Of a DNA stretch of 64,000 bases, positions 1-64,000 are shown piece after piece. The notes under the pieces were generated by a model. The model searched no databases. It saw only the letters and a program-made list of their open reading frames with translations, and was not told the DNA's origin. The stretch is from Neobacillus sp. OS1-2 (GTDB lineage Bacteria; Bacillota; Bacilli; Bacillales; Cytobacillaceae): NCBI RefSeq assembly GCF_030915505.1, contig NZ_CP133265.1, forward strand, positions 2,818,001-2,882,000, read 5' to 3'. Each line of letters opens with the position of its first letter. Within the stretch, counting starts at the first letter, position 1. A program made the position numbers and the translations under genes.

Positions 1-2
1 AT

Positions 3-1115
3 TGGTGGCTTGATAAAGGCATCGATGGATTCCGTGTGGATGCCATTTCCCATATCAAAAAAGAACCAGGCTTCCCGGATATGCCGAATCCGGATCATTT
101 AGATTATGTCCCTTGTTTTCCAAAAATGATGAATGTTGATGGCATTGATGTCTGGTTACAGGAACTGTCTGAGAAAACAATCAAGAACTATGATGTGATG
201 ACCGTTGGCGAGGCTAACGGTGTTGGGCTTGATGATGCTGACCGCTGGGTTGGGGAAGAAAACGGCTATTTCAATATGATTTTTCAATTTGAATTTCTAA
301 ACCTTTGGAATAAGGATGCAGAAGGCGGTACCGATGTTCGCGCTTTGAAAAAGAATTTAACAAAGTGGCAAAATGGACTGGAAGGTAAAGGCTGGAATGC
401 GTTATTCATCGAAAATCATGATCAGCCCCGCCGGGTCTCAAGCTGGGGTGATGACACGAAATATTGGAAAGAAAGCGCCAAAATGCTGGGTGCATTATAC
501 TTTCTGATGAAGGGCACGCCATTTATTTATCAGGGTCAGGAGATCGGGATGACCAATGTTCAATTCCCTTCTATTGAAGATTATAATGATGTTGGCATGG
601 TCAACTTTTATAAAGTGGAAACAGCTAAGGGGCGTCCTCACGATGAGATTATGGAGATCATTTGGAAGCAATGCCGTGACAATGCCCGTACGCCGATGCA
701 ATGGGATGCCACTAAGATGGGCGGTTTTACCACTTCTGATGCAACCTGGCTTGGTGTAAATCCAAACTATCCGGAAATCAACGTTAGGAAACAAATAAAC
801 GATCCCGATTCTATTTTGAATTTTTATAAAAAGTTAATTCAAATACGTAAGGACAATCCATTGTTTGTATACGGAACATATGATTTGCTGCTGCCAAACC
901 ATCCAAGATTATTTGTTTATACACGTAAACTAGGAAGCTCTAAAGCAATTGTCATCAATAATTTCTGTGGAAAAGAAACTAGGTTTAAATTGCCATCAAG
1001 TGTATCCTATAAAACAGCTAATCTTATCCTAAATAATTATCAACTGGCTGATCAGAAATTACGAAAAGAATTCACCCTGAAGCCGTATGAAACAAGAGTA
1101 TATTTATTGAAATAA
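3..1115 (+). CDS. GH13 alpha-glucosidase, 5' end outside window
   Basis: The frame is open from base 3, so only the C-terminal ~370 of an expected ~550 residues are present. The catalytic GH13 motifs are visible: GFRVDAI with the Asp nucleophile (codon at 39-41), TVGEAN with the acid/base Glu, and FIENHDQPR with the third Asp, followed by the C-terminal beta-sandwich. Cytoplasmic enzymes of this subfamily (GH13_31) release glucose from short alpha-glucosides. The residue after the nucleophile is Ala; oligo-1,6-glucosidases usually have Val there, so alpha-1,4 (maltase-like) specificity is the better guess. A GTG at 36 is only an internal Val codon. A strong hairpin follows the stop. The operon partners lie upstream, outside the window. 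Trehalose-6-phosphate hydrolase is the main alternative and is less likely. Confidence 0.93.
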   Translation, partial: WWLDKGIDGFRVDAISHIKKEPGFPDMPNPDHLDYVPCFPKMMNVDGIDVWLQELSEKTIKNYDVMTVGEANGVGLDDADRWVGEENGYFNMIFQFEFLNLWNKDAEGGTDVRALKKNLTKWQNGLEGKGWNALFIENHDQPRRVSSWGDDTKYWKESAKMLGALYFLMKGTPFIYQGQEIGMTNVQFPSIEDYNDVGMVNFYKVETAKGRPHDEIMEIIWKQCRDNARTPMQWDATKMGGFTTSDATWLGVNPNYPEINVRKQINDPDSILNFYKKLIQIRKDNPLFVYGTYDLLLPNHPRLFVYTRKLGSSKAIVINNFCGKETRFKLPSSVSYKTANLILNNYQLADQKLRKEFTLKPYETRVYLLK

Positions 1116-1118
1116 AAC

Positions 1119-1151
1119 AAAAAGACGATTCAACAGACGAATCGTCTTTTT
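1119..1151. terminator. Bidirectional intrinsic terminator
   Basis: Perfect 13-bp stem (arms 1119-1131 and 1139-1151) with A-rich 5' and T-rich 3' ends, so it can end both the alpha-glucosidase and the convergent DoxX transcript. Confidence 0.9.
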
Positions 1152-1163
1152 GTAGCGGTTATG

Positions 1164-1679
1164 TTAAACAGTCACTTTTGCCTTTTCATTGCCTATGCCC
1201 TTTTTGTTCATTTTTCTGATGAAAGGAACCACCCATCTGTCTACACCAATTTTTCCAGCATTATAACCGGCCGCCAAAATGATAAAGCCAAGGAAGATGT
1301 CTGTTGGGTTGTGAGAAACAGTACCAGCTAGGAAGAAGCTGAAGTTCATCACTAAGCCAAAGAACATGGCAGCGGTAGTTAAACAGCCTAAGAGTAAGCC
1401 CAAACCGATTAATAATTCGCCCCAAGGAACAATGAAGTTAAAGATGTGTACGTTTGGAAGGGCAAACCCTTTTAGAAATTCAACATACCATCCGTACACA
1501 ACACTTCCGTCCGGGCCTTTCACCGGATTAGCGGTTGCCCCTTTCAAAAAGCCAGCAGCGTCAAATCCCCCAGTAATTTTGTGCAACCCTGCTGTAAACC
1601 AAGCATATCCAAGATATAATCGTATGACTGTTAAGAGGACGGCAGAGATTTTATTTTCCCTTAAAAATTTGTTAAACAT
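1164..1679 (-). CDS. DoxX family membrane protein
   Basis: A 171-residue integral membrane protein with four hydrophobic segments and the DoxX pattern: RLYLGYAWFTAGLHKI near the N-terminus and a later helix with GELLIGLGLLLG. DoxX proteins sit in the membrane and are linked to redox and thiol-stress complexes; the exact role here is unknown. The start is the ATG at 1679 because GGCGGAAGG lies just upstream; the frame remains open to 1754, but that stretch is polar and has no ribosome site. The gene is monocistronic, convergent with the alpha-glucosidase and divergent from the GGDEF-EAL gene. A TTGAAC / TATAGC pair in the divergent region is a possible promoter. Confidence 0.85.
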   Translation of the reverse strand: MFNKFLRENKISAVLLTVIRLYLGYAWFTAGLHKITGGFDAAGFLKGATANPVKGPDGSVVYGWYVEFLKGFALPNVHIFNFIVPWGELLIGLGLLLGCLTTAAMFFGLVMNFSFFLAGTVSHNPTDIFLGFIILAAGYNAGKIGVDRWVVPFIRKMNKKGIGNEKAKVTV

Positions 1680-1966
1680 AATTCCTTCCGCCTTTCGTTT
1701 ATTATTTGTTTCTCTTTCTACTTCCAATATATTAGATTTTTGCATAAAAAACATGGCTATAGTGATATGTTCGAAGTTTGTTCAAAATGTTTTGACAAAG
1801 GATTGAACAATACAAATCTGTCATATTTTAGGTACATCTTCAATGTGAGGTGAGTAAATACCTTCATCTTGGTAAATCCTTCAATTGTGAAATAAGTCGA
1901 TATTTGTTATTTTTAAGATACCTATCTACTTTTTTACAATAGATTGCAAGGAATAAGGAGAAAACA

Positions 1967-3850
1967 ATGACATCTAAACCTGATAACTTTCATATTCTAT
2001 GGACCGTGATATTTTGTATATTTGTTTTAATAGAGATTTTCGACGTAATGGCTTCATTTCTTTTCCCTACTTTCAATATTTTTCGGTATTTCTCCGTTGT
2101 GTTGCTCCTTGGAACAATCCCTTATCTAATTGTCACAAGAAAAATGTGGATGAAAACGAACGAAGAACTTAAGCAAAATGAACAAAATTTAAATAATATC
2201 TTTGATACTCTTGATGTCGCTATTTGGTCCCATGATTTAAAGTCCAATACACTATTAATTACGTCAGGAATAGAAAAATTATATGGCTATTCATCAAATG
2301 ATTTTAATCATGACCTTCAACTGTGGAAAAAGGTGATCTATCCCGACGATTTACCATTTGTATCCGAGAGGGAACAGAAAGTTGCTAAAGGAGAAGCCGT
2401 CACAAATGAATATAGGATCATTAGACCTGATGGGGAAGTTCGCTGGATCTTAGATAGAGGTTTTCCAACGCTTGATCTTCAAGGGAAGCTTGAACATTTT
2501 AATAGTGTTTTATATGACATCACAGAACGAAAGATGACTGAAGAGACCATTCAGAGATTAGCCTATCATGATTCGCTGACTGGTTTACCGAATCGAAATC
2601 AATTTAGAAATCACCTGAACAAAGTGCTAAATCGAGCTTGTACGAATAAAATGCTGGCTGTACTATTTTTAGATTTGGACCGATTTAAAATTATTAATGA
2701 TACAAAAGGACATACAGTTGGAGATAGAATTCTGCAAAATGTTGCGAACCGGTTAGAATTGGCCGTTCGTGAGGAAGGGTTTGTGTCAAGGCAAGGTGGA
2801 GACGAATTTATTATTTTACTTGATGAAACGGATAAAGAAAAAGCTGCAATAGTAGCCCAGCGTATTCTATATGAATTTTCTAAACCCTTGGAGGTAAATA
2901 ACCAGGAATTTTTCGTTACACCTAGTATTGGAATCAGCCTCTATCCAACAGATGGAAAAGATGAGGAAACCTTAATAAAAAATGCAGACACAGCTATGTA
3001 CCAGGCGAAAGAACGTGGGAAAAATAATTTCCAGTTCTATTCCTCTAATCTAAATGGCCAATCTGTCCGGAAGATGGAGCTTGAAAATGGGTTAAGAAAA
3101 GCGCTGGAAAATGATCAATTGACGCTTCATTATCAACCGCAGATGTCCTTGGTAACAGGGGAATTAGTGGGCATAGAAGCGTTAATTCGCTGGCAGCATC
3201 CCGAGCATGGGTTTATCGCACCTTCTGAATTTATTCCACTGGCGGAGGAAACAGGTCTGATTGTTCCAATCGGAAAATGGGTCTTGTGGAATGCTTGCCA
3301 ACAAAGAAAGGCTTGGGAAAATGCTGGACTTTGTGATGTTCCAATAGCCGTCAATGTTTCGGTTCGTCAATTTGAGGATGACCATTTGATCGAATATATT
3401 TCAACCGTATTGGATGAAGTGGGCCTGAATGCAACCCAATTAGAATTGGAAATCACCGAAAGTATTATGCAAAACTTAGAGAATTCAACGATTATTCTAA
3501 ATCAGTTGAAAGAACTTGGTGTATGGCTTTCCATCGATGATTTTGGAACGGGTTATTCCTCGTTGAGTTATTTAAAATATCTACCGATTGATAAAATAAA
3601 AATTGATAAATCCTTTGTGGATGATATCCTTTATCATTCAAATCAAGGTGTGATGGTAAAAACGATTATTGATATGGGCTTAAATTTGAATTTTACCGTT
3701 ATTGCTGAGGGGATTGAGACAGATGAGCAACTTTCCTTTCTAAAGGAAAATGCTTGTAAGGTTGGTCAAGGCTATTTATTTAGCAAACCTCTCCCTGCCA
3801 TTGAAATGCAAAATTTCCTTATTAATAGAAAAAGTGGTATCCTCCTTTAA
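1967..3850 (+). CDS. Membrane PAS-GGDEF-EAL cyclic-di-GMP protein
   Basis: 627 residues. Two N-terminal membrane helices (about residues 8-65) are followed by a PAS/PAC sensor domain (about 75-190), a GGDEF domain with intact RQGGDEF, and an EAL domain with GIEALIRW, ITESIMQN, DDFGTGYSS and KIDKSFV, all with catalytic-type residues. Both synthesis and hydrolysis of cyclic-di-GMP are therefore possible; in tandem proteins of this type one activity often dominates, and the sequence does not say which. The ATG at 1967 is preceded by AAGGAG. A TACAAT -10-like hexamer lies about 30 bp upstream. The gene stands alone, and its terminator overlaps the stop codon. Confidence 0.93.
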   Translation: MTSKPDNFHILWTVIFCIFVLIEIFDVMASFLFPTFNIFRYFSVVLLLGTIPYLIVTRKMWMKTNEELKQNEQNLNNIFDTLDVAIWSHDLKSNTLLITSGIEKLYGYSSNDFNHDLQLWKKVIYPDDLPFVSEREQKVAKGEAVTNEYRIIRPDGEVRWILDRGFPTLDLQGKLEHFNSVLYDITERKMTEETIQRLAYHDSLTGLPNRNQFRNHLNKVLNRACTNKMLAVLFLDLDRFKIINDTKGHTVGDRILQNVANRLELAVREEGFVSRQGGDEFIILLDETDKEKAAIVAQRILYEFSKPLEVNNQEFFVTPSIGISLYPTDGKDEETLIKNADTAMYQAKERGKNNFQFYSSNLNGQSVRKMELENGLRKALENDQLTLHYQPQMSLVTGELVGIEALIRWQHPEHGFIAPSEFIPLAEETGLIVPIGKWVLWNACQQRKAWENAGLCDVPIAVNVSVRQFEDDHLIEYISTVLDEVGLNATQLELEITESIMQNLENSTIILNQLKELGVWLSIDDFGTGYSSLSYLKYLPIDKIKIDKSFVDDILYHSNQGVMVKTIIDMGLNLNFTVIAEGIETDEQLSFLKENACKVGQGYLFSKPLPAIEMQNFLINRKSGILL

Positions 3851-3868
3851 TGTTGGATACCACTTTTT
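3829..3868 (+). terminator. Intrinsic terminator overlapping stop codon
   Basis: 14-bp perfect stem AAAAAGTGGTATCC / GGATACCACTTTTT with a 12-nt loop. The left arm lies in the last codons of the GGDEF-EAL gene. Confidence 0.88.
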
Positions 3869-3944
3869 CTATTTTCCGCCGATAAATGTCCAGCCAAAGG
3901 GCTAGGTCTATATAGAGCAGCCAGGAAATAACGATTTTCCTGTT

Positions 3945-4334
3945 CTATTCTCCCCACTTCATCGCGACTGTTAAGGTGCAGCAATTATGGGGATGCTGTT
4001 GGGTTGGCTGTGTGGTTAAATTGAAATTCACCCCAGATGGTGTAAACTTCGTGATTACAGGGACTTTTAGGCCAATGGATTTAATCATTTGATCGACTTC
4101 TGTATTTTTCCCTTGCTGGGCAGCACTCATCATTTTTTTGGCAAAACCAGTATCGCCCAAGCGGTCTAAAAGAATACTTCCTTGTTCCATTAATAGCCGA
4201 AATGACTTTACTGAGCCAGCAAATATTTTGGTGTCAACCGGCGGATAGGTGCGGGGAATTGGATAGCCTGCCAAGTATGTTGGATAGGGTGGTAGCGGGT
4301 GAACAGTCGGATAATAATAAGGATTATAGAACAT
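3945..4334 (-). CDS. Probable spore coat-associated protein (YuzC-like)
   Basis: 129 residues. The N-terminus is Tyr/Pro-rich (MFYNPYYYPTVHPLPPYP), followed by a helical region (VKSFRLLMEQGSILLDRLG) and a C-terminus with HPHNCCTLTVAMKWGE. This composition resembles small inner-coat proteins such as B. subtilis YuzC, but that match is from memory and unverified. A very good ribosome site (AAGGAAGGAG) precedes the ATG. The upstream sequence matches a sigma-K promoter (see 4374-4401), which independently supports late mother-cell expression. It could also be a general spore protein of unknown role. Confidence 0.6.
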   Translation of the reverse strand: MFYNPYYYPTVHPLPPYPTYLAGYPIPRTYPPVDTKIFAGSVKSFRLLMEQGSILLDRLGDTGFAKKMMSAAQQGKNTEVDQMIKSIGLKVPVITKFTPSGVNFNLTTQPTQQHPHNCCTLTVAMKWGE

Positions 4335-4373
4335 TCTTTACTCTCCTTCCTTAAAGAAAAGCACAAGGCAATA

Positions 4374-4401
4374 TACGGTATGAAATTTCCAGACCTTTGG
4401 T
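4374..4401 (-). promoter_or_regulatory. Sigma-K-type promoter of the coat-like gene
   Basis: On the minus strand AC, 17 nt, then CATACCGTA, matching the sigma-K pattern AC-N16/17-CATANNNTA. It lies about 40 bp upstream of the ATG at 4334. Confidence 0.7.
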
Positions 4402-4508
4402 TACCTGGAATTTAAAATGGAAACGTGATACAAATCACCGTAATGATTGTCAATTTTTGTTAAATTATTACTGAATTCAAAATTTTCTTGAAATCAGGAG
4501 GGGAAAGA

Positions 4509-5435
4509 GTGACGATTAAACGCTTAGCATTCATCAGCATACTACTAACCTATGTATTAATCGTATTTGGGGGCTACGTGGCTTCCTCAAATTCGGGTAT
4601 GGGATGTGGACCAGAATGGCCATTATGTAATGGAGACGTCGTCCCAACTTTAAAAGGGGATACATTGATTGAGTTTGCCCACCGATTTATCGGAGCAGTG
4701 CTTGGGGGGATCACCATCTGGTTATTTTTTAAGTTCATTCGTGCAAAGGTCGAATTAACTGCTAGGTTAGTAACATTTTTTATGCTTGTATTGCTGATTG
4801 TTCAGGTGCTTCTAGGAGCTATAGTGGTCGTTCGCGACTTGCCTTCGATCATGATTACCATTCATTTACTGGTGGCGATGCTTTTTCTGGCGAGTCTTAT
4901 TTGGATTTGGAGTTATCCCGGCCTTGAGGAAAACTCTTTGCAAAGCCATTCCACGAAAGAGCGGCATGGCCCAGTTATCAAGCATCTAAACTTCCTATTT
5001 GTGCTCCTTTTGCTGACACTTGCATTTGGTGCATATATCAAGCACGAATCCTACGGTTTAGCCTGTGGGTGGCTTGGCTGCAGGCAATCATTTCTTCCCA
5101 GTACAACTCCTGAATTATTGCAGACCATACATCGCGGTGTAGCAGTCCTATCTACTCTTTATATTCTTGTCCTAACTTATTGGTCATTTGTAAAAGGATG
5201 GGGTAGGGGTCTACAAAGGCGTCTTGTGCTCTGTTCCCTGACCGTGCTTTTTCAACTGTTGGTTGGTACAATTGTCGTGTTGAAAATGATTGACCTCCCA
5301 TGGGCAGTCCTACACCTTGCCGTGGCAACAGGTTTGTTTGCTTTTGTTAGTGAAACAAGGATTTATCTGGGGAACAGAATTATGAAGGCTAACACGACCG
5401 TATTGTCGAACGGAAAATGGAGGAATCTCGAATAA
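4509..5435 (+). CDS. ctaA: Heme A synthase (CtaA/COX15 family)
   Basis: 308 residues with about eight membrane helices. CtaA oxidises the heme O methyl group to make heme A for aa3-type oxidases. Visible features are the two extracellular Cys pairs (GCGPEWPLC and ACGWLGC) and the heme-ligand histidines in FAHRF, IHLLVA, IHRGVA and LHLAVA. The start is GTG at 4509: AGGAGGGG lies 4496-4503, downstream of the TTG at 4488, so the longer frame cannot be right. No ctaB or cytochrome oxidase gene is adjacent, so this may be a stand-alone or second copy. A loose CodY-like sequence (12 of 15) sits just before the ribosome site and may be chance. Confidence 0.88.
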   Translation: MTIKRLAFISILLTYVLIVFGGYVASSNSGMGCGPEWPLCNGDVVPTLKGDTLIEFAHRFIGAVLGGITIWLFFKFIRAKVELTARLVTFFMLVLLIVQVLLGAIVVVRDLPSIMITIHLLVAMLFLASLIWIWSYPGLEENSLQSHSTKERHGPVIKHLNFLFVLLLLTLAFGAYIKHESYGLACGWLGCRQSFLPSTTPELLQTIHRGVAVLSTLYILVLTYWSFVKGWGRGLQRRLVLCSLTVLFQLLVGTIVVLKMIDLPWAVLHLAVATGLFAFVSETRIYLGNRIMKANTTVLSNGKWRNLE

Positions 5436-5439
5436 TGAT

Positions 5440-5472
5440 GCAAGCACTTGGATAGTTGGTCCAAGTGCTTGC
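5440..5472. terminator. Convergent hairpin between ctaA and DUF4097 gene
   Basis: 13-bp perfect stem with 7-nt loop (arms 5440-5452, 5460-5472). The T-runs are weak on both strands, so termination efficiency is uncertain. Confidence 0.6.
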
Positions 5473-5477
5473 TTATG

Positions 5478-6353
5478 TTAATGAATCTTAATATTGCCAC
5501 TAGAAACATCAAGGTCGATTTTATATTTACCAGAACCATGTTTGCCCTGGATACTGTGTTTATTAACCTCTTTTGTGGTCAAAGGAAAATCACAAGAAAT
5601 GGTGCCGCTGCTGACATCACTACTAAGGGTAAAATCAGCATGATCAGGTAAATCAAGTCCGACATTCCCTGAGCTTACATCCATTTTAATCGAATCTGCT
5701 AATTTGTCCATTTGGATATTTAGCCTTCCAGATGATACATCTGCCTCAACTGCCCCAATATAATGTTTGATATCCATGTTGCCGGAACTAAGGTCAAAAG
5801 TGCCTGTTTCCGTTTTTAGGGAATCAATCTTCACATTTCCAGAGCCAATATCCTGACTCCAGCGTTTAGCAATTAGATTTTTGAAATCCATGTTCCCGGA
5901 ACCAATATCAATGGTTACCTCATTTAATTTCATCGGCTTTTCTTTAGACTGTCCGGAAAAATTTACATTTCCTGAACCCAAATCGATGGTCATATTTCGG
6001 TCGAAATCCTGAGGAATATAAATTTTAAGCTTCGATTTTTCTGTGAACGGTGTCCAGTCGAAAAAATGGAAACCCTTGCTTCTTACGGAAACTTCCACAG
6101 TATCCCCATTTTCTGCAACCTTCAATAGTTGCTTCCCGTTATAAACGGCCTTTAAATTAGTGCGATCTTCAGGAATAATGGTTGTACTGACACTTGAAAC
6201 ATCTACTTTAATGGTCTGAATATCATTTGAAATAGCTGCTTGCCCGTCTTTATTTCCTTCACTGCCAGCGCCAAATACATCAAAGCGCTGGGCCTGATTG
6301 AACACTATATATAACCCGGTAATCACCAATAGTAATATCAATATTCTCTTCAC
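5478..6353 (-). CDS. Membrane-anchored DUF4097 beta-repeat protein
   Basis: 291 residues: one N-terminal membrane helix (KRILILLLVITGLYIVF), then a ladder of short beta repeats with recurring DVSSGN / DIGSGN motifs, the signature of the DUF4097 putative-adhesin family seen with envelope-stress (LiaI/PspC-like) systems. The repeat-rich part should lie outside the membrane. The start is taken as GTG at 6353 because AAGGGG is 9 nt upstream; the ATG at 6362 touches that same Shine-Dalgarno sequence and is unlikely. The gene is alone, convergent with ctaA and divergent from the rhodanese gene. No stress regulator is adjacent. Confidence 0.8.
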   Translation of the reverse strand: MKRILILLLVITGLYIVFNQAQRFDVFGAGSEGNKDGQAAISNDIQTIKVDVSSVSTTIIPEDRTNLKAVYNGKQLLKVAENGDTVEVSVRSKGFHFFDWTPFTEKSKLKIYIPQDFDRNMTIDLGSGNVNFSGQSKEKPMKLNEVTIDIGSGNMDFKNLIAKRWSQDIGSGNVKIDSLKTETGTFDLSSGNMDIKHYIGAVEADVSSGRLNIQMDKLADSIKMDVSSGNVGLDLPDHADFTLSSDVSSGTISCDFPLTTKEVNKHSIQGKHGSGKYKIDLDVSSGNIKIH

Positions 6354-6570
6354 TTTTAACATCCCCTTTTCTTCGTACACTTTCTATATATATCATAAGA
6401 AATCCTTCATCTTTCTTCCATGTACTGGAGAATTATTTTTATCTAAGGCTTGAGGTGTATTTAAGTGGTTCAGTTCCAATAAATGCCCCGTATTTTTTCG
6501 ATTATCGAAGGATTTTTTCGTTTCGCGATTAGAAATTGTGTTATTCTTTTTATTGGAGGTGTAGACAAAA

Positions 6571-6903
6571 ATGACTTACAAAAAAATATCACCAAAGGAA
6601 CTCCATGAAAGGCTGCAAAGTGAGGAAAAGCTAGTCCTTCTGGATGTTCGGTCGAAAGAAAAATTTAATGAATTTCATATAAAGGAAAGCTGCAATCTAC
6701 CCAAGACGGTTATTTTTCAATTAGGCGAGGAAGAGGGTACACCACTATCCTTACCGAAAGGCCAAGATATCATCGTCACCTGTACAACAGGTAACTCCGC
6801 AGCAAAATGCGCCGCGATCCTAGACGATCATGACTATCGTGTGACCGTTTTGGATGGAGGTCTGACGGCGTGGAAGGCGTATCTGGGTTCACAGGAAGAT
6901 TGA
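6571..6903 (+). CDS. Single-domain rhodanese-like protein
   Basis: 110 residues, one rhodanese domain. LLDVRSKEKFNEFHI is the typical entry motif and VTCTTGNSAAKCA holds the active-site Cys loop; the sixth loop position is Ser rather than the common Arg. Such proteins carry persulfide sulfur. A strong GGAGGTG precedes the ATG. The gene leads a same-strand run with a BASS transporter 16 bp downstream and an NCS2 permease, so co-transcription is likely, although the shared function is not evident. Confidence 0.88.
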   Translation: MTYKKISPKELHERLQSEEKLVLLDVRSKEKFNEFHIKESCNLPKTVIFQLGEEEGTPLSLPKGQDIIVTCTTGNSAAKCAAILDDHDYRVTVLDGGLTAWKAYLGSQED

Positions 6904-6919
6904 TGGGTAGTAGACTGAC

Positions 6920-7888
6920 ATGCTGAAAAGACTTAATCAAAAACTGCAAAAGGTTATGCCGCTCATCACTCCTGTCAGTGTCGTATTGGGTATACTGCTT
7001 AGCGCCTACCTAAAGGATTTTTCTTATTTAATTCCGTGGATTTTTGCCTTTATTACATTTGCTGGCAGTTTAGGATCCAACTTCAAATCACTGAAAGATG
7101 TAGTTTTACATCCGTTTCCCATTTTCCTAACGATGTTAATCCTGCATGTCCTCATGCCGCTTTGGGCCTGGGGGGTCGGTCATATTGTTTTTACTGATGA
7201 TGTCTATACCATTACGGGTCTTGTATTAGGAATGGTGATCCCAACAGGCATTACAAGTATGATGTGGGCGTCCATCTATAAAGGGAACATTCCTCTGGTT
7301 TTATCAGTGATATTAATTGATACATTACTCTCTCCAATCCTTGTTCCGCTCTCAATGTCTCTTTTTGTCGGCCAATCGGTCGAAATGGATTTCTTCGGGA
7401 TGTTAAAAGGATTGTTGGGAATGATTGTCATCCCTTCCGTTATCGGGATGCTGCTAAACCAAGCAACAAAAGGGAAAATCAATGATCATTTAGGTGCTAA
7501 TCTTGCGCCAATTTCTAAAATTGCTCTCGGTATTGTTGTAGCACTTAATGGTGCAGTCGTTGCCCCCTATTTAAAACATATCAACCTGAAACTTCTTGTC
7601 ATCATGGTGACCGTCTTTTTTATCGCCTTAATAGGATATGTCCTTTCCTTCCTTTTAGGCCGGTTGATGAAAAGAGATCGAGATACAGTGATCACCATGA
7701 CTTTTACAGGTGGAATGAGAAATATCAGTGCTGGTGCCGTCATAGCTGTATCCTTTTTTCCAGCTGCGGTAGCTGTCCCTGTCATTGTTGGGATGCTGTT
7801 TCAACAGGTGCTTGCCTCAACAAATGGCCATTTTATCGATCGCTTTTATCATAAAAAGGTGAAAAAAACGGGATCTGTAGCCTTATAA
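6920..7888 (+). CDS. Bile acid:sodium symporter (BASS) family transporter
   Basis: 322 residues with 9-10 membrane helices. Family-type segments include GSNFKSLKDVVLHPFP, VIPTGITSMMWASI and MTFTGGMRNISAGA, the last matching the region around the crossover helix that binds sodium. The B. subtilis counterpart would be YocS-like. The substrate is unknown; pantoate, organic acids and sulfonates are precedents in the family. The ATG at 6920 has only a weak ribosome site, consistent with coupling to the rhodanese gene just upstream. Confidence 0.82.
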   Translation: MLKRLNQKLQKVMPLITPVSVVLGILLSAYLKDFSYLIPWIFAFITFAGSLGSNFKSLKDVVLHPFPIFLTMLILHVLMPLWAWGVGHIVFTDDVYTITGLVLGMVIPTGITSMMWASIYKGNIPLVLSVILIDTLLSPILVPLSMSLFVGQSVEMDFFGMLKGLLGMIVIPSVIGMLLNQATKGKINDHLGANLAPISKIALGIVVALNGAVVAPYLKHINLKLLVIMVTVFFIALIGYVLSFLLGRLMKRDRDTVITMTFTGGMRNISAGAVIAVSFFPAAVAVPVIVGMLFQQVLASTNGHFIDRFYHKKVKKTGSVAL

Positions 7889-7909
7889 GAAGAGAAGGTG
7901 TTTTTTTAC

Positions 7910-9226
7910 ATGAATGACTTAACTAAAAGGGACAGTGGCTTTTTGTCAGGGGTGCAGGGGATCCAGTGGGCAGTCTTTATGCTCACCAATGTGATTGCTG
8001 TACCCGTTGTCGTGGGGGCGGCGTTTCATATGCCGCCTTCAGATATTTCATCCTTTATGCAGCGGATGCTATTTGTCTCTGGTGCCGCAACGTTAATCCA
8101 AGTGTTTATGGGCCATCGTCTGCCGGTTGTCGAAGGGGCGGCGGGGATGTGGTGGGCGATATTTATTCTGCTTGGGACAATGAGTGCACCGACTGAGCAA
8201 GGCCTTTTACTGCAACAATTGGAAATGGGTCTGATCATTGCTGGCTTATTTTTAGCTATATTGGGATTTTTACCCATTATCGAAAAAGTTCGTTTGCTCT
8301 TTACCCCAATTGTGACAGGAGTATATTTGATCCTTCTGGTCGCCCAGCTGAGCGGCTCCTTTTTTAAGAGTATTCTTGGTATCACTGCGACAGGGCAATT
8401 AAATGGGAAAATCGCGTTTATTTGTTTCGTTGAAATTATCATTATCTTGTTATTCTCCTTAAAAGTAAAGGGAATATGGAAGAGTATGGGGCCACTGGTC
8501 GGCATTGTTGTCGGCTGGTTGCTGTTTCACTTTTTCGGATTACTTCATCTCGGAAAGACCTACGAGCCAACAAGCTGGTTTATGGTACCTAAATTATTGG
8601 AATGGGGTTCTCCGAAATTTGATGTCGGGATTGTCCTGACGTCCATCATTACCTCGGTCGTTCTTATCTCAAACGTTATTGCCAGCATCCTTGTGGTAGG
8701 AATTGCGCTTGAAAGGGAAATCCAGCCGAAGCAGTATCAAAAAGGGATTTTCGGTAACGGAGTTAATTTATTCGTTTCCGGAATCTTCTCAGTTGTGGGT
8801 GTTGTTCCTTTATCCGTTTCGGCAGGTTTTATTACCACAACAGGCATTAAGAAGATGCGACCGCTTGTAATCGGTGCTATCCTGATTATGGCTGCAGGTT
8901 TTTTCCCTTATATCGGCGGGTTTTTATCAACATTGCCATTAGAGGTTGCCTATGCTTCCTTGTTTATTCCTTTTTCGCAAATGATGGGCTTCGGAATTCG
9001 CGACCTAATGGGGCAGGAACCATCATCACGGAATTTACTTGTGATAGGCCTTTCCTTAATGGTCGGAATTGGCATGATGTTTATGCCGCCACAAGGCTTT
9101 GAAAGTGTGGCACCATGGCTCAGAAATATCGTCGCCAATGGACTCTTAGTCGGATTGATTTTTTGTTTATTACTTGAACATGTGCTTTTTCGGGAAAAGA
9201 AGGGTGCAATTAGTGCAAATAATTAA
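7910..9226 (+). CDS. NCS2-family nucleobase permease
   Basis: 438 residues, 12 or more membrane helices. VEGAAGMWWA matches the conserved Glu region of nucleobase:cation symporters, and VSAGFITTTG occupies the position of the NCS2 signature [QEP]Nx(G)xxxxT[RKG]; here the Asn position is Ser and the preceding residue Val. The overall pattern resembles the divergent YbbY-type branch. The likely substrate is a purine, uracil or urate. The start is ATG 7910, with AGAGAAGG 11 nt upstream; GTG 7898 lies inside that ribosome site. It is the last gene of the rhodanese-BASS-permease run. Confidence 0.85.
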   Translation: MNDLTKRDSGFLSGVQGIQWAVFMLTNVIAVPVVVGAAFHMPPSDISSFMQRMLFVSGAATLIQVFMGHRLPVVEGAAGMWWAIFILLGTMSAPTEQGLLLQQLEMGLIIAGLFLAILGFLPIIEKVRLLFTPIVTGVYLILLVAQLSGSFFKSILGITATGQLNGKIAFICFVEIIIILLFSLKVKGIWKSMGPLVGIVVGWLLFHFFGLLHLGKTYEPTSWFMVPKLLEWGSPKFDVGIVLTSIITSVVLISNVIASILVVGIALEREIQPKQYQKGIFGNGVNLFVSGIFSVVGVVPLSVSAGFITTTGIKKMRPLVIGAILIMAAGFFPYIGGFLSTLPLEVAYASLFIPFSQMMGFGIRDLMGQEPSSRNLLVIGLSLMVGIGMMFMPPQGFESVAPWLRNIVANGLLVGLIFCLLLEHVLFREKKGAISANN

Positions 9227-9234
9227 ATGAGTGA

Positions 9235-9274
9235 AACATCTCCTTGGGGACATTTATGAGGGGGTGTTTTTTTA
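9235..9274 (+). terminator. Intrinsic terminator after the NCS2 permease
   Basis: 9-bp stem (9235-9243 with 9260-9268, two G-U pairs) followed by a run of T. Confidence 0.75.
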
Positions 9275-9284
9275 CCTTTTCAGT

Positions 9285-9419
9285 TTCGCTCATAGATCAT
9301 GAAAATTCGCTCATTGAAAGCTAAAATTCGCTCATGAAACCTGAAAATTCGCTCATTGTAAGCAAAAATTCGCTCATGAAACGCGGAGATTCGCTCATGA
9401 AACCTAAAAATTCGCTCAT
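9285..9419. repeat. Seven-copy 21-bp tandem array, core TTCGCTCAT
   Basis: The core TTCGCTCAT begins at 9285, 9306, 9327, 9348, 9369, 9390 and 9411: seven copies at an exact 21-bp period, with the spacer (mostly GAAACCTGAAAA-like) less conserved. It fills most of the 347-bp gap between the NCS2 permease and the dipeptidase. No frame stays open through it and no ribosome site precedes it, so it is not coding. It lacks the repeat/spacer proportions of a CRISPR array. Confidence 0.92.
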
Positions 9420-9573
9420 AGTGGAATCAAACTTGTAAATAAATCATGAAAGTCTAAGTATCAAAGTGTAATTTTACATAATACTAAAGATTTTTTCTTT
9501 GATTTATAACAGCACTGTTTACGAAAGCGACCTTTTCATGTGGTAGAATTTAATAAAAAGGGGTTTTTGAAAT

Positions 9574-10509
9574 ATGAATATCATCGACCTTCATTGTGAT
9601 GCCTTGATGAAGCTCCAGGAAGCAAATGGGGCACTAAGGTTTGCAGATTCACCGGAATTACATACAAATAAAACCCGATTGCAAACAGGCCAAATTAAGG
9701 TGCAATGCTTTGCGATTTTCATTGAGCCCTACCTTAAAGGAGATCAGAAATTCCAGGTCGCTCTTGAGCAAATCGATTATTTTTACAAAGAAGTGCTGGG
9801 GAGAAATCCCGATATGGTCCATATCAAGGAATGGTCTGATTTTGACCGCTTAAAAATAGGGCAGATTGGTGCCATGCTCACGCTGGAGGGTGTAGATGCA
9901 ATTGGCAATGATTTAGCAAAACTCCATATTCTTTATCAACTCGGTGTTCGCTCCATAGGCCTAACATGGAATCAAGCAAATCTTGCGGCTGACGGTGCCG
10001 GTGAGCCGCGCGGCGCCGGTCTAACGCTATTCGGGAAAGAGATTGTTGAATTTAATAACGAGCATCAAATTCTTACAGATGTATCGCATTTAAGTGACAA
10101 AGGGATTTGGGAGGTTATTGAATTAGCCAAATATCCAATTGCGAGTCATTCCAATGCACGCGCATTATGCCAGCACCCACGAAACTTAACGGATGAACAG
10201 GCAAAAGCGCTGTTTGCCAAAGGGGGAATGATTCATGTTGTCTACCATCCGCCTTTTGTTAAAGAAGCAGGTGAGGTGTCAATTGCGGACCTGGTAAAGC
10301 ATATTGATCATTTTTGCTCGCTAGGAGGATTACGGCAAATTGGTTTAGGATCGGATTTCGATGGAATTTCAATGTTTGTAAAAGGTCTAGAGGATGCCTC
10401 TAAAAGCCAAAATCTCATCAATGAGTTGTTAAAGAATTTTAAAGAGGAAGAAGTAAGGGGCTTTGCCTTCGAAAACTTCCTTAACCATCGTCCTGGTATT
10501 GGATCCTAG
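9574..10509 (+). CDS. Membrane dipeptidase-type peptidase, family M19
   Basis: 311 residues, renal-dipeptidase family zinc hydrolase. The HxD metal motif is DLHCDAL near the N-terminus; TLEGVD supplies the bridging Glu; DVSHLS and ASHSNARAL carry the later histidines; GSDFDG is the conserved C-terminal Asp motif. These enzymes cleave dipeptides, including D-amino-acid-containing ones. There is no signal peptide, so it is cytoplasmic. The start ATG follows AAAAGGGG. The small HTH gene follows closely and may be co-transcribed. Confidence 0.9.
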   Translation: MNIIDLHCDALMKLQEANGALRFADSPELHTNKTRLQTGQIKVQCFAIFIEPYLKGDQKFQVALEQIDYFYKEVLGRNPDMVHIKEWSDFDRLKIGQIGAMLTLEGVDAIGNDLAKLHILYQLGVRSIGLTWNQANLAADGAGEPRGAGLTLFGKEIVEFNNEHQILTDVSHLSDKGIWEVIELAKYPIASHSNARALCQHPRNLTDEQAKALFAKGGMIHVVYHPPFVKEAGEVSIADLVKHIDHFCSLGGLRQIGLGSDFDGISMFVKGLEDASKSQNLINELLKNFKEEEVRGFAFENFLNHRPGIGS

Positions 10510-10545
10510 TCGATTAGGAATAATTGTATGAAGGGAGTAAAAACA

Positions 10546-10776
10546 TTGTACCTTACCATAAAAGAAACAGCAGAATATTTATCCGTACCAGAAGCGACCG
10601 TCAAAAGCCTTATCCAACAAAAGAAAGTTCGTGCCCTATTTGATGGCAGCGAGTATCTAATATACAAAGAACAATTCAATACCCACCTAAAACAACTAGA
10701 AAAATACAAACAACTAATCGATGAAATCCTGAGCGAACCAATCCCAGAGAGTATCGATGTGAAAGACGAAGATTAA
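10546..10776 (+). CDS. Small excisionase-type helix-turn-helix protein
   Basis: About 76 residues. YLTIKETAEYLSVPEATVKSLIQQKKV is a winged-helix/MerR-like excisionase-family DNA-binding motif, followed by a charged, probably coiled C-terminus. The start chosen is TTG 10546, because GAAGGGAG is 7 nt upstream and family members begin at this point; ATG 10528 lies before that ribosome site. No integrase is nearby, so it is not evidence of a mobile element. Target unknown. Confidence 0.7.
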   Translation: MYLTIKETAEYLSVPEATVKSLIQQKKVRALFDGSEYLIYKEQFNTHLKQLEKYKQLIDEILSEPIPESIDVKDED

Positions 10777-10779
10777 TTT

Positions 10780-10792
10780 GGTGCCTGACACC
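10780..10792. repeat. Dispersed GGTGCCTGACACC element
   Basis: 13-bp near-palindrome GGTGCCTGACACC, followed by a region with TGTGGACACTGTCC. The same core occurs at 21935-21986, where it affects the leuA end. Confidence 0.7.
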
Positions 10793-10865
10793 CTTTGTGG
10801 ACACTGTCCGCCTAGGGTGGACATTTGCTGTTTTAATGGAACCAAACAGAATATGGGGTGCTTTT

Positions 10866-11243
10866 ATGTCTACTATTTTTCTGAAAAGAGTGTATGAACC
10901 ATATGATGCGATAGATGGCTGCCGAATTTTAATCGATCGGCTGTGGCCACGGGGGATTTCTAAAGAAGCGGCGAGGTTATCTTATTGGTTTAAGGAAATT
11001 GCTCCAAGTCCAGAGCTGCGGAAATGGTTTTGCCATAAACCTGAGCTATTTGAGGAATTTACCGATAAATATCTTAAAGAGCTTCGTACAGATGATGATA
11101 AACAACGATATATCAGGCAGATTTTCGAGATTGCATCAAGTGAAAGAGTCACACTACTCTATGGCGCAAAGGACCCGGTCAATAATCACGCACAAGTTTT
11201 AATGCTTGAACTTGCTCAATTAATGGAAGAAGAGAAAAGATAA
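10866..11243 (+). CDS. DUF488 family protein
   Basis: 125 residues from ATG 10866. The DUF488 pattern is clear: a conserved ILIDRLWPRGISKE motif, LRKWFCHKPELFEEF and VTLLYGAKDP near the C-terminus. The family is cytoplasmic and uncharacterised. The frame is open back to 10797, but that stretch lies in the dispersed-repeat sequence and has no ribosome site; GGGGTG sits just before 10866. The gene converges with the YitT-family gene across a shared hairpin. Confidence 0.85.
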   Translation: MSTIFLKRVYEPYDAIDGCRILIDRLWPRGISKEAARLSYWFKEIAPSPELRKWFCHKPELFEEFTDKYLKELRTDDDKQRYIRQIFEIASSERVTLLYGAKDPVNNHAQVLMLELAQLMEEEKR

Positions 11244-11246
11244 AAA

Positions 11247-11280
11247 GCAGTTGGGACCCTAATGGCCCAACTGCCCTTTT
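11247..11280. terminator. Convergent intrinsic terminator
   Basis: 9-bp perfect stem GCAGTTGGG / CCCAACTGC (11247-11255, 11266-11274) with T-rich flank on the plus strand and A-rich 5' flank, shared by DUF488 and the YitT-family gene. Confidence 0.8.
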
Positions 11281-12100
11281 AATCTCTGCGGAAGCGTCCC
11301 ATGACTTCCATCGTTTGCATGATGTTTACAAATGCCTTCGAATCCACTGTCCGAATGGCATGTTTTGTTTCGTTCAGTTCGAATTTGGTGATGACGGTGG
11401 TTAACACCTTTTTTGGTGTATGTGTATAGGCTCCCTCCGCATCGGTTATCGTAACCCCTCTGGCATGAAGCCGGATCAAGGCCTCACTAAGCTCATCATA
11501 TTTTTCCGTTACAATGGTTAATGTCAACTTATTCTGGGTGGTGTAAACCATATCCACAGCACGACCAGCTACATAGATGGCAATAATTGTATACAATGTG
11601 ATATTCCATCCAAAGATCAATCCGGAAATTCCGACTACCAAAAGATTCATACAGGTATTTAAAAAGCCAACCTGCATATTTTTTTGTTTGGCAAGCGTAA
11701 GACTGATAATGTCCGTTCCGCCAGTGGATCCTCCAAGACGGATAATGATTCCTACAGCGATCCCGTACAGGGCACCGCCAATAATCGATGATAGCATAAT
11801 ATCAGGGCTAATCGCATGAATCGGAATAAACTTCATACTTAACGATAAAACCAGAACAGCATAACCAGTAAGCAATACAAATCTTTTTCCAAGGTATTTC
11901 AATCCTATAAAAAATAAGGGAAAATTAATGGCTAAAATAACCCATCCAGTATTAATGGACGTAAAATGGTGAATGAAAAAGGCAATGCCTGTTACACCAC
12001 CTGATGTAAGCTTATGTGGGATAAGGAAGGTATTAAAGGCAAATCCGAAAAGAATGGAGCATAGCCCAATAACAATAATTTGAAAAAGTAATCGAAACAA
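11279..12100 (-). CDS. YitT-family membrane protein with DUF2179 domain
   Basis: About 273 residues: five to six membrane helices (LCSILFGFAFNTFLIP, SGGVTGIAFFIHH, GGSTGGTDIISL), then a cytoplasmic DUF2179 domain (about residue 205 onward, RGVTITDAEGAYT). Several paralogues of this family occur in Bacillus; function is unknown, though transport roles have been proposed. The start is taken as TTG 12100, with GAGGTG 6 nt upstream; GTG 12142 is itself part of a GAGGTG string and has no ribosome site. Confidence 0.82.
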   Translation of the reverse strand: MFRLLFQIIVIGLCSILFGFAFNTFLIPHKLTSGGVTGIAFFIHHFTSINTGWVILAINFPLFFIGLKYLGKRFVLLTGYAVLVLSLSMKFIPIHAISPDIMLSSIIGGALYGIAVGIIIRLGGSTGGTDIISLTLAKQKNMQVGFLNTCMNLLVVGISGLIFGWNITLYTIIAIYVAGRAVDMVYTTQNKLTLTIVTEKYDELSEALIRLHARGVTITDAEGAYTHTPKKVLTTVITKFELNETKHAIRTVDSKAFVNIMQTMEVMGRFRRD

Positions 12101-12191
12101 GAAAAACACCTCAATCAATTTTGTGCCTTTTCTATTTAACACCTCTTTATAGTGTGAGTCAATTTAAAATGTTTAATGTCATAAATTCGAT

Positions 12192-12217
12192 AAAAAAAAC
12201 GCCTTGTCAGCAGGCGC
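12192..12217 (-). terminator. Intrinsic terminator of the hemolysin-III gene
   Basis: Minus-strand stem CGCCT / AGGCG with 7-nt loop followed by seven T residues. Confidence 0.75.
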
Positions 12218-12218
12218 T

Positions 12219-12866
12219 TTAAATGACGTACAAATAAACAGATAAAAAATGTGCTAAGCTGCCAAGTAAAATAAAAATGTGAAAAATCTCGTGGAAGCCT
12301 AAATACTTCGATTCTAAAAACTTTGGTTTTGCCCCATAAATGATTCCACCTATAGTATAGAAAATTCCACCAAGTACCAATAAAAACAATCCGACAGGGT
12401 TTAGGCTGCTAGTTAAGGGTGAAAAAACAAACACAATCATCCAGCCCATCGCGATGTACAAGGCGGTTGAAATCCAGCGAGGACAGTTGAACCACACCAT
12501 TTTAAAAACGACTCCACTAATAGCGACACCTGAGATAATCGAAAATAGAATGGCACCGGTTTTTCCGTTTAAACTAATAAAACAAAACGGTGTGTAAGTA
12601 CCGGCAATTAATATAAAAATCATTGAATGGTCCAGCCGTCTTAAAAAGGCAATGACATTAGCACGGGCAATAACCATGTGATAGGTCGCCGATGCCGAGT
12701 AAAGCAAAATCATACTGACGCCAAAAATGATGACGGCCGAAAGTGCAAGCGGAGTCGGTGTGGTTAATGCCGCTTTTATAACCATTGCTAGCAGACCGAT
12801 AAAGGCAAAAATGGCCCCTGCCAAATGGGTTAATCCATTAATAGGTTCCCTCATGTAACTGTTCAT
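12219..12866 (-). CDS. trhA: Hemolysin III / TrhA (PAQR-like) membrane protein
   Basis: 215 residues, seven membrane helices. Motifs characteristic of the family: EPINGLTHLAGA at the start, SATYH after helix 3, HSMIFILIAGTYTPFC, and HEIFHIFILLGSLAHF, which supply the conserved His residues of the zinc site in PAQR proteins. In B. subtilis the homologue (YplQ/TrhA) affects membrane lipid homeostasis; the hemolysin name is historical. A well-formed sigma-A promoter lies upstream (12913-12941). Monocistronic. Confidence 0.9.
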   Translation of the reverse strand: MNSYMREPINGLTHLAGAIFAFIGLLAMVIKAALTTPTPLALSAVIIFGVSMILLYSASATYHMVIARANVIAFLRRLDHSMIFILIAGTYTPFCFISLNGKTGAILFSIISGVAISGVVFKMVWFNCPRWISTALYIAMGWMIVFVFSPLTSSLNPVGLFLLVLGGIFYTIGGIIYGAKPKFLESKYLGFHEIFHIFILLGSLAHFLSVYLYVI

Positions 12867-12912
12867 AGAAAATTCCCCCTAACACATCATATAGTTTTGA
12901 TAACTACTTATA

Positions 12913-12941
12913 ATAATACGAATAAAACGAAATCTAGTCAA
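12913..12941 (-). promoter_or_regulatory. Sigma-A promoter of trhA
   Basis: Minus strand TTGACT (12941-12936), 17-bp spacer, TATTAT (12918-12913). Confidence 0.78.
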
Positions 12942-12997
12942 CCTATATCTCTTTGTGTATAATAAAATTACTAATCAAACGGTGGGGTTCTTTTATT

Positions 12998-13588
12998 ATG
13001 GAAAAAATAAAAAAGATTATCGATGAACTTGTCTTAGAAACAAGCTTATCCTTGGATGAAATACCTAAAATAGATTTATATATGGATCAAGTCATTCAAT
13101 TATTTGAAAATAAGTTCAATGCGTCGAAGCGGAATGAGGACGAAAAGGTACTTACCAAAACGATGATTAATAACTATGCAAAGGGAAAGCTAATCTTTCC
13201 GATTCAAAATAAAAAGTATTCGAAAGAGCATTTGATCTTAATGGGTTTGATTTACCAGCTTAAAGGGGCACTATCAATCAATGATATTAAGGTAACCCTT
13301 AGTGGCATGAACAAAAAGATTGTAGATGAGGATGTTGATTTAGATACTTTTTATTTAAGCTATTTGCATCTGACCGGCCGAAATACGGTTGATTTTAAAG
13401 TGGATATGGAGGAGCGGGTGAAGGATGTTAAAGAGGAAATTGCCAAGAATGAAAAGGAGAGTTCCCTCTATCTCGAACAGGTGCTCATGATTTCATCCCT
13501 TGTTCACATGAGTAATTTATACCGAAGAGTAGCCGAAAAGCTTGTAGATGAAATCGTTGTTGAAAAAGAGGGAAAGAGTCAAAGATAA
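12998..13588 (+). CDS. DUF1836 family protein
   Basis: 196 residues. The first half is a winged-helix-like region (KVLTKTMINNYAKGKLIFPIQNKKYSKEHLILM) typical of DUF1836, resembling a MerR-type DNA-binding fold; the C-terminus is acidic and helical. Probably a regulator; target unknown. The start is ATG 12998 with GGTGGGG upstream; the extension to 12953 has no ribosome site. Same strand as nanE, with 76 bp between. Confidence 0.82.
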   Translation: MEKIKKIIDELVLETSLSLDEIPKIDLYMDQVIQLFENKFNASKRNEDEKVLTKTMINNYAKGKLIFPIQNKKYSKEHLILMGLIYQLKGALSINDIKVTLSGMNKKIVDEDVDLDTFYLSYLHLTGRNTVDFKVDMEERVKDVKEEIAKNEKESSLYLEQVLMISSLVHMSNLYRRVAEKLVDEIVVEKEGKSQR

Positions 13589-13664
13589 TTCAACACTTCG
13601 ATCAGCCGAGGTCTTTCCGCCAGTGTTTGAACGGGGGAAATCTATTCACAAGGAGATGCTTTTA

Positions 13665-14354
13665 ATGAAAACACCTGATCAATTATTTGAACAGCTAAAA
13701 GGAAAACTAATAGTCTCTTGCCAAGCTCTTCCGGATGAGCCACTTCACAGCCCTTTTATTATGGGGAGAATGGCTTATGCGGCAATGCTTGGAGGAGCAA
13801 GTGGGATTCGAGCAAACAGTGTGGAGGATATTCGAGAAATAAAAAAGACAGTCGATTTACCAATTATAGGCATTATAAAACGTGTCTATGAAGGGTCTGA
13901 AGTGTTCATTACTCCCACTCTAGGAGAAATAGAACTCCTATATCAAGAAGGCGTCGATATTATTGCTATTGATGCAACTACAAGGGTAAGACCAGATGGA
14001 AAGACGATAAATGAGATTTTTCCTATAATAAAAGAAAAGTATACTAACCAGTTATTTATGGCTGATTGCTCAAACTATGAGGATGCTAAATTAGCCTATG
14101 AATTGGGCTTCGATTGTATTGGAACAACGTTAAGAGGATATACAAGAGACACTCGTGGGCAGAATCTCCCTGATGTTCATTTAATCGAGAGGTTAGTAAA
14201 GGACATTCCTCTCCCAATAATTGCCGAGGGGGGAATTTGGAGCCCTGAAGATTTAAAGGCTGTATTTGATCGAGGAATCCATATGGCAGTAGTGGGGTCG
14301 GCCATTACAAGACCGATGGAAATCACAAAAAGATTTGTTAATGCAATAAGCTAA
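13665..14354 (+). CDS. nanE: N-acetylmannosamine-6-phosphate 2-epimerase
   Basis: 229-residue TIM-barrel enzyme converting ManNAc-6-P to GlcNAc-6-P in sialic-acid and amino-sugar use. Recognisable segments: LIVSCQALPDEPLHSP at the N-terminus, GASGIRANSVEDI, PIIGIIKR, IAIDATTRVRPDG, MADCSNYEDA and IIAEGGIWSPED. The start is ATG 13665 after AAGGAG; an in-frame ATG at 13656 overlaps the ribosome site. No nanA, nanK, nagA or sugar transporter is adjacent, so the gene is an orphan here, possibly used in cell-wall sugar salvage. Confidence 0.93.
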   Translation: MKTPDQLFEQLKGKLIVSCQALPDEPLHSPFIMGRMAYAAMLGGASGIRANSVEDIREIKKTVDLPIIGIIKRVYEGSEVFITPTLGEIELLYQEGVDIIAIDATTRVRPDGKTINEIFPIIKEKYTNQLFMADCSNYEDAKLAYELGFDCIGTTLRGYTRDTRGQNLPDVHLIERLVKDIPLPIIAEGGIWSPEDLKAVFDRGIHMAVVGSAITRPMEITKRFVNAIS

Positions 14355-14364
14355 AGGGTGGGAG

Positions 14365-14394
14365 AAAACATATGGTTTAGCCATATGTTTTTTA
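14365..14394 (+). terminator. Intrinsic terminator of nanE
   Basis: 11-bp stem AAAACATATGG / CCATATGTTTT with 5-nt loop and T-rich tail. Confidence 0.85.
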
Positions 14395-14409
14395 TTTTGA
14401 TAGGGGTAA

Positions 14410-15957
14410 TTATGTGATTTGCTGCATTTTAATATGTTGGACCCCTACTCCGACCTCTATTTCTTTAGAAGATAAATCCTTAGAAAGCACATGATTGATT
14501 TGAATAGAATCCGCACGATTTTCGCCGCCATAAACTTTAATCATGGCGCCAGCATTCGTAAAATTAGAGGCAGAAAGATTATTTAAGCACACATTTCTTG
14601 CCCGATATTGGAGGGCAATTAAAGGATTCCCTTTGTAATCATAATCGGGATCGCCAATCAGTGTAAAATGGTTAACTACGACATTCCTGTAGGCGGAAAT
14701 AACCATGCCTCGCGGTGTAGAATTCATATATAAGTCTGTAAAAATTGGTGCGATTGCTGCAAGGTTCACAGCGATAATATTGAAGGCTGATTGTGATGCG
14801 GCATCAGTGATTTTGTGATGCCCGATATGGCGGAAGTTAAAGGCCCGATTATCATTCACTGAGAGATGCCCAACTATTTGCACATTGGATGCTGCAGAGG
14901 AATTCTGATGGGCTTTAATTTCCACGCCGCCAAAGCACCTCGCGGATGAATTGTTCACTAATAACACATTTCGCGAACCATCATCCACTTCGATTCCATT
15001 AGAATTGGAAAAACCTTTCTGATGCGCACGTCCGCTCGGATCGCACATATGGGAATTGGAAATGAAGATATAATCACTATGGTGTGTCGTGATCCCATCG
15101 TCACCAAAGCCATAACCGGTTACTTGATCGATCCAGACATACTTGCTGCCGCCGCGGGCACGATACCCGTCACCCGCATAATTGTACTGTGTGGAGGAAA
15201 TATCGAAGCAATGAAGCCCTGGATTAATTCCTTCAACATCCTTAATCCAGCCATAGGTAACATTAGCAAAGGTCAGGCAGCTGGAATGATTGCCCCATGT
15301 ACTCGTTTTTGTCACTTCACCAAGCCTCTCGACATTCCAGTCTAAGCTCATTCTTTCGACAAAAATATGGTGATTGCCTCGCCAATGATTCGCGTTTGTA
15401 AGTAGGCGTTTTCCCTTGGGGGCTTGGTTATGAAGCTTAATAGTGGTTAACCCTTTTCCAGATCCAACAAGCCATGTCCAAGACGGCAGACGGATTTCTT
15501 TTGTGATAAACACTCCTGGGGGTATAACAATCTTCACCCGTCCCGTGGCGAGTGCCTTTTTAAAAGCTTCCGTGCAATCCGTTTTTCCATCCCCAACAGC
15601 ACCAAAATCCACAACATTCACTTCCGTTGCGATGTTTTCAGCTAGCCGTGTAAATTCATGGTCAAGCTTGCCTTTCCAATCGGGCACCACATTTCCTTGA
15701 CTATCCACTTTCATTCGCGATGGTGCCAAAAGATGTGAAGGTTTAGCCGTAAGGCGGAATAACCGCTCCTTCATTTTTTCGGAAAAAGTAAGTGCATGTT
15801 TCTTTTTGGAAATTCGAAGACATGGTTCCAAACGGTAGTGCTCAAAATATTCCTCGGTCTCTTTGATTACCCTTACCATATCAAGTCGTTTTCCGCTAAT
15901 TCGCTCAAGTAGTTCGCTATTTTTTAGCGGGTCATGGGTTTTATCGTATCTTGGCAT
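14410..15957 (-). CDS. Pectate-lyase-like parallel beta-helix protein
   Basis: 515 residues. After a ~130-residue charged N-terminal region comes NVVDFGAVGDGKTDCTEAF, the entry motif of the Pectate_lyase_3/GH28-related fold, then about 350 residues of right-handed beta-helix with repeated Asn/Gly/His turns (DDGITTHHSDYIFISNS, NGIEVDDGSRNVLLVNN). Similar folds occur in phage tailspikes and in B. subtilis YobO. No signal peptide is visible. The start is ATG 15957 with AGGAG 10 nt upstream; the open extension to 16038 is not needed. Substrate and cell location are unknown; no phage genes are adjacent. Confidence 0.78.
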   Translation of the reverse strand: MPRYDKTHDPLKNSELLERISGKRLDMVRVIKETEEYFEHYRLEPCLRISKKKHALTFSEKMKERLFRLTAKPSHLLAPSRMKVDSQGNVVPDWKGKLDHEFTRLAENIATEVNVVDFGAVGDGKTDCTEAFKKALATGRVKIVIPPGVFITKEIRLPSWTWLVGSGKGLTTIKLHNQAPKGKRLLTNANHWRGNHHIFVERMSLDWNVERLGEVTKTSTWGNHSSCLTFANVTYGWIKDVEGINPGLHCFDISSTQYNYAGDGYRARGGSKYVWIDQVTGYGFGDDGITTHHSDYIFISNSHMCDPSGRAHQKGFSNSNGIEVDDGSRNVLLVNNSSARCFGGVEIKAHQNSSAASNVQIVGHLSVNDNRAFNFRHIGHHKITDAASQSAFNIIAVNLAAIAPIFTDLYMNSTPRGMVISAYRNVVVNHFTLIGDPDYDYKGNPLIALQYRARNVCLNNLSASNFTNAGAMIKVYGGENRADSIQINHVLSKDLSSKEIEVGVGVQHIKMQQIT

Positions 15958-16100
15958 TTTTGTGTCACTCCTACTACAAGTATTATAGCCTGTTCCGCTA
16001 TAAAGGAAAAAGTACCTTTTTTGTCGAAGTTTAAGCAATGCTTTAGGAAGCTTATACTGTAAACTGAAAAGAGAAGTTAGTTAGAAATGGGGTCGGAAAT

Positions 16101-16817
16101 ATGGGAAACACACTTAAAATGTTTGTTATTGCAGCAAGAGACGGCAATCAAGCGAAAAATTTTTATGAGAGTTTGTTTAATTGGAAAATCACCGATGTTG
16201 GTCCATTGCTGCAAATTTCTGGTGCAGGCGTAAGCGGTCATATCCTAAAATGGCCGCATCAAGACCATCCGACACATACCAGCATGTACATAAATGTTGA
16301 AAACATTCAGGAATGTTTGGCGAAAGTTGAGGAAATGGGTGGGACAGTCATACTTCCGGAAATGGCAGTTCCAACCGGGGGCTCGATTGCCCAATTTGTT
16401 GACCCAGATGGAATTATCATGGGGGCTTACCATGGTGGGACCCATGCCTCGAGTCAAAGCAAAACGGAGATTGAGCTTAATCAAATTGGTTTTTTCGAAA
16501 TTGCTGCTAGAGAAGGGGATCGTTCACAAAGGTTTTATGAATCTGTTTTTCATTGGCGAATTACGGATGATGGTCCTGTCATGAATATCTCAGAAGTAGA
16601 GGCCGGCTTAAGTGGGCATTTATTCAATTGGACATTTGAAGAAACACCTTACATGACTCTTTACTTTAGAGTAGCGGACATGGCAGCCTGTTTAGAAAAG
16701 GTAACCCAGCTTGGCGGGAAAGTGATCATACCGGAAACGGAGATACCTAGCGGCGGTACATTTGCCCAATTTCTTGATCTTGATGGAAATCCGATTGGTA
16801 TTTATAGCGGCAGATAA
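16101..16817 (+). CDS. Tandem VOC (glyoxalase-fold) protein
   Basis: 238 residues made of two homologous VOC modules (about 1-115 and 125-238), each with the FYESLFNW/FYESVFHW helix, a GGTVILPE/GGKVIIPE strand and an AQFVDPDG / AQFLDLDG end. The internal similarity shows an old duplication. Such proteins bind a metal between the modules and act as lyases, dioxygenases or antibiotic-binding proteins; no substrate can be named. GGGG lies just before the ATG. Monocistronic with its own terminator. Confidence 0.85.
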   Translation: MGNTLKMFVIAARDGNQAKNFYESLFNWKITDVGPLLQISGAGVSGHILKWPHQDHPTHTSMYINVENIQECLAKVEEMGGTVILPEMAVPTGGSIAQFVDPDGIIMGAYHGGTHASSQSKTEIELNQIGFFEIAAREGDRSQRFYESVFHWRITDDGPVMNISEVEAGLSGHLFNWTFEETPYMTLYFRVADMAACLEKVTQLGGKVIIPETEIPSGGTFAQFLDLDGNPIGIYSGR

Positions 16818-16831
16818 GCTTCATAACAGTG

Positions 16832-16866
16832 AACCGGGACTTTTTACAAAAGATCTCGGTTTTTTA
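16832..16866 (+). terminator. Intrinsic terminator after tandem VOC gene
   Basis: Stem AACCGGGA / TCTCGGTT plus inner CTTTT / AAAAG, followed by TTTTT. Confidence 0.75.
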
Positions 16867-16977
16867 ATTTCTGAACTTTTGATGAACAGATTGTGTACAG
16901 CTGAGTGAATAGAAAAATTTGGGTTAGTATGGGGGCTGAAACGAATCTTTGTAAATAAGCGAAGGGAGGAATCCATC

Positions 16978-17091
16978 ATGAAATACCAAAAATCAATCCA
17001 GTTACTCGTCATCGTTATTACGTTATTATCCATTTTTGCAAAGGCCTCTGCCCTATTTTCAAGTAATGGCCCAGGGGAGTATAACTATTAG
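16978..17091 (+). CDS. 37-residue exported peptide precursor (unlisted small ORF)
   Basis: ATG at 16978 is preceded by a near-ideal GAAGGGAGG. The product starts MKYQKS, continues with a hydrophobic core IQLLVIVITLLSIF and a plausible signal-peptidase site AKASA, leaving a short tail LFSSNGPGEYNY. A good terminator follows 40 bp later, so it looks like a complete single-gene transcript. Architecture is like Phr-type or other secreted peptide precursors, but no Rap or receptor gene is adjacent. It could equally be a small membrane protein. Confidence 0.65.
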   Translation: MKYQKSIQLLVIVITLLSIFAKASALFSSNGPGEYNY

Positions 17092-17130
17092 TCCGTATAT
17101 TAATGCCGTTGAGTTTATTCGGATAATGCG

Positions 17131-17167
17131 AAAGCCCTTCCATTTTGGTGTATGGAGGGCTTTTGTT
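17131..17167. terminator. Intrinsic terminator after the small peptide gene
   Basis: Stem AAAGCCCT(T)CCAT / ATGGAGGGCTTT with one bulged T and a T-rich tail. Confidence 0.8.
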
Positions 17168-17212
17168 TAGAAATCGTTGTTCAGCTTTTTACCATGCAAA
17201 AAAAGAAAATAC

Positions 17213-17962
17213 CTAAACGGACAGACCGGCAATTAATAAGGCAATTGGCAAGAGACTAACAATAACAATCCGGATAGGACTAACCTTTCCATAAAGGACC
17301 ACTGTTCCAATTTGCTGATCCCAGGTGGACATCCCATTCCTTTTAAGATCAAAATATGAAAAATAAGAGCAAATAAAATGAATAATAGGCACACCAAAGC
17401 CCATTCCGGCTGCTGTTACAAAAATACTTCGCTTTAGTGCGGTTAGGAAATGAAGCGGTTCACCATTAATTGTTCGAAGGCGAGCGTTTAGGATGGTCTT
17501 CCCTAATGTATTACCGAAAATCGCAAGGATGGAGGCTTCTACTAAAACATATAGAATCAGACTAAGCATAAAGATTAAGATTCCCGATGTCTCTAGTATG
17601 AATTTGGGAGAAAATATCGATACAAAGGTGATTAAAACGAGTGAAAAAAGTGATAAATCAAAAAGCCTTGCTAGGTATCGTACGAATGGTCTTCCTTTTG
17701 GATAGATATCTTTAATTTGCTCATCCCAAGTACTAGCTAAATTTCCTTCAGGTCGCGCTAACACGTTGGGCTTGTAGACTAGAGCTGGCAATAGTTCAAG
17801 GCTTTTGGCCGTTTGCCATTGATTCAGCCCTTTTGTCCAAACATAGGTTTCAGGAGTGAGTATACCTTGTTCAAACATTTTCTTCAGTTCAAATAATCCA
17901 ATGGGTCCCAGTTGCTGATGATTTCGTATATAAAACCACGCATTTCCTTCCGTTGCATCCAA
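17213..17962 (-). CDS. GYF_2-RDD family membrane protein
   Basis: About 249 residues. The N-terminal GYF_2 domain (WFYIRNHQQLGPIGLFELKKM, then YVWTKGLNQWQ) is followed by an RDD transmembrane domain (RYLARLFDLSLFSL, NTLGKTILNARLRTINGE). GYF_2 modules bind peptides; RDD proteins are membrane proteins sometimes linked to ion or osmolyte transport. Start assigned to TTG 17962 because GGGGGTG lies 6 nt upstream; TTG 17977 overlaps that ribosome site. Monocistronic; function unknown. Confidence 0.78.
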   Translation of the reverse strand: MDATEGNAWFYIRNHQQLGPIGLFELKKMFEQGILTPETYVWTKGLNQWQTAKSLELLPALVYKPNVLARPEGNLASTWDEQIKDIYPKGRPFVRYLARLFDLSLFSLVLITFVSIFSPKFILETSGILIFMLSLILYVLVEASILAIFGNTLGKTILNARLRTINGEPLHFLTALKRSIFVTAAGMGFGVPIIHFICSYFSYFDLKRNGMSTWDQQIGTVVLYGKVSPIRIVIVSLLPIALLIAGLSV

Positions 17963-18114
17963 TTTGATCACCCCCAATCAGGTAAATTATACCACGCACG
18001 ATAAAAGGGTAATTTTATTCAACAGGGTAAAAATTGAACAGTTTGTGACAATTTCGGAATAGAGGATAATTTTTAAAAAAAGAAAAATACTAACAAATGT
18101 TCGGAGGTGACAGG

Positions 18115-18426
18115 ATGGAACAAGACTTTGAAAAAATATATGAACAATACAAGCAGAAAACTGAACGACAGGCCCTTATGGAAGCGGATCAATCGAATCT
18201 GGATAGTAAAGAGGAATTTGTCGCTGTCAGAAAAAACGATGAAGGGGACCTGATTGCTTTTAAAACTAATACTGGAAGGGAACTGGATTATATATCAGCA
18301 CTCGCCGACGCAAAGGAAGGGAAGATTGCGCATATAGATGTATTCCACAAATACGGGAGAGACATTATCCGCAGCGAACCAGATGGGATAAAGGAAAATA
18401 ATCTCGATCACTTGCCAGAATTCTAG
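18115..18426 (+). CDS. DUF3892-type small protein
   Basis: 103 residues. EEFVAVRKNDEGDLIAFKTNTGRELDYISALADAKEGKI matches the DUF3892 pattern of a short beta sheet with a helix; the N-terminal third is charged and helical. Uncharacterised. Start at ATG 18115, directly after GGAGGTGACAGG; the upstream ATG 18097 lies before the ribosome site. Convergent with leuD across a shared terminator. Confidence 0.78.
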   Translation: MEQDFEKIYEQYKQKTERQALMEADQSNLDSKEEFVAVRKNDEGDLIAFKTNTGRELDYISALADAKEGKIAHIDVFHKYGRDIIRSEPDGIKENNLDHLPEF

Positions 18427-18434
18427 ATAGGAAA

Positions 18435-18459
18435 AAAGAGCTTGGATTCCAAGCTCTTT
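18435..18459. terminator. Bidirectional terminator, DUF3892 / leuD
   Basis: 11-bp perfect stem AAAGAGCTTGG / CCAAGCTCTTT with a 3-nt loop; serves as the end of the leu operon on the minus strand. Confidence 0.88.
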
Positions 18460-18462
18460 CAA

Positions 18463-19047
18463 TTAACTATGTGCAAGTTCATATCGCTTAATTTTATCCT
18501 CGTAGCTTAACGTAACACCGATTTCGTCCCAGCCATTTAATAGCATTTGTTTTGGATATGGTGCGATATCAAAAGTCAGTTTAAAGCCTTCGTTGTCGTA
18601 AACCACTTGTTCTTCAAGGTCTACAGTTAGGGTATACGCAGTTGATTCTGCTTTACGAATAATCTCTTGAACTTGTTCTTCAGAAGCTTGAACGGTTAGA
18701 ATCCCAGTTTTTGCGCAGTTATTTTTAAAAATATCAGCAAAACTTGGGGCAATAACGACTTTAAATCCAAAGTCCTGAACGGCCCACGGTGCATGCTCAC
18801 GTGATGAGCCGCAGCCAAAGTTTTCGCCGGCTACGATGATGGAAGCACCTTTATATTTTGGATCATTCAATGAGAAATCTTCACGAGGTTTGCCATCATC
18901 ATCAAAACGCCAGTTATAGAATAGGAATTGGCCGAAACCGCTTCGTTCAATCCGCTTTAAAAATTGCTTCGGAATAATTTGGTCAGTATCAACATTTGAT
19001 CGATTTAATGGAAAAACAAGGCCTTGGTGTGTACGTAGTGGTTCCAT
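18463..19047 (-). CDS. leuD: 3-isopropylmalate dehydratase small subunit
   Basis: 194 residues, the swivel subunit that with LeuC isomerises 2- to 3-isopropylmalate. Diagnostic stretches are NVDTDQIIPKQFL and GENFGCGSSREHAPWA, which carry the substrate-recognition residues. Last gene of the ilv-leu transcript. Its AGGAGG ribosome site lies inside the end of leuC, and only 2 nt separate the two genes, indicating coupling. Confidence 0.96.
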   Translation of the reverse strand: MEPLRTHQGLVFPLNRSNVDTDQIIPKQFLKRIERSGFGQFLFYNWRFDDDGKPREDFSLNDPKYKGASIIVAGENFGCGSSREHAPWAVQDFGFKVVIAPSFADIFKNNCAKTGILTVQASEEQVQEIIRKAESTAYTLTVDLEEQVVYDNEGFKLTFDIAPYPKQMLLNGWDEIGVTLSYEDKIKRYELAHS

Positions 19048-19049
19048 GA

Positions 19050-20468
19050 TTAGTAAACCTCCTGTGCAGTAAATTTGCGGACATCAACAAAATGACCCGC
19101 TACCGCAGCTGCTGCTGCCATTTCAGGGCTAACCAGATGGGTACGAGCCCCATTTCCTTGACGGCCTTCAAAGTTTCGGTTTGATGTGGAAGCACAGCGT
19201 CCTTCTGGAGGAACAATATCATCATTCATTGCTAAGCACATGCTGCATCCGGCTTCACGCCATTCAAAGCCGGCATCCTTAAAGACTTGGTCAATTCCTT
19301 CTTTTTCGGCTTCCATTTTTACAATAAAAGAACCAGGTACAACAATTGCTTTAACAGCAGGATTAACCTTCTTGCCGCGAATGACTTCTGCTGCTTTCCG
19401 TAAATCACTTAGGCGAGAGTTTGTACAGGATCCAATAAAGACATGGTCAATTTGGATACTAGTTATGGGCTGATCAGCTTCAAGTCCCATATATTGAAGG
19501 GCACGGGTAATTGCATCTTTTTCATTGACTTTAACCGCATCATTAGGATTTGGAACAGCAGCGGTTACAGGGAGACACATACCTGGGTTTGTACCCCACG
19601 TTACTTGTGGTTCAATTTCGTCAGCATTAATTTCCACTACTTTATCGTAAGAAGCACCTTCATCAGTTGCAAGTGCACGCCATTTGGCAACAGCTTCCTC
19701 GAATGCCTCCCCTTTGGGAACATGCCGCCGCCCTTTTAAATATTCAAAAGTGGTTTCGTCAGGCGTAATCAATCCGGCACGAGCGCCGGCCTCAATTGAC
19801 ATGTTACATACCGTCATACGCTCTTCCATGGAAAGGGAACGAATCGCTTCACCTGTGTATTCCATTACGTAGCCAGTTCCAAATTGAATGCCAAATTTAC
19901 CGATAATCGCTAAAATTAAGTCCTTTGCGGTTACACCCACTCCAAGCTTGCCATTTACTTTTACGTTCATCGTTTTTGGAGGAGCCTGCCATAATGTTTG
20001 TGATGCCAGAACATGCTCGACTTCACTTGTTCCGATACCAAAAGCAAGGGCACCGAATGCGCCGTGCGTAGAGGTATGACTGTCACCACATACAATGGTT
20101 TTTCCCGGTTGCGTTAAACCAAGCTGTGGTCCGATCACGTGAACGATACCATTATCAGGGTGATGTAAATCAGATAATTCGATGCCGAATTCCTGACAGT
20201 TTTTCTGTAAGGTATCAACTTGATTTTTCGAAACTGGATCTTTAATCTCACTGCGGTCACGGGTTGGAATATTATGATCCATTGTTGCGTAAGTAAGATC
20301 CGGGCGGCGGACCTTTCGTCCGTTCAATCGTAATCCCTCAAATGCTTGAGGTGAGGTAACTTCGTGAACGAGATGCAAATCGATGTATAGTAAATCTGGT
20401 TTTCCTTCTTCTTGATGGACAACATGTTGTTCCCAAATTTTTTGGATAATCGTTTTTGGTGTATGCAT
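19050..20468 (-). CDS. leuC: 3-isopropylmalate dehydratase large subunit
   Basis: 472 residues, aconitase-superfamily [4Fe-4S] subunit. The cluster cysteines are visible in IGSCTNSR and [30 protein letters not shown] is the conserved active-site region. Start at ATG 20468, after GGGAGGAAGG; the frame extends 20 codons further without a ribosome site. It is separated from leuB by 322 bp holding a hairpin and a ~150-bp repeat element, an unusually long gap for this operon. Confidence 0.96.
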
Positions 20469-20554
20469 AGCTTCCTTCCTCCCGTTTATAGATTTAGAAT
20501 TTCCTATTCGGCGGTTACCTCGCTTCAATCATCGCATGACTTTTTCTACACTAT

Positions 20555-20587
20555 TTATAAAGGAAAACCGCCTATTCAAGACGGTTT
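20555..20587 (-). terminator. Possible internal terminator/attenuator between leuB and leuC
   Basis: Minus-strand stem AAACCGTC / GGCGGTTT (one G-T pair) with a 7-nt loop, then TTCCTTT. The T-run is interrupted. The 3' arm GGCGGTT can alternatively pair with AACCGCC about 50 nt downstream (20510-20516), which would disrupt this stem. Confidence 0.45.
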
Positions 20588-20621
20588 ACCCTAAGAAATT
20601 ACTTAAATGATAATAAATTGC

Positions 20622-20791
20622 AAGTTTCTGCTTTGAGAAATGTCCGGCTCCAGCGCCCTAGCGGCTAGTGTCCTTCGCTCTCCGCCCTACGATAAGTCAA
20701 CATCAAATCGCCTCCGGCTCTTCGTGTTTCCTTTATCTCAGTTGGAGCGCTCCAGGCCATACGCCGCTGACCAGGGCGCTTCCGCTTTTCT
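20622..20791. repeat. ~170-bp dispersed imperfect inverted-repeat element, copy 1
   Basis: Left end AAGTTTCTGCTTTGAGAA, right end GGCGCTTCCGCTTTTCT (20775-20791). The same ends, with small changes, bound the element at 45538-45679; the interiors differ. AGCGCCCT near the left end pairs with AGGGCGCT near the right end, so the RNA can fold into one long hairpin. The right end touches the leuB stop codon. Confidence 0.8.
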
Positions 20792-21897
20792 TAATAATAA
20801 CAGCTAGCGATACATTTCGAAGCATTTTGTGATTTGATATAATCGACAATCAACTTAGTCATTTCTGCTGTTCCAACAAGGCGACCCTCTGCTACCTGGA
20901 GATCTCCTGTATGGAAGCCGGCATCAAGGATGGATTGAACGGCATCCTCAATCATCTTCGCTTCATCTTCCAATTGGAAGGAATATCTTAGCATTAGGGC
21001 AGCGGACAAGATCATCGCAACTGGATTGGCCACGCCTTTGCCAGCAATATCTGGAGCAGAACCGTGAACCGGTTCATAAAGTCCAAGCCCATCTTCGCGA
21101 AGGCTGGCAGAAGGGAGCATGCCAAGTGATCCTGTCAATACCGATGCCTCATCACTTAAAATATCTCCAAATAGGTTTTCAGTCACGATGACGTCGAATT
21201 GGGTTGGGTTTGTGATTAATTTCATTGCCGCTGCATCGACTAAAACATGTTCAACCGCAACTTCTGGATATTGAGCCTTTTTCTCCTCGACAACCTCACG
21301 CCATAGTTTGCTGGATTCCAGGACATTTGCCTTATCAACGGATGTCAAGTGACCGCGCCGCTGCTGTGCTGCTTGAAAGCCTTTATCTACAATTCTTTCA
21401 ATCTCTTTACGGGTGTAAGAGAGTGTGTCTACCACAGCATTACCGTTATCACGACGTTCACTTGGAGTCCCAAAATATAGCCCGCCCGTTAATTCACGAA
21501 CAATAAGGAGGTCGCTTCCTGAAACTACTTCTTCCTTTAATGGAGAAGCATGAAGTAAATTTTTAAATCCTTTGATTGGCCTTAAGTTTGCATATAAATC
21601 TAGTGCTTTGCGGATGCCGAGCAACCCTTTCTCAGGTCGAAGGTGGGAGGGATTTTTATCCCATTTTGGTCCGCCAACAGCTCCTAGTAATACACCATCC
21701 GCTTGTTTACAGGCATCAACAGTTGTTTCAGGAAGAGGAGTGCCGTAAAGGTCAATGGCTGCTCCTCCGATTTCATGGGTTTCAAAGTAAAAACTATGAT
21801 TATATTCTTCGGCAATTGCCTGTAACACATCTTTTGCAGAATGAATAACTTCTTTTCCAATCCCATCACCGGGAAGTAAGACAATACGTTTTTTCAT
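20791..21897 (-). CDS. leuB: 3-isopropylmalate dehydrogenase
   Basis: 368 residues. NAD-dependent oxidative decarboxylation of 3-isopropylmalate. Seen: LLPGDGIGKEVI at the N-terminus, GGPKWD, LIVRELTGGLYFG, TEDLFGDILSDEAS-type motif (here TENLFGDILSDEAS) and YEPVHGSAPDIAGKG. Start ATG 21897 after AAGGAGG; the three-codon extension overlaps that site. The C-terminal end (CIASCYY) abuts the dispersed repeat element and may have been altered by it. Confidence 0.96.
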   Translation of the reverse strand: MKKRIVLLPGDGIGKEVIHSAKDVLQAIAEEYNHSFYFETHEIGGAAIDLYGTPLPETTVDACKQADGVLLGAVGGPKWDKNPSHLRPEKGLLGIRKALDLYANLRPIKGFKNLLHASPLKEEVVSGSDLLIVRELTGGLYFGTPSERRDNGNAVVDTLSYTRKEIERIVDKGFQAAQQRRGHLTSVDKANVLESSKLWREVVEEKKAQYPEVAVEHVLVDAAAMKLITNPTQFDVIVTENLFGDILSDEASVLTGSLGMLPSASLREDGLGLYEPVHGSAPDIAGKGVANPVAMILSAALMLRYSFQLEDEAKMIEDAVQSILDAGFHTGDLQVAEGRLVGTAEMTKLIVDYIKSQNASKCIASCYY

Positions 21898-21954
21898 TAG
21901 AAGCAACCTCCTTATTTGGTTAAAAAATCCAAATGGTGCCTGTCACCATTTTCA

Positions 21955-24523
<2,569 letters not shown>

Positions 24524-24543
24524 TCATCCTTCCACGAATATTA

Positions 24544-25065
24544 TTATTTTACTAGTGTGTGCGTTGCTAGTTCGCTTACTTGTGGCTGATACCCACGCAG
24601 GAAGGCGGTCAGCCCTGTTCTGGCAATCTCTTTAATTCCGAATGGGCGAAGCAGCTCGATTAAGGCATCAATTTTTTCAGGACGGCCTGTGATTTGAACG
24701 GCTAAACTATCTTTACTTACGTCGATCACCGAGGCACGGAATGGATCAATAATTCCATTAATTTCACTGCGAAGCTGACTCGAGCTGGCTACCTTAATGA
24801 GGGCGAGCTCTCTGACAACAATGGCCTTATCGGTAATATCGGAAACTTTTAATACATCAATTTGCTTGTTTAATTGTTTCGTAACTTGTTCTAGGCGCTG
24901 TTCATCTTCGATTTCAACGACAAGAGTCATCTTGGAAATGCCCTCGGTTTCTGTGGGCCCGACGGAAATACTCTCGATGTTGAACTGTCTTCTTTGCAAG
25001 AGGCCTGTAACACGATTGAGGACACCGCTTCGATCCTGAACCGTTAAGGTTATGATTCGTTTCAT
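24544..25065 (-). CDS. ilvH: Acetolactate synthase regulatory subunit
   Basis: 173 residues. An N-terminal ACT domain ([22 protein letters not shown]) binds branched-chain amino acids for feedback control; the C-terminal ALS_ss_C domain follows. The start ATG overlaps the ilvB stop as ATGA, showing tight coupling. Confidence 0.96.
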
Positions 25066-26792
25066 AGTGGTTTCACCCCAATCATTTCATGAATTCCTTT
25101 GCCTGGAGCAATCATTGGAAAAACCTTCTCCTGCTGCAGTACGCGACAGTCAACTAGAACAGGGCCATTATAGGCGAATACTTCTGGTAAAACTGTGATT
25201 AATTCTTCCTGGTCTTCAACCTTGTATCCGCGGATCGAATAACTTTCGGCAAGTTTGACAAAATCAGGCTGTGTGTGAAGAATCGATTCCGAAATCCGGT
25301 TGCCGTGTAATAATTCCTGCCACTGACGAACCATTCCAAGTGCACCATTATTGACAATGATGATTTTGACTGGAAGGTTGCGTTCATAAATGACGGAAAG
25401 CTCTTGCAGTGTCATTTGGAAACCACCGTCACCGACAATCGCGACAACTGTACTTTCTGGTGAGGCAATTTGTGCTCCGATGGCGGCAGGGAAGCCGAAG
25501 CCCATTGTTCCAAGCCCGCCAGAAGTAATCCAGCGATGCGGTTCTTTAAAGGAATAATACTGGGCGGCCCACATTTGATGTTGGCCGACATCTGTTGCCA
25601 CAATTGCATCGCCATTTGTCACTTTATGAATGGCTTCGATTACCCACTGTGGACACATTCCCTTTGGATTATGTTGATACCAAAGCGGATATTCCTGTTT
25701 GTATTGCTGAAGTGTTCCCAGCCATGCCGCGTGATTGGGTGATTCAGCTGTTTGATTGATTAACTCAACCAAAGCTTCTTTCGCATCGGAGACAATTGGA
25801 ATTTGGGTGGGAACATTTTTCCCAATTTCTGCTGGGTCGATATCAATGTGTGCGACCTTTGCATGTGGAGCAAAGTGTTTAAGATTTCCCGTTAACCGGT
25901 CATCAAAACGGGCACCCAAATTAATTAGTAAGTCACTTTCATATAAAGCCATGTTTGCCGCATAGGTTCCGTGCATGCCGCCCATTCCTAACGAGAGAGG
26001 GCTATCTGCCGGGAAGGTACCAAGACCAAGTAGTGTTGTCACGACCGGAAGTTGGTGTTTTTCCGCAAAGGCAGTTAATTCTGCAGCTGCTTTTCCATGA
26101 AGTACACCTGCGCCTGCGAGTATGACAGGCTTTTTTGCTTTTGCAATTGAATCAGCCAGTTTTTTAATTTGCATTGGATTAGGCTTTGTGGTTGGCTGGT
26201 AGCCCGGTAAATCAATTTTTGCCTCTTTGGGTTCTTTTGCTAAAATTCCAGCTGAGATATCTTTTGGAATGTCGACCAAGACCGGTCCCGGCCGGCCTGT
26301 AGAAGCAATATGAAAAGCTTCTTTCACAATTCTTGGTAAGTCAGAAATGGATTGCACTTGATAATTATGCTTGGTGATGGGTGTCGTAATTGCCATGACA
26401 TCTGCTTCTTGGAAGGCATCCGTTCCGATGACGCTCCGTGCAACCTGCCCGGTAAATACCACGAGCGGTAAGGAATCCATCATCGCATCTGTAATTCCGG
26501 TTACCAGGTTTGTTGCACCTGGACCTGAGGTGGCGATTACTACACCAGGATTGCCGGTAATTCGGGCATATCCTTCAGCTGCATGGATCATGCCTTGCTC
26601 GTGACGGAAAAGAATATGATTGATTGTACCCTGTGCCCGATAGATTGCATCGTAAATTGGTAGGACAGCACCTCCCGGATACCCAAAAATCGTATCAACA
26701 CCTTCATTTTTTAATAAGTCAATCAGAAGGTCTGCACCCGTCTTTGGTGCGGTACTGGCTTGGAATTCCAGCTTTTTTGCTTCTACTTTCAC
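25062..26792 (-). CDS. ilvB: Acetolactate synthase catalytic subunit
   Basis: 576 residues, thiamine-diphosphate enzyme making acetolactate or acetohydroxybutyrate. [15 protein letters not shown] holds the catalytic Glu; [20 protein letters not shown] is the ThDP/Mg motif. Start assigned to GTG 26792 with AAGGAGG 10 nt upstream; the open extension to 26831 enters the T-box terminator. First gene of the T-box-controlled operon ilvB-ilvH-ilvC-leuA-leuB-leuC-leuD. Confidence 0.97.
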
Positions 26793-26840
26793 GTCGTAAT
26801 CCCTCCTTGTGGGTGATTGAATAATTGCCACAAAAATAAC

Positions 26841-27160
26841 AAAAAGGCCTTTTCGTCTCCGAATAAACTGCAGTCTACAAACTACAAAGCAGAATAAACG
26901 GGGAGAAAAGACCTTCTTTTTCTCGGTACCACCCGGTTTTTACAGCATTCTTACGAATACTGCCTTATGAAGCGACAACTAAAAATAATACGCTTCTTTT
27001 GGTAACAGGTGTTCAAGTGACACCCGATTGAGCCTACTAGTGAAGATCGTTCAGCTCAACACTCAGGGATGATGTCGGAATAAGATGTATTACTGGGCTT
27101 CCAGCAACCCCAGCTCTCTGAAAATACACTTTCTTATTCCTTTATTCCCGTCATCGATTT
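26841..27160 (-). promoter_or_regulatory. T-box riboswitch leader of ilvB operon
   Basis: The T-box sequence GGGTGGTACCGAG lies at 26934-26922 (minus), followed by a terminator made of AAGGTCTTTTC paired with GAAAAGGCCTT and a T-run (26841-26916). Upstream, Stem I shows GGGGTTGCTGGAAGCCC (distal loop), helix GGAATAAG / CTTATTCC and lower helix GGGA / TCCC. The specifier loop 3' side reads GAC-ATC-A, giving a candidate AUC isoleucine specifier at 27073-27071. A TTGACA at 27179-27174 has no convincing -10. It fills the 467-bp gap between ilvB and ilvD. Confidence 0.93.
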
Positions 27161-27259
27161 ATGGATATTCTTTTGTCAATGGTATGCCACTTTACCTTTA
27201 GTACCTTAACTTCTTTAGAAGGGGAGGGGTACTAGTGAATCCCTTTTTATTTTCCATTC

Positions 27260-28927
27260 CTATATCTTCATAACTCCGCCAGTATTAGCGGATGTAACAA
27301 GCTTTGCATATTTTGCGAGATAGCCAGATTTAATTTTTGGCTCCGGCTGTACCCAAGAACGGCGTCTTTCTGCTAAAACTTCGTCATCGACGAGAAGTTC
27401 GATGGAACGACCCTCAAGATCAATTAAGATCTGGTCACCATTTTCTACAAAGGCGATTGGTCCGCCTTCTGCGGCTTCCGGTGAAATATGGCCAATTGAG
27501 ATTCCGCGGCTTGCCCCAGAGAAACGACCATCTGTAATTAATGCGACCTCTTTATCTAAACCTCGACCAGCAATCGCCGATGTTGGAGCGAGCATTTCAG
27601 GCATCCCCGGTCCGCCTTTAGGGCCTTCATAGCGGATCACCACGACATGCCCTGATTTAACGGTGCCGTTATTAATGTTTTCCTGTGCCTCATCTTGGGA
27701 TTCAAACACAATCGCTTCACCCAAGAATGTTTTAATCGATGGATCAACTGCACCTACTTTGATAACCCCACCATCTGGAGCAATGTTTCCAAAGAGGATG
27801 GAGAGACCGCCAACCTTACTATATGGATTGTCTTTTGAGCGAATAACCTTTTCATTAAGGATTGTTGCATCCTTCACATTTTCGGCTAATGTTTTTCCGG
27901 TGATCGACAGGCAATCCTTATGGAGTGCACCCTCAACCTTACAGAGCTCATTTAAAATAGCACTGACCCCGCCTGCTTGGTGCACATCATCCATAGAAAC
28001 ATCAGATGCTGGCATGATTTTTGCTAAATATGGGACTTTCTCTGCAATTTTGTTAATATCACGTAAGTCGTATTCAATCCCCGCTTCATGTGCAATGGCA
28101 AGTGTATGGAGAACGGTATTCGTTGAACCGCCCATCGCCATATCAAGTGCGAATGCATTATCGATTGCTTCACGCGTAATCATGTCGCGTGGGCGAATAT
28201 CCTTTTTCACAAGTTCAATTAAATGCCTTGCTGCCTGGCGGATGAGTTCATGTCTTTCTTCCGAAGTTGCGACAATTGTTCCGTTACCAGGAACCGTCAT
28301 CCCTAATACTTCCATTAAACAGTTCATCGAGTTTGCGGTAAACATTCCCGAACAGGATCCACATGTAGGACAGGCACTTGTTTCAATTTCGAGCAATTGC
28401 TGCTCGGTCATCGTACCGTTATGATAGGATCCGACTCCCTCAAAAACGGAAGTAAGGGAAAGGTTTTTCCCTGTAGAGGAAACGCCAGCTTCCATTGGTC
28501 CACCGGAAACAAATACGGATGGGACATTGGTCCGTGCTGCCGCCATCAACATGCCCGGTGTGATTTTGTCACAGTTTGGTATGTAAAACACACCATCAAA
28601 CCAGTGAGCGTTGATGACTGTTTCGGCACTGTCCGCAATAATTTCACGGCTTGGAAGGGAATAACGCATACCGATATGCCCCATGGCAATACCATCATCG
28701 ACACCAATTGTATTAAATTCGAAAGGAATGCCGCCGGCTTCACGGATCGCTTCTTTTACAATCTCACCGAAATGATTAAGATGTTTATGTCCTGGGATAA
28801 TTTCAATAAACGAGTTACAGACACCGATAAACGGTTTTTCTAAGTCTCTAACGGTTACCCCTGTTGCGTATAATAGGCTGCGGTGGGGAGCACGATCAAT
28901 CCCCTTTTTAATCATATCGCTTCGCAT
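27260..28927 (-). CDS. ilvD: Dihydroxy-acid dehydratase
   Basis: 555 residues, Fe-S enzyme dehydrating dihydroxyisovalerate. Cluster cysteines appear in [18 protein letters not shown] and [25 protein letters not shown] is the C-terminal substrate motif. ATG 28927 lies 11 nt after the ilvE stop, so it belongs to the ilvE transcript, upstream of and separate from the T-box. Confidence 0.97.
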
Positions 28928-28938
28928 TTTTCAATCTC

Positions 28939-29847
28939 CTAACTGACTACAGCATGGTTTGTTGTTTCTGGGTAACAAGCCACTCCGTCTGTTGTTACGA
29001 TCTTTCTGAATTCTTCTAAAAGGTCGGTTGTTACGATCCCTGGCTTCCCGTCACGAATGACGCGGCCGTCAACTTCAATAACGGCAATGACTTCGATGGC
29101 TGTTCCGGTTAAGAACACCTCATCAGCGACATATACATCATGTCTGGTAAAAGGTGATTCTCGCACTTCGTAGCCTTGGGCACTTGCTACATCTATGATG
29201 GCGTTGCGGGTAATTCCTTCTAATGCTCCTAAGTAAACGGGAGGTGTGTACAAGACACCATTTTTTACAATGAAGATATTATCGGCTGAACCCTCGGTAA
29301 CATAACCTTGGTCATTCATCATTAAGGCTTCCTGGACGCCAACTTGATTCGCTTCTAGTTTTACAAGAATATTATTTAAATAATTAAGTGATTTAATCTG
29401 TGGACTAAGTACATCCGGGCGATTCCGTCTGCTTGCAACCGATGCGATTTTTATGCCATTATCGTAAAATTCCTTTGGATACATGGTTAAAGGCTCGGCG
29501 ATAATGATGACGCTTGGATTCGAGCAGGAAGAAGGGTCCAGTCCAAGATTTCCTTTGCCACGTGAAACAACGACACGAATATAGGCGCTTTCTAGCTGAT
29601 TCTTTCTAATGGTTTCAACGATTAATTGTGTCATTTCCCCCTGTGTGTATGGAATCTTCAGCATAATGGATTGTGCTGATTCAAATAGTCTTTTTAGGTG
29701 AGCATCGAGTCTGAAGATGTTGCCGCGGTATACGCGGATTCCCTCAAATACTCCATCACCATATAAAAAACCATGATCAAAAACGGATACGACAGCATCC
29801 TCTTTCTTGACGAACTCTCCGCCAAGGAAAATCCATTGACTTCCCAA
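28939..29847 (-). CDS. ilvE: Branched-chain amino-acid aminotransferase
   Basis: 302 residues, fold-type IV PLP enzyme. DHGFLYGDGVFEGIR is the N-terminal signature, KSLNYLNNIL contains the Schiff-base Lys, and EGSADNIFIV follows. It performs the last step of Ile, Leu and Val synthesis. Start assigned to TTG 29847 (AGAGGAG 9-10 nt upstream); the open frame to 29913 has no ribosome site and extra N-terminal sequence unlike the family. First gene of an ilvE-ilvD operon with its own promoter. Confidence 0.93.
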   Translation of the reverse strand: MGSQWIFLGGEFVKKEDAVVSVFDHGFLYGDGVFEGIRVYRGNIFRLDAHLKRLFESAQSIMLKIPYTQGEMTQLIVETIRKNQLESAYIRVVVSRGKGNLGLDPSSCSNPSVIIIAEPLTMYPKEFYDNGIKIASVASRRNRPDVLSPQIKSLNYLNNILVKLEANQVGVQEALMMNDQGYVTEGSADNIFIVKNGVLYTPPVYLGALEGITRNAIIDVASAQGYEVRESPFTRHDVYVADEVFLTGTAIEVIAVIEVDGRVIRDGKPGIVTTDLLEEFRKIVTTDGVACYPETTNHAVVS

Positions 29848-29973
29848 CCTAACCACTCCTCTTTTCTGATGAAACCCTTTAAATGTTGAAACATAAATTT
29901 TAAAAAAATGCATGTACCTTCTTCATCTAGAAATGAATAGTGGTGTAATAAATAGTAATGATTATTTTCGATA

Positions 29974-30020
29974 ATCATACAACCAATCGAAAACATGGTC
30001 AATACAAAAATCAGACAATT
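29974..30020 (-). promoter_or_regulatory. Sigma-A promoter of ilvE-ilvD, with weak CodY-like sequence
   Basis: Minus-strand TTGACC (30002-29997), 17-bp spacer, TATGAT (29979-29974), giving a ~120-nt leader. Directly upstream, AATTGTCTGATTTTT (30020-30006) matches the CodY consensus AATTTTCWGAAAATT at 11 of 15 positions, which is weak. The 380-bp gap to the exonuclease gene otherwise shows only AT-rich sequence. Confidence 0.72.
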
Positions 30021-30227
30021 CAAACTAATCGGAAAAACTGGTAGCGTTTACAATATTGACGTAATAAGGAAATGGAATAAAAAAATTTTTTCAAAAATTT
30101 TTTTAATTAAGATAATACGGAGGAGAAAACAAGGGGAATTCAGTAGTAAGTAAGATGGAAGTGTTGGAAAGTTATATCTCTGACTGGCTAAAAAGTTGAT
30201 ATACATATATAGGATAAAGTAGTTTCT

Positions 30228-30947
30228 TTAGTCATTTCTCGCGAGATATTCATATACTTCCTGTAAATATTGGAATTTCTTCTTTTGAGCAAGTTGTAAA
30301 TAGTAGCTCCAAATCTTTGCGGTCATGATCGCATCGCCTAAGGCATGATGCCGGTTTTCTATTTCAATCCCGCATTCATAGCAGAGGTCTTCAAGTGATG
30401 CTGCTTTCATGGATAAATCTGATAAGCGGATTAAAAAGGTGGTATCGATAATTCGGTGGTTAAATTTCGTTCGCCATACATCCCATGTTGTTTTTTGCAT
30501 AAACGACTGCTCATGCTTTGAGTGGTGCGCCACAAGAATATCACTTTTTACAAACTTGAAGAAATTCATAAGTACTTCAGGTGCAGGGGGGGCAGTGCGT
30601 AATTCCGAAGCTTGAATATTGGTTAACGATGAAACTTCATTTGATAGAGGGAGGTCTGATTGTACCAAAGAATAAAAGGTTTCCTGCTCCTTGATTTGAG
30701 GCCCTTTCATTTTTATTGCACCGATTGAGATGATTTGGTCTCCCTTATCTGGATAAAATCCAGTTGTTTCTATATCGAATACAGTAACTTTCAATTCATT
30801 GAGAGGGGTTTCCATACAGTTTGTTTGTTTCATTTCCCTCTGAAGTTCCCTAAGAAAAGCCATTTGCTGCGGAGTAGATGGTCCTAGTAATCCAGCAAAT
30901 ATGTTTGAATTTAGTTTTCCTGTTAGTTGCCGGAAAAATTGCATCAT
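30228..30947 (-). CDS. DnaQ-like (DEDDh) 3'-5' exonuclease
   Basis: 239 residues. FDIETTGFYPDKGDQIISIGA contains the first DE pair, VAHHSKHEQSFM the second Asp/His region, and HHALGDAIMTAKI the final His-Asp, so the DEDDh active site is complete. A ~60-residue N-terminal helical segment precedes it. The ATG follows a GGGGGATGGG stretch. It lies 21 bp after the DUF294 gene; the exonuclease-DUF294 pair recurs in other bacteria, where its role is unclear. Confidence 0.85.
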   Translation of the reverse strand: MMQFFRQLTGKLNSNIFAGLLGPSTPQQMAFLRELQREMKQTNCMETPLNELKVTVFDIETTGFYPDKGDQIISIGAIKMKGPQIKEQETFYSLVQSDLPLSNEVSSLTNIQASELRTAPPAPEVLMNFFKFVKSDILVAHHSKHEQSFMQKTTWDVWRTKFNHRIIDTTFLIRLSDLSMKAASLEDLCYECGIEIENRHHALGDAIMTAKIWSYYLQLAQKKKFQYLQEVYEYLARND

Positions 30948-30968
30948 CGTTTACCCATCCCCCTTGAA

Positions 30969-31937
30969 CTATTTCTTTTCTAGTAACCTTCTAACATGGT
31001 GAAAAAGGCCATACCCATTTTTGATGATTTCTTTTACCTCCTTCGTTTGCTCCTTCGTTAACCGTTTAACTACCAAATAATGACCGGAGTCATAGTTTGT
31101 GTGATCCCCATACATTAAACGGTAGTTTAACAGTTTTAAAAATTGCTCTTTGAAAAATTGTTTGTCATGCCCAGGAATCCAGGCAGTTGAAATTTTTTCA
31201 AGCCGGGAAAGGGTAGGGGTCTCCATAACTCTTTCCTTGATAGCTATTAGACGCAGGGCATTTACATATGGGAGAATGGCAATCTCTTTTATAGGTAATG
31301 TGCCCGAATGTGGACCGTGTGTTTCCGTTAATAGCTGGCCTAATAAATTGATCCCTTTTTTAATATGGAGGGTATTACGTAAAGAGTTGGACAAGAGCTG
31401 TTCTGTATTCGCTGTTTGGTAGAGATGTGTTTTTAAGCTTTCTACATATTCGCCCTCACCAAGGATCGACCTTCCATCTAGAAAAATTAATAGATACCGC
31501 GTAGATTCCCACGTGGAATCAGACAGCCAATTCGTTATTTGCAGCTGCCATTCATCTATGGATTTACACCAGAAGGGATTACTCGCCATCACTCCACCGT
31601 CACAATAGGGATATCCTGCAAAATGAAGCCCTTTAGAAATTTCCTTTCCTAATGCTAAAAAATAGGACTTTGCCTCATTGCTTTCATCGTGATAAATGAT
31701 CCCATGATCTTGGTCACTCCAAACGGACTGTTCCAATCGTCCTGCGCTTCCCATTACAAAAATGGAGAAGGGCGACGGAGGGGGACCAGATCGAATCGAT
31801 AGTTGATTAATAGATATTTTTATCACCTGATTCATAATGGCATCATGCAACTCGTTCAACTTAAAGTGATCTTGAGATGCTTCTCCCATATGCGTCGTTC
31901 GATATTCCACTGCCGCTAAGTAGGGATTGTCAGTCAC
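30969..31937 (-). CDS. DUF294 nucleotidyltransferase-like protein
   Basis: 322 residues. FVMGSAGRLEQSVWSDQDHGIIY is the DUF294 nucleotidyltransferase motif (GS..R.EQ....DQD), related to the catalytic domain of GlnD; a C-terminal DUF294_C helical domain follows (about 180-320). CBS domains that often accompany this family are absent. GTG 31937 has an excellent AAAGGAGG site. Located between amtB (70 bp upstream, with a terminator in between) and the exonuclease. A protein-modifying or nucleotide-linked role is inferred only. Confidence 0.83.
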   Translation of the reverse strand: MTDNPYLAAVEYRTTHMGEASQDHFKLNELHDAIMNQVIKISINQLSIRSGPPPSPFSIFVMGSAGRLEQSVWSDQDHGIIYHDESNEAKSYFLALGKEISKGLHFAGYPYCDGGVMASNPFWCKSIDEWQLQITNWLSDSTWESTRYLLIFLDGRSILGEGEYVESLKTHLYQTANTEQLLSNSLRNTLHIKKGINLLGQLLTETHGPHSGTLPIKEIAILPYVNALRLIAIKERVMETPTLSRLEKISTAWIPGHDKQFFKEQFLKLLNYRLMYGDHTNYDSGHYLVVKRLTKEQTKEVKEIIKNGYGLFHHVRRLLEKK

Positions 31938-31967
31938 GGTTTCTACCTCCTTTATCTAAAAATCGAA

Positions 31968-32009
31968 AGTAGTCCAATCCCGCATAATAGGGGATTGGTT
32001 TCGACTACT
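31968..32009 (-). terminator. Intrinsic terminator of amtB
   Basis: Long stem AGTAGT..CCAATCCC / GGGATTGGACTACT with a 5-nt bulge, starting at the stop codon and followed by a T-rich stretch; some read-through into DUF294 is possible. Confidence 0.7.
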
Positions 32010-33270
32010 ATTGTGCTTTGAACGTTTGCTCGGTCTTCACCAATTCAGGGTAGCCATAGCTGCCGTGCTCGCTCATATCAAGTCCAATGATTTCTTCTTC
32101 CTCTGTCACTCGTAATCCGTTCATTGCTTTTTTCATTATGGCGAGAAGGATATAGGAAACAATAAATGCGAAAGCTGCACAGGTAATGACACCCATTGCC
32201 TGAACACCCAATTGGTGGAAGCCGCCGCCATAAAATAAACCAGGACTGCCGACCGTTGCTAATTCTTTTGTGGCAAAGAATCCAGTGGATAATGTTCCCC
32301 AGACCCCAGCAGTTCCATGGACGGAAAGGGCGGCAATTGGATCATCGATTTTCACTTTTTCAAAAAAGCGCATACTGTAGAAAACTAAAATTCCGGCGAT
32401 AAATCCAATTAAGACGGCCGCCCAGGTGTCAACGAAGGCACAGGAAGCAGTAATAGCGACCAAACCTGCAAGGGCGCCATTTAACATCATCGGTACATCG
32501 GCTTTCCCTAATACTATCCAGGAAATAATCATTGCTGCAATTGTTCCAGCTGCCGCCGCGAGGTTTGTATTAATAGCAACAAATCCAAAGAAAGCTTTGT
32601 CAACCGATAAGGTACTACCAGCATTGAAGCCAAACCAGCCTACCCATAAGAGTAATACACTCAATGCGGTGAAAACCTGATTATGACCAGCAAGATTATT
32701 GGCTGAGCCGTCTTTATTAAACTTGCCCATTCGAGGTTTTAAGAGAATAGTTGCTGCCAGCGCCGCCATGGCACCAGTTAAATGAACCACAGTTGAACCT
32801 GCGAAATCTTGTTTTCCGTGCTCTGCTAACCAGCCGCCGCCCCAGATCCAATGCGCGATAGGCGGGTAAACAAAACTTGAGAAGAGGACGGCAAATATGA
32901 GGTAGGCACTTAATTTAGCCCGTTCCGCAAACCCGCCGAAGGCAATGGTTAAGGAAATCCCTGCAAATGCCAATTGGAATAAGAAGAAAACTGCCCCTGA
33001 TAGTGGTAACCCATCAATATCATAGCCTGAATAAAAGAAATCGGAGAACCCGATCAAAGAATTTCCCTTGCCAAAGATTAATCCATATCCCACTGCCCAA
33101 AACATGATGGAGCTAATTCCGAAGGTAAGGATTGTTTTTCCTGCGATATGTCCAGCATTCTTCATTCTTGTTGAACCTGTTTCCAGAAGAATGAAACCGC
33201 CAAACATTAAAATTACCAATACAGCACCAACCATAACCCATAGACTGTTCATTAGAAATATAGTATCCAA
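32008..33270 (-). CDS. amtB: Ammonium transporter
   Basis: 420 residues, 11 membrane helices. Signature regions: FILLETGSTRMKNAGH, GGFAERAKLSAYL, DFAGSTVVHLTGAMAAL and VHGTAGVWGTLSTGFF, which carry the pore His pair. The start is TTG 33270, with AAGGGGG 8 nt upstream; an in-frame ATG lies 18 nt later without a site. In B. subtilis this gene (nrgA) is followed by glnK; here no PII gene follows. Two TnrA/GlnR boxes lie upstream (33360-33376 and 33293-33309). Confidence 0.95.
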   Translation of the reverse strand: MDTIFLMNSLWVMVGAVLVILMFGGFILLETGSTRMKNAGHIAGKTILTFGISSIMFWAVGYGLIFGKGNSLIGFSDFFYSGYDIDGLPLSGAVFFLFQLAFAGISLTIAFGGFAERAKLSAYLIFAVLFSSFVYPPIAHWIWGGGWLAEHGKQDFAGSTVVHLTGAMAALAATILLKPRMGKFNKDGSANNLAGHNQVFTALSVLLLWVGWFGFNAGSTLSVDKAFFGFVAINTNLAAAAGTIAAMIISWIVLGKADVPMMLNGALAGLVAITASCAFVDTWAAVLIGFIAGILVFYSMRFFEKVKIDDPIAALSVHGTAGVWGTLSTGFFATKELATVGSPGLFYGGGFHQLGVQAMGVITCAAFAFIVSYILLAIMKKAMNGLRVTEEEEIIGLDMSEHGSYGYPELVKTEQTFKAQ

Positions 33271-33292
33271 CTTTTTTTCCCCCTTTTGAGTA

Positions 33293-33309
33293 TGTTAATT
33301 TTCATAACA
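33293..33309 (-). promoter_or_regulatory. TnrA/GlnR box, promoter-proximal to amtB
   Basis: TGTTATGAAAATTAACA on the minus strand matches TGTNA-N7-TNACA. It ends only 22 bp before the TTG start, so it lies at or after the transcription start and would fit repression better than activation. Confidence 0.7.
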
Positions 33310-33359
33310 TTTAGTGTAGTTGTATTTTTACATGGATTTGGGAGATGTATCTACAATGT

Positions 33360-33376
33360 TGTGAGATTTTATGACA
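33360..33376 (-). promoter_or_regulatory. TnrA/GlnR box upstream of amtB
   Basis: TGTCATAAAATCTCACA matches the extended consensus TGTNANAWWWTNTNACA at every fixed position. It lies about 55-60 bp upstream of a possible start site, near the usual activator position. Confidence 0.85.
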
Positions 33377-33394
33377 TGGTTTTTTAAAGAGGGT

Positions 33395-33433
33395 AAAAAA
33401 AGAGCCTCTTCCCTTAAAACGAGGAACGAGGCA
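33395..33433 (-). terminator. Intrinsic terminator of tnrA
   Basis: Minus strand GCCTC.GTTCC paired with GGGAA.GAGGC, followed by seven T residues. Confidence 0.78.
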
Positions 33434-33444
33434 TTACTAAAATC

Positions 33445-33774
33445 CTAATATTTTTTTCGTTCTCCAAACTGGGCATTAAGCTGCCCCTGGATCATTTTAC
33501 GACGGATTTCATCCTGATTTTGTTTCTTTTGTTCCTTCAGCATTTGCTTTCTAATTTCATGTGTTTGAATACCATCTTCAATTTTGTTAGCAATTTCCAT
33601 GAGTAATTCTACATCAGAAAAGGAATATTTTCGGCTTCCACCGGAAGACCTTTCGGGGAAAATGAGTTTCCGTTCTTCATAATAACGGATTTGCCTTTCA
33701 GATAAACCCGTGAGTTCTTTGACAATTCCGATCGTTATGACCTTTTTATCTTTATAAGACAATTCGTTTCCCAT
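33445..33774 (-). CDS. tnrA: Global nitrogen regulator TnrA
   Basis: 109 residues, MerR family. [19 protein letters not shown] and [18 protein letters not shown] give the winged-helix DNA-binding domain; the C-terminal GQLNAQF tail resembles the segment of B. subtilis TnrA that contacts glutamine synthetase. TnrA activates genes under nitrogen limitation. Start ATG 33774 with GAGGTG 9 nt upstream; GTG 33786 precedes the site. A TnrA box at 33831-33847 is centred about 49 bp before the predicted start, consistent with autoactivation. GlnR is a related alternative but usually sits with glnA. Confidence 0.92.
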
Positions 33775-33830
33775 GTTGCTGTTCACCTCACCCCATTATT
33801 TAGCGCGAATTTTGAATGTAAAATAACATA

Positions 33831-33847
33831 TGTTAGATCTTCTCACA
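33831..33847 (-). promoter_or_regulatory. TnrA box of tnrA
   Basis: TGTTAGATCTTCTCACA on the plus strand (TGTGAGAAGATCTAACA on the minus) fits TGTNA-N7-TNACA. TAAATAAT at 33795-33802 is a possible -10 region. Confidence 0.78.
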
Positions 33848-33913
33848 TGAGAGAACAATTTTAAATAAAAATATTTTATTTTTTTAAAGAATTCATTAGA
33901 GTATGAGTAGGCG

Positions 33914-34072
33914 TTATCTATTTAGGGCTATTAGTTTATTGTATAGATTCTCTAGTTCACTAATTGTAAGGGATTGAAGTTCGTCCGTTGAATCCATTAA
34001 TTCTGATTCAGCAATTTTTCTTATATAAAATTGTTTAAGACGTTCAAGTCCTCTTAGTAAATGAGTAGCCAA
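33914..34072 (-). CDS. Small basic protein, FbpA-like (unlisted small ORF)
   Basis: About 52 residues. HLLRGLERLKQFYIRKIAES, then a short acidic loop and LQSLTISELENLY resemble the Fur-regulated basic protein family (FbpA type: helix, loop, LTLSELE helix). That assignment is by pattern only. AGGAGG leaves only 1 nt to ATG 34078 but 7 nt to TTG 34072, so TTG is preferred. It lies 11 bp after the 45-residue ORF and upstream of tnrA on the same strand. Confidence 0.6.
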   Translation of the reverse strand: MATHLLRGLERLKQFYIRKIAESELMDSTDELQSLTISELENLYNKLIALNR

Positions 34073-34083
34073 CACCATTCCTC

Positions 34084-34221
34084 CTATGCATTTTGGAGTC
34101 TTCGTAAAAGTTCCTTCCCTTTTGGCCCCATTGTTTTTAAAAGTTCCTCATATAATTCATCTCTTAATTGATCTAACTGAAGGATCCTTTTAGCTAATGT
34201 GACCTCGTATCTTTGTGTCAT
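34084..34221 (-). CDS. 45-residue charged helical protein (unlisted small ORF)
   Basis: Starts MTQRYEVTLAKRILQL and ends KGKELLRRLQNA; predicted as mostly amphipathic helix, with no membrane segment or Cys. AAAGGGG precedes the ATG with 8-nt spacing. A TnrA/GlnR box (34287-34303) lies about 66 bp upstream and TATATAAA at 34241-34248 is a possible -10, so the gene and its neighbour are candidate nitrogen-controlled small proteins. I do not recognise the family. Confidence 0.6.
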   Translation of the reverse strand: MTQRYEVTLAKRILQLDQLRDELYEELLKTMGPKGKELLRRLQNA

Positions 34222-34286
34222 CGAAATACCCCTTTCGAAGTTTATATAAAAAAGTTAACTGAAATTTTGGCTTTTGTCAGAGAATG

Positions 34287-34303
34287 TGTTAGAAAAAGTA
34301 ACA
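34287..34303 (-). promoter_or_regulatory. TnrA/GlnR box upstream of the small ORF pair
   Basis: TGTTACTTTTTCTAACA on the minus strand fits TGTNA-N7-TNACA exactly, with an AT-rich centre; centred about 59 bp before the start site predicted from TATATA at 34243-34248. Confidence 0.78.
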
Positions 34304-34365
34304 GCCAATTTTCGGAATGGGCCAGGGATTGATAGTAACCCATATTATGTAAAAAGGGTCGTATC

Positions 34366-34405
34366 AACGTTAGAACCGGGCTTTTGCAAGCCCGGTTCTA
34401 ACGTT
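34366..34405. other. Perfect 18-bp inverted repeat with 4-nt loop
   Basis: Arms 34366-34383 and 34388-34405 are perfectly complementary around TTGC. It lies just after the stop of the coat-like gene but has no adjoining T-run, so it may be a terminator of unusual form or an RNA stabiliser. Confidence 0.9.
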
Positions 34406-34409
34406 ACTT

Positions 34410-34799
34410 TTAAAACTCGCCATCAAATGGTGTGAAGGGAACATTAAATCTTCTTTCAAGTACGCGGAGTCGTTGATTAACACGTTGGAGACGACGCTGC
34501 ATTTGGTTAACATCCCGTTGCAGCTGATTGATATCTCTTTCCTGCCGCTCATTTTGTCTTTCCAGCTGTGTTACCCGGCGTTCTAATTGTTGCGGCTGTC
34601 TATTAGGGTCGTATTGATCGAGTGGAACATAGGATTGGTACGAATCTACAGGTGTAGGAGCATAGGAATGATACTGCTCTACCGAACCCGGAACAAAGGA
34701 ATGGTATTGCTCGGGTTGGGAATAAAGTTGCTCTGCGGGAACATACGAATGGTATTCAACCGGTAATTGTGGCATTTGATAAAGGCCATAGGGATTCAT
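34410..34799 (-). CDS. Tyr/Gln-rich coat-like protein with coiled-coil tail
   Basis: 129 residues. Residues ~14-62 hold four imperfect repeats (EYHSYVP, QYHSFVP, QYHSYAP, SYQSYVP); residues ~68-120 are a Gln/Arg-rich coiled coil (QLERRVTQLERQNERQERD...). I do not recognise a named family. The preceding sequence matches a sigma-K promoter perfectly (34832-34858), and such low-complexity Tyr-rich proteins are typical of spore coat or crust, so a late-sporulation structural role is inferred. Ribosome site AAGGAGAG precedes the ATG. Confidence 0.65.
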   Translation of the reverse strand: MNPYGLYQMPQLPVEYHSYVPAEQLYSQPEQYHSFVPGSVEQYHSYAPTPVDSYQSYVPLDQYDPNRQPQQLERRVTQLERQNERQERDINQLQRDVNQMQRRLQRVNQRLRVLERRFNVPFTPFDGEF

Positions 34800-34831
34800 T
34801 TAGGCATCTCTCCTTAGGTGATAGTACCCTA

Positions 34832-34858
34832 TAGATTATGTGGGGATTTTACGTGGGT
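34832..34858 (-). promoter_or_regulatory. Sigma-K-type promoter
   Basis: Minus strand AC, 16 nt, CATAATCTA: full match to AC-N16/17-CATANNNTA, about 35 bp before the ATG at 34799. Confidence 0.72.
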
Positions 34859-34890
34859 CACGGCGAATGCCCATTCTCACAAAAGTGAAA

Positions 34891-34925
34891 AAGCCCCACT
34901 CACGAAGGAAACGTGACTGGGGCTT
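34891..34925 (-). terminator. Intrinsic terminator of norB
   Basis: Stem AAGCCCCA / TGGGGCTT with inner CACG / CGTG and a T-run on the minus strand. Confidence 0.85.
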
Positions 34926-34929
34926 CCAG

Positions 34930-37209
34930 CTAAATGTTTTTATGATCAGTTTCGGCGTAATCAAGTCGATCTTTAGAAACAGACCATCCGGTTACTAGAC
35001 CAATAATAAACCAAACCAGTGCGAGAGCACCAAGGGAAAAAATGGTGTCACCGACAATCCGGAGCCATACAAAGGTATGAACAATGTCTTGGGACATAAA
35101 AGTAGCGGAACGAGCGTACCACATTCCATGCTGGACACTTGCCCATGTTTGCATTAAGCCAATCGGAATTAAGCTAATCAGGACCATTAAGGCAAGACCG
35201 ATATTAATTGCCCAGAAAGCAAATTTCAGAGCACCTGTTTTCCATTCCTTTTTCACTGTCAAACCGCGTAAACAGAAGAGCATAAGGCCAATACCCAGCA
35301 TGCCATAAACACCGAATAGGGCAGTATGTCCGTGAACAGCTGTCGTATTAAGCCCCTGCATATAATAGAGTGCAATGGGCGGGTTTATAAAGAATCCAAA
35401 TAAACCGGCCCCTACTAAATTCCAGAATGCAACGGAAATGAAGAAGTAAATGGGCCAACGGTAGGCAGATACCCATGGCTTGGCACGGCTTCGGGTAAGA
35501 TTTTCATAGGCCTCAAAGCCAATAAATACAAGTGGGACAACCTCGAGCGCACTAAATGATGCTCCAAAGGCAATGACCCCTGTTGGCGTTCCACTAAAAT
35601 ATAAATGATGGAACGTTCCGATAATTCCTCCGAATAAAAAGATCACTGTAGAGAATAGGACGGAGGTAGTCGCTGTTCGCAGTCCGAGTAACCCCATTCT
35701 TGTAAATAAGAAAGCCATGACAACGGTGGCAAATACTTCAAAGAAGCCCTCTACCCAAAGGTGAACAACCCACCAGCGCCAATATTCAGCAATGGCCAGA
35801 TTACTGTGCTGCCCCCATAATAATGCAGGAATATAGAAGACTGGAATAGCAAGGGACGCAATTAAAAATAGGGCAAGAAGGTGACGGCTTTCCTTAAGTG
35901 TTTTAAAAGCAGGCCAAATCGCTCGCGCCATTAGGAATAACCAAAGGAATAATCCGACCGTTAAGAATATTTGCCAGAAGCGTCCAGTATCCGTATATTC
36001 GTAGCCTTGATGACCGAACCAGAAGTTTGTCGTGTGCCCTAATTTTTGTTGCACGGCAAACCATTGTCCGACCATCGATCCGACGACAATAATAAGCAAG
36101 CATACAAATAAGAAATTCACACCGAATCGTTGAAATTTTGGTTCATGACCGGAAACTGCCGGCCCAATAAATAACCCAGTTGCAAGCCAGGCTGTAGCAA
36201 TCCATAAAATGCCTAGCTGAGTATGCCACGATCTTGTCAGTGAATACGGAATCCATTTATCAATTGGGATACCGTAAAAACCACTGCCTTCTACTTGATA
36301 ATGTCCGGTAATGGCTCCAAGTAAAACTTGAACTAACCATAAGGCAACAACGACCCAAAAGTATTTCTGCGTTGCCTTCATGGATGGCGTAGCATTCAAA
36401 GCAAGTAATGGATCCTTTTTAGGGAAATCCTCATCACCTTCATGATGCTTTTGCGTCGCATAGTACCATGCTAAGGCACCTACCCCGGCAAGGAGTATGA
36501 CAAAGCTGAGGACAGACCAAACCAGCATCTCACCGGTTGGTTTATTATCGATAAGCTCCTCGTTTGGCCAGTTGTTGGTATAAGTAACCTTATCATTGGG
36601 ACGATTTGTTTCGGTTGCCCAAGTGGTCCACCATATGTAGCTGATAAATGCACTTAAACGAGTGTCGTCCTTTATCACATTCTTTGGCATCGCATACGCT
36701 TCACGTAATTTATTCAGCCGAGGATCATCTGTGAACAAGGAAGCATAATGTTGACTTACATTTCTTATCGCTTCCGCTCTAATAGGTGAAATGGTTATTT
36801 CTTTTGTATCTTTATTAAAGGTGTTCGGTCTTATTTCATTTTTAAGTCTTGCTTGTAAAGCAGCTTTGGCTTCATCATCCAGTGCCGAATATGTCTTTCC
36901 ATAATCCTTCCCGGCCCAATTATTTAACAGCCACATTGACTGTCTGTGAAGCCAATCTGCATTCCAGTCAGGCGCAACATAGGCACCATGGCCCCATATG
37001 CTTCCAAGTTCCTGACCGCCAATAGACTGCCAAACATTTTGGCCATCCTGTATATCTTTTTTTGTAAATAGAACAGTACCGTCTGAAACGACAACACGTT
37101 CCGGTATGGGTGGCATGGTCTGATAGAGTCTGCCGCCGTAGTAACCTAAAATAGCGAATGATGCTATAAAAACAATAGCTAAGCTAATCCAGAGCCTTGT
37201 ATAACGCAT
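34930..37209 (-). CDS. norB: Quinol-dependent nitric oxide reductase (qNOR)
   Basis: 759 residues. A membrane anchor and ~200-residue extracytoplasmic domain fused to a 12-helix heme-copper-type core, the layout of single-subunit qNOR, which reduces NO to N2O with quinol. Core motifs: RSWHTQLGILW, WVVHLWVEGFFEVFAT (heme b3/FeB His and Glu), GTFHHLYFSG (FeB His pair) and TAVHGHTALFGVYG. No other denitrification gene is adjacent, so NO detoxification is the likelier purpose. Good ribosome site (GGAGG) before the ATG. Confidence 0.95.
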   Translation of the reverse strand: MRYTRLWISLAIVFIASFAILGYYGGRLYQTMPPIPERVVVSDGTVLFTKKDIQDGQNVWQSIGGQELGSIWGHGAYVAPDWNADWLHRQSMWLLNNWAGKDYGKTYSALDDEAKAALQARLKNEIRPNTFNKDTKEITISPIRAEAIRNVSQHYASLFTDDPRLNKLREAYAMPKNVIKDDTRLSAFISYIWWTTWATETNRPNDKVTYTNNWPNEELIDNKPTGEMLVWSVLSFVILLAGVGALAWYYATQKHHEGDEDFPKKDPLLALNATPSMKATQKYFWVVVALWLVQVLLGAITGHYQVEGSGFYGIPIDKWIPYSLTRSWHTQLGILWIATAWLATGLFIGPAVSGHEPKFQRFGVNFLFVCLLIIVVGSMVGQWFAVQQKLGHTTNFWFGHQGYEYTDTGRFWQIFLTVGLFLWLFLMARAIWPAFKTLKESRHLLALFLIASLAIPVFYIPALLWGQHSNLAIAEYWRWWVVHLWVEGFFEVFATVVMAFLFTRMGLLGLRTATTSVLFSTVIFLFGGIIGTFHHLYFSGTPTGVIAFGASFSALEVVPLVFIGFEAYENLTRSRAKPWVSAYRWPIYFFISVAFWNLVGAGLFGFFINPPIALYYMQGLNTTAVHGHTALFGVYGMLGIGLMLFCLRGLTVKKEWKTGALKFAFWAINIGLALMVLISLIPIGLMQTWASVQHGMWYARSATFMSQDIVHTFVWLRIVGDTIFSLGALALVWFIIGLVTGWSVSKDRLDYAETDHKNI

Positions 37210-37345
37210 GAATACACCTCCATGGGAATTTTTTATCTACCGGACTTTTAAACAGGAAATCCTAACCAGTAACATACCCCTTCTTCTATAAAAAATTCAC
37301 TTCTTTGAAGAAAGTGGAAAAAAGTTTACCCCTAATTTGATCAGT

Positions 37346-37361
37346 ATATTTCAGAAAATAT
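37346..37361. promoter_or_regulatory. CodY-like palindromic site, norB / ABC transporter intergenic
   Basis: ATATTTCAGAAAATAT is an inverted repeat; on the minus strand TATTTTCTGAAATAT matches the CodY consensus at 12 of 15 positions with an intact TTTTCTGAAA core. It lies 137 bp upstream of norB and 215 bp upstream of the transporter. An NsrR-type reading is also possible for norB. Confidence 0.5.
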
Positions 37362-37478
37362 GGTTCAATAGAAGTATTTTTTGGAAGGAATGCACGTATG
37401 GTGTAACAAATACTATTTCGAAAAAAGCTATTCTCACGTTATTTCAGTAACGTATTAATATAGTAAATAAATATTTGA

Positions 37479-37507
37479 TTGAATAACAAAACAAAAGAGG
37501 TTATAAT
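37479..37507 (+). promoter_or_regulatory. Sigma-A promoter of amino-acid ABC transporter
   Basis: TTGAAT (37479-37484), 17-bp spacer, TATAAT (37502-37507), about 70 bp before the ATG. The rest of the 367-bp intergenic region is AT-rich and shows no ORF. Confidence 0.75.
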
Positions 37508-37576
37508 TGTTTATATTCAAAATATTATCAATTTTTTAATAAATAACTTTTATAAAAAAGTAATAGGAGGTCTATA

Positions 37577-38377
37577 ATGAAAAAATTTAAGTTTGTATCA
37601 ACAGTATTAATGGTGGCGTTTCTCTTACTTCTATCAGCCTGTGGAACTAGTAAATCAAGCGGAGAGGAAAAGAAGACGTTAAGAGTTGTAACAGATGCCG
37701 CTTATGCCCCATTTGAGTACCAGGATAAAGGGGAGGTTGTCGGGTTTGATGTTGATTTCGTTAAAGCCGTCATTAAGGAAGCAGGCTACGGCGTGAAGGT
37801 AGAGCATGTTGGTTGGGATCCAATCTTTGTTGAAATCGAAGGAAAGACAGCCGATGTAGCCGTATCAGCGATTACGATCACACCTGAACGTCAGGAATCC
37901 TATGATTTCACAGTCCCATACTTCTTATCTAAAAATGAAATTCTCGTCCCAAAAGGCAGTACTGTTAAAAGTGCAAAAGATTTAGAAGGCAAAAAGATTG
38001 CTGTACAAAATGGAACAACAGCCCAAACCATTGTTGAAAATCTGTATGGTAAAAACAACGATAAACTTAAAAAGTTTGAAAATAACAATCTAGCAATCTT
38101 AGAGTTGAAAAATGGCGGTGTTGATGCAGTTGTTGCCGACAATACTGTTGTTGAAACATATGTAAAGAATAACCCGAAAGATAATTTCGAATTCATTGAA
38201 GATGATACTGCATTTGACAAGGAATTCTATGGTCTATTGCTGCCAAAGGGGAGCAAGCTTAAAGGAGATTTAGACAAGGCCGTTAAAAAGGTCATTGATA
38301 ATGGTACTTATGCTAAACTTTATAAAAAATGGTTTGATGTCGAGCCGGATGTACAAATTTTAAAAGATCAGCAATAG
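37577..38377 (+). CDS. Polar amino-acid ABC transporter, substrate-binding lipoprotein
   Basis: 266 residues. Signal peptide with lipobox LLLSACG, then a type II periplasmic-binding fold (VVTDAAYAPFEYQDKGEVVGFDVDF..., AVSAITITPERQESYDFTVPY). Such proteins bind glutamine, arginine or related polar amino acids; closest known arrangement is B. subtilis ArtP (YqiX). A hairpin lies between this gene and the permease, which would give extra binding protein relative to the membrane parts. Ribosome site AGGAGG before the ATG. Confidence 0.92.
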   Translation: MKKFKFVSTVLMVAFLLLLSACGTSKSSGEEKKTLRVVTDAAYAPFEYQDKGEVVGFDVDFVKAVIKEAGYGVKVEHVGWDPIFVEIEGKTADVAVSAITITPERQESYDFTVPYFLSKNEILVPKGSTVKSAKDLEGKKIAVQNGTTAQTIVENLYGKNNDKLKKFENNNLAILELKNGGVDAVVADNTVVETYVKNNPKDNFEFIEDDTAFDKEFYGLLLPKGSKLKGDLDKAVKKVIDNGTYAKLYKKWFDVEPDVQILKDQQ

Positions 38378-38383
38378 AGAATT

Positions 38384-38427
38384 AAAATTGCGTAACTTCT
38401 AATCAATAGGCAGTTACGCAATTTTTG
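38384..38427 (+). terminator. Partial terminator inside the ABC transporter operon
   Basis: 14-bp perfect stem AAAATTGCGTAACT / AGTTACGCAATTTT and a short T-run, after the binding-protein gene. Confidence 0.82.
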
Positions 38428-38487
38428 ATTAAATGAATAGATTACTACATAGCACAATACCTACATACATAGTCAGGGGGATCGATA

Positions 38488-39144
38488 ATGGATTTTAGGT
38501 GGGATCTTATTGCGGAATACGCCCCTTTTTTTCTAAAGGGGACACTGATAACCATTGGGCTTTCGGTCGCAAGCATTATCATTGGTTCAGTACTTGGTTT
38601 ATTTATTGGTTTAGGAAAAATGATGCGAAAAAAGCTGTGGGCTATGCCCTTTCATTGGTATATTAACGTCTTTCGGGGCACACCGTTAATGGTGCAAATC
38701 TTATTAATTCATTTTGCCGTTGTTCCGGCGTTTTTGGGGACAACCAATGCCATTGTTGCCGCCATTTTAGCTCTATCTTTAAACTCAGCAGCGTATGTGG
38801 CGGAAATATTCCGTGCCGGAATTCAATCGATTGATAAAGGGCAGATGGAGGCGGCGCGTTCGCTTGGGATGACACATGTACAAGCCATGAAGAATGTTAT
38901 TTTACCGCAAGCGTTTAAACGAATGATTCCACCGCTGGGCAATGAATTTATTGTCTTAATTAAGGATTCATCACTTGCCGCCCTCATTGCTGCGCCGGAG
39001 CTAATGTACTGGGGCCGTGCGATGCAGGGGCAATATATGCGCCCGTGGGAACCGTATTTAACAGCAGCAGTTATTTATCTCGTATTAACGCTTTCCTTAA
39101 ACTTCCTGCTTAACCGACTTGAAAGGAGGATGGAAACAGAATGA
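38488..39144 (+). CDS. Polar amino-acid ABC transporter, permease
   Basis: 218 residues, five membrane helices, His/Glu/Gln-transporter permease type. [16 protein letters not shown] and the EAA loop [23 protein letters not shown] are visible. It overlaps the ATPase gene by 4 nt. AGGGGG precedes the ATG. Confidence 0.93.
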
Positions 39145-39863
39145 TTGAGGTGAAAAATTTAAAGAAGTCGTTTGGATTGAATGAGGTTCTTAAAGATATC
39201 AACGTAACGGTTAAGCCGCAAGAGGTCGTTGTCGTGATTGGCCCCTCCGGCTCGGGAAAATCAACGTTTCTTCGCTGCATCAATATGCTAGAAACTATTA
39301 CCGGCGGTCATGTCCTAATTGAAGGAATTGACCTAACAGATAAACAAACCGATATCAATAAAATTCGGACTGAAGTAGGGATGGTGTTCCAACAGTTCAA
39401 TTTATTTCCACATAAAAAGGTTATCGAGAATATTATGCTGGCACCCATGAAGGTAAGGAATATTCCAGGTGATGAGGCGCGGGCAAAAGGGTTGGAGCTC
39501 TTGAAGAAAGTAGGATTGGCGGACAAGGCGGAGGCCTATCCTGATTCCTTATCCGGCGGCCAAAAGCAGCGGGTTGCGATTGCGAGAGCCTTAGCGATGG
39601 AACCTAAAATCATGCTGTTTGACGAACCAACCTCTGCCCTTGACCCAGAAATGGTCGGCGAGGTTTTGGAAGTCATGAAACAGCTTGCTAAAGAGGGAAT
39701 GACAATGGTTGTTGTAACGCACGAAATGGGCTTCGCCAAAGAAGTAGGTGACCGGGTTATTTTTATGGATGGCGGTTTAATTGTCGAAGAAAACGTCCCG
39801 AGTGAGTTGTTTGACAATCCGAAAGAAGATAGAACGAAGGCGTTTTTGAGTAAGGTGTTATAA
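39141..39863 (+). CDS. Polar amino-acid ABC transporter, ATPase
   Basis: 240 residues. Walker [10 protein letters not shown], signature [15 protein letters not shown], Walker [15 protein letters not shown] and H-loop [13 protein letters not shown] are complete. Of the GlnQ/ArtR type. The start ATG overlaps the permease stop, and the operon terminator follows at once. Confidence 0.95.
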
Positions 39864-39870
39864 GAACTAT

Positions 39871-39901
39871 ACAGGGGGCTGACAGCAGCTCCCTGTTTTT
39901 G
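39871..39901 (+). terminator. Terminator of ABC transporter operon
   Basis: 11-bp stem ACAGGGGGCTG / CAGCTCCCTGT (one G-T) with 4-nt loop and TTTTT. Confidence 0.88.
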
Positions 39902-39949
39902 TTATGATAAATGGAAAGACTTACCACTTCTTTTCAAGGAGGTAATTTT

Positions 39950-40567
39950 ATTAAATTTAGTACTAAAATACCGAAGTTCAATGAACAATCACATTCCGTA
40001 TTAATGAAAGAAGGCTGGAAGCCGCTAAAAGAGCCGAAGAGCCTGACGAACGCTGCGTTACTCTCGGTGCCCTTTATGGTGATTAATGCCCTGCTCTCAA
40101 TCGGAATCATCTATTGCTATTCCTCCTTTTCAATGCAGCGGTTTTCATTTATTAAGGGAAATTCAATCATACTTACGATTGATTTAGGTGTGGTTTTGGT
40201 GATTTTGTTAATGGTCATCATTCATGAACTTTTCCATTTAATCTTTATTCCTAACTTTTTGAAGTCAAAGGATACCATTATTGGACTAACCTGTTTTGGA
40301 GCGTTTGTGCATACAGAACAAATAATAACAAAAGCAAGGTTTATGTTCATATCTGCTGCGCCATTTTTGTTTCTGTCTATTTTGTTCCCTCTTATTCTAG
40401 CTATCTTCGGATTTTTAACGGGAAAAATATTAGTTTTTATATTATTTAATGCACTCGGTGCGTCCGTTGATATCCTGGGCTTTTTCTTGGTGTTTGTTCA
40501 AGTTCCAAAAAACGCAATAATAAAAAGTAATGGCACAAGAACGTACTGGAAAATGGGTGCTGAATAA
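39950..40567 (+). CDS. DUF3267 membrane metalloprotease-like protein, possible ATT start
   Basis: About 205 residues with five membrane helices. IIHELFHLIF carries an HExxH zincin motif, as in DUF3267 proteins. The only canonical start in frame is ATG 39911, which has no ribosome site; a textbook AAGGAGGT (39936-39943) instead sits 7 nt before ATT at 39950, giving a product starting (M)KFSTKIPKF. Either the start is AUU or the Shine-Dalgarno is coincidental. Function unknown. Monocistronic. Confidence 0.72.
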   Translation: MKFSTKIPKFNEQSHSVLMKEGWKPLKEPKSLTNAALLSVPFMVINALLSIGIIYCYSSFSMQRFSFIKGNSIILTIDLGVVLVILLMVIIHELFHLIFIPNFLKSKDTIIGLTCFGAFVHTEQIITKARFMFISAAPFLFLSILFPLILAIFGFLTGKILVFILFNALGASVDILGFFLVFVQVPKNAIIKSNGTRTYWKMGAE

Positions 40568-40795
40568 ACAAAAAGGACGGATGATGAAATTTATAGCTGG
40601 TTTACTTGTGAGGTGCAAAACGGTAAATCGCAAACCGAATCAAATAGGCAATTACATAAACTACATAGTGTATTTCATAGGCAAAAAGACTTAGAGACAC
40701 AAATATCTCTTAAATTTTCTTTTTTTTACAAAACTACCCGTAAGCCCCCCATGAGGTTGTACAAGTTCATTAGATGCTAAAGCGAGTATGATAAG

Positions 40796-40977
40796 CGGAG
40801 AAATTTCTCCTAATTAGTGTATAACACTGAAAATAGCTTAAATAGACGGAAGGATTCCGCCTATTTACTTGAAAAACGTAAAAATGGGCTATTTTGCTTT
40901 GCTTAATCGGAAAATCTCCGCTTAAATACCCCGAACCGAGCTCTATTATGCGGTCTAACCGGAAAATCTCCCCTAAT
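40796..40977. repeat. Degenerate GGAGATTTTCCG-type repeats in a 473-bp gap
   Basis: Four related blocks: AGCGGAGAAATTTCTCC near 40795 (with the perfect palindrome GGAGAAATTTCTCC at 40797-40810), GACGGAAGGATTCCGCC near 40846, TCGGAAAATCTCCGCTTA near 40907 and CCGGAAAATCTCCCCTAA near 40959, spaced about 50-60 bp. The whole gap 40568-41040 shows no ORF with a ribosome site. Confidence 0.65.
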
Positions 40978-41040
40978 TTTCAAGTGCGTTTTTAATATTT
41001 GCACTGCTAAAATAAACCAGTTATGAATATCATCCGCTTT

Positions 41041-41796
41041 TTAAAATTGATTTGGGAATTGCTTGGTGATTCCGTCTGAAAAGGTGTCCGCCATTCCTCG
41101 TGCTTGTTTTTCAATCTGATCGTACACGGCGACATCGGCCTCGAAGTTTTTAATAATCATACAAATGGCCTCAAGCTTTGTCAGCTGCAAATGGTGGTTC
41201 ATCATTTCATTGACGGCATCTCGCGGCCAGTTCAGTGGATTAATTCGGTTCATGAAGACGGCGATGTCTGCGGCATTCTGGAACCAACGTTTTTCCGCAG
41301 CTGCTGCCGTATTATTGTTTCCAGCGACTGCAGCTTTGACGAGCTCAGCGGCAATCACAAGATGATCCTTAATCAAGGCAGCAAATTCAACACCAACTTG
41401 TTCTCCATAATAGGTTTTGAAGGCATTGCCCATATCGGTGGCATTTCGCAAGAGCCGTTTAATGACAAAATCAATATCCGGAAGCTTAAAGTTAAGGCTG
41501 ATGATGGCCATTCGAGTCCAGGCAACATGCTCTTCCCATAAGACCCTCATAAAGATTCTTAACTCCATCTCTTCTTTACTGACGCAGCCAGCCCCGCATT
41601 TAGTACTTTGGGAAGCGGGTGCTTGATTAATAGGCATATGACGATAGGCGTAGGTGGGGATGGAAATTCCTTGGCCAACGAATAAGTTATAAGGGGTGAC
41701 GCCCGGATTTGCAGCAACAATAGCTTCAACGGACGATTGCATCTGCTGGGCAATTGACCACAGATTATCGCCAGGTTGGATTGTATAGGAACGCAT
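41041..41796 (-). CDS. LysM-domain protein with helical C-terminal domain
   Basis: 251 residues. The N-terminal LysM module (SYTIQPGDNLWSIAQQM...VGQGISIPTY) binds peptidoglycan; a linker with CGAGCVSKEE leads to a ~180-residue all-helical domain rich in His, Met and Glu (FMRVLWEEHVAWTRM, NEMMNHHLQLTKLE) resembling DUF2935-type four-helix bundles. No signal peptide, as in spore-coat/cortex LysM proteins such as SafA. A sigma-K-like promoter upstream (41833-41859) supports expression in the mother cell. Annotations of relatives as acetylglutamate kinase are unsupported by motif. Confidence 0.72.
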   Translation of the reverse strand: MRSYTIQPGDNLWSIAQQMQSSVEAIVAANPGVTPYNLFVGQGISIPTYAYRHMPINQAPASQSTKCGAGCVSKEEMELRIFMRVLWEEHVAWTRMAIISLNFKLPDIDFVIKRLLRNATDMGNAFKTYYGEQVGVEFAALIKDHLVIAAELVKAAVAGNNNTAAAAEKRWFQNAADIAVFMNRINPLNWPRDAVNEMMNHHLQLTKLEAICMIIKNFEADVAVYDQIEKQARGMADTFSDGITKQFPNQF

Positions 41797-41832
41797 AACG
41801 AATCATTGTCTCCTTAAGAAGCCTTTTTTACT

Positions 41833-41859
41833 AAAAATATGCTTGGGCGAAAATAATGT
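41833..41859 (-). promoter_or_regulatory. Sigma-K-like promoter of LysM gene
   Basis: Minus strand AC, 16 nt, CATATTTTT: one mismatch to AC-N16-CATANNNTA. Confidence 0.5.
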
Positions 41860-41890
41860 TACGTGTCCTCCCCATTTTGAAAAATAAAAA

Positions 41891-41916
41891 AGACGACATG
41901 TGTAAATGTCATCTTT
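41891..41916 (-). terminator. Intrinsic terminator
   Basis: 10-bp stem (one G-T) with 6-nt loop and T-run on the minus strand, after the 171-residue gene. Confidence 0.8.
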
Positions 41917-41930
41917 ACCATCCCAGAAGA

Positions 41931-42446
41931 TCAATCTTCAAAATCAAATACCTCTACTATTTTGTCTGCTCTAACCCGGTTTTGACAAAGTTTAAACAGT
42001 TCCGTGAAAAATACCTCCACTTCATTTGGTGAGGGTGGCAATTTGATGTGAACCATAGTAGAGCCAAACATTTGCTTAAAATAGGCTTTTCGTTGATCAT
42101 TTTTTCCATCACGTTTAAACGGTTTATATGACCAAACAAGATGTGGACCATCGTCAAGGTCTTGAATTTGCCGGATTTCCGCGCAGGTTGTCGACCGATC
42201 ATGTGCATAGATAACCAAGTAATAATTATCGTTCCGATGCCAATCAATAAATAAGAAGTAGTAGCCCGTATCATTTTCCGGCCGTGAGACTTCATATGCG
42301 GCTAACGTTTGCTTACCGTTCGTCCATTGATGAAACTTCGGAAGGGTGCCACCAATTGTTTCTAGTTTCCTAATCTCATAAGAGGCTGGCTTTGAGTCAT
42401 CAATCTGATTTGCTAAATAAATAGCTTGTTCCTTTTCCAACGTCAT
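41931..42446 (-). CDS. Uncharacterised cytoplasmic protein, 171 residues
   Basis: I do not recognise the family. It is soluble, rich in aromatic and charged residues (YYFLFIDWHRNDNYYLVIYAHDR; VWSYKPFKRDGKNDQRKAYF), probably alpha/beta. The ATG has GGAG 4 nt upstream inside AAGGAGATAA. It is divergent from the dynamin-like gene and has its own terminator, so it is likely expressed alone. Confidence 0.6.
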   Translation of the reverse strand: MTLEKEQAIYLANQIDDSKPASYEIRKLETIGGTLPKFHQWTNGKQTLAAYEVSRPENDTGYYFLFIDWHRNDNYYLVIYAHDRSTTCAEIRQIQDLDDGPHLVWSYKPFKRDGKNDQRKAYFKQMFGSTMVHIKLPPSPNEVEVFFTELFKLCQNRVRADKIVEVFDFED

Positions 42447-42733
42447 TTATCTCCTTAAGTGGTATGATTTTATTATACTTTTCTGAAAGGGAAAAAAGAA
42501 AGCCTGCATGGTAAATGAAAGGCCGCTTAATTTCCTTAAAGGGAGCTATACCAACCGCTACGTATTGTTTGTCTTCAAATTGAAACAAATCTGACATCTT
42601 TTTAAAAAATTCATCTGTTAGAATCGATATAATTGGGACTTAAAATCTGTACATACGGCGAATAGTATATGGAATAATTATGACTCTTTTCCATAAGAAT
42701 GACATAGAGTGGTTGCAATTGGAGGGAAAGAAA

Positions 42734-45487
42734 ATGACGTTAGAAAAGCAATTAATACAAAAGACGTATTATAAAATGTTCATAAATGAGCATGAAGATA
42801 TGCATCCGATTCGCGTCCTAGGTGAAGTGTTTCAGGAGGAGGCAAAACAGGATCTACCTGATTTATCGACTATTCGCTTTGCGCAGGGTGAAGTCTACTT
42901 TCATCACAAAGATTTTGAAACCGCCATATTTAAATGGGAAAACATTATTAATGAACTCGAGCCGTGGGCAAAGAAGAACACGGGTGATGCTTATTATGAG
43001 CTTGGGCTGTTATCTGCAGCTGAGGATATCTATTGTGCGATCGCATCAGAGGATCCCACATTAAAGACAGAAGTGGCCTTAAAGTTATTTTCTCTATATA
43101 TTGAGCGCGGGAAGGTAGAGGCAGCCGTTTCAACGATAAAAAAGACAATCGTCGCTAACCCAGATTATCCGAACGTCACTGAAATCGCCCGCAACTTTTT
43201 TGAAGAACGACAGGATTGGGAAAATGCGGTTGAATTGGCAGTCACTGAGGCAAAACGGACAGATTCATTGGAATGGTTTGAAATTCTGAACACGTATATA
43301 AAAAAGGGTGTAACCAAACACCATGCGCCAAGCTATTTCTCCCAAGCGTTAATCCTATTATTTACTCTTGATAAAAGAAAGTTTGAGGAGCTTGTTTCGT
43401 CACTGTGGGATAGTTACAAAAATGAAGAATCCTATTTTACTTGGTTAAGTGAAATCAACCATCTTTTATTAAATCTTGAACTCAGCCGAAATGAAAACTG
43501 GTCGGAGCTTTCAAGGCTTCATAAGGAACATTATTTTAGTTTAATTGAGGGAAGGTACTTTATTAAGGTACTGCAGGATTTTATTCCAGACTTATTAACC
43601 AATTGGTTTAGGTTGGCGGATGATTCAAATGTGGTAGTAGCATCGGCTGCTGTGCTTTCATGGAATGAGCTATTTCCAGCAAGTATCAGTATGTCAATTG
43701 TAAGTGAAGCAGAAAAATTGATTAGTTTAACGGAAACGGACATGGATGAACTTAATGAGTGCCTTTTATTGCTTGATTCCATCATGAGTTGGGCAAAGAA
43801 GCATGATATGGGGGAGAATAATCACATCAAGTGGTTTGTCCGCCAATTAGTCGATTTTGACACACAGCATCTTTTTATTACCGGATTAAGTGGTACGGGA
43901 AAATCCACTTTTGTGAATACCGTTCTTGGAGAGGATCTGCAGGATAGTCCAACCTCTTCCATGGTGATGTTTAAGCATGCGCCTTCGTTAGAAATCACAG
44001 AAATCACGGATAGAGAGGTTACTAGCTTACCAGAATTTGCTGATTTTCAAGAACGCATGGATCGCCGTCGGAATGCACTGGAATCCATCATTGAATTTAA
44101 CCAGCCGAATGGTTTTTTACAGGAGAATAAGGTTGCTTTCATTGATACCCCTGGATTGAAGGGAAACCCCCATTATGATCGCTATGAAGTATTGAAAAAC
44201 TTGCATGTTGCTGATTCCGTTCTCTTTGTCCTTGATGCAAATGCACCGTTTACGGAAAAAGAGCAGATGGCGCTTAAGCAGATCCAGGAGTTAGCACCAG
44301 ATATACCGGTTCATTTTCTATTGAGTAAAATGGATACAATTGTTGGTGAGCGTGAAGCTCTTCGCATTTTTGATGAAACTAGGGTCTCGATTCATTCCTA
44401 TTTACCTGATGCAAGGGTGTTTGCTTTTTCATCGCAATACGAAGGTGGACAGCAACAGGAATTAACCGCGTTTATTCATTCCATCAAGAAGACAAGAAAT
44501 ATTGAGGATAAGCGTCTAGCAAAGCTGTTGTATTTTATTCGCACCACGATTGCCAGCCTGCTGCAAAAACGGATTGATGTAGAAAATCAGCTGGTTGAGT
44601 CGATTCGGTGGAACGAAGAAATGCTGATGAAGTTAAATGGAGCAGTAAACCAACTGAAGGATACCGAAGTACAAAAAACACAGACAATCGCGAAATCGTT
44701 CCGAGCTATTAAGGAAACGATAGAAAAAGATTTATCAGATAGTGTTCGGAAAATGCTTCAAGAGTGTTCCTCATTAATTAAGGAAGATAGCAACTTCAGT
44801 AAAATTCACTTAGAACTCAATGATGAAATGAATCGAAAAATCCAAGCCTATTTGGAACAAACCGTTATGCCGAAATTTTACCGTTCGCTGCAGGAATGGA
44901 TTGAACATGGCAAAGAGGAGCTTGAGCAAAGTCAGGAATTTTTGAATGAGATGGGTGACGGCTTTAATCATATGTATGGCGAAGAGCGGCTCAAGCTTGA
45001 ATGTGATTTTAAGGTGCTTGACGATTGGCGGCGTGATACTGATCGAATGACAAGCCGTTTTCAGCTTGAAAGCATTAATATTCTGCTCCGCCGTACACCA
45101 GCCCAATTTTTATTAAAAAGCGCCGGGAAACTATTTGGCGCCCTATCGCAAAATAAGGCAATGCTTTTTAATAAATACAAAGCCTTTGTGGAGAATGAAG
45201 ATTATTCTGAAGCAATTGCTGCGGTTAATAAGCAATTTTTTCAGCCGTTTGAGCTGTTTGAAAAATCATTGGAGCGCGACATCACTTTGTTTTTCAGGAG
45301 TCCACTGAATGTATTAAATGATTCTGTCGAAGAGGCACGCGAGGGTATTCAGACAAACCAAGAAATGCTGAACAAAATGAACACCAATCCAGAAATGTTC
45401 CGTGATCCTCTTACACTGTTTGATGTAAGACTGCGTCAGTTCGAATGGATGACAATCGCCGGAAAAGGAATGCAAACAATCTACTGA
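42734..45487 (+). CDS. Large dynamin-like GTPase with N-terminal TPR-like region
   Basis: 917 residues. Residues ~1-370 are helical repeats of TPR character (FAQGEVYFHHKDFETAIFKWENII, DAYYELGLLSAAEDIYCAIA). A GTPase domain follows: G1 GLSGTGKSTFVN, G2-like SPTSSM, G3 DTPGLKG, and a G4 of LSKMD instead of the usual NKxD. The C-terminal ~350 residues are long helices as in dynamin stalks; no membrane span is obvious. Start ATG 42734 with GGAGGG upstream. It is a single-gene unit. Bacterial dynamin-like proteins act in membrane remodelling, stress tolerance and phage defence; which applies here is unknown. Confidence 0.8.
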   Translation: MTLEKQLIQKTYYKMFINEHEDMHPIRVLGEVFQEEAKQDLPDLSTIRFAQGEVYFHHKDFETAIFKWENIINELEPWAKKNTGDAYYELGLLSAAEDIYCAIASEDPTLKTEVALKLFSLYIERGKVEAAVSTIKKTIVANPDYPNVTEIARNFFEERQDWENAVELAVTEAKRTDSLEWFEILNTYIKKGVTKHHAPSYFSQALILLFTLDKRKFEELVSSLWDSYKNEESYFTWLSEINHLLLNLELSRNENWSELSRLHKEHYFSLIEGRYFIKVLQDFIPDLLTNWFRLADDSNVVVASAAVLSWNELFPASISMSIVSEAEKLISLTETDMDELNECLLLLDSIMSWAKKHDMGENNHIKWFVRQLVDFDTQHLFITGLSGTGKSTFVNTVLGEDLQDSPTSSMVMFKHAPSLEITEITDREVTSLPEFADFQERMDRRRNALESIIEFNQPNGFLQENKVAFIDTPGLKGNPHYDRYEVLKNLHVADSVLFVLDANAPFTEKEQMALKQIQELAPDIPVHFLLSKMDTIVGEREALRIFDETRVSIHSYLPDARVFAFSSQYEGGQQQELTAFIHSIKKTRNIEDKRLAKLLYFIRTTIASLLQKRIDVENQLVESIRWNEEMLMKLNGAVNQLKDTEVQKTQTIAKSFRAIKETIEKDLSDSVRKMLQECSSLIKEDSNFSKIHLELNDEMNRKIQAYLEQTVMPKFYRSLQEWIEHGKEELEQSQEFLNEMGDGFNHMYGEERLKLECDFKVLDDWRRDTDRMTSRFQLESINILLRRTPAQFLLKSAGKLFGALSQNKAMLFNKYKAFVENEDYSEAIAAVNKQFFQPFELFEKSLERDITLFFRSPLNVLNDSVEEAREGIQTNQEMLNKMNTNPEMFRDPLTLFDVRLRQFEWMTIAGKGMQTIY

Positions 45488-45492
45488 ACATG

Positions 45493-45522
45493 GAAGATGT
45501 CCAAAGGGCATCTTCTTTTTTT
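45493..45522 (+). terminator. Intrinsic terminator of dynamin-like gene
   Basis: 10-bp stem GAAGATGTCC / GGGCATCTTC with 3-nt loop and a run of T. Confidence 0.88.
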
Positions 45523-45537
45523 AGTTAAAGAATATAA

Positions 45538-45679
45538 AAGTTTCGACTTTGAGAATTGTCTAGCTGCTGCGCCTAGGGGCTCGGGGTCATAAGCCAATCA
45601 GTCAAGAAGGTTAAAGTGCAACCTTCTCGCCTGCTCGTCTTATGCCTGTCGCCCCTGAGCAAGGCGCTTCCGCTTTTCT
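45538..45679. repeat. ~142-bp dispersed imperfect inverted-repeat element, copy 2
   Basis: Left end AAGTTTCGACTTTGAGAA, right end GGCGCTTCCGCTTTTCT (45663-45679, identical to copy 1 at 20775-20791). The inner part contains its own hairpin (AGAAGGTT...AACCTTCT). Located between the dynamin-like gene and the ECF sigma promoter. Confidence 0.82.
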
Positions 45680-45683
45680 AATC

Positions 45684-45748
45684 TTAAGAAATTTTTAAGA
45701 TTGTCTTAAATGAATGTTAAGATTTTTCGATTAGTATTAAGATACTAT
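45684..45748 (+). promoter_or_regulatory. 11-bp direct-repeat operator and -10 of ECF sigma gene
   Basis: Hexamers TTAAGA (45684), TTAAGA (45695), TTAAAT (45706) and TTAAGA (45717) are spaced exactly 11 bp, the geometry of OmpR/PhoP-family response-regulator sites. TACTAT at 45743-45748 is the likely -10; no consensus -35 exists, so activation is expected. Confidence 0.78.
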
Positions 45749-45798
45749 TTAAATTCACTGGACGAGTGTACATTTTTGAAAGGATGGTAGGGGGGATA

Positions 45799-46317
45799 AT
45801 GGTGAATAAGATTGATTTTTCAGAGGTATATAGAATGTACTATAAACGTCTTTTTCATATAAGCTTTTCTATCACTAGGGATTTGCATCTAGCAGAGGAT
45901 GTCGTTCAGGAAACGTTTATTAAAGCGATGAAAAAGGTTGAAACAATCGAAGAAGAAAAGAAGATGGGTGCCTGGTTATCCGTCATTGCTACCAGAACGG
46001 CGATTGATTATGTCCGAAGCGAACGGAAAAAGCCTGCAACCTTGATGGAAGAGGATATGCTTGAATGCTTGGGAAAGGAAATGATGCAAAACGTCGAGGA
46101 GGAAGTGGAACTAGCGAGTTTTCAGGAGCAAGTGAATGCCGCTATTGCAACGCTCACCACCGAATACCAAGCGGTGCTTAATCTTAAGCTTTTGCATGGT
46201 TTAAAGGAGTATGAAATTGCCAGCATCCTCGATATCAAGCCAAGCACGGTGAAAACGAGAATCTACCGAGCAAGAAAACAACTAAAATTACTGTTTCTCA
46301 AACAGCTAACGGCTTAA
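45799..46317 (+). CDS. ECF-type RNA polymerase sigma factor
   Basis: 172 residues. Region 2 (YYKRLFHISFSITRDLHLAEDVVQETFIKAMKKV) and region 4 (LKEYEIASILDIKPSTVKTRIYRARKQL) are complete. Start at ATG 45799 after AGGGGGG; GTG 45766 lacks a site. No anti-sigma gene follows, and the next genes are small enzymes, so control may be transcriptional through the upstream direct-repeat operator. Of the SigX/YlaC/SigV kind by length; no closer assignment is possible. Confidence 0.9.
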   Translation: MVNKIDFSEVYRMYYKRLFHISFSITRDLHLAEDVVQETFIKAMKKVETIEEEKKMGAWLSVIATRTAIDYVRSERKKPATLMEEDMLECLGKEMMQNVEEEVELASFQEQVNAAIATLTTEYQAVLNLKLLHGLKEYEIASILDIKPSTVKTRIYRARKQLKLLFLKQLTA

Positions 46318-46544
46318 ATATATGCAGTAGAACCGGAAAGTCCTTCATTGCTTGATGAAGGACTAATCTTGATGGATTTCCCACTGGGAGGTTCATCATC
46401 GTCCTTATGAAGGACAAAACCCGTCAATTCCTCCTTAGAATTGTCCTTCATTTAGGTGATAAAGGGGAATCCACAAAGAGTTTTTTTCCAAAACTTTCTA
46501 TGGTAGAATTGTGGGAAGTATATTTGAAAATCGGAGGAATAAGG

Positions 46545-46910
46545 ATGAAAAGTGCTAGTCCATACATATTTGTAGATAATTGCGAGAAAGTTATGGAATT
46601 TTACCAAAATCTATTTGGCGGGGAAATGACGAATATTCAAAAAAGCGATGACGGTAAGTGTTTGCATGCTGAACTTCATCTTGGTAACAGTATCATTCAC
46701 TTTTCAGATACATTCGGCAATACCCATGTCGGAGATAACGTGCGAATCAGCCTGGAATGTGAAAGTGATGAAGAAATTAGAAGAGTATATGATTTGCTTA
46801 GCCAATCTGGAAAAGTTACTTTCCCATTGCAAGAAACATTTTGGGGAGCCATGCACGCAAATCTAGTTGACCAGTTTGGTATTGGCTGGCTGTTAAATTT
46901 TTCAAAGTGA
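46545..46910 (+). CDS. PhnB-type VOC protein
   Basis: 121 residues, a single glyoxalase-fold module: PYIFVDNCEKVMEFYQNLFGGEM and SIIHFSDTFGN, ending WGAMHANLVDQFGIGWLLNF, typical of the PhnB-like (DUF1338/YjdN) branch. Substrate unknown. Start ATG 46545 directly after GGAGGAATAAGG; the longer frame back to 46407 has no ribosome site. 18 bp before the SRPBCC gene, so probably an operon. Confidence 0.83.
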   Translation: MKSASPYIFVDNCEKVMEFYQNLFGGEMTNIQKSDDGKCLHAELHLGNSIIHFSDTFGNTHVGDNVRISLECESDEEIRRVYDLLSQSGKVTFPLQETFWGAMHANLVDQFGIGWLLNFSK

Positions 46911-46928
46911 ATGAAAGGAAGTACGTGA

Positions 46929-47366
46929 ATGAACAACCTTACAAAAATGAAAATAAATAAACCAGCGAAGGATGTATTTGAAGCTTTTGTTGATCCAGCA
47001 AAAATCGGGAACTTTTGGTTCTCGTCCAGTTCGGAAAGATGGGAAAAGGGCAAGACGATTACGTTGAAATATGAGGAATACCAGGCTCAAGTAAGTATAA
47101 ATATAATTGAAATCGAAGAAAATAAAAAGGTTGTTTTCCGCTGGGGCGCAAATGGCGAAGGGCATATTGTGACAATAGCGATGAAAGAACTTGATCACTC
47201 GGCAACCATAATTGAAATTACCGAAGAAGGATTTAATGAAAATGAGGATGAGCTAATCCTGCAATTGATTGATAATAAAGAAGGCTGGGTTTTTATGTTA
47301 ACCTGCTTAAAGGGATATTTAGAATTTGGAGTGAACCAATTAAGAGGTGGATTAGTAAAGGATTGA
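46929..47366 (+). CDS. SRPBCC / AHSA1-type small-molecule-binding protein
   Basis: 145 residues with the START-like fold: KPAKDVFEAFVDPAKIGNFWF at the N-terminus, central beta strands (KKVVFRWGANGEGHIVTIAM) and the long C-terminal helix (NKEGWVFMLTCLKGYLEFG). Ligand unknown. Ribosome site GAAAGGAAG precedes the ATG. Probably co-transcribed with the PhnB-type gene. Confidence 0.85.
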   Translation: MNNLTKMKINKPAKDVFEAFVDPAKIGNFWFSSSSERWEKGKTITLKYEEYQAQVSINIIEIEENKKVVFRWGANGEGHIVTIAMKELDHSATIIEITEEGFNENEDELILQLIDNKEGWVFMLTCLKGYLEFGVNQLRGGLVKD

Positions 47367-47370
47367 CATG

Positions 47371-47393
47371 AAAAGAGCCAGTTGGCTCTTTTT
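47371..47393. terminator. Bidirectional terminator
   Basis: 9-bp perfect stem AAAAGAGCC / GGCTCTTTT, shared by the SRPBCC gene and the convergent exported protein. Confidence 0.85.
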
Positions 47394-47404
47394 CAGTCCT
47401 CCCC

Positions 47405-47860
47405 TTAATCCATGTCTACTTTGTCTAATGGAAATTCTTTAACGACATTCACACCATCTAAAATAATCAAAGTCGAATCAAAAGCCAATTCTTTCATCTC
47501 TTTTAAGTGAGCACCTTTTTTAATTTTATATTCAACGTGGAATGAGCCTTCATGCCCGGAGTCGATGAGTCCGGTACTCCCAGAACCCCACGGAATCATC
47601 TTAATAAACTCGCTCCCTTCAACTAACTCCATTTTTGATGCTAACTCTTTGTTAGGTCGTACTACCACTTCTATTCCATAGTTATGTTGGCCGGGGTAAT
47701 CAAATTCACTTTTAAATGGAGTGTTACCAGTATTTTTGATTTTAATATCGTAACGTAGAATTCTCTCCGCTTTAATGATGGTAGTATCAATATGGGTAAT
47801 AACCAACTGATTCGCCCTATGAAATCCAGTGAGTGGAAGCAATGAAATAAGTAAGAACAC
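47405..47860 (-). CDS. Exported protein of unknown function, start unclear
   Basis: About 150-158 residues: a signal-like hydrophobic segment (FVFLLISLLPLTGFH), then a beta-rich domain (RYDIKIKNTGNTPFKSEFDYPG; GSGSTGLIDSGHEGSFHVEYKIKKGA) resembling extracellular Ig-like modules. No ATG/GTG/TTG with a ribosome site exists: GTG 47860 has none and would lack the basic n-region. GAAAGGG (47895-47889) is 7 nt before an ATC at 47881 and would give IIRKLAFVFLL. Either a non-canonical start or a damaged 5' end. Confidence 0.5.
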   Translation of the reverse strand: MFLLISLLPLTGFHRANQLVITHIDTTIIKAERILRYDIKIKNTGNTPFKSEFDYPGQHNYGIEVVVRPNKELASKMELVEGSEFIKMIPWGSGSTGLIDSGHEGSFHVEYKIKKGAHLKEMKELAFDSTLIILDGVNVVKEFPLDKVDMD

Positions 47861-47998
47861 AAATGCTAACTTTCTGATGATAATACAGCCCTTTCTACTT
47901 GATATGATTTCCGTGTTTATTATTTATGATTATTGCCAGGATTATACATATACTGGTGTAGGGCTTAGCAATGCAAAAATGTGCTTAATTGGAAGGAA

Positions 47999-48088
47999 TT
48001 CTACAAAATTTATGAGGAATTCTACAATTGAAAAGATTTTTCTACAAAAATGAAACTTATTCTACAAATTAGAGAAACAATTCTACAA
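47999..48088. repeat. Five-copy 20-21-bp array, core TTCTACAA
   Basis: TTCTACAA begins at 47999, 48020, 48040, 48060 and 48081 (steps 21, 20, 20, 21). Core differs from the 9.3-kb array but the period is the same. The 395-bp gap 47861-48255 otherwise contains no supported gene. Confidence 0.88.
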
Positions 48089-48255
48089 AAACTGGAAACG
48101 TCCTTCCAAATAGGACCGCTTTTCCTTCATCTCTTGGCACAAAATTCATGGTGACCTCCAAATACACCTTTTAAGCCACAATTGCACAAAAGATGTAACA
48201 ATCACTACCACAACCCGATTGTTATGAAGTTGATAATGTTGGTATGGACGCTATA

Positions 48256-48762
48256 ATGAACTATGAGGTGATTAATATCCTGGACATCCTATTTTGGGTT
48301 ATTATTATTGCGTGTTTTATCTTTAGTTTTGTCGGGTTGATTTATCCGATTATCCCCTCAGTGTTGTTGATTTGGGTTGGCGTGGTGTTATATCACTTTG
48401 GGGTAAATTCACATGAGCTTTCCTGGATCACATGGACTATGTTAGGGTTATTGACTATTCTCTTATTTTTAGCAGATTATTTAGTGAATCTTCACTTTGT
48501 CGATAAAGCTGGAGGATCTAAGTGGGGGACGAGGGCTGCAACAATTGGATTAATTGTTGGCAGCTTTGTGATACCACCTTTTGGCGTGATTGTTGTACCA
48601 TTTTCTTTAGTCCTACTAGCGGAAATGTTGCAAAAGAAAACATTCCAAGATTCGATTAAAGTGGCGTTTGCTACTTTAATTGCCTTTTTTAGCGGCACCT
48701 TCGCCAAAGCGATCATTCAGTTAATAATGATTGGTGTTTTTGTATTTGGTGTGATTATTTAG
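48256..48762 (+). CDS. DUF456 family membrane protein
   Basis: 168 residues, four to five membrane helices. FVGLIYPIIPSVLLIWVGVVLYHF and GSKWGTRAATIGLIVGSFVIPPFG are the DUF456 signatures (B. subtilis YqgC-like). Function unknown. The start is uncertain: ATG 48244 and 48256 have only weak sites, whereas GAGGTG at 48265-48270 is followed only by ATC/CTG codons at usable distance. Followed closely by the ABM-domain gene. Confidence 0.78.
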   Translation: MNYEVINILDILFWVIIIACFIFSFVGLIYPIIPSVLLIWVGVVLYHFGVNSHELSWITWTMLGLLTILLFLADYLVNLHFVDKAGGSKWGTRAATIGLIVGSFVIPPFGVIVVPFSLVLLAEMLQKKTFQDSIKVAFATLIAFFSGTFAKAIIQLIMIGVFVFGVII

Positions 48763-48777
48763 ATTTGGGTGGATACC

Positions 48778-49077
48778 ATGATAGTGGAAGCGGCAATACT
48801 TCAGGTTAAACACGGGATGGAAGTTGAATTTGAGGAGGCGTTCCGACAGGCATCGGCAATTATCTCTTCGATGAAGGGGTACGTTTCCCACGAATTACAG
48901 CGTTGTATGGAAGTTAACGGGAAATACTTGCTGCTGGTAAAGTGGGAAACCCTAGAAGACCATACGATTGGATTCAGGCAATCTAGTGAGTATCAAGAAT
49001 GGAAGAAACTATTACATCATTTCTATGATCCATTTCCAACAGTGGAGCACTTTGAGAAAGTTCGGTTAGTGGATTAA
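48778..49077 (+). CDS. Antibiotic-biosynthesis-monooxygenase (ABM) domain protein
   Basis: 99 residues, one dimeric alpha/beta-barrel module: AAILQVKHGMEVEFEEAFRQAS, GYVSHELQRCMEVNGKYLLLVKWETLEDH and FRQSSEYQEWKKLLHHFYDPFP. Such proteins can be heme-degrading or quinol oxygenases, but no heme-site residues can be assigned with confidence. Start ATG 48778 after GGGTGG; 15 bp after the DUF456 gene. Confidence 0.83.
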   Translation: MIVEAAILQVKHGMEVEFEEAFRQASAIISSMKGYVSHELQRCMEVNGKYLLLVKWETLEDHTIGFRQSSEYQEWKKLLHHFYDPFPTVEHFEKVRLVD

Positions 49078-49113
49078 GCCAAAAGGATTGAAGTTAAATC
49101 AGAAAAGAAAACT

Positions 49114-49147
49114 GGTGCAACTCTTGAATATGAGGGTTGCCCTTTTT
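49114..49147 (+). terminator. Intrinsic terminator
   Basis: Stem GCAAC.CT / AG.GTTGC with T-run, after the ABM gene. Confidence 0.7.
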
Positions 49148-49257
49148 ATTGAATAAAATAAATGGCAGGTTATTTTCTATGGATCACCGAATATATAAGG
49201 AATAAAATTGGTTGGTCTTTTAAAAAAATATGTCCGTAATCATTCTGGAGGTGCCTT

Positions 49258-49545
49258 ATGCAGTTATTATTTTGGCCGTGTACGATTGCCTCACTAATCC
49301 TCTCCATTATTGCCATAAATATTAGGAATCCCAAACTCCTTGTTCTATCTTCATTCCTTCTATTACCTATGTCGTTATATCTGGCGGCCACACCACGTTT
49401 CCACATATGGGGGCTGATTTTTCCACTCCTTTATCTGGGTGCGGCAAAATTCATAACAAAGAAAGTGATTTGGTTGGCCACTTTGGTGATTATTCCCAAT
49501 TTTTTATTAGTCGGTTGGCTGGGATTAGCTGTTTTAACTCAGTAG
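49258..49545 (+). CDS. Small three-helix membrane protein, unknown
   Basis: 95 residues, almost entirely hydrophobic, with three or four membrane segments (LFWPCTIASLILSIIAI, LLVLSSFLLLPMSLYLAA, WLATLVIIPNFLLVGWLGLAVL). No recognised motif. CTGGAGGTG precedes the ATG. It has its own terminator (49558-49600) before the two-component genes. Confidence 0.68.
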   Translation: MQLLFWPCTIASLILSIIAINIRNPKLLVLSSFLLLPMSLYLAATPRFHIWGLIFPLLYLGAAKFITKKVIWLATLVIIPNFLLVGWLGLAVLTQ

Positions 49546-49557
49546 TTTCTTGGTAAT

Positions 49558-49600
49558 CCTTTTTTCTTGCTTTAGAACGTAGCAAGAAAAGAGGATTTTT
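49558..49600 (+). terminator. Intrinsic terminator before two-component genes
   Basis: 14-bp stem (one G-T pair; arms 49558-49571, 49581-49594), 9-nt loop, then ATTTTTC. Confidence 0.85.
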
Positions 49601-49652
49601 CAGTGAGAATATGGAAATTAACCATATTGGAATGAAAGAAGTGGAGGATATA

Positions 49653-50351
49653 ATGAAACAAAGAATATTATTAGTAGAAGACGATGCGGCCATCAGCGAG
49701 ATGGTAAAAGGTCAATTTACCAGAGAGGGATTCGAGGTCGTGCCTGCGTTTGATGGGGAAGAGGCGCTAGAGGTTTTTGCAAACGACACATTTGATTTGA
49801 TTCTCCTTGATTTAATGCTGCCAAAGCTGGATGGAATGGAATTTTTAAAAATCATCCGAGAGAAAAGCATGATACCAGTTCTGATTATGTCAGCAAAGGA
49901 TGGGGACTTAGATAAAGCGTTGGGTCTCGGCTTTGGTGCGGATGATTATATTGCCAAGCCATTTTCGATGATCGAGCTAACGGCTAGAGTGAAGGCGGCC
50001 ATCAGAAGGGCGACCCACTATTCACGAACAGAACAAAAGCAGGAAGTAAATGTGCTGATAGTCGGTGAATTGATACTTGATCTTGATAATTTCTCCTTAC
50101 TTAAAAATGGAAGTGACATCAAGCTAACGGCAAAAGAGTTTCATATCCTAAAACTATTTATCTCACATCCGAGCAGGGTCTACACCAAGGCACAAATTTA
50201 TAGTTTGGTATGGGAAGATGAGTATTATGGTGATGAAAATGTGATAAACGTACATATGAGAAGATTACGGGAGAAGATCGAAGATGACCCATCCAAACCA
50301 AAGTACATTAAAACATTATGGGGTATCGGCTATAAACTTGGGGAGTTTTAA
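49653..50351 (+). CDS. OmpR-family response regulator
   Basis: 232 residues. Receiver domain with acidic pair VEDDAA, phospho-Asp in LILLDLMLPKLDG and Lys in YIAKPFS; C-terminal winged helix (LTAKEFHILKLFISHPSRVYTKAQIYSLVW, NVHMRRLREKI, IKTLWGIGYKLG). Start at ATG 49653 after GGAGGATATA. Three nt before the kinase and upstream of a BcrA-type transporter, resembling the YcbL-YcbM-YcbN-YcbO arrangement. Candidate binder of the TTAAGA 11-bp repeats at 51335 and 45684. Confidence 0.94.
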   Translation: MKQRILLVEDDAAISEMVKGQFTREGFEVVPAFDGEEALEVFANDTFDLILLDLMLPKLDGMEFLKIIREKSMIPVLIMSAKDGDLDKALGLGFGADDYIAKPFSMIELTARVKAAIRRATHYSRTEQKQEVNVLIVGELILDLDNFSLLKNGSDIKLTAKEFHILKLFISHPSRVYTKAQIYSLVWEDEYYGDENVINVHMRRLREKIEDDPSKPKYIKTLWGIGYKLGEF

Positions 50352-50354
50352 ACG

Positions 50355-51290
50355 ATGGTTATTTTTTTTCTCATGGTCATAATCGGATTGGCAGCCCTTA
50401 ATTTCTATCAATATAATGTGAGAAAAAATGAAAAGAGAAATTTCACGTACATACACAGAAAACTAAAGCAGATAATCGATAATCAAACGGATGAAAAGCT
50501 GTTGGTGCATACGGGGGATGAGGAATTAAAGCAGATATTAATCGAAATTAACCGTCTCCTAGAACATAATCAAAAAATGATGGCCAGCTACAATAAAATG
50601 GAGGCATCGATGCGGAAAATGCTCTCTAACATTTCGCATGATTTAAAAACACCGTTGACTGTTGTGCTCGGATATATCGAGATTGTGTTGAATAATCCCA
50701 ACAGAACAAACGAAGAAACCAAGGAACTTTTGCAAAAGGTCAACGTCAAAACCGTTGAAGTTTTAGACCTAATTAAGAAGTTCTTTGATTTAGCAAGGCT
50801 TGAATCCGGAGATAAAGATTTACCACTTACAAGGGTGAACATGAACGAAGTTTGCCAGAAAAATATTTTACAGTTTTATGAGGTTTTATCCGCAAAAGGC
50901 TTTGACGTCGTGATTGAGCTCCCAGAAACAATTCAATATGCACTTGGAAATGGGGAAGCACTTGACCGAGTTTTGAACAATTTGCTCTCCAATGCCATTC
51001 AATATGGTGGAGAAGGGAAAGTCTTGGGTCTGACACTCAGAAGTGATGAACAGTATGTTTTCATTGACATCTGGGACAAAGGAAAAGGAATTAGTGAGCT
51101 ACACAAGGATTTAGTATTTGAAAGAATGTACACACTAGAGGATTCGCGAAATAAATCTTATCAGGGAAGCGGCCTTGGCCTTACCATAACTAAACGCCTT
51201 GTGGAAAAGATGGGTGGCCACATTTTTCTAAACAGCAAACCCTATGAAAAAACAACCTTTACCGTGCAAGTAAAGCGAATTACATATTAA
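50355..51290 (+). CDS. Sensor histidine kinase
   Basis: 311 residues. A single N-terminal membrane helix and no extracellular sensor domain, then HisKA with phospho-His in SNISHDLKTPLTVVLGY, N-box LDRVLNNLLSNAIQYGG, G1 DIWDKGKGI and G2 GSGLGLTI. The minimal sensor suggests signal input from membrane partners such as the neighbouring transporter, as in bacitracin-type modules. Confidence 0.93.
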   Translation: MVIFFLMVIIGLAALNFYQYNVRKNEKRNFTYIHRKLKQIIDNQTDEKLLVHTGDEELKQILIEINRLLEHNQKMMASYNKMEASMRKMLSNISHDLKTPLTVVLGYIEIVLNNPNRTNEETKELLQKVNVKTVEVLDLIKKFFDLARLESGDKDLPLTRVNMNEVCQKNILQFYEVLSAKGFDVVIELPETIQYALGNGEALDRVLNNLLSNAIQYGGEGKVLGLTLRSDEQYVFIDIWDKGKGISELHKDLVFERMYTLEDSRNKSYQGSGLGLTITKRLVEKMGGHIFLNSKPYEKTTFTVQVKRITY

Positions 51291-51297
51291 AACAGCT

Positions 51298-51330
51298 AAG
51301 GGTGCCTCAGGATAATGAGTTGCCCTTTTT
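51298..51330 (+). terminator. Terminator-like hairpin after kinase gene
   Basis: AAGGG / CCCTT with inner CTCA / TGAG and an internal loop, then TTTTT. Separates kinase and transporter transcripts. Confidence 0.65.
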
Positions 51331-51334
51331 TAAC

Positions 51335-51388
51335 TTAAGAATTTCGTAAGATTTGATTAATAAAAAAGAAAACTCTGCTGACTAGAAT
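51335..51388 (+). promoter_or_regulatory. 11-bp direct-repeat operator and -10 of BcrA-type transporter
   Basis: TTAAGA (51335), GTAAGA (51346), TTAATA (51357), exactly 11 bp apart, then TAGAAT -10 at 51383-51388 with no consensus -35. The last hexamer starts 26 bp before the -10, the same as in front of the ECF sigma gene. Confidence 0.78.
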
Positions 51389-51422
51389 AGGAATTAGATA
51401 AGACGAAGGGGAGCTGAACTAT

Positions 51423-52346
51423 ATGAGCTACATGATTAAAACAAACCAACTGACCAAAGCTTATAAGGGCAAGGAAGTGGTTTCAAATGTCAATATGAGG
51501 GTGAAAAAAGGCGAAATATACGGGTTTCTTGGTCCGAACGGAGCAGGGAAAACAACGATCATGAAGATGCTGACAAATCTAGTAAAGCCAACGAGCGGTG
51601 AAATTGAAATATTTGGTGAAAAGCTTACCAACACCTCTTATGAAGTGTTAAAGCGGATGGGCAGCATTATCGAATATCCTGTTTTCTATGATCGGTTAAC
51701 GGCCCGCGAAAATCTCGAGCTACACTGCGAATATATGGGGTATTACGACAAAAAGGCGATTGATACGGCCCTTGATTTAGTTAAATTAAAGGATATTGAA
51801 AATAAATCAGTGAAAGATTTCTCACTTGGAATGAAACAGCGCCTCGGAATTGCACGCGCCATTATTACCAAGCCGGAGCTTTTAATCCTAGATGAACCCA
51901 TTAATGGTCTCGATCCGGTGGGGATTAAAGAACTGCGTGATTTATTCCATATGCTCTGCCGTGAATATGGGATTACGTTGCTAATCTCGTCACATATCCT
52001 TGGTGAAATGGAGCAAATTGCCGATACTATTGGCGTGATCAGTGACGGCCAATTAATTAAAGAAGTTTCGATAAACGAAATCCACGAACAAAATACCGAA
52101 TATATTGAACTCGTGGTTAACGATGTGAAAAAAGCGTTTTATGTCCTTGACGAAATTCTACACCTGACAAATTTTAAAGTGGTCGGCGAATCATGTTTTA
52201 GAATCTACGATAAGGGAGCTTCACAATCAGAAATATCGAAAGCATTAATTTTAAACGACGTTATGATCGAGGAAATCAATAAAAAGAATCATTCACTTGA
52301 GGATTATTTCCTAACTTTAATCAATGGGGGCGGGATCAGTGCGTAA
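51423..52346 (+). CDS. BcrA-type ABC transporter ATPase
   Basis: 307 residues. Walker A GPNGAGKTT, signature FSLGMKQRLGIARAI, Walker B LLILDEPINGLDP and H-loop LISSHILGEMEQIA; a ~100-residue C-terminal extension as in BcrA/lantibiotic-immunity ATPases. With the downstream permease it probably expels or protects against a peptide antibiotic. GAAGGGGAG precedes the ATG. Confidence 0.93.
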   Translation: MSYMIKTNQLTKAYKGKEVVSNVNMRVKKGEIYGFLGPNGAGKTTIMKMLTNLVKPTSGEIEIFGEKLTNTSYEVLKRMGSIIEYPVFYDRLTARENLELHCEYMGYYDKKAIDTALDLVKLKDIENKSVKDFSLGMKQRLGIARAIITKPELLILDEPINGLDPVGIKELRDLFHMLCREYGITLLISSHILGEMEQIADTIGVISDGQLIKEVSINEIHEQNTEYIELVVNDVKKAFYVLDEILHLTNFKVVGESCFRIYDKGASQSEISKALILNDVMIEEINKKNHSLEDYFLTLINGGGISA

Positions 52347-53031
52347 ATTAATCAGTCTTGAAATAAAGAAGTTTAAACTATTTTCCTATCTAAAAGCAGT
52401 TGGTATTGCAAATTTAGTTATCATGGGGTTGCTCTGCTTGATCTATTTTATGGAAAAAAGTGAAGGGACGCTGGCTTTTGGCAGCTATGAAATGGCTTTT
52501 GCCGCGTTTAACAGTATTATCCGGCCCACATTTATCATCTTTGCTGCGGTGCTTATTTCTAGAATCATCATTGATGAGTATAAGAGCAATTCGATTACGC
52601 TCATGTTTATGTATCCCATTAGTCGAAAAAAAATCATGATTGCCAAGTTAGTGATTGTTGCTTGCTTTACCTTTTTTACGATTGTGTTATCCAATTTAAT
52701 TATTGGCAGTTTATTTTATTTAGTCGATTCCTATTTACATTTTATGCCGAAGGAATTGACCGCCGAGGTCTTAAAAAATGGCTTGATTCAAATGATTCTT
52801 GAAGCCATTGCGTCGGCTGGTATGGCATTAATCCCGCTTTATTTTGGAATGAGAAAAAAATCTGTGCCTACCACCATCGTCACCGCCATCATTATGGTGT
52901 CGCTAACATCGTCTTCAGCGGACGGCGTTAATCTCTTTGCCTTTATTGCGATCCCAATAGCCTTAGCTCTAATTGGCTGTCTTATTGCCTACCTTTCCTT
53001 TAGGAATGTAGAAAAAGTCGATATCAATTAA
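52339..53031 (+). CDS. BcrB/ABC-2-type permease
   Basis: 230 residues, six membrane helices, ABC-2 lantibiotic-type permease (ISLEIKKFKLFSYLKAVG at the N-terminus, FAAVLISRIIIDEYKSNSITLMFMYPISRKKIM in the first loop). Start GTG 52339 with a GGGGGCGGG site; it overlaps the ATPase end by 8 nt. Final gene of the transporter operon. Confidence 0.88.
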   Translation: MRKLISLEIKKFKLFSYLKAVGIANLVIMGLLCLIYFMEKSEGTLAFGSYEMAFAAFNSIIRPTFIIFAAVLISRIIIDEYKSNSITLMFMYPISRKKIMIAKLVIVACFTFFTIVLSNLIIGSLFYLVDSYLHFMPKELTAEVLKNGLIQMILEAIASAGMALIPLYFGMRKKSVPTTIVTAIIMVSLTSSSADGVNLFAFIAIPIALALIGCLIAYLSFRNVEKVDIN

Positions 53032-53115
53032 CAGGATCATGGTCTAAATTTATCAAAACTCCTATATTTTATATGGAAGGATACACACATTCCATTTGAA
53101 ATAGGTGAGAACAAT

Positions 53116-53334
53116 ATGTTTGCAGTTCATTTTTTTGAAAAAAAGAATTTGTTATTAAGTCAGTTTCTAAACAGCGTTCCAACCGAGGGGGAAGACGTAA
53201 AAATTAAAGGCCGCAAAGCAAAAGTCACCAGTATTACAAACGTGGATGAAAAAGTTGTTCATGTGCAAGTGGTGGTAGAAGTCGTTAAGAAAAGTAAATT
53301 TGTGGTCGATAATGCCAAAAAGAAAAAGCGATAA
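53116..53334 (+). CDS. Small basic protein of unknown function
   Basis: 72 residues; N-terminal HFFEKKNLLLSQFLNSVPTEGEDVKIKGRKAKV suggests a small beta-barrel, ending in a Lys/Arg tail (NAKKKKR). No family recognised. Ribosome site AGGTGAG before the ATG, terminator directly after. Could bind nucleic acid given the charge, but this is a guess. Confidence 0.6.
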   Translation: MFAVHFFEKKNLLLSQFLNSVPTEGEDVKIKGRKAKVTSITNVDEKVVHVQVVVEVVKKSKFVVDNAKKKKR

Positions 53335-53336
53335 AT

Positions 53337-53371
53337 AAAGCAGTGGATTTCATGTTGAAGTCCACTGCTTT
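53337..53371. terminator. Bidirectional terminator
   Basis: 11-bp perfect stem AAAGCAGTGGA / TCCACTGCTTT, shared with the convergent dehydrogenase. Confidence 0.82.
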
Positions 53372-53377
53372 CTGCGT

Positions 53378-54334
53378 TTAATATCCTTTTGAAATATCAA
53401 CAAGATTGATAGATGGAGTTTTACCTGAAATATACTCCTTTAAATTAGGGATTAAGATGTTTTCGACCACACGCTCCGTGTAAAACTCAGTAGAGCCTGA
53501 TGTGTGTGGGGTTATAATGACGTTTTCCATTTCCCAGAACGGACTATCCGTATGTAATGGCTCTGTTTCAAATACATCCAGACCGGCACCAGCAATGGTT
53601 CCCCCCTGTATTGCCTCGACAAGCTCCTCTTCCACAACGATTTCTCCACGGCCGATATTAATAAAAAAGGCGCTTGATTTCATTTGCTCAAACTGCTCAG
53701 CACCAAATAATTGATGAGTTTCCTTTGTATGCGGCAGGGTTACAACGACATAATCACACTTTGGCAGCAGCGAATTTAATTGGTCTGGGGTATACATTTC
53801 ATCCACATTGTCAGCCTGCTTCCCGGAGTGCCTGATACCAAGAACCTTCATCCCGAAGGCTTTGGCTATTTTCGCTGTCTCTTTTCCAATTTCCCCCACA
53901 CCAATAATTCCAATCGTTTTCTCGTGCAATTCTAATCCCATATGGGCGTGGTGCCACGTATGCGCTTGTTGGTTTTTTACATAGGTATGGATTTTTCGGG
54001 TTAAGCCAAGCATTAAGGCAAAAATGGTTTCGGAAATGGGATAGGCGTGAACGCCATTTGCGCTTGTTAAGGTAATATTTTTCGATTGTATGGTTTCAAG
54101 TGGCAAGGAATCGACCCCGGCACTCCAGGTTTGCAGCCATTTTAGGTTGGAATGAGGTGTGAGGCAATGTTCCTCCAGGCCCTTCTTCCAGCCGGCAATG
54201 ATTTCAGCATCCTTGGCATGCTTTTGATAGATTTCTTTATCTTTGCTAACAATTAGTTCCCAATCGGGGATAACCGATGCTATTTGTTCGATATACTTTT
54301 GATCAAGATTGTGGGTGATGAGTATCTTCTTCAT
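53378..54334 (-). CDS. D-2-hydroxyacid dehydrogenase
   Basis: 318 residues. NAD-binding GIIGVGEIGKETAKIAKAFGM; catalytic Arg in INIGRGEIV, Glu in DVFETEPL and His in ITPHTSGS. Reduces 2-keto acids such as glyoxylate, hydroxypyruvate or pyruvate; the exact substrate cannot be told. ATG follows a GGAGGAATC stretch. Monocistronic. Confidence 0.9.
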   Translation of the reverse strand: MKKILITHNLDQKYIEQIASVIPDWELIVSKDKEIYQKHAKDAEIIAGWKKGLEEHCLTPHSNLKWLQTWSAGVDSLPLETIQSKNITLTSANGVHAYPISETIFALMLGLTRKIHTYVKNQQAHTWHHAHMGLELHEKTIGIIGVGEIGKETAKIAKAFGMKVLGIRHSGKQADNVDEMYTPDQLNSLLPKCDYVVVTLPHTKETHQLFGAEQFEQMKSSAFFINIGRGEIVVEEELVEAIQGGTIAGAGLDVFETEPLHTDSPFWEMENVIITPHTSGSTEFYTERVVENILIPNLKEYISGKTPSINLVDISKGY

Positions 54335-54429
54335 ATACCATGATTCCTCCAGTCCGTATAGTTAACTTTATTTTAATAATAATAGGGAGTTAAGGAAAGG
54401 CATAAAAATGGTTAGCTTCCAGAAAAAAA

Positions 54430-54458
54430 GGTTAAGTCCTCCTTGAGGGGACCTAACC
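54430..54458 (-). terminator. Intrinsic terminator of SGNH hydrolase gene
   Basis: GGTTAGGTCC / GGACTTAACC-type stem with T-run of seven on the minus strand. Confidence 0.8.
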
Positions 54459-54482
54459 CTATTGCTTAAGGCGACCATAATG

Positions 54483-55787
54483 TTAAATCATTCTTCTTCT
54501 TCGAGCCTGCTGAAATATCGTGGCTGCGAATCCAGCAAGAAGGAATCCAAGACCTAGGATCAGATAGTTGTACATAGGAGATGCGGTATTTGGCAGCTTG
54601 TTTCCAGTAGTAACAACAGAAGTTTTTACGGTTGTTGGTGCTGGAGTATTCGTTGTTGTTGGAGCTGGCTTACTTGTATCAGCAGGGTTTGGATTGCTCG
54701 TATCCGTTGGAGTCGGGTCTGGAGTGTTCCCAGGATTAGGAACAACATCATCTGTTTTAATATTTTCAATCTTGATGGTCTTAACAGACTTGGCACCTTT
54801 ACTATCTCTGACATAAACAGTGTAAGTTCCATTTTTTGTTACTTGGAACTTGTTTTCAGTAATAGTAGTACCCGTCCCAACTTCTGCAAAATCAGCAACC
54901 GTCTTTTCGCCTTCTAGCCATTGCATCGCAAGAGCTTTCTTAGTAGTGGTGGTAATAGTGATAGTCACAGGATCCTTAGTAGTTTCTGTCGTGAATGGGG
55001 TTAAGTCAACAGTGATTTCTCCAGGAACTTGTGCAGCGAGTACTCCTGTAGCTAAGCTGGCCAAAACCTTTTGTCCTTCTTCATTGGGATGGACGTCACC
55101 ATTTGGGAAAATATAATTTGCTTGTTTACCTTTAAAAGCAGAATAGGCATCGGCATATAGCGATTTTGTTTGAGCAGCTATACCTTGGAATCCTGGGTTC
55201 ACCAAAGGAAGAAATTGTTCCCCAACGGGATAAAGCGCTGCTAAGGTACTTGAAAACGGATTGTAAATATTGTAAATGATGATTTGAGCATCGGTATTTT
55301 GTGATTTAATAGTACCGATAATTAATCCTAAATTTGAAAATAGGTTAGTTGAAATATCATTAATAGTTTTACTGAAAGCTACTGGGTCAATTGGCGTTGT
55401 AGGATTACCAATTATAGCTTTTATGTCTTTATTTTGTAAGAAGTCATTGCTTCCAATATCCAATGTAATAACATCAGCATGATGAATTGCTGCTAGATTT
55501 TCAGGTTTTTGTATTTCTGTTAACAATTGTCCTGAAGTCCAGCCCCCACCGCTAATGTTTTTTCCAACAACATAATTCCCATCTCCAATTAAATATGGAA
55601 AGGCCTTTTGGGATTGATGTGCGTTTGTAGGATCGGTTGCCTTTTCAAGGTTCCATCCATATGTAATCGAATCCCCCAGTGAAACTAGATTGGGCCTGAC
55701 ATCAGTTTCAGCAAAAGCCAATGATGAGAAGCATGTACTTATAATCAACATAAATGCAAATAAAATAGATAGTCGTTTGAATTTCAA
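54483..55787 (-). CDS. Wall-anchored SGNH/GDSL hydrolase with LPNTA sorting signal
   Basis: 434 residues: signal peptide ending SSLAFAETD; SGNH esterase/lipase domain with block I SLGDSITYG, block III DIGSNDF and block V DVHPNEEG; a beta domain (~255-345); a Pro/Thr-rich wall-spanning linker; and a sorting signal KLPNTASP, hydrophobic helix and RRRR tail. The motif ends in Ala, not Gly, as in substrates of class D/SrtC sortases. Start TTG 55787 with AGGAGGG 9 nt upstream. No sortase gene lies in the window. Confidence 0.88.
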   Translation of the reverse strand: MKFKRLSILFAFMLIISTCFSSLAFAETDVRPNLVSLGDSITYGWNLEKATDPTNAHQSQKAFPYLIGDGNYVVGKNISGGGWTSGQLLTEIQKPENLAAIHHADVITLDIGSNDFLQNKDIKAIIGNPTTPIDPVAFSKTINDISTNLFSNLGLIIGTIKSQNTDAQIIIYNIYNPFSSTLAALYPVGEQFLPLVNPGFQGIAAQTKSLYADAYSAFKGKQANYIFPNGDVHPNEEGQKVLASLATGVLAAQVPGEITVDLTPFTTETTKDPVTITITTTTKKALAMQWLEGEKTVADFAEVGTGTTITENKFQVTKNGTYTVYVRDSKGAKSVKTIKIENIKTDDVVPNPGNTPDPTPTDTSNPNPADTSKPAPTTTNTPAPTTVKTSVVTTGNKLPNTASPMYNYLILGLGFLLAGFAATIFQQARRRRMI

Positions 55788-55828
55788 ATTAATTACCCTC
55801 CTACTATGTAATTTTTCCTACAAATTCT

Positions 55829-55858
55829 ATTATAATATCCTAGATTTTGAATATTCAA
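55829..55858 (-). promoter_or_regulatory. Sigma-A promoter with palindromic -35
   Basis: Minus strand TTGAAT (55858-55853), 18 bp, TATAAT (55834-55829). The -35 lies in the perfect palindrome TTGAATATTCAA (55847-55858), a possible repressor site. Confidence 0.65.
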
Positions 55859-55880
55859 TAAATATCATTCTACAAAATAT

Positions 55881-55994
55881 GCAAAAGGACCTGAGAGAAA
55901 AGACATAGTTAGTTTGGTAAAGGCTAACATCGATAATGGCCAAGATTTAGGGGATAAAGTAGTTTCTAAGAAAAAGGTTGGCATCTCATTTTAA
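55881..55994 (+). pseudogene. Probable 3' remnant of a degraded gene
   Basis: The frame ends KDIVSLVKANIDNGQDLGDKVV...VGISF with TAA at 55992 and coding-like composition, but has no start codon with a ribosome site. A proper terminator (55971-56016) spans its end, as after a real gene. Family unknown. Confidence 0.4.
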
Positions 55995-56016
55995 TTAAGG
56001 GGAGTCAGCCTTTTTT
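55971..56016 (+). terminator. Intrinsic terminator of the gene remnant
   Basis: 12-bp stem AAAAAGGTTGGC / GTCAGCCTTTTT (two G-T pairs) with T-run. Confidence 0.7.
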
Positions 56017-56170
56017 ACTGTCCAATTTTTGAGCATTTTTATTAAAGACTGTCCAACACATATACATGGGAAATAGGAAACTACAAGAATATCTGAGATC
56101 ATTGCTATGATATCAATTGGCATAATTCTTGCAATTTAGTATTAGAAAATAATATGAGGGGGACGAATTT

Positions 56171-56938
56171 ATGAAATTACAAGAATGTCTTGCTGTTGTG
56201 ACAGGTGGTGCATCAGGACTTGGTGAGGCTACAGTCCGCACTATTGTCCAAAATGGGGGCAAAGCCGTCATCTTTGACCAATCAGAAGAAAACGGTATGC
56301 GGCTTCAAAACGAATTAGGGAAGGATACATTATTTTTAAAAGCTGATGTAACAAAGGAAGAGGATATTCAAGAAGCGGTTAATAAAGCCGCTGAATTTAT
56401 GGGGGGAGTCAATACGGTTGTGAATTGTGCCGGGATTGGTATTGCTGAGAAGGTACTTGGTCGAAATGGCGCACATAATCTAGCACTTTTTTCAAAGGTG
56501 ATCAATGTGAATTTAATCGGCACCTTCAACGTGATTCGTTTGGCAGCTGAGAAAATGGTGGGTAATGAAGTAAATGATCAAAACGAGCGAGGTGTTATTA
56601 TCAATACTGCTTCGGTTGCAGCCTATGATGGACAAATCGGCCAGGCTGCATACAGTGCATCCAAAGGGGGGATTGTCGGAATGACCCTGCCGATTGCAAG
56701 AGAGCTGGCTCGTTATGGAATTCGTGTGATGACCATCGCCCCAGGACTTTTCCATACACCAATGTTTGATACCCTTCCGCAGGAAGCAAGAGATTCACTT
56801 GGGAAAATGGTGCCGTTCCCTTCGAGGCTTGGTTATCCAAACGAGTATGCGCAGCTCGCCCAAAGTATTATCGAAAATCCGATGCTGAATGGAGAAACCA
56901 TCAGACTCGATGGTGCAATCCGCATGCAGCCAAAATAA
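56171..56938 (+). CDS. SDR dehydrogenase, 3-hydroxyacyl-CoA (HSD10-like) type
   Basis: 255 residues. [11 protein letters not shown] is the NAD-binding motif, NCAGIG the structural motif, and Ser-Tyr-Lys are in [23 protein letters not shown]. The inserted loop [30 protein letters not shown] and [15 protein letters not shown] match the type II 3-hydroxyacyl-CoA dehydrog­enase branch, used in fatty-acid or branched-chain catabolism. GAGGGGG before the ATG. Monocistronic, with terminator at 56944-56975. Confidence 0.87.
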
Positions 56939-56943
56939 AAGTC

Positions 56944-56975
56944 AAAAAAGGGAGAGCGATGGCTTTCCCTTTTTC
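56944..56975 (+). terminator. Intrinsic terminator of SDR gene
   Basis: Stem AAAGGGAGAGC / GCTTTCCCTTT with 4-nt loop region and T-run. Confidence 0.82.
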
Positions 56976-57163
56976 TTTTTATATGGATAGGTGTTGATAC
57001 AAGCCTAATTCTCCCTTCAAACGGAGGACCATATCTATAAGTAAATATATTACTAAAAATTAATAAATAAAAAAATACAAATATATACAATTGAGGTATT
57101 TTAAAAGTTTATTATGCCAAGGAATAGTTTAGTAATTAATTATCAGAAAAAATAAAATATTAC

Positions 57164-57192
57164 TTGAAAGCCCTTTCTATGGATGCTATTAT
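57164..57192 (+). promoter_or_regulatory. Sigma-A promoter of melR with cre/LacI-like operator
   Basis: TTGAAA (57164-57169), 17 bp, TATTAT (57187-57192). The -35 overlaps TGAAAGCCCTTTCT, close to the cre palindrome TGAAAGCGCTTTCA but with CC in place of the central CG. Either CcpA or the LacI-type regulator may bind. The rest of the 338-bp gap is AT-rich. Confidence 0.72.
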
Positions 57193-57276
57193 TTTATTGT
57201 ATCTAGTAAATAATTTAGTGAATTATAGGCAATTTTTTATTGGGGTTACCATTTGAAAGATAAAGAGGGTTAATAG

Positions 57277-58296
57277 ATGGCTACAATTAGGGATATCGCG
57301 GACAAGTCTAAAGTATCTGCATCTACTGTTTCAAGGGTCTTGAATAATGATGATACGATTACTGTCCAGCCTGGAACCAGAGAACGTATTCTCCAGGTTG
57401 CGAAAGAGCTTGGATACGAGACGATTGTTGAACGACGAATGAAGCAAAAGCAACAGGCAATAGGAAAAGAATTAAGTGTAGGAATTGTACTATGCCAATC
57501 TCTGGATGAAGAGATTAGTGACCCATATTTTTTATCCATCCGCCAAGGCATTGAAATGGAGCTGGCAAGGTTTGGAATTAATACGGCGACGTTCCGGTTA
57601 AATGAAACAGAAGCTAATCAAATGATTGATGGGCTAGATGGCTTGATTGTCGTTGGGAGAATTAAAGAGACGGCGTTGAAATCTATCAGTAAAGTAGAGG
57701 ATGTTGTTTATATTAATCATTCACCAAACGAGGACCTATATGACGCGGTTGTGATTGATTTTGAAAAAGCTACAGAAAAGGTTTTGAAATATCTACTAGA
57801 TACCGGCTACAAACGAATTGGCTATATTGGGGGGAAAGAAGTAGATCATATCAGAAATAAGAAATTCAATTCGGAGGATAAACGTCACACCACTTTTGAG
57901 CGGTTCATGAAAGACAAAGAGTTGTTTGATCCTGAGGTCGTATTTATTGGTGAGTATACGATGGTCCAGGGCTATGAATTAATGAAGCAGGCGATTGGTG
58001 CGGGCAAACTTCCCGAGGCATTTTTTATTGCTAGTGATCCAATGGCAATTGGTGCCTTACGGGCTTTACAGGAAGCTAATCTTAAGGTTCCCGAAGATAT
58101 AGCTGTCATCGGATTTGATGATATTGAAGCAGCGAAATTCACCAGTACACCTTTGACGACAATCAGAGTGCATACTAGGGAGATGGGGAGAATAGGGGTA
58201 AAACTTTTACTAGACCGTCTTAACGGCAGAGATATTCCATTAACTGTAAAGGTCTCAACGGAATTGGTGGTCAGGGAAAGCTGCAGGAGAAAGTAG
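57277..58296 (+). CDS. melR: LacI-family regulator of melibiose/raffinose genes
   Basis: 339 residues. HTH and hinge: ATIRDIADKSKVSASTVSRVLN...GYETIVERR, then a periplasmic-binding-type sensor domain (IGYIGGKEV, FIASDPMAIGALRAL, VIGFDDIEAAKFTSTPLTT). Leads the melE-melD-melC-melA cluster in the same order as in B. subtilis, so it is assigned as its repressor. The ATG has AAAGAGGG 6 nt upstream. Confidence 0.9.
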   Translation: MATIRDIADKSKVSASTVSRVLNNDDTITVQPGTRERILQVAKELGYETIVERRMKQKQQAIGKELSVGIVLCQSLDEEISDPYFLSIRQGIEMELARFGINTATFRLNETEANQMIDGLDGLIVVGRIKETALKSISKVEDVVYINHSPNEDLYDAVVIDFEKATEKVLKYLLDTGYKRIGYIGGKEVDHIRNKKFNSEDKRHTTFERFMKDKELFDPEVVFIGEYTMVQGYELMKQAIGAGKLPEAFFIASDPMAIGALRALQEANLKVPEDIAVIGFDDIEAAKFTSTPLTTIRVHTREMGRIGVKLLLDRLNGRDIPLTVKVSTELVVRESCRRK

Positions 58297-58331
58297 TTAA
58301 AATAGAATTGTAGTCTTTTAGGAGGTGGTTT

Positions 58332-58388
58332 TTGGAAAAGCGAATGATAGATTTCTCATTGGTAATAGCCCTCCCGGCACAGCAATAA
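58332..58388 (+). other. Possible 18-codon leader ORF before melE
   Basis: AGGAGG (58320-58325) is 6 nt from TTG 58332, opening a frame MEKRMIDFSLVIALPAQQ then TAA. The 277-bp region melR-melE also folds locally: GGGAGC / GCTCCC, TGGGTA / TACCCA, and TTGAA..GTGA / TCACTTCAA. It may be a leader peptide or the decayed start of a lost gene. Confidence 0.35.
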
Positions 58389-58540
58389 TGCTAGTACCAG
58401 GATTGAAAAGTGACTGCCATCACTTCAATAGGGGCTACAAACAGTTAACTCCACCATCGACAGGGAGCTACCTTTTATTATATAGATGCTCCCGAATACC
58501 ATCAAGAGGACTAACTCATTTATTGGGTAAAAGTACCCAG

Positions 58541-58555
58541 TGTTTTCTGAAAATA
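58541..58555 (+). promoter_or_regulatory. CodY-like site at melE ribosome-binding region
   Basis: TGTTTTCTGAAAATA matches the CodY consensus at 12 of 15 positions with TTTTCTGAAAAT intact, ending 18 bp before the melE ATG. Confidence 0.45.
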
Positions 58556-58573
58556 TATTGAGGGGGCGTTTTG

Positions 58574-59839
58574 ATGAAAAAACTGTTAAAAACGGTGGCC
58601 ATTGCGGCTGCATTAACAACGATTGTAACAGGATGTAATAAAGCTGCAGGCAGTAAGGAAGCAAAAGATGATAAGACGGTTGTAACCTTGTATTCGACTG
58701 TGACCAATGAAGCAGATAAAGTAACACTGCAGAAAGTGGTTGAAAAGTTTGAGAAGGAAAATCCTGATATTGATATAAAAGAAAATTATCCAGCTGATGG
58801 CTATGAAGGAATGTTACGGGTGAAAATGGCTGCCAATGATATGCCAGACTTATTTGATACCCATGGTTGGGCCATCAACCGATATGGGGAGTACGTAGAA
58901 GATCTAAAGAATATGGACTGGGTAAAGGATCTAGACCCAGCACTTGACCAAATCTTAAAAGACGAAACCGGCAAAGTCTACGCCTATCCTCTCAACCAAG
59001 CAAAAGACGGACTCACATATAATGCTAGTCTATTAAAGGAATATGGAATTGAGCCGCCAACGACATTCGATGAATTCATGGCAGCATTAGAAACTATTAA
59101 GAAGAAAGGCAAAGGAGAAGTGACTCCACTCTGGTTCGCTGGCTCAGATAAATCAGCGTTTGGGCAGTATTTTGATCAATTTGCAACACCATTATTAATT
59201 ACAGCTAATAAAAATTTCCAAAAGGAACTGCTTGATGGAACCTTTGATTGGTCTAATTATACGTATCTACCAGAAAAACTAAAGGAAATGCATGATAAGA
59301 AACTTCTAAATGAAGATGTCTTGACTGCCCAGAACCATCAGATGGTTGACTTAATGGCCCAAAATAAAATTGGCTTTATCGTTGGTGGAGGCATGCTCGG
59401 TCCTTCCGTAGAGGAACTGAATCCGAAAGTGAAGCTTGGTGTAGTCCCGATGCCTGTTATCTACGAAGGAGATAAGCCAAGCTGGATTGGCGGCGAGCGT
59501 CATACATTAGCGGTATGGAAGGATTCAAAAGTGAAAAAAGAGGCGAAAAAGTTTATCGAGTTTATCTCTCAGCCTGAAATGGTAAAGGAAATTGCGGAAG
59601 GAACTTCATTGCCGGCAGGTTTAACGAATACAGAATCGAAAAACTATTACTCTGAATACTACGAAAAGTATAAAGACGTTAAGGTAGAGCCTTACTTTGA
59701 CCGTGTCTATTTACCGAGCGGAATGTGGGATCCAATGGGAGGAACAGGGCAGGAGTTGCTTTCTGGAAAGATGTCACCAGAACAGGTTTCGAAAAAAATG
59801 GCTGAAGAATATAAGAGATTGCTAGAACAGAAGAAGTGA
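58574..59839 (+). CDS. melE: Alpha-galactoside ABC transporter, binding lipoprotein
   Basis: 421 residues. Lipobox IVTGCNK, then an extracellular solute-binding family 1 fold (LYSTVTNEADKVTLQKVVEKF, NDMPDLFDTHGWAI, YAYPLNQAKDGLTYN, WIGGERHTLAVWK). By context the ligand is raffinose, stachyose or melibiose. Start ATG 58574 after GAGGGGGCG. Confidence 0.9.
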   Translation: MKKLLKTVAIAAALTTIVTGCNKAAGSKEAKDDKTVVTLYSTVTNEADKVTLQKVVEKFEKENPDIDIKENYPADGYEGMLRVKMAANDMPDLFDTHGWAINRYGEYVEDLKNMDWVKDLDPALDQILKDETGKVYAYPLNQAKDGLTYNASLLKEYGIEPPTTFDEFMAALETIKKKGKGEVTPLWFAGSDKSAFGQYFDQFATPLLITANKNFQKELLDGTFDWSNYTYLPEKLKEMHDKKLLNEDVLTAQNHQMVDLMAQNKIGFIVGGGMLGPSVEELNPKVKLGVVPMPVIYEGDKPSWIGGERHTLAVWKDSKVKKEAKKFIEFISQPEMVKEIAEGTSLPAGLTNTESKNYYSEYYEKYKDVKVEPYFDRVYLPSGMWDPMGGTGQELLSGKMSPEQVSKKMAEEYKRLLEQKK

Positions 59840-59931
59840 TCCATAGAGTGATGAAGTGAGATGGATGGAGGGGAATGTGATCATCCCCTCCTATTCTACA
59901 ACTTATTAGCCATGACTAGGAGGCGATGACC

Positions 59932-60867
59932 TTGATCGGAGTGGAAACAAGAAAAGAAACGATTGCCGACCCATCTGTAAAGGTAGAAAAAAGGCTTAGA
60001 AAGCGGCAAGGGTCCTCGCTTTGGTGGATGTATCTTCCAGCTCTAGCTGCTGTCTGCTTTTTTATCCTTTACCCATTTATCAACGGCATAAAAATTTCCT
60101 TTACTAATTGGAATGGTTTTTCTCAGACTTATGACTATATTGGGCTGGATCAATATACCAGGATGTTTAAAGACCCTGACACCTGGCTTGTTGTGAAAAA
60201 CACCCTACTATATGGAATTGGCAGTACAGTTCTACAAAACATAATGGGCCTCGGATATGCTCTATTGTTGAACCAAAGCATTCGAATGAAGTCTTTTACC
60301 AGGACGGTTGTTTACCTGCCTGTCATTATCAGCCCGCTCATCATGGGGTACATATTTTATTTCTTCTTTGCGTTTCAAGGCGGAGCACTCAACGATCTAC
60401 TGGTCTCGTTGGGATTGGAGAAAATCAATGCATTAGGAGATCCTTCAATTAATACTTGGCTGATTGTTTTCGTCAACACCTACCAGTTTGTTGGGATCGC
60501 AATGATCATTTATCTCGCAGGTTTGCAAAGTATTTCAAAAGACTTCTATGAAGCAGCGCAAATTGACGGGGCTTCTTCCTTTCAGCAATTTAAAAGGATT
60601 ACGCTCCCAATGTTAATGCCATCTATCACCATTAACATGGTTATTAATATCATCGGCGGCTTGAAGTTATTCGATGTGATAATTTCGCTTACAGGCGGAG
60701 GACCTGGAAATGCCTCACAATCCATGTCCACCTTTATGTATGACTTGTATTTTAACCGCCAGGATGCCGGATATGCCGCGACGCAGGGAGTGTTTATGGC
60801 AGTAATCATTTTAATTCTAAGCCTGTCCGCGCTTGTGTACTTCAAACGGAAGGAGATAGAAGCATAA
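59932..60867 (+). CDS. melD: Alpha-galactoside ABC transporter, permease 1
   Basis: 311 residues, six membrane helices (MalF/UgpA type), EAA loop [23 protein letters not shown]. Start set to TTG 59932: AGGAGG at 59918-59923 is 8 nt from TTG but only 2 nt from ATG 59926. The stop overlaps the next ATG by one base. Confidence 0.9.
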
Positions 60868-61697
60868 TGGACTATATGAATAACAGGAAAAAGTGGGTTC
60901 TATCCACAATCGCTCTTTTGGTTGCAGCCTTTCATTTAATTCCTTTCTATATCCTGATTACTACGGCGTTTAAAGCAAGAGGTGACTTTAGCTCCAAATG
61001 GGTTTTTCCAGAGAAGTTGGCATTTGAAAACTTTTCAGAGGCCTGGGAAACGGCGAATCTGGGAAGTGCGCTTACTAATACAACAATTATTACGTTTTTT
61101 TCAGCCCTGCTGTTAGTCATTTTTGGATCAATGGCTGCCTATCCGCTTGCAAGAAGGCAAACCAGGCTGAATAAGTTTGTGTTCATGTTATTTGTTGCCG
61201 TCATGGTGATTCCGCCATTAACGGCATTAGTACCATTGTATAAGCTTGTGGTCGATATCGGGATGATGAATACGCATGAAATTGCCATTCTTAATAATGT
61301 TGCGTCATTCCTGCCGTTAACGATTTTCCTGTATTCGGGATTTATTCGTTCCACGATCCCAAAGGAATTGGAAGAAGCAGCAGAAATCGACGGCGCCAGT
61401 ACACTCGGAATCTTCTTTAGGATCGTATTTCCGCTTTTGAAGCCTGTTACAGCATCGATACTGATTATTGCTTGTGTTTTCATTTGGAACGACTATCAAT
61501 TTGCAATTTTCTTCCTTCAGGCAGAGGAAGTCAAAACGATCACTGTTGCTTTAGCTGGATTTTTTGGAGAAAATGCCAACCGAATGAATCTGGTTGCGGC
61601 TGCAGCTATCATGGCTGTCCTACCAATGGCTGTCCTCTTCCTATTGTTGCAAAAGCACTTTGTTAAAGGGTTATCTTCTGGCTCGGTTAAAGGATAA
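60867..61697 (+). CDS. melC: Alpha-galactoside ABC transporter, permease 2
   Basis: 276 residues, six membrane helices (MalG type), EAA loop LEEAAEIDGASTLGIFFRIVFPLL. TAATG overlap with melD implies coupling. No ATPase gene is in the cluster, so a shared ATPase (MsmX type) encoded elsewhere must energise it. Confidence 0.92.
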   Translation: MDYMNNRKKWVLSTIALLVAAFHLIPFYILITTAFKARGDFSSKWVFPEKLAFENFSEAWETANLGSALTNTTIITFFSALLLVIFGSMAAYPLARRQTRLNKFVFMLFVAVMVIPPLTALVPLYKLVVDIGMMNTHEIAILNNVASFLPLTIFLYSGFIRSTIPKELEEAAEIDGASTLGIFFRIVFPLLKPVTASILIIACVFIWNDYQFAIFFLQAEEVKTITVALAGFFGENANRMNLVAAAAIMAVLPMAVLFLLLQKHFVKGLSSGSVKG

Positions 61698-61739
61698 GTT
61701 TTTTCAAAAATAATTTCTTATATTGGAGGATCATTCATT

Positions 61740-63068
61740 ATGGCTAAAATTACATTTCTTGGAGCAGGAAGCACCGTTTTTGCAAAAAATGTACTAGGTG
61801 ATTGCATGTTCGTTGATGCTTTAGATGGATTTGAGTTTGCGTTATTTGATATTGATGAACAGAGGTTACGGGATTCTGAGCAGATGCTGAAAAATTTAAA
61901 GGAAAGCCTAGGCAAAAGCATTAAGATCAAAGCGTATCTGGAACGAAAAGAAGCGCTAAGAGGTGCAAAATATGTAATCAACGCAATTCAGGTGGGAGGC
62001 TATAAGCCGAGTACTATAATCGACTTTGAAATTCCAAAAAAGTATGGTTTAAGACAAACTATTGCCGATACGGTAGGAATCGGAGGGATATTCCGTAACC
62101 TGCGTACAATCCCTGTCATGCTTGAGTTTGCAAAGGATATGGAAGAAGTATGTCCTGATGCACTATTCATGAATTATACAAATCCAATGGCCGTTTTGAC
62201 AGGTGTGATGAACCGCTATACCAATATTAAAACAATTGGCTTATGCCACAGTGTCCAAGTTTGTACAAAAGAATTATTTGAGGCAATAGGAATGGATCCG
62301 ACAGGTGTGAAGGAAAAAATTGCAGGCATCAATCACATGGCATGGCTGCTTGAGGTAAGTAAAGATGGAGTAGATTTGTATCCTGAGATTAAGAGGAGAG
62401 CAAGGGAAAAACAAAAGACGAAGCATGGGGATATGGTCCGGTTCGAGCTTATGGATAAGTTCGGCTATTATATAACGGAATCATCTGAACATAACGCCGA
62501 ATATCATCCATATTTTATTAAATCCAGATACCCTGAACTCATTGAAAAATTTAATATACCGCTTGATGAATACCCGCGCCGTTGTGAGAAGCAAATCAAT
62601 GATTGGACGGCGATGAGGGAGGATCTGGTTCATAATAAATCATTGGATCATATGCGTTCTAGAGAATATGGTTCACGTATTATTGAAGCAATCGAGACGA
62701 ACGTTCCATTTAAATTTGGCGGTAATGTCCTAAATACGGGCAGACTCATTAGCAATCTTCCGGAGAAAGCGTGTGTAGAGGTGCCTTGTATAGCGGATCG
62801 CAGTGGAATCGTACCAACATATGTAGGCGACCTTCCTGAACAACTTGCTGCGTTAAACCGCACCAATATCAATACACAATTGCTGACAATAGAAGCAGCG
62901 ATGACTTTGAATAAGGAATATATTTACCAGGCAGCCATGCTTGACCCTCATACGGCTGCGGAGTTATCAATGGATGATATCATCTCCTTATGTGATGACT
63001 TAATTGAAGCACATAGAGATTATCTGCCGAAGTTTACTAGTGAAAGAGTTACAACTGTCAGATCCTAA
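61740..63068 (+). CDS. melA: Alpha-galactosidase, family GH4
   Basis: 442 residues. NAD-binding KITFLGAGSTVFAKNVLGD, metal/NAD motif GLCHSVQ with Cys, second metal His in AGINHMAWLLE, and NYTNPMAVLT. GH4 enzymes need NAD+ and Mn2+ and cleave by a redox-elimination route. Hydrolyses melibiose and raffinose entering through MelEDC. TTGGAGG before the ATG; strong terminator after. Confidence 0.94.
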   Translation: MAKITFLGAGSTVFAKNVLGDCMFVDALDGFEFALFDIDEQRLRDSEQMLKNLKESLGKSIKIKAYLERKEALRGAKYVINAIQVGGYKPSTIIDFEIPKKYGLRQTIADTVGIGGIFRNLRTIPVMLEFAKDMEEVCPDALFMNYTNPMAVLTGVMNRYTNIKTIGLCHSVQVCTKELFEAIGMDPTGVKEKIAGINHMAWLLEVSKDGVDLYPEIKRRAREKQKTKHGDMVRFELMDKFGYYITESSEHNAEYHPYFIKSRYPELIEKFNIPLDEYPRRCEKQINDWTAMREDLVHNKSLDHMRSREYGSRIIEAIETNVPFKFGGNVLNTGRLISNLPEKACVEVPCIADRSGIVPTYVGDLPEQLAALNRTNINTQLLTIEAAMTLNKEYIYQAAMLDPHTAAELSMDDIISLCDDLIEAHRDYLPKFTSERVTTVRS

Positions 63069-63100
63069 ATAGAAATACAAATAAGTACTAGCCTGGATAA

Positions 63101-63131
63101 ACAAAGAAGGGTTTAATTGCCCTTCTTTGTC
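63101..63131. terminator. Bidirectional terminator of melA / zinc ribbon
   Basis: 11-bp perfect stem ACAAAGAAGGG / CCCTTCTTTGT with 8-nt loop. Confidence 0.82.
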
Positions 63132-63141
63132 CCTTTAAAAT

Positions 63142-63348
63142 TCAGCCTCCTAAAAACAGATCAATGATATTCGAGGCCGTTGAGGATTTCTTGTTATAAA
63201 ACTCCGAATAGCCACATTTCTTGCAAAAAACTACCGTAAATTTGTTGTGTTGAATATCCAACATTTTTGATAGCCCCGTTCCAGTCATCGCCACATCTTT
63301 CGTACCAGTTTCATTGCTGCCACATTTTATACAGCCTTTTTCGCTCAT
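63142..63348 (-). CDS. Small zinc-ribbon protein
   Basis: 68 residues. Two CxxC knuckles (GCIKCGS and VFCKKCGYSEF) form a zinc ribbon of the nucleic-acid-binding YpzI/DUF-type; C-terminal NIIDLFLGG. Role unknown. Start ATG 63348 after GGGGTG; the in-frame codon at 63363 precedes the ribosome site. Confidence 0.75.
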   Translation of the reverse strand: MSEKGCIKCGSNETGTKDVAMTGTGLSKMLDIQHNKFTVVFCKKCGYSEFYNKKSSTASNIIDLFLGG

Positions 63349-63435
63349 CAAATCACCCCTCAATAAATTCTCTCTTCATACCTATTAGTAAAGTGTTTAA
63401 AAGTTTCTCATTTTAATTTTTATATTGTTAAAATA

Positions 63436-63465
63436 TTCAAAAAGATCCTAGATTTTTGCTACAAT
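63436..63465 (+). promoter_or_regulatory. Sigma-A promoter of CBS/PAS regulator
   Basis: TTCAAA (63436-63441), 18 bp, TACAAT (63460-63465), about 30 bp before the ATG. Confidence 0.6.
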
Positions 63466-63495
63466 AGAGATATGTAAAAAGTAGGGAGTGAAGAC

Positions 63496-64000
63496 ATGCT
63501 CCAATTTAAGGATATTATTACACCAGTTGATTTTATCGTTACTGAAGAAACGACACTTAGAGAAGCCATTACCCTAATGCATAAAAAGAAGTGGAACCTT
63601 CTTCCTGTTACAGATGCAAGCGGCCATCCAGTTGGTGTTTTTACTCGCAGCAGCCTCCAGCAAATGGTAATAGAAGAAACACCACTAACCACATCAATTA
63701 AAAGATACATAAAAAGACAGGTTGAAAAGATAAGTGTTGATACACCGTATGACAAAATTGAAGAGATTGTCAAAGAAAGTAAGGTTGGAACCGGGGTGGT
63801 CACCGATAAACAGAATCGTGTCGTTGGGATCCTGACGAAAACGGATATGGTGATGTCATTGCTGCAAACTTCACAAGAACTGCAAACGATCAAAAAATTA
63901 AAGAGGACATTAGAAACAGCGATTGACCATGCCTTCGATGGAATCGTCATGACTGATGAAAAGAGAGTCATCACGATGGTCAGTCCACCGCTCTTGGAAT
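63496..64000 (+). CDS. CBS-PAS regulator, N-terminal part (probably sigma-54 activator)
   Basis: At least 168 residues, cut by the right edge. ATG 63496 follows AGGGAGTG. Two CBS modules (DIITPVDFIVTEETTLREAI...; VVTDKQNRVVGILTKTDM) lead through a helical linker (LQTIKKLKRTLETAIDHA) into the start of a PAS domain (FDGIVMTDEKRVITMVS). This CBS-PAS order is common in sigma-54-dependent activators of the BkdR/PrpR sort, but the AAA+ domain would lie outside the window. A histidine kinase is the alternative. Confidence 0.75.
   Translation, partial: MLQFKDIITPVDFIVTEETTLREAITLMHKKKWNLLPVTDASGHPVGVFTRSSLQQMVIEETPLTTSIKRYIKRQVEKISVDTPYDKIEEIVKESKVGTGVVTDKQNRVVGILTKTDMVMSLLQTSQELQTIKKLKRTLETAIDHAFDGIVMTDEKRVITMVSPPLLE

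Follow-up and report, generated by a model that had tools for sequence, protein, structure and literature searches.

A probably orphaned operator before an ECF sigma factor gene of Neobacillus sp. OS1-2 and a separate candidate site at a nearby transporter promoter

An ECF sigma factor gene and a BcrA-type transporter in a 64,000-nucleotide stretch of Neobacillus sp. OS1-2 DNA (the window) are each preceded by direct repeats of a TTAAGA-like hexamer. Sequence comparison leads us to favor the reading that the array at the sigma gene once served a two-component system that has since been lost (response regulator RR1 and kinase HK1) and is now an orphaned operator, that a surviving paralog of RR1 encoded elsewhere (RR2) is its likeliest activator now, and that the transporter array is a site of the response regulator (RR) and kinase encoded locally. 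Conservation suggests that both arrays are OmpR-type RR sites; they fall into two families, probably read by two different regulators. The genes concerned are:

42680..45487, + strand: dynamin-like GTPase gene, the left synteny anchor
45799..46317, + strand: ECF sigma factor gene, start set by alignment with genomes G060 and G027
49653..50351, + strand: OmpR-family response regulator gene (the window RR)
50355..51290, + strand: short histidine kinase gene, partner of the RR
51423..52346, + strand: ABC transporter ATPase gene, BcrA/lantibiotic-protection type, best NCBIfam model TIGR03740
52342..53031, + strand: ABC-2 type permease gene, partner of the ATPase

Sigma factors of the CseBC-SigE kind would have no anti-sigma gene as a neighbour; on this point the ORFs at 46407-47366 beside the sigma gene were judged by eye, and eight other window proteins were scanned by profile. 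The ATPase scores 259.4 bits with TIGR03740 (lantibiotic-protection ABC transporter), under the 309.75 cut-off of that model, and the RRs match a VanR-type NCBIfam model best, again with a score under the model cut-off. Two-component/ABC cassettes of the YcbLMNO and BcrAB types serve in defence against peptide antibiotics. The window genes resemble them in the succession of RR, short kinase, BcrA-type ATPase and ABC-2 permease, but differ in that the candidate exporter falls under the TIGR03740 cut-off. The papers listed on YcbLM and on regulator replacement include no account of this case.

The promoter features are as follows (x is the first hexamer of an array, from which the offsets x+11, x+33, x+34, x+48 and x+49 are counted):

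45684..45722, + strand: sigma promoter operator array, with strong pair 45684/45695, weak half-site 45706 and strong half-site 45717; the plan is common to 40 RR1/RR2 promoters
45732..45737, + strand: sigma promoter -10 hexamer TAGTAT, 10 bp past the last NTTAAG, matching TANNNT of 40/40 RR1/RR2 promoters
45749..45798, + strand: deletion scar, about 20 bp aligning with the lost HK1 3' end, followed by the former spacer between HK1 and sigma with its ribosome site
51335..51351, + strand: transporter promoter operator CTTAAGA-N4-CGTAAGA, the conserved pair, with its C at 51334
51383..51388, + strand: transporter promoter -10 hexamer TAGAAT, at x+48 in 19/19 orthologs

Hexamers start at 45684 (TTAAGA), 45695 (TTAAGA), 45706 (TTAAAT) and 45717 (TTAAGA) in the sigma array and at 51335 (TTAAGA), 51346 (GTAAGA) and 51357 (TTAATA) in the transporter array; the pitch is exactly 11 bp in both, just as a preliminary description of this DNA had it. 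Scans for sigma-70 promoters gave a single match per promoter region, close to the shuffled expectation: one runs across the sigma array (45720-45691, minus strand) and one lies upstream of the transporter array (51287-51316, plus strand). Both matches bypass the promoter -10, and thus no -35 fits either -10, in agreement with the earlier remark that it is missing. Direct half-sites in tandem at a pitch of about 11 bp, followed by a -10 with a poor or missing -35, give both sites the look of promoters activated by OmpR/PhoB-type regulators, so that the layout first proposed (OmpR/PhoP type) appears sound.

The history of the sigma site is written in its surroundings, which suggest that it began as the promoter of another two-component operon, RR1-HK1-sigma. 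The sister genome G060, whose sigma protein is 91% identical, has the order dynamin gene, RR1, HK1, sigma and then the same next genes as the window, and RR1-HK1 also lies between the dynamin-like GTPase gene and sigma in G077, G006 and G067. HK1 is directly upstream of sigma in 14 of 16 genus genomes (sigma at least 56% identical), a count in which only the HK1 end is on the contig of G083, the pair is truncated in G027 and HK1 of G023 is taken from an RR1 at the right distance; the two genomes without it are those of the window's species. Two-component genes are thus linked to the ECF gene in the relatives and gone in the window itself. Both genomes of the species lack RR1 and HK1 and have sigma directly behind the operator; a genome-wide search found neither gene, the best matches being RR2 (64%) and HK2 (47%). 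Four relatives with about 50% identity are among the 80 of 527 relatives listed by sigma alignment (a list without close kin); RR1-HK1-sigma is present in two of these, Bacillus sp. CHD6a and Sutcliffiella horikoshii, and missing in the other two. Synteny and the scar, defined by alignment with G060 (L247) and approximate at its left edge, show that RR1-HK1 was deleted between leader and sigma in the window lineage, and that sigma now follows immediately behind the promoter and operator. Window positions 45683-45744 differ from the G060 RR1 promoter by five substitutions and a single base that the window has lost, and the three strong half-sites are untouched.

The operator plan of the sigma array recurs at 22 RR1 and 18 RR2 promoters. 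All 40 have T at x+11, the last repeat at x+34 and TANNNT at x+49, 15 bp past the start of that repeat. The RR2 of G078 was left out as a copy of that of G000, and the count is made without the RR1/RR2-like genes of G053, G054 and G056 and without 52-62% paralogs. Eight divergent RR1 loci (G015, G008, G016, G049, G039, G059, G069 and G081) lie outside the 40; the second half-site is degraded in seven of them, and G039 keeps its pair intact and shows no evident last repeat. It is degraded too in G064, one of the 40. The transporter site is kept at 19 counted promoters, with the GTAAG second half-site and its G at x+11 in 18/19 and the -10 at x+48 in all (that of G062 was seen and left uncounted, and the contigs of G029 and G030 stop short of the promoter). 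The window's own transporter site has these family traits, G at x+11, an A-rich spacer and the -10 at x+48. Of its three hexamers as first described, 51335 and 51346 are the conserved pair, and the third (51357) is weakly conserved (TTAATA in 11/19, TTAAGA in 1/19, other in 7/19). The 19 promoters were collected through the RR gene, so co-occurrence of RR and site is by construction and the conservation of the site is the evidence; it supports local control of the exporter by a 49653-type RR, the part of the preliminary description that probably holds.

The sigma promoter carries T at x+11 and the TTAAGATTT element, which is typical of RR1/RR2 sites and missing from all 19 transporter sites, and it has neither G at x+11 nor the A-rich spacer of the latter; its strong half-site 45717 lies in GTTAAGATTT (45716-45725). 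Its offsets are x+33 and x+48 and not x+34 and x+49. The four-repeat 11-bp register is found in both genomes of the window's species and nowhere among the other 40, and this perfect register is derived, through loss of one base. A sigma -10 had been placed at 45743, where TACTAT has no counterpart at RR1/RR2 promoters, whereas TAGTAT at 45732 fits 40/40. The supposed common distance of 26 bp from last hexamer to -10 is therefore a coincidence; what the two promoters truly share is 48 bp from first hexamer to -10. The repeats form two conserved families. Each family is kept in genomes without the regulator of the other (13 of the 40 are RR1 promoters from genomes without the window RR), which speaks against a single local regulator for exporter and sigma.

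That regulator had been named as sole candidate from a view confined to the window. It has 39 matches in the genome, and RR2, a closer candidate and a paralog of RR1, is encoded 62 kb outside the window and about 108 kb from sigma. RR2 forms a separate clade (support 100/100), and in the unrooted tree the RR1 sequences are spread over more than one clade (2 changes). The recognition helix is ENTV[TS]VHIRKIREK in 19/19 RR2 and ENTVAVHIRKIREK in 27/29 RR1 proteins, nearly identical, and the two share an operator type; the window RR has ENVINVHMRRLREK, which differs from both. The 36 places with one mismatch to CTTAAGA-N6-TAAGA were examined as 34 distinct 18-mers, one of which occurs three times and was scored once. 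Only the RR2 promoter had both last repeat and -10 in place; the sigma array, read in reverse, showed the repeat but no -10. Five of the 34 are followed within 260 bp by an ORF that has a ribosome site, one being another BcrA-type ATPase gene linked to a two-component system, at 2222 kb. In this genome, TTAAG direct repeats occur at three or more promoters whose linked two-component systems are three different ones.

From conservation and gene order, phosphorylated RR1 would ancestrally have recognized direct NTTAAG repeats immediately before a -10 that lacks a -35 and activated RR1-HK1-sigma as a single operon, and sigma would thereby have been controlled through its synthesis; the lost system most likely regulated itself. 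Deletion of RR1-HK1 in the window lineage brought the old promoter and operator directly before sigma, which they probably drive today, with RR2, which has the same operator at its own operon, as the most likely activator. The transporter array would be a distinct site, alike in general class, belonging to the local pair, which, by analogy with its family, most likely induces the ABC exporter once the kinase senses a membrane-active antibiotic. A regulator swap is a more tentative proposal, possible though somewhat doubtful: the lineage would have gained RR2-HK2, which reads the same operator and so made RR1-HK1 dispensable, before the deletion fused sigma to the old promoter. The evidence for the gain is the patchy presence of RR2.

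It seems unlikely that the window RR took over the orphaned sigma operator and induces exporter and sigma together, although this stays a candidate because the sigma promoter, having lost one base, now has the x+48 spacing seen at transporter promoters (19/19, against 0/40 RR1/RR2 promoters). The RR gene is 3.3 kb away, the half-sites are of the same general type, the two promoters hold the only two exact CTTAAGA-N6-TAAGA sites in the 4.73 Mb genome, and cross-regulation among paralogous RRs with similar sites is known (PMC10858260). The T of the second half-site, the TTAAGATTT element and the different recognition helix all argue against it. In an 18-mer profile test the sigma site favors the RR1/RR2 class by no more than 3.6 bits, or by just 0.1 bit without the three closest relatives in training, with overlapping leave-one-out scores of the two classes (-0.7 to 12.4 and -13.4 to 2.9). 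The window's own two sites and that of G078 were in neither class, and the -10 scoring slightly favors x+49; the transporter class still came out at x+48.

We consider it quite unlikely that the sigma operator is a relic without a present regulator, with sigma weak, constitutive or drifting. RR1 and HK1 are gone, and G027 retains the operator despite a truncated RR1 and HK1, no RR2 and no RR at E 1e-75, and therefore operators can outlive regulators for a while. Against this, the three strong half-sites are identical to those of G060 at a sigma dS of about 0.45, sigma dN/dS between window and G060 is 0.106, and the sigma ORF is intact in both genomes of the species (97.6% identity, within the 97.4-100% of its neighbours).

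Chance arrays in A+T-rich intergenic DNA, for which the A+T-rich hexamer itself and the 38 genome-wide matches to CTTAAGA-N6-TAAGA with at most one mismatch (56 for the reversed control, so that only the exact pair stands out) might speak, are extremely improbable, being already refuted by position-exact conservation at 40 and 19 promoters, and the expectation per window is just 0.0 to 0.23. With up to three mismatches the hexamer triple has five matches in the window against 0.23 expected, four of which read the sigma array in overlapping ways, both strands included, while the fifth is the transporter array. The four-hexamer array (at most three mismatches in total) has a single location, where either strand gives a match, and 40 simulated windows gave 0.0 per strand; for a three-hexamer array the comparison value is 0.15.

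Similar sites are known elsewhere. The CiaR operator of streptococci is given as NTTAAG-N5-TTTAAG, and CiaR promoter finding used a last NTTAAG 10 bp before the -10 (PMC3091779); BAS0540 of Bacillus anthracis binds probes with a CiaR-like pattern, its own promoter among them (PMC4938410). As these systems are presented there, NTTAAG direct repeats with N5 and an own promoter as target (predicted here) are shared features, and at the sigma and RR1/RR2 promoters the last NTTAAG precedes the -10 by 10 bp, as with CiaR. The present sites differ in having an upstream strong pair and a downstream half-site with a degraded partner, and the RRs in being VanR-like. The PmrA box, CTTAAG-N5-XTTAAT as stated in PMC3973317, has a like half-site core, spacing and tandem binding by an OmpR/PhoB-type RR (binding here is predicted); regulator and phylum differ. 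ECF sigma factors under transcriptional two-component control include SigE/CseBC, SigQ/AfsQ and the predicted group ECF234 (PMC8999054). By gene arrangement, an RR-kinase pair beside an ECF gene, the present case is like these; unlike them as outlined in that source, regulator and sigma genes form a single run, and the window's species has lost the regulator genes by deletion.

A shared repeat motif alone does not tie two promoters to one regulator. G060 (before) and the window (after) form a genome pair for a stress-response branch losing its sensor and keeping its operator, and make it simple to test if paralogous response regulators that share a site can replace each other. A regulator swap, if true, would have left the sigma gene itself unchanged and handed its control to another sensor, encoded about 108 kb away.

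The TTAAGA-like hexamers upstream of the ECF sigma gene (45799..46317, plus strand) begin at 45684, 45695, 45706 and 45717, and those upstream of the BcrA-type ABC ATPase gene (51423..52346) at 51335, 51346 and 51357, as the preliminary description reported; array-match counts against expectation bear out that both arrays exceed chance. The exact pattern CTTAAGA-N6-TAAGA occurs twice in the 4.73 Mb genome, precisely at these two promoters; allowing up to one mismatch raises the count to 38, below the 56 of the reversed control, so this looser pattern is uninformative on its own. Sigma-70 scans gave one match per region, about the shuffle count, and neither uses the -10 of its array. The binding sites described for CiaR (PMC3091779), BAS0540 (PMC4938410) and PmrA (PMC3973317) are direct repeats of TTAAG spaced by five bases; this motif class is thus already known. 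The intergenic sequence immediately preceding the sigma operator (45553-45680) is a repeat element whose terminal 17-mer has 20 copies genome-wide, against 0 for the reversed control. In two relatives (G005, L082; G014, L088) an element resembling it adjoins the operator of the transporter.

In relatives, RR1, HK1 and then sigma form one run of genes. RR1 is a separate OmpR-family response regulator, 42% identical to the window's own (49653..50351), and the kinase HK1 is some 750 residues long. HK1 lies directly upstream of sigma in 14 of 16 genus genomes with sigma at least 56% identical (matches at 46-54%, paralogs or distant kin, were excluded); the 14 include a contig holding the HK1 end alone (G083), a genome with RR1 and HK1 truncated (G027) and one in which HK1 was inferred from RR1 at the right distance (G023). 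Both remaining genomes belong to the window's species. Among the matches listed, this gene run and its operator also occur in Bacillus sp. CHD6a and Sutcliffiella horikoshii (sigma about 50% identical); six inspected loci of more distant sigma matches, two of them in named genomes, lack an adjacent RR1-HK1. G027 is a second lineage in the course of losing this sensor. At its locus (L070, 6663-8958) RR1 matches up to residue 156 and HK1 from residue 127, and operator and sigma gene are intact.

We compared 40 promoters, 22 of RR1 and 18 of its paralog RR2, leaving out eight divergent RR1 loci; 13 of the RR1 promoters come from genomes without the window's regulator, ten in the genus and three outside (G045, G051, G038). 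With x the first hexamer start, their half-site pair starts at x and x+11, the second member reading TTAAGA in 37 and TTAAGT, TTAAGG and TTCATA in one each; in all 40 the last repeat begins at x+34, with TANNNT following at x+49. The last NTTAAG stands 10 bp before the -10, a distance shared with CiaR promoters, which were found by means of it (PMC3091779). By the position of TANNNT, the sigma -10 is TAGTAT at 45732, not at 45743 where it had been placed. The window's sigma promoter lacks one base between the second and last repeats (offsets x+33 and x+48), and its perfect 4x11 register is therefore derived.

The sister genome G060 (L247) has the window's gene order plus RR1-HK1, and its sigma is 91% identical. 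Window positions 45683-45744 differ from its RR1 promoter by five substitutions and one base, with the three strong half-sites unaffected; the window's sigma promoter is the RR1 promoter of the relatives. Immediately ahead of the ribosome site of sigma, the window retains a deletion scar, about 20 bp that can be aligned with the HK1 3' end. The rest of the window's genome contains neither RR1 nor HK1; their best matches there (64% and 47%) both lie in another pair. The codon comparison also turned up an in-frame TAG in the G060 dynamin-like gene (L247, 16888-14084).

Nineteen orthologous transporter promoters, including representatives of other families in the order, were gathered through the regulator gene (a twentieth, G062, was left out). 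TTAAGA stands at x in 18 (TTAAGG in one), G at x+11 in 18 (GTAAGA 15, GTAAGG two, GTAAGT one) and the -10 at x+48 in all. The third hexamer of the preliminary description, present in the window, shows weak conservation: 11 of the 19 orthologs have TTAATA and one has TTAAGA. Because these sites are conserved, including in genomes without RR1 (G005, G012, G022, G028, G070, G084), they support a role of the local regulator in controlling the exporter through this predicted site. Peptide-antibiotic cassettes with an exporter controlled by its own local regulator are known. An inverted repeat, TATGG-N7-CCATA (49610-49626; near copy in G005), lies just upstream of the regulator gene, and no TTAAGA repeats were seen there. 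A further regulator/BcrA-type ATPase/permease/kinase cassette (G000:C1:2222784; L300:4285) has CTTAAGG-N4-CTTAAGA and a third repeat in its ATPase promoter. At G000:C1:2669088 (L301:4606, minus strand) TTTAAGAAGAATTTAAGA precedes an ORF of about 290 aa, with a regulator-kinase pair a few kb off at 2673-2675 kb.

The likeliest present controller of sigma lies outside the window:

G000:C1:2755637-2756320, 62 kb before the window: RR2, of the paralogous pair RR2-HK2

RR2 forms a clade of its own (support 100/100), and its operon bears the same operator type as the sigma promoter. Its recognition helix is that of most RR1 proteins except for one residue; the window's regulator differs at several. 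At the thresholds used, RR2, RR1 and the window's regulator occur in 19, 21 and 19 of 61 genus genomes, respectively. Since G060 has RR1 without RR2 and the window's species RR2 without RR1, a swap is suggested, in which RR2 would have replaced RR1. Adjoining the RR2 operon of the window's genome is an ORF that by eye resembles a group II intron reverse transcriptase (L106:940-2292), and between operator and RR2 lies a phospholipid/ornithine-lipid N-methyltransferase-like gene scoring below the cut-off (L106:2500-3081).

Control of sigma by the window's own regulator, as originally proposed, seems unlikely, yet the lost base gives the sigma promoter the spacing of transporter promoters, which counts against the swap, and an 18-mer profile test favors the RR1/RR2 class weakly (3.6 bits, 0.1 without close kin; class ranges overlap). 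That sigma has no present regulator is equally doubtful. Its identity within the species, 97.6%, lies inside the neighbors' range of 97.4-100% and is no sign of decay; discounting that point does not alter the relative weight of the three readings.

ECF factors under transcriptional control by two-component systems include SigE, SigQ and the predicted ECF234 (PMC8999054); a narrow literature search found no ECF gene whose own two-component genes were lost and their operator kept. In Lacticaseibacillus, paralogous regulators with similar sites are described as cross-regulating (PMC10858260). In the window's species RR2 probably controls sigma through the operator that RR1 left behind.
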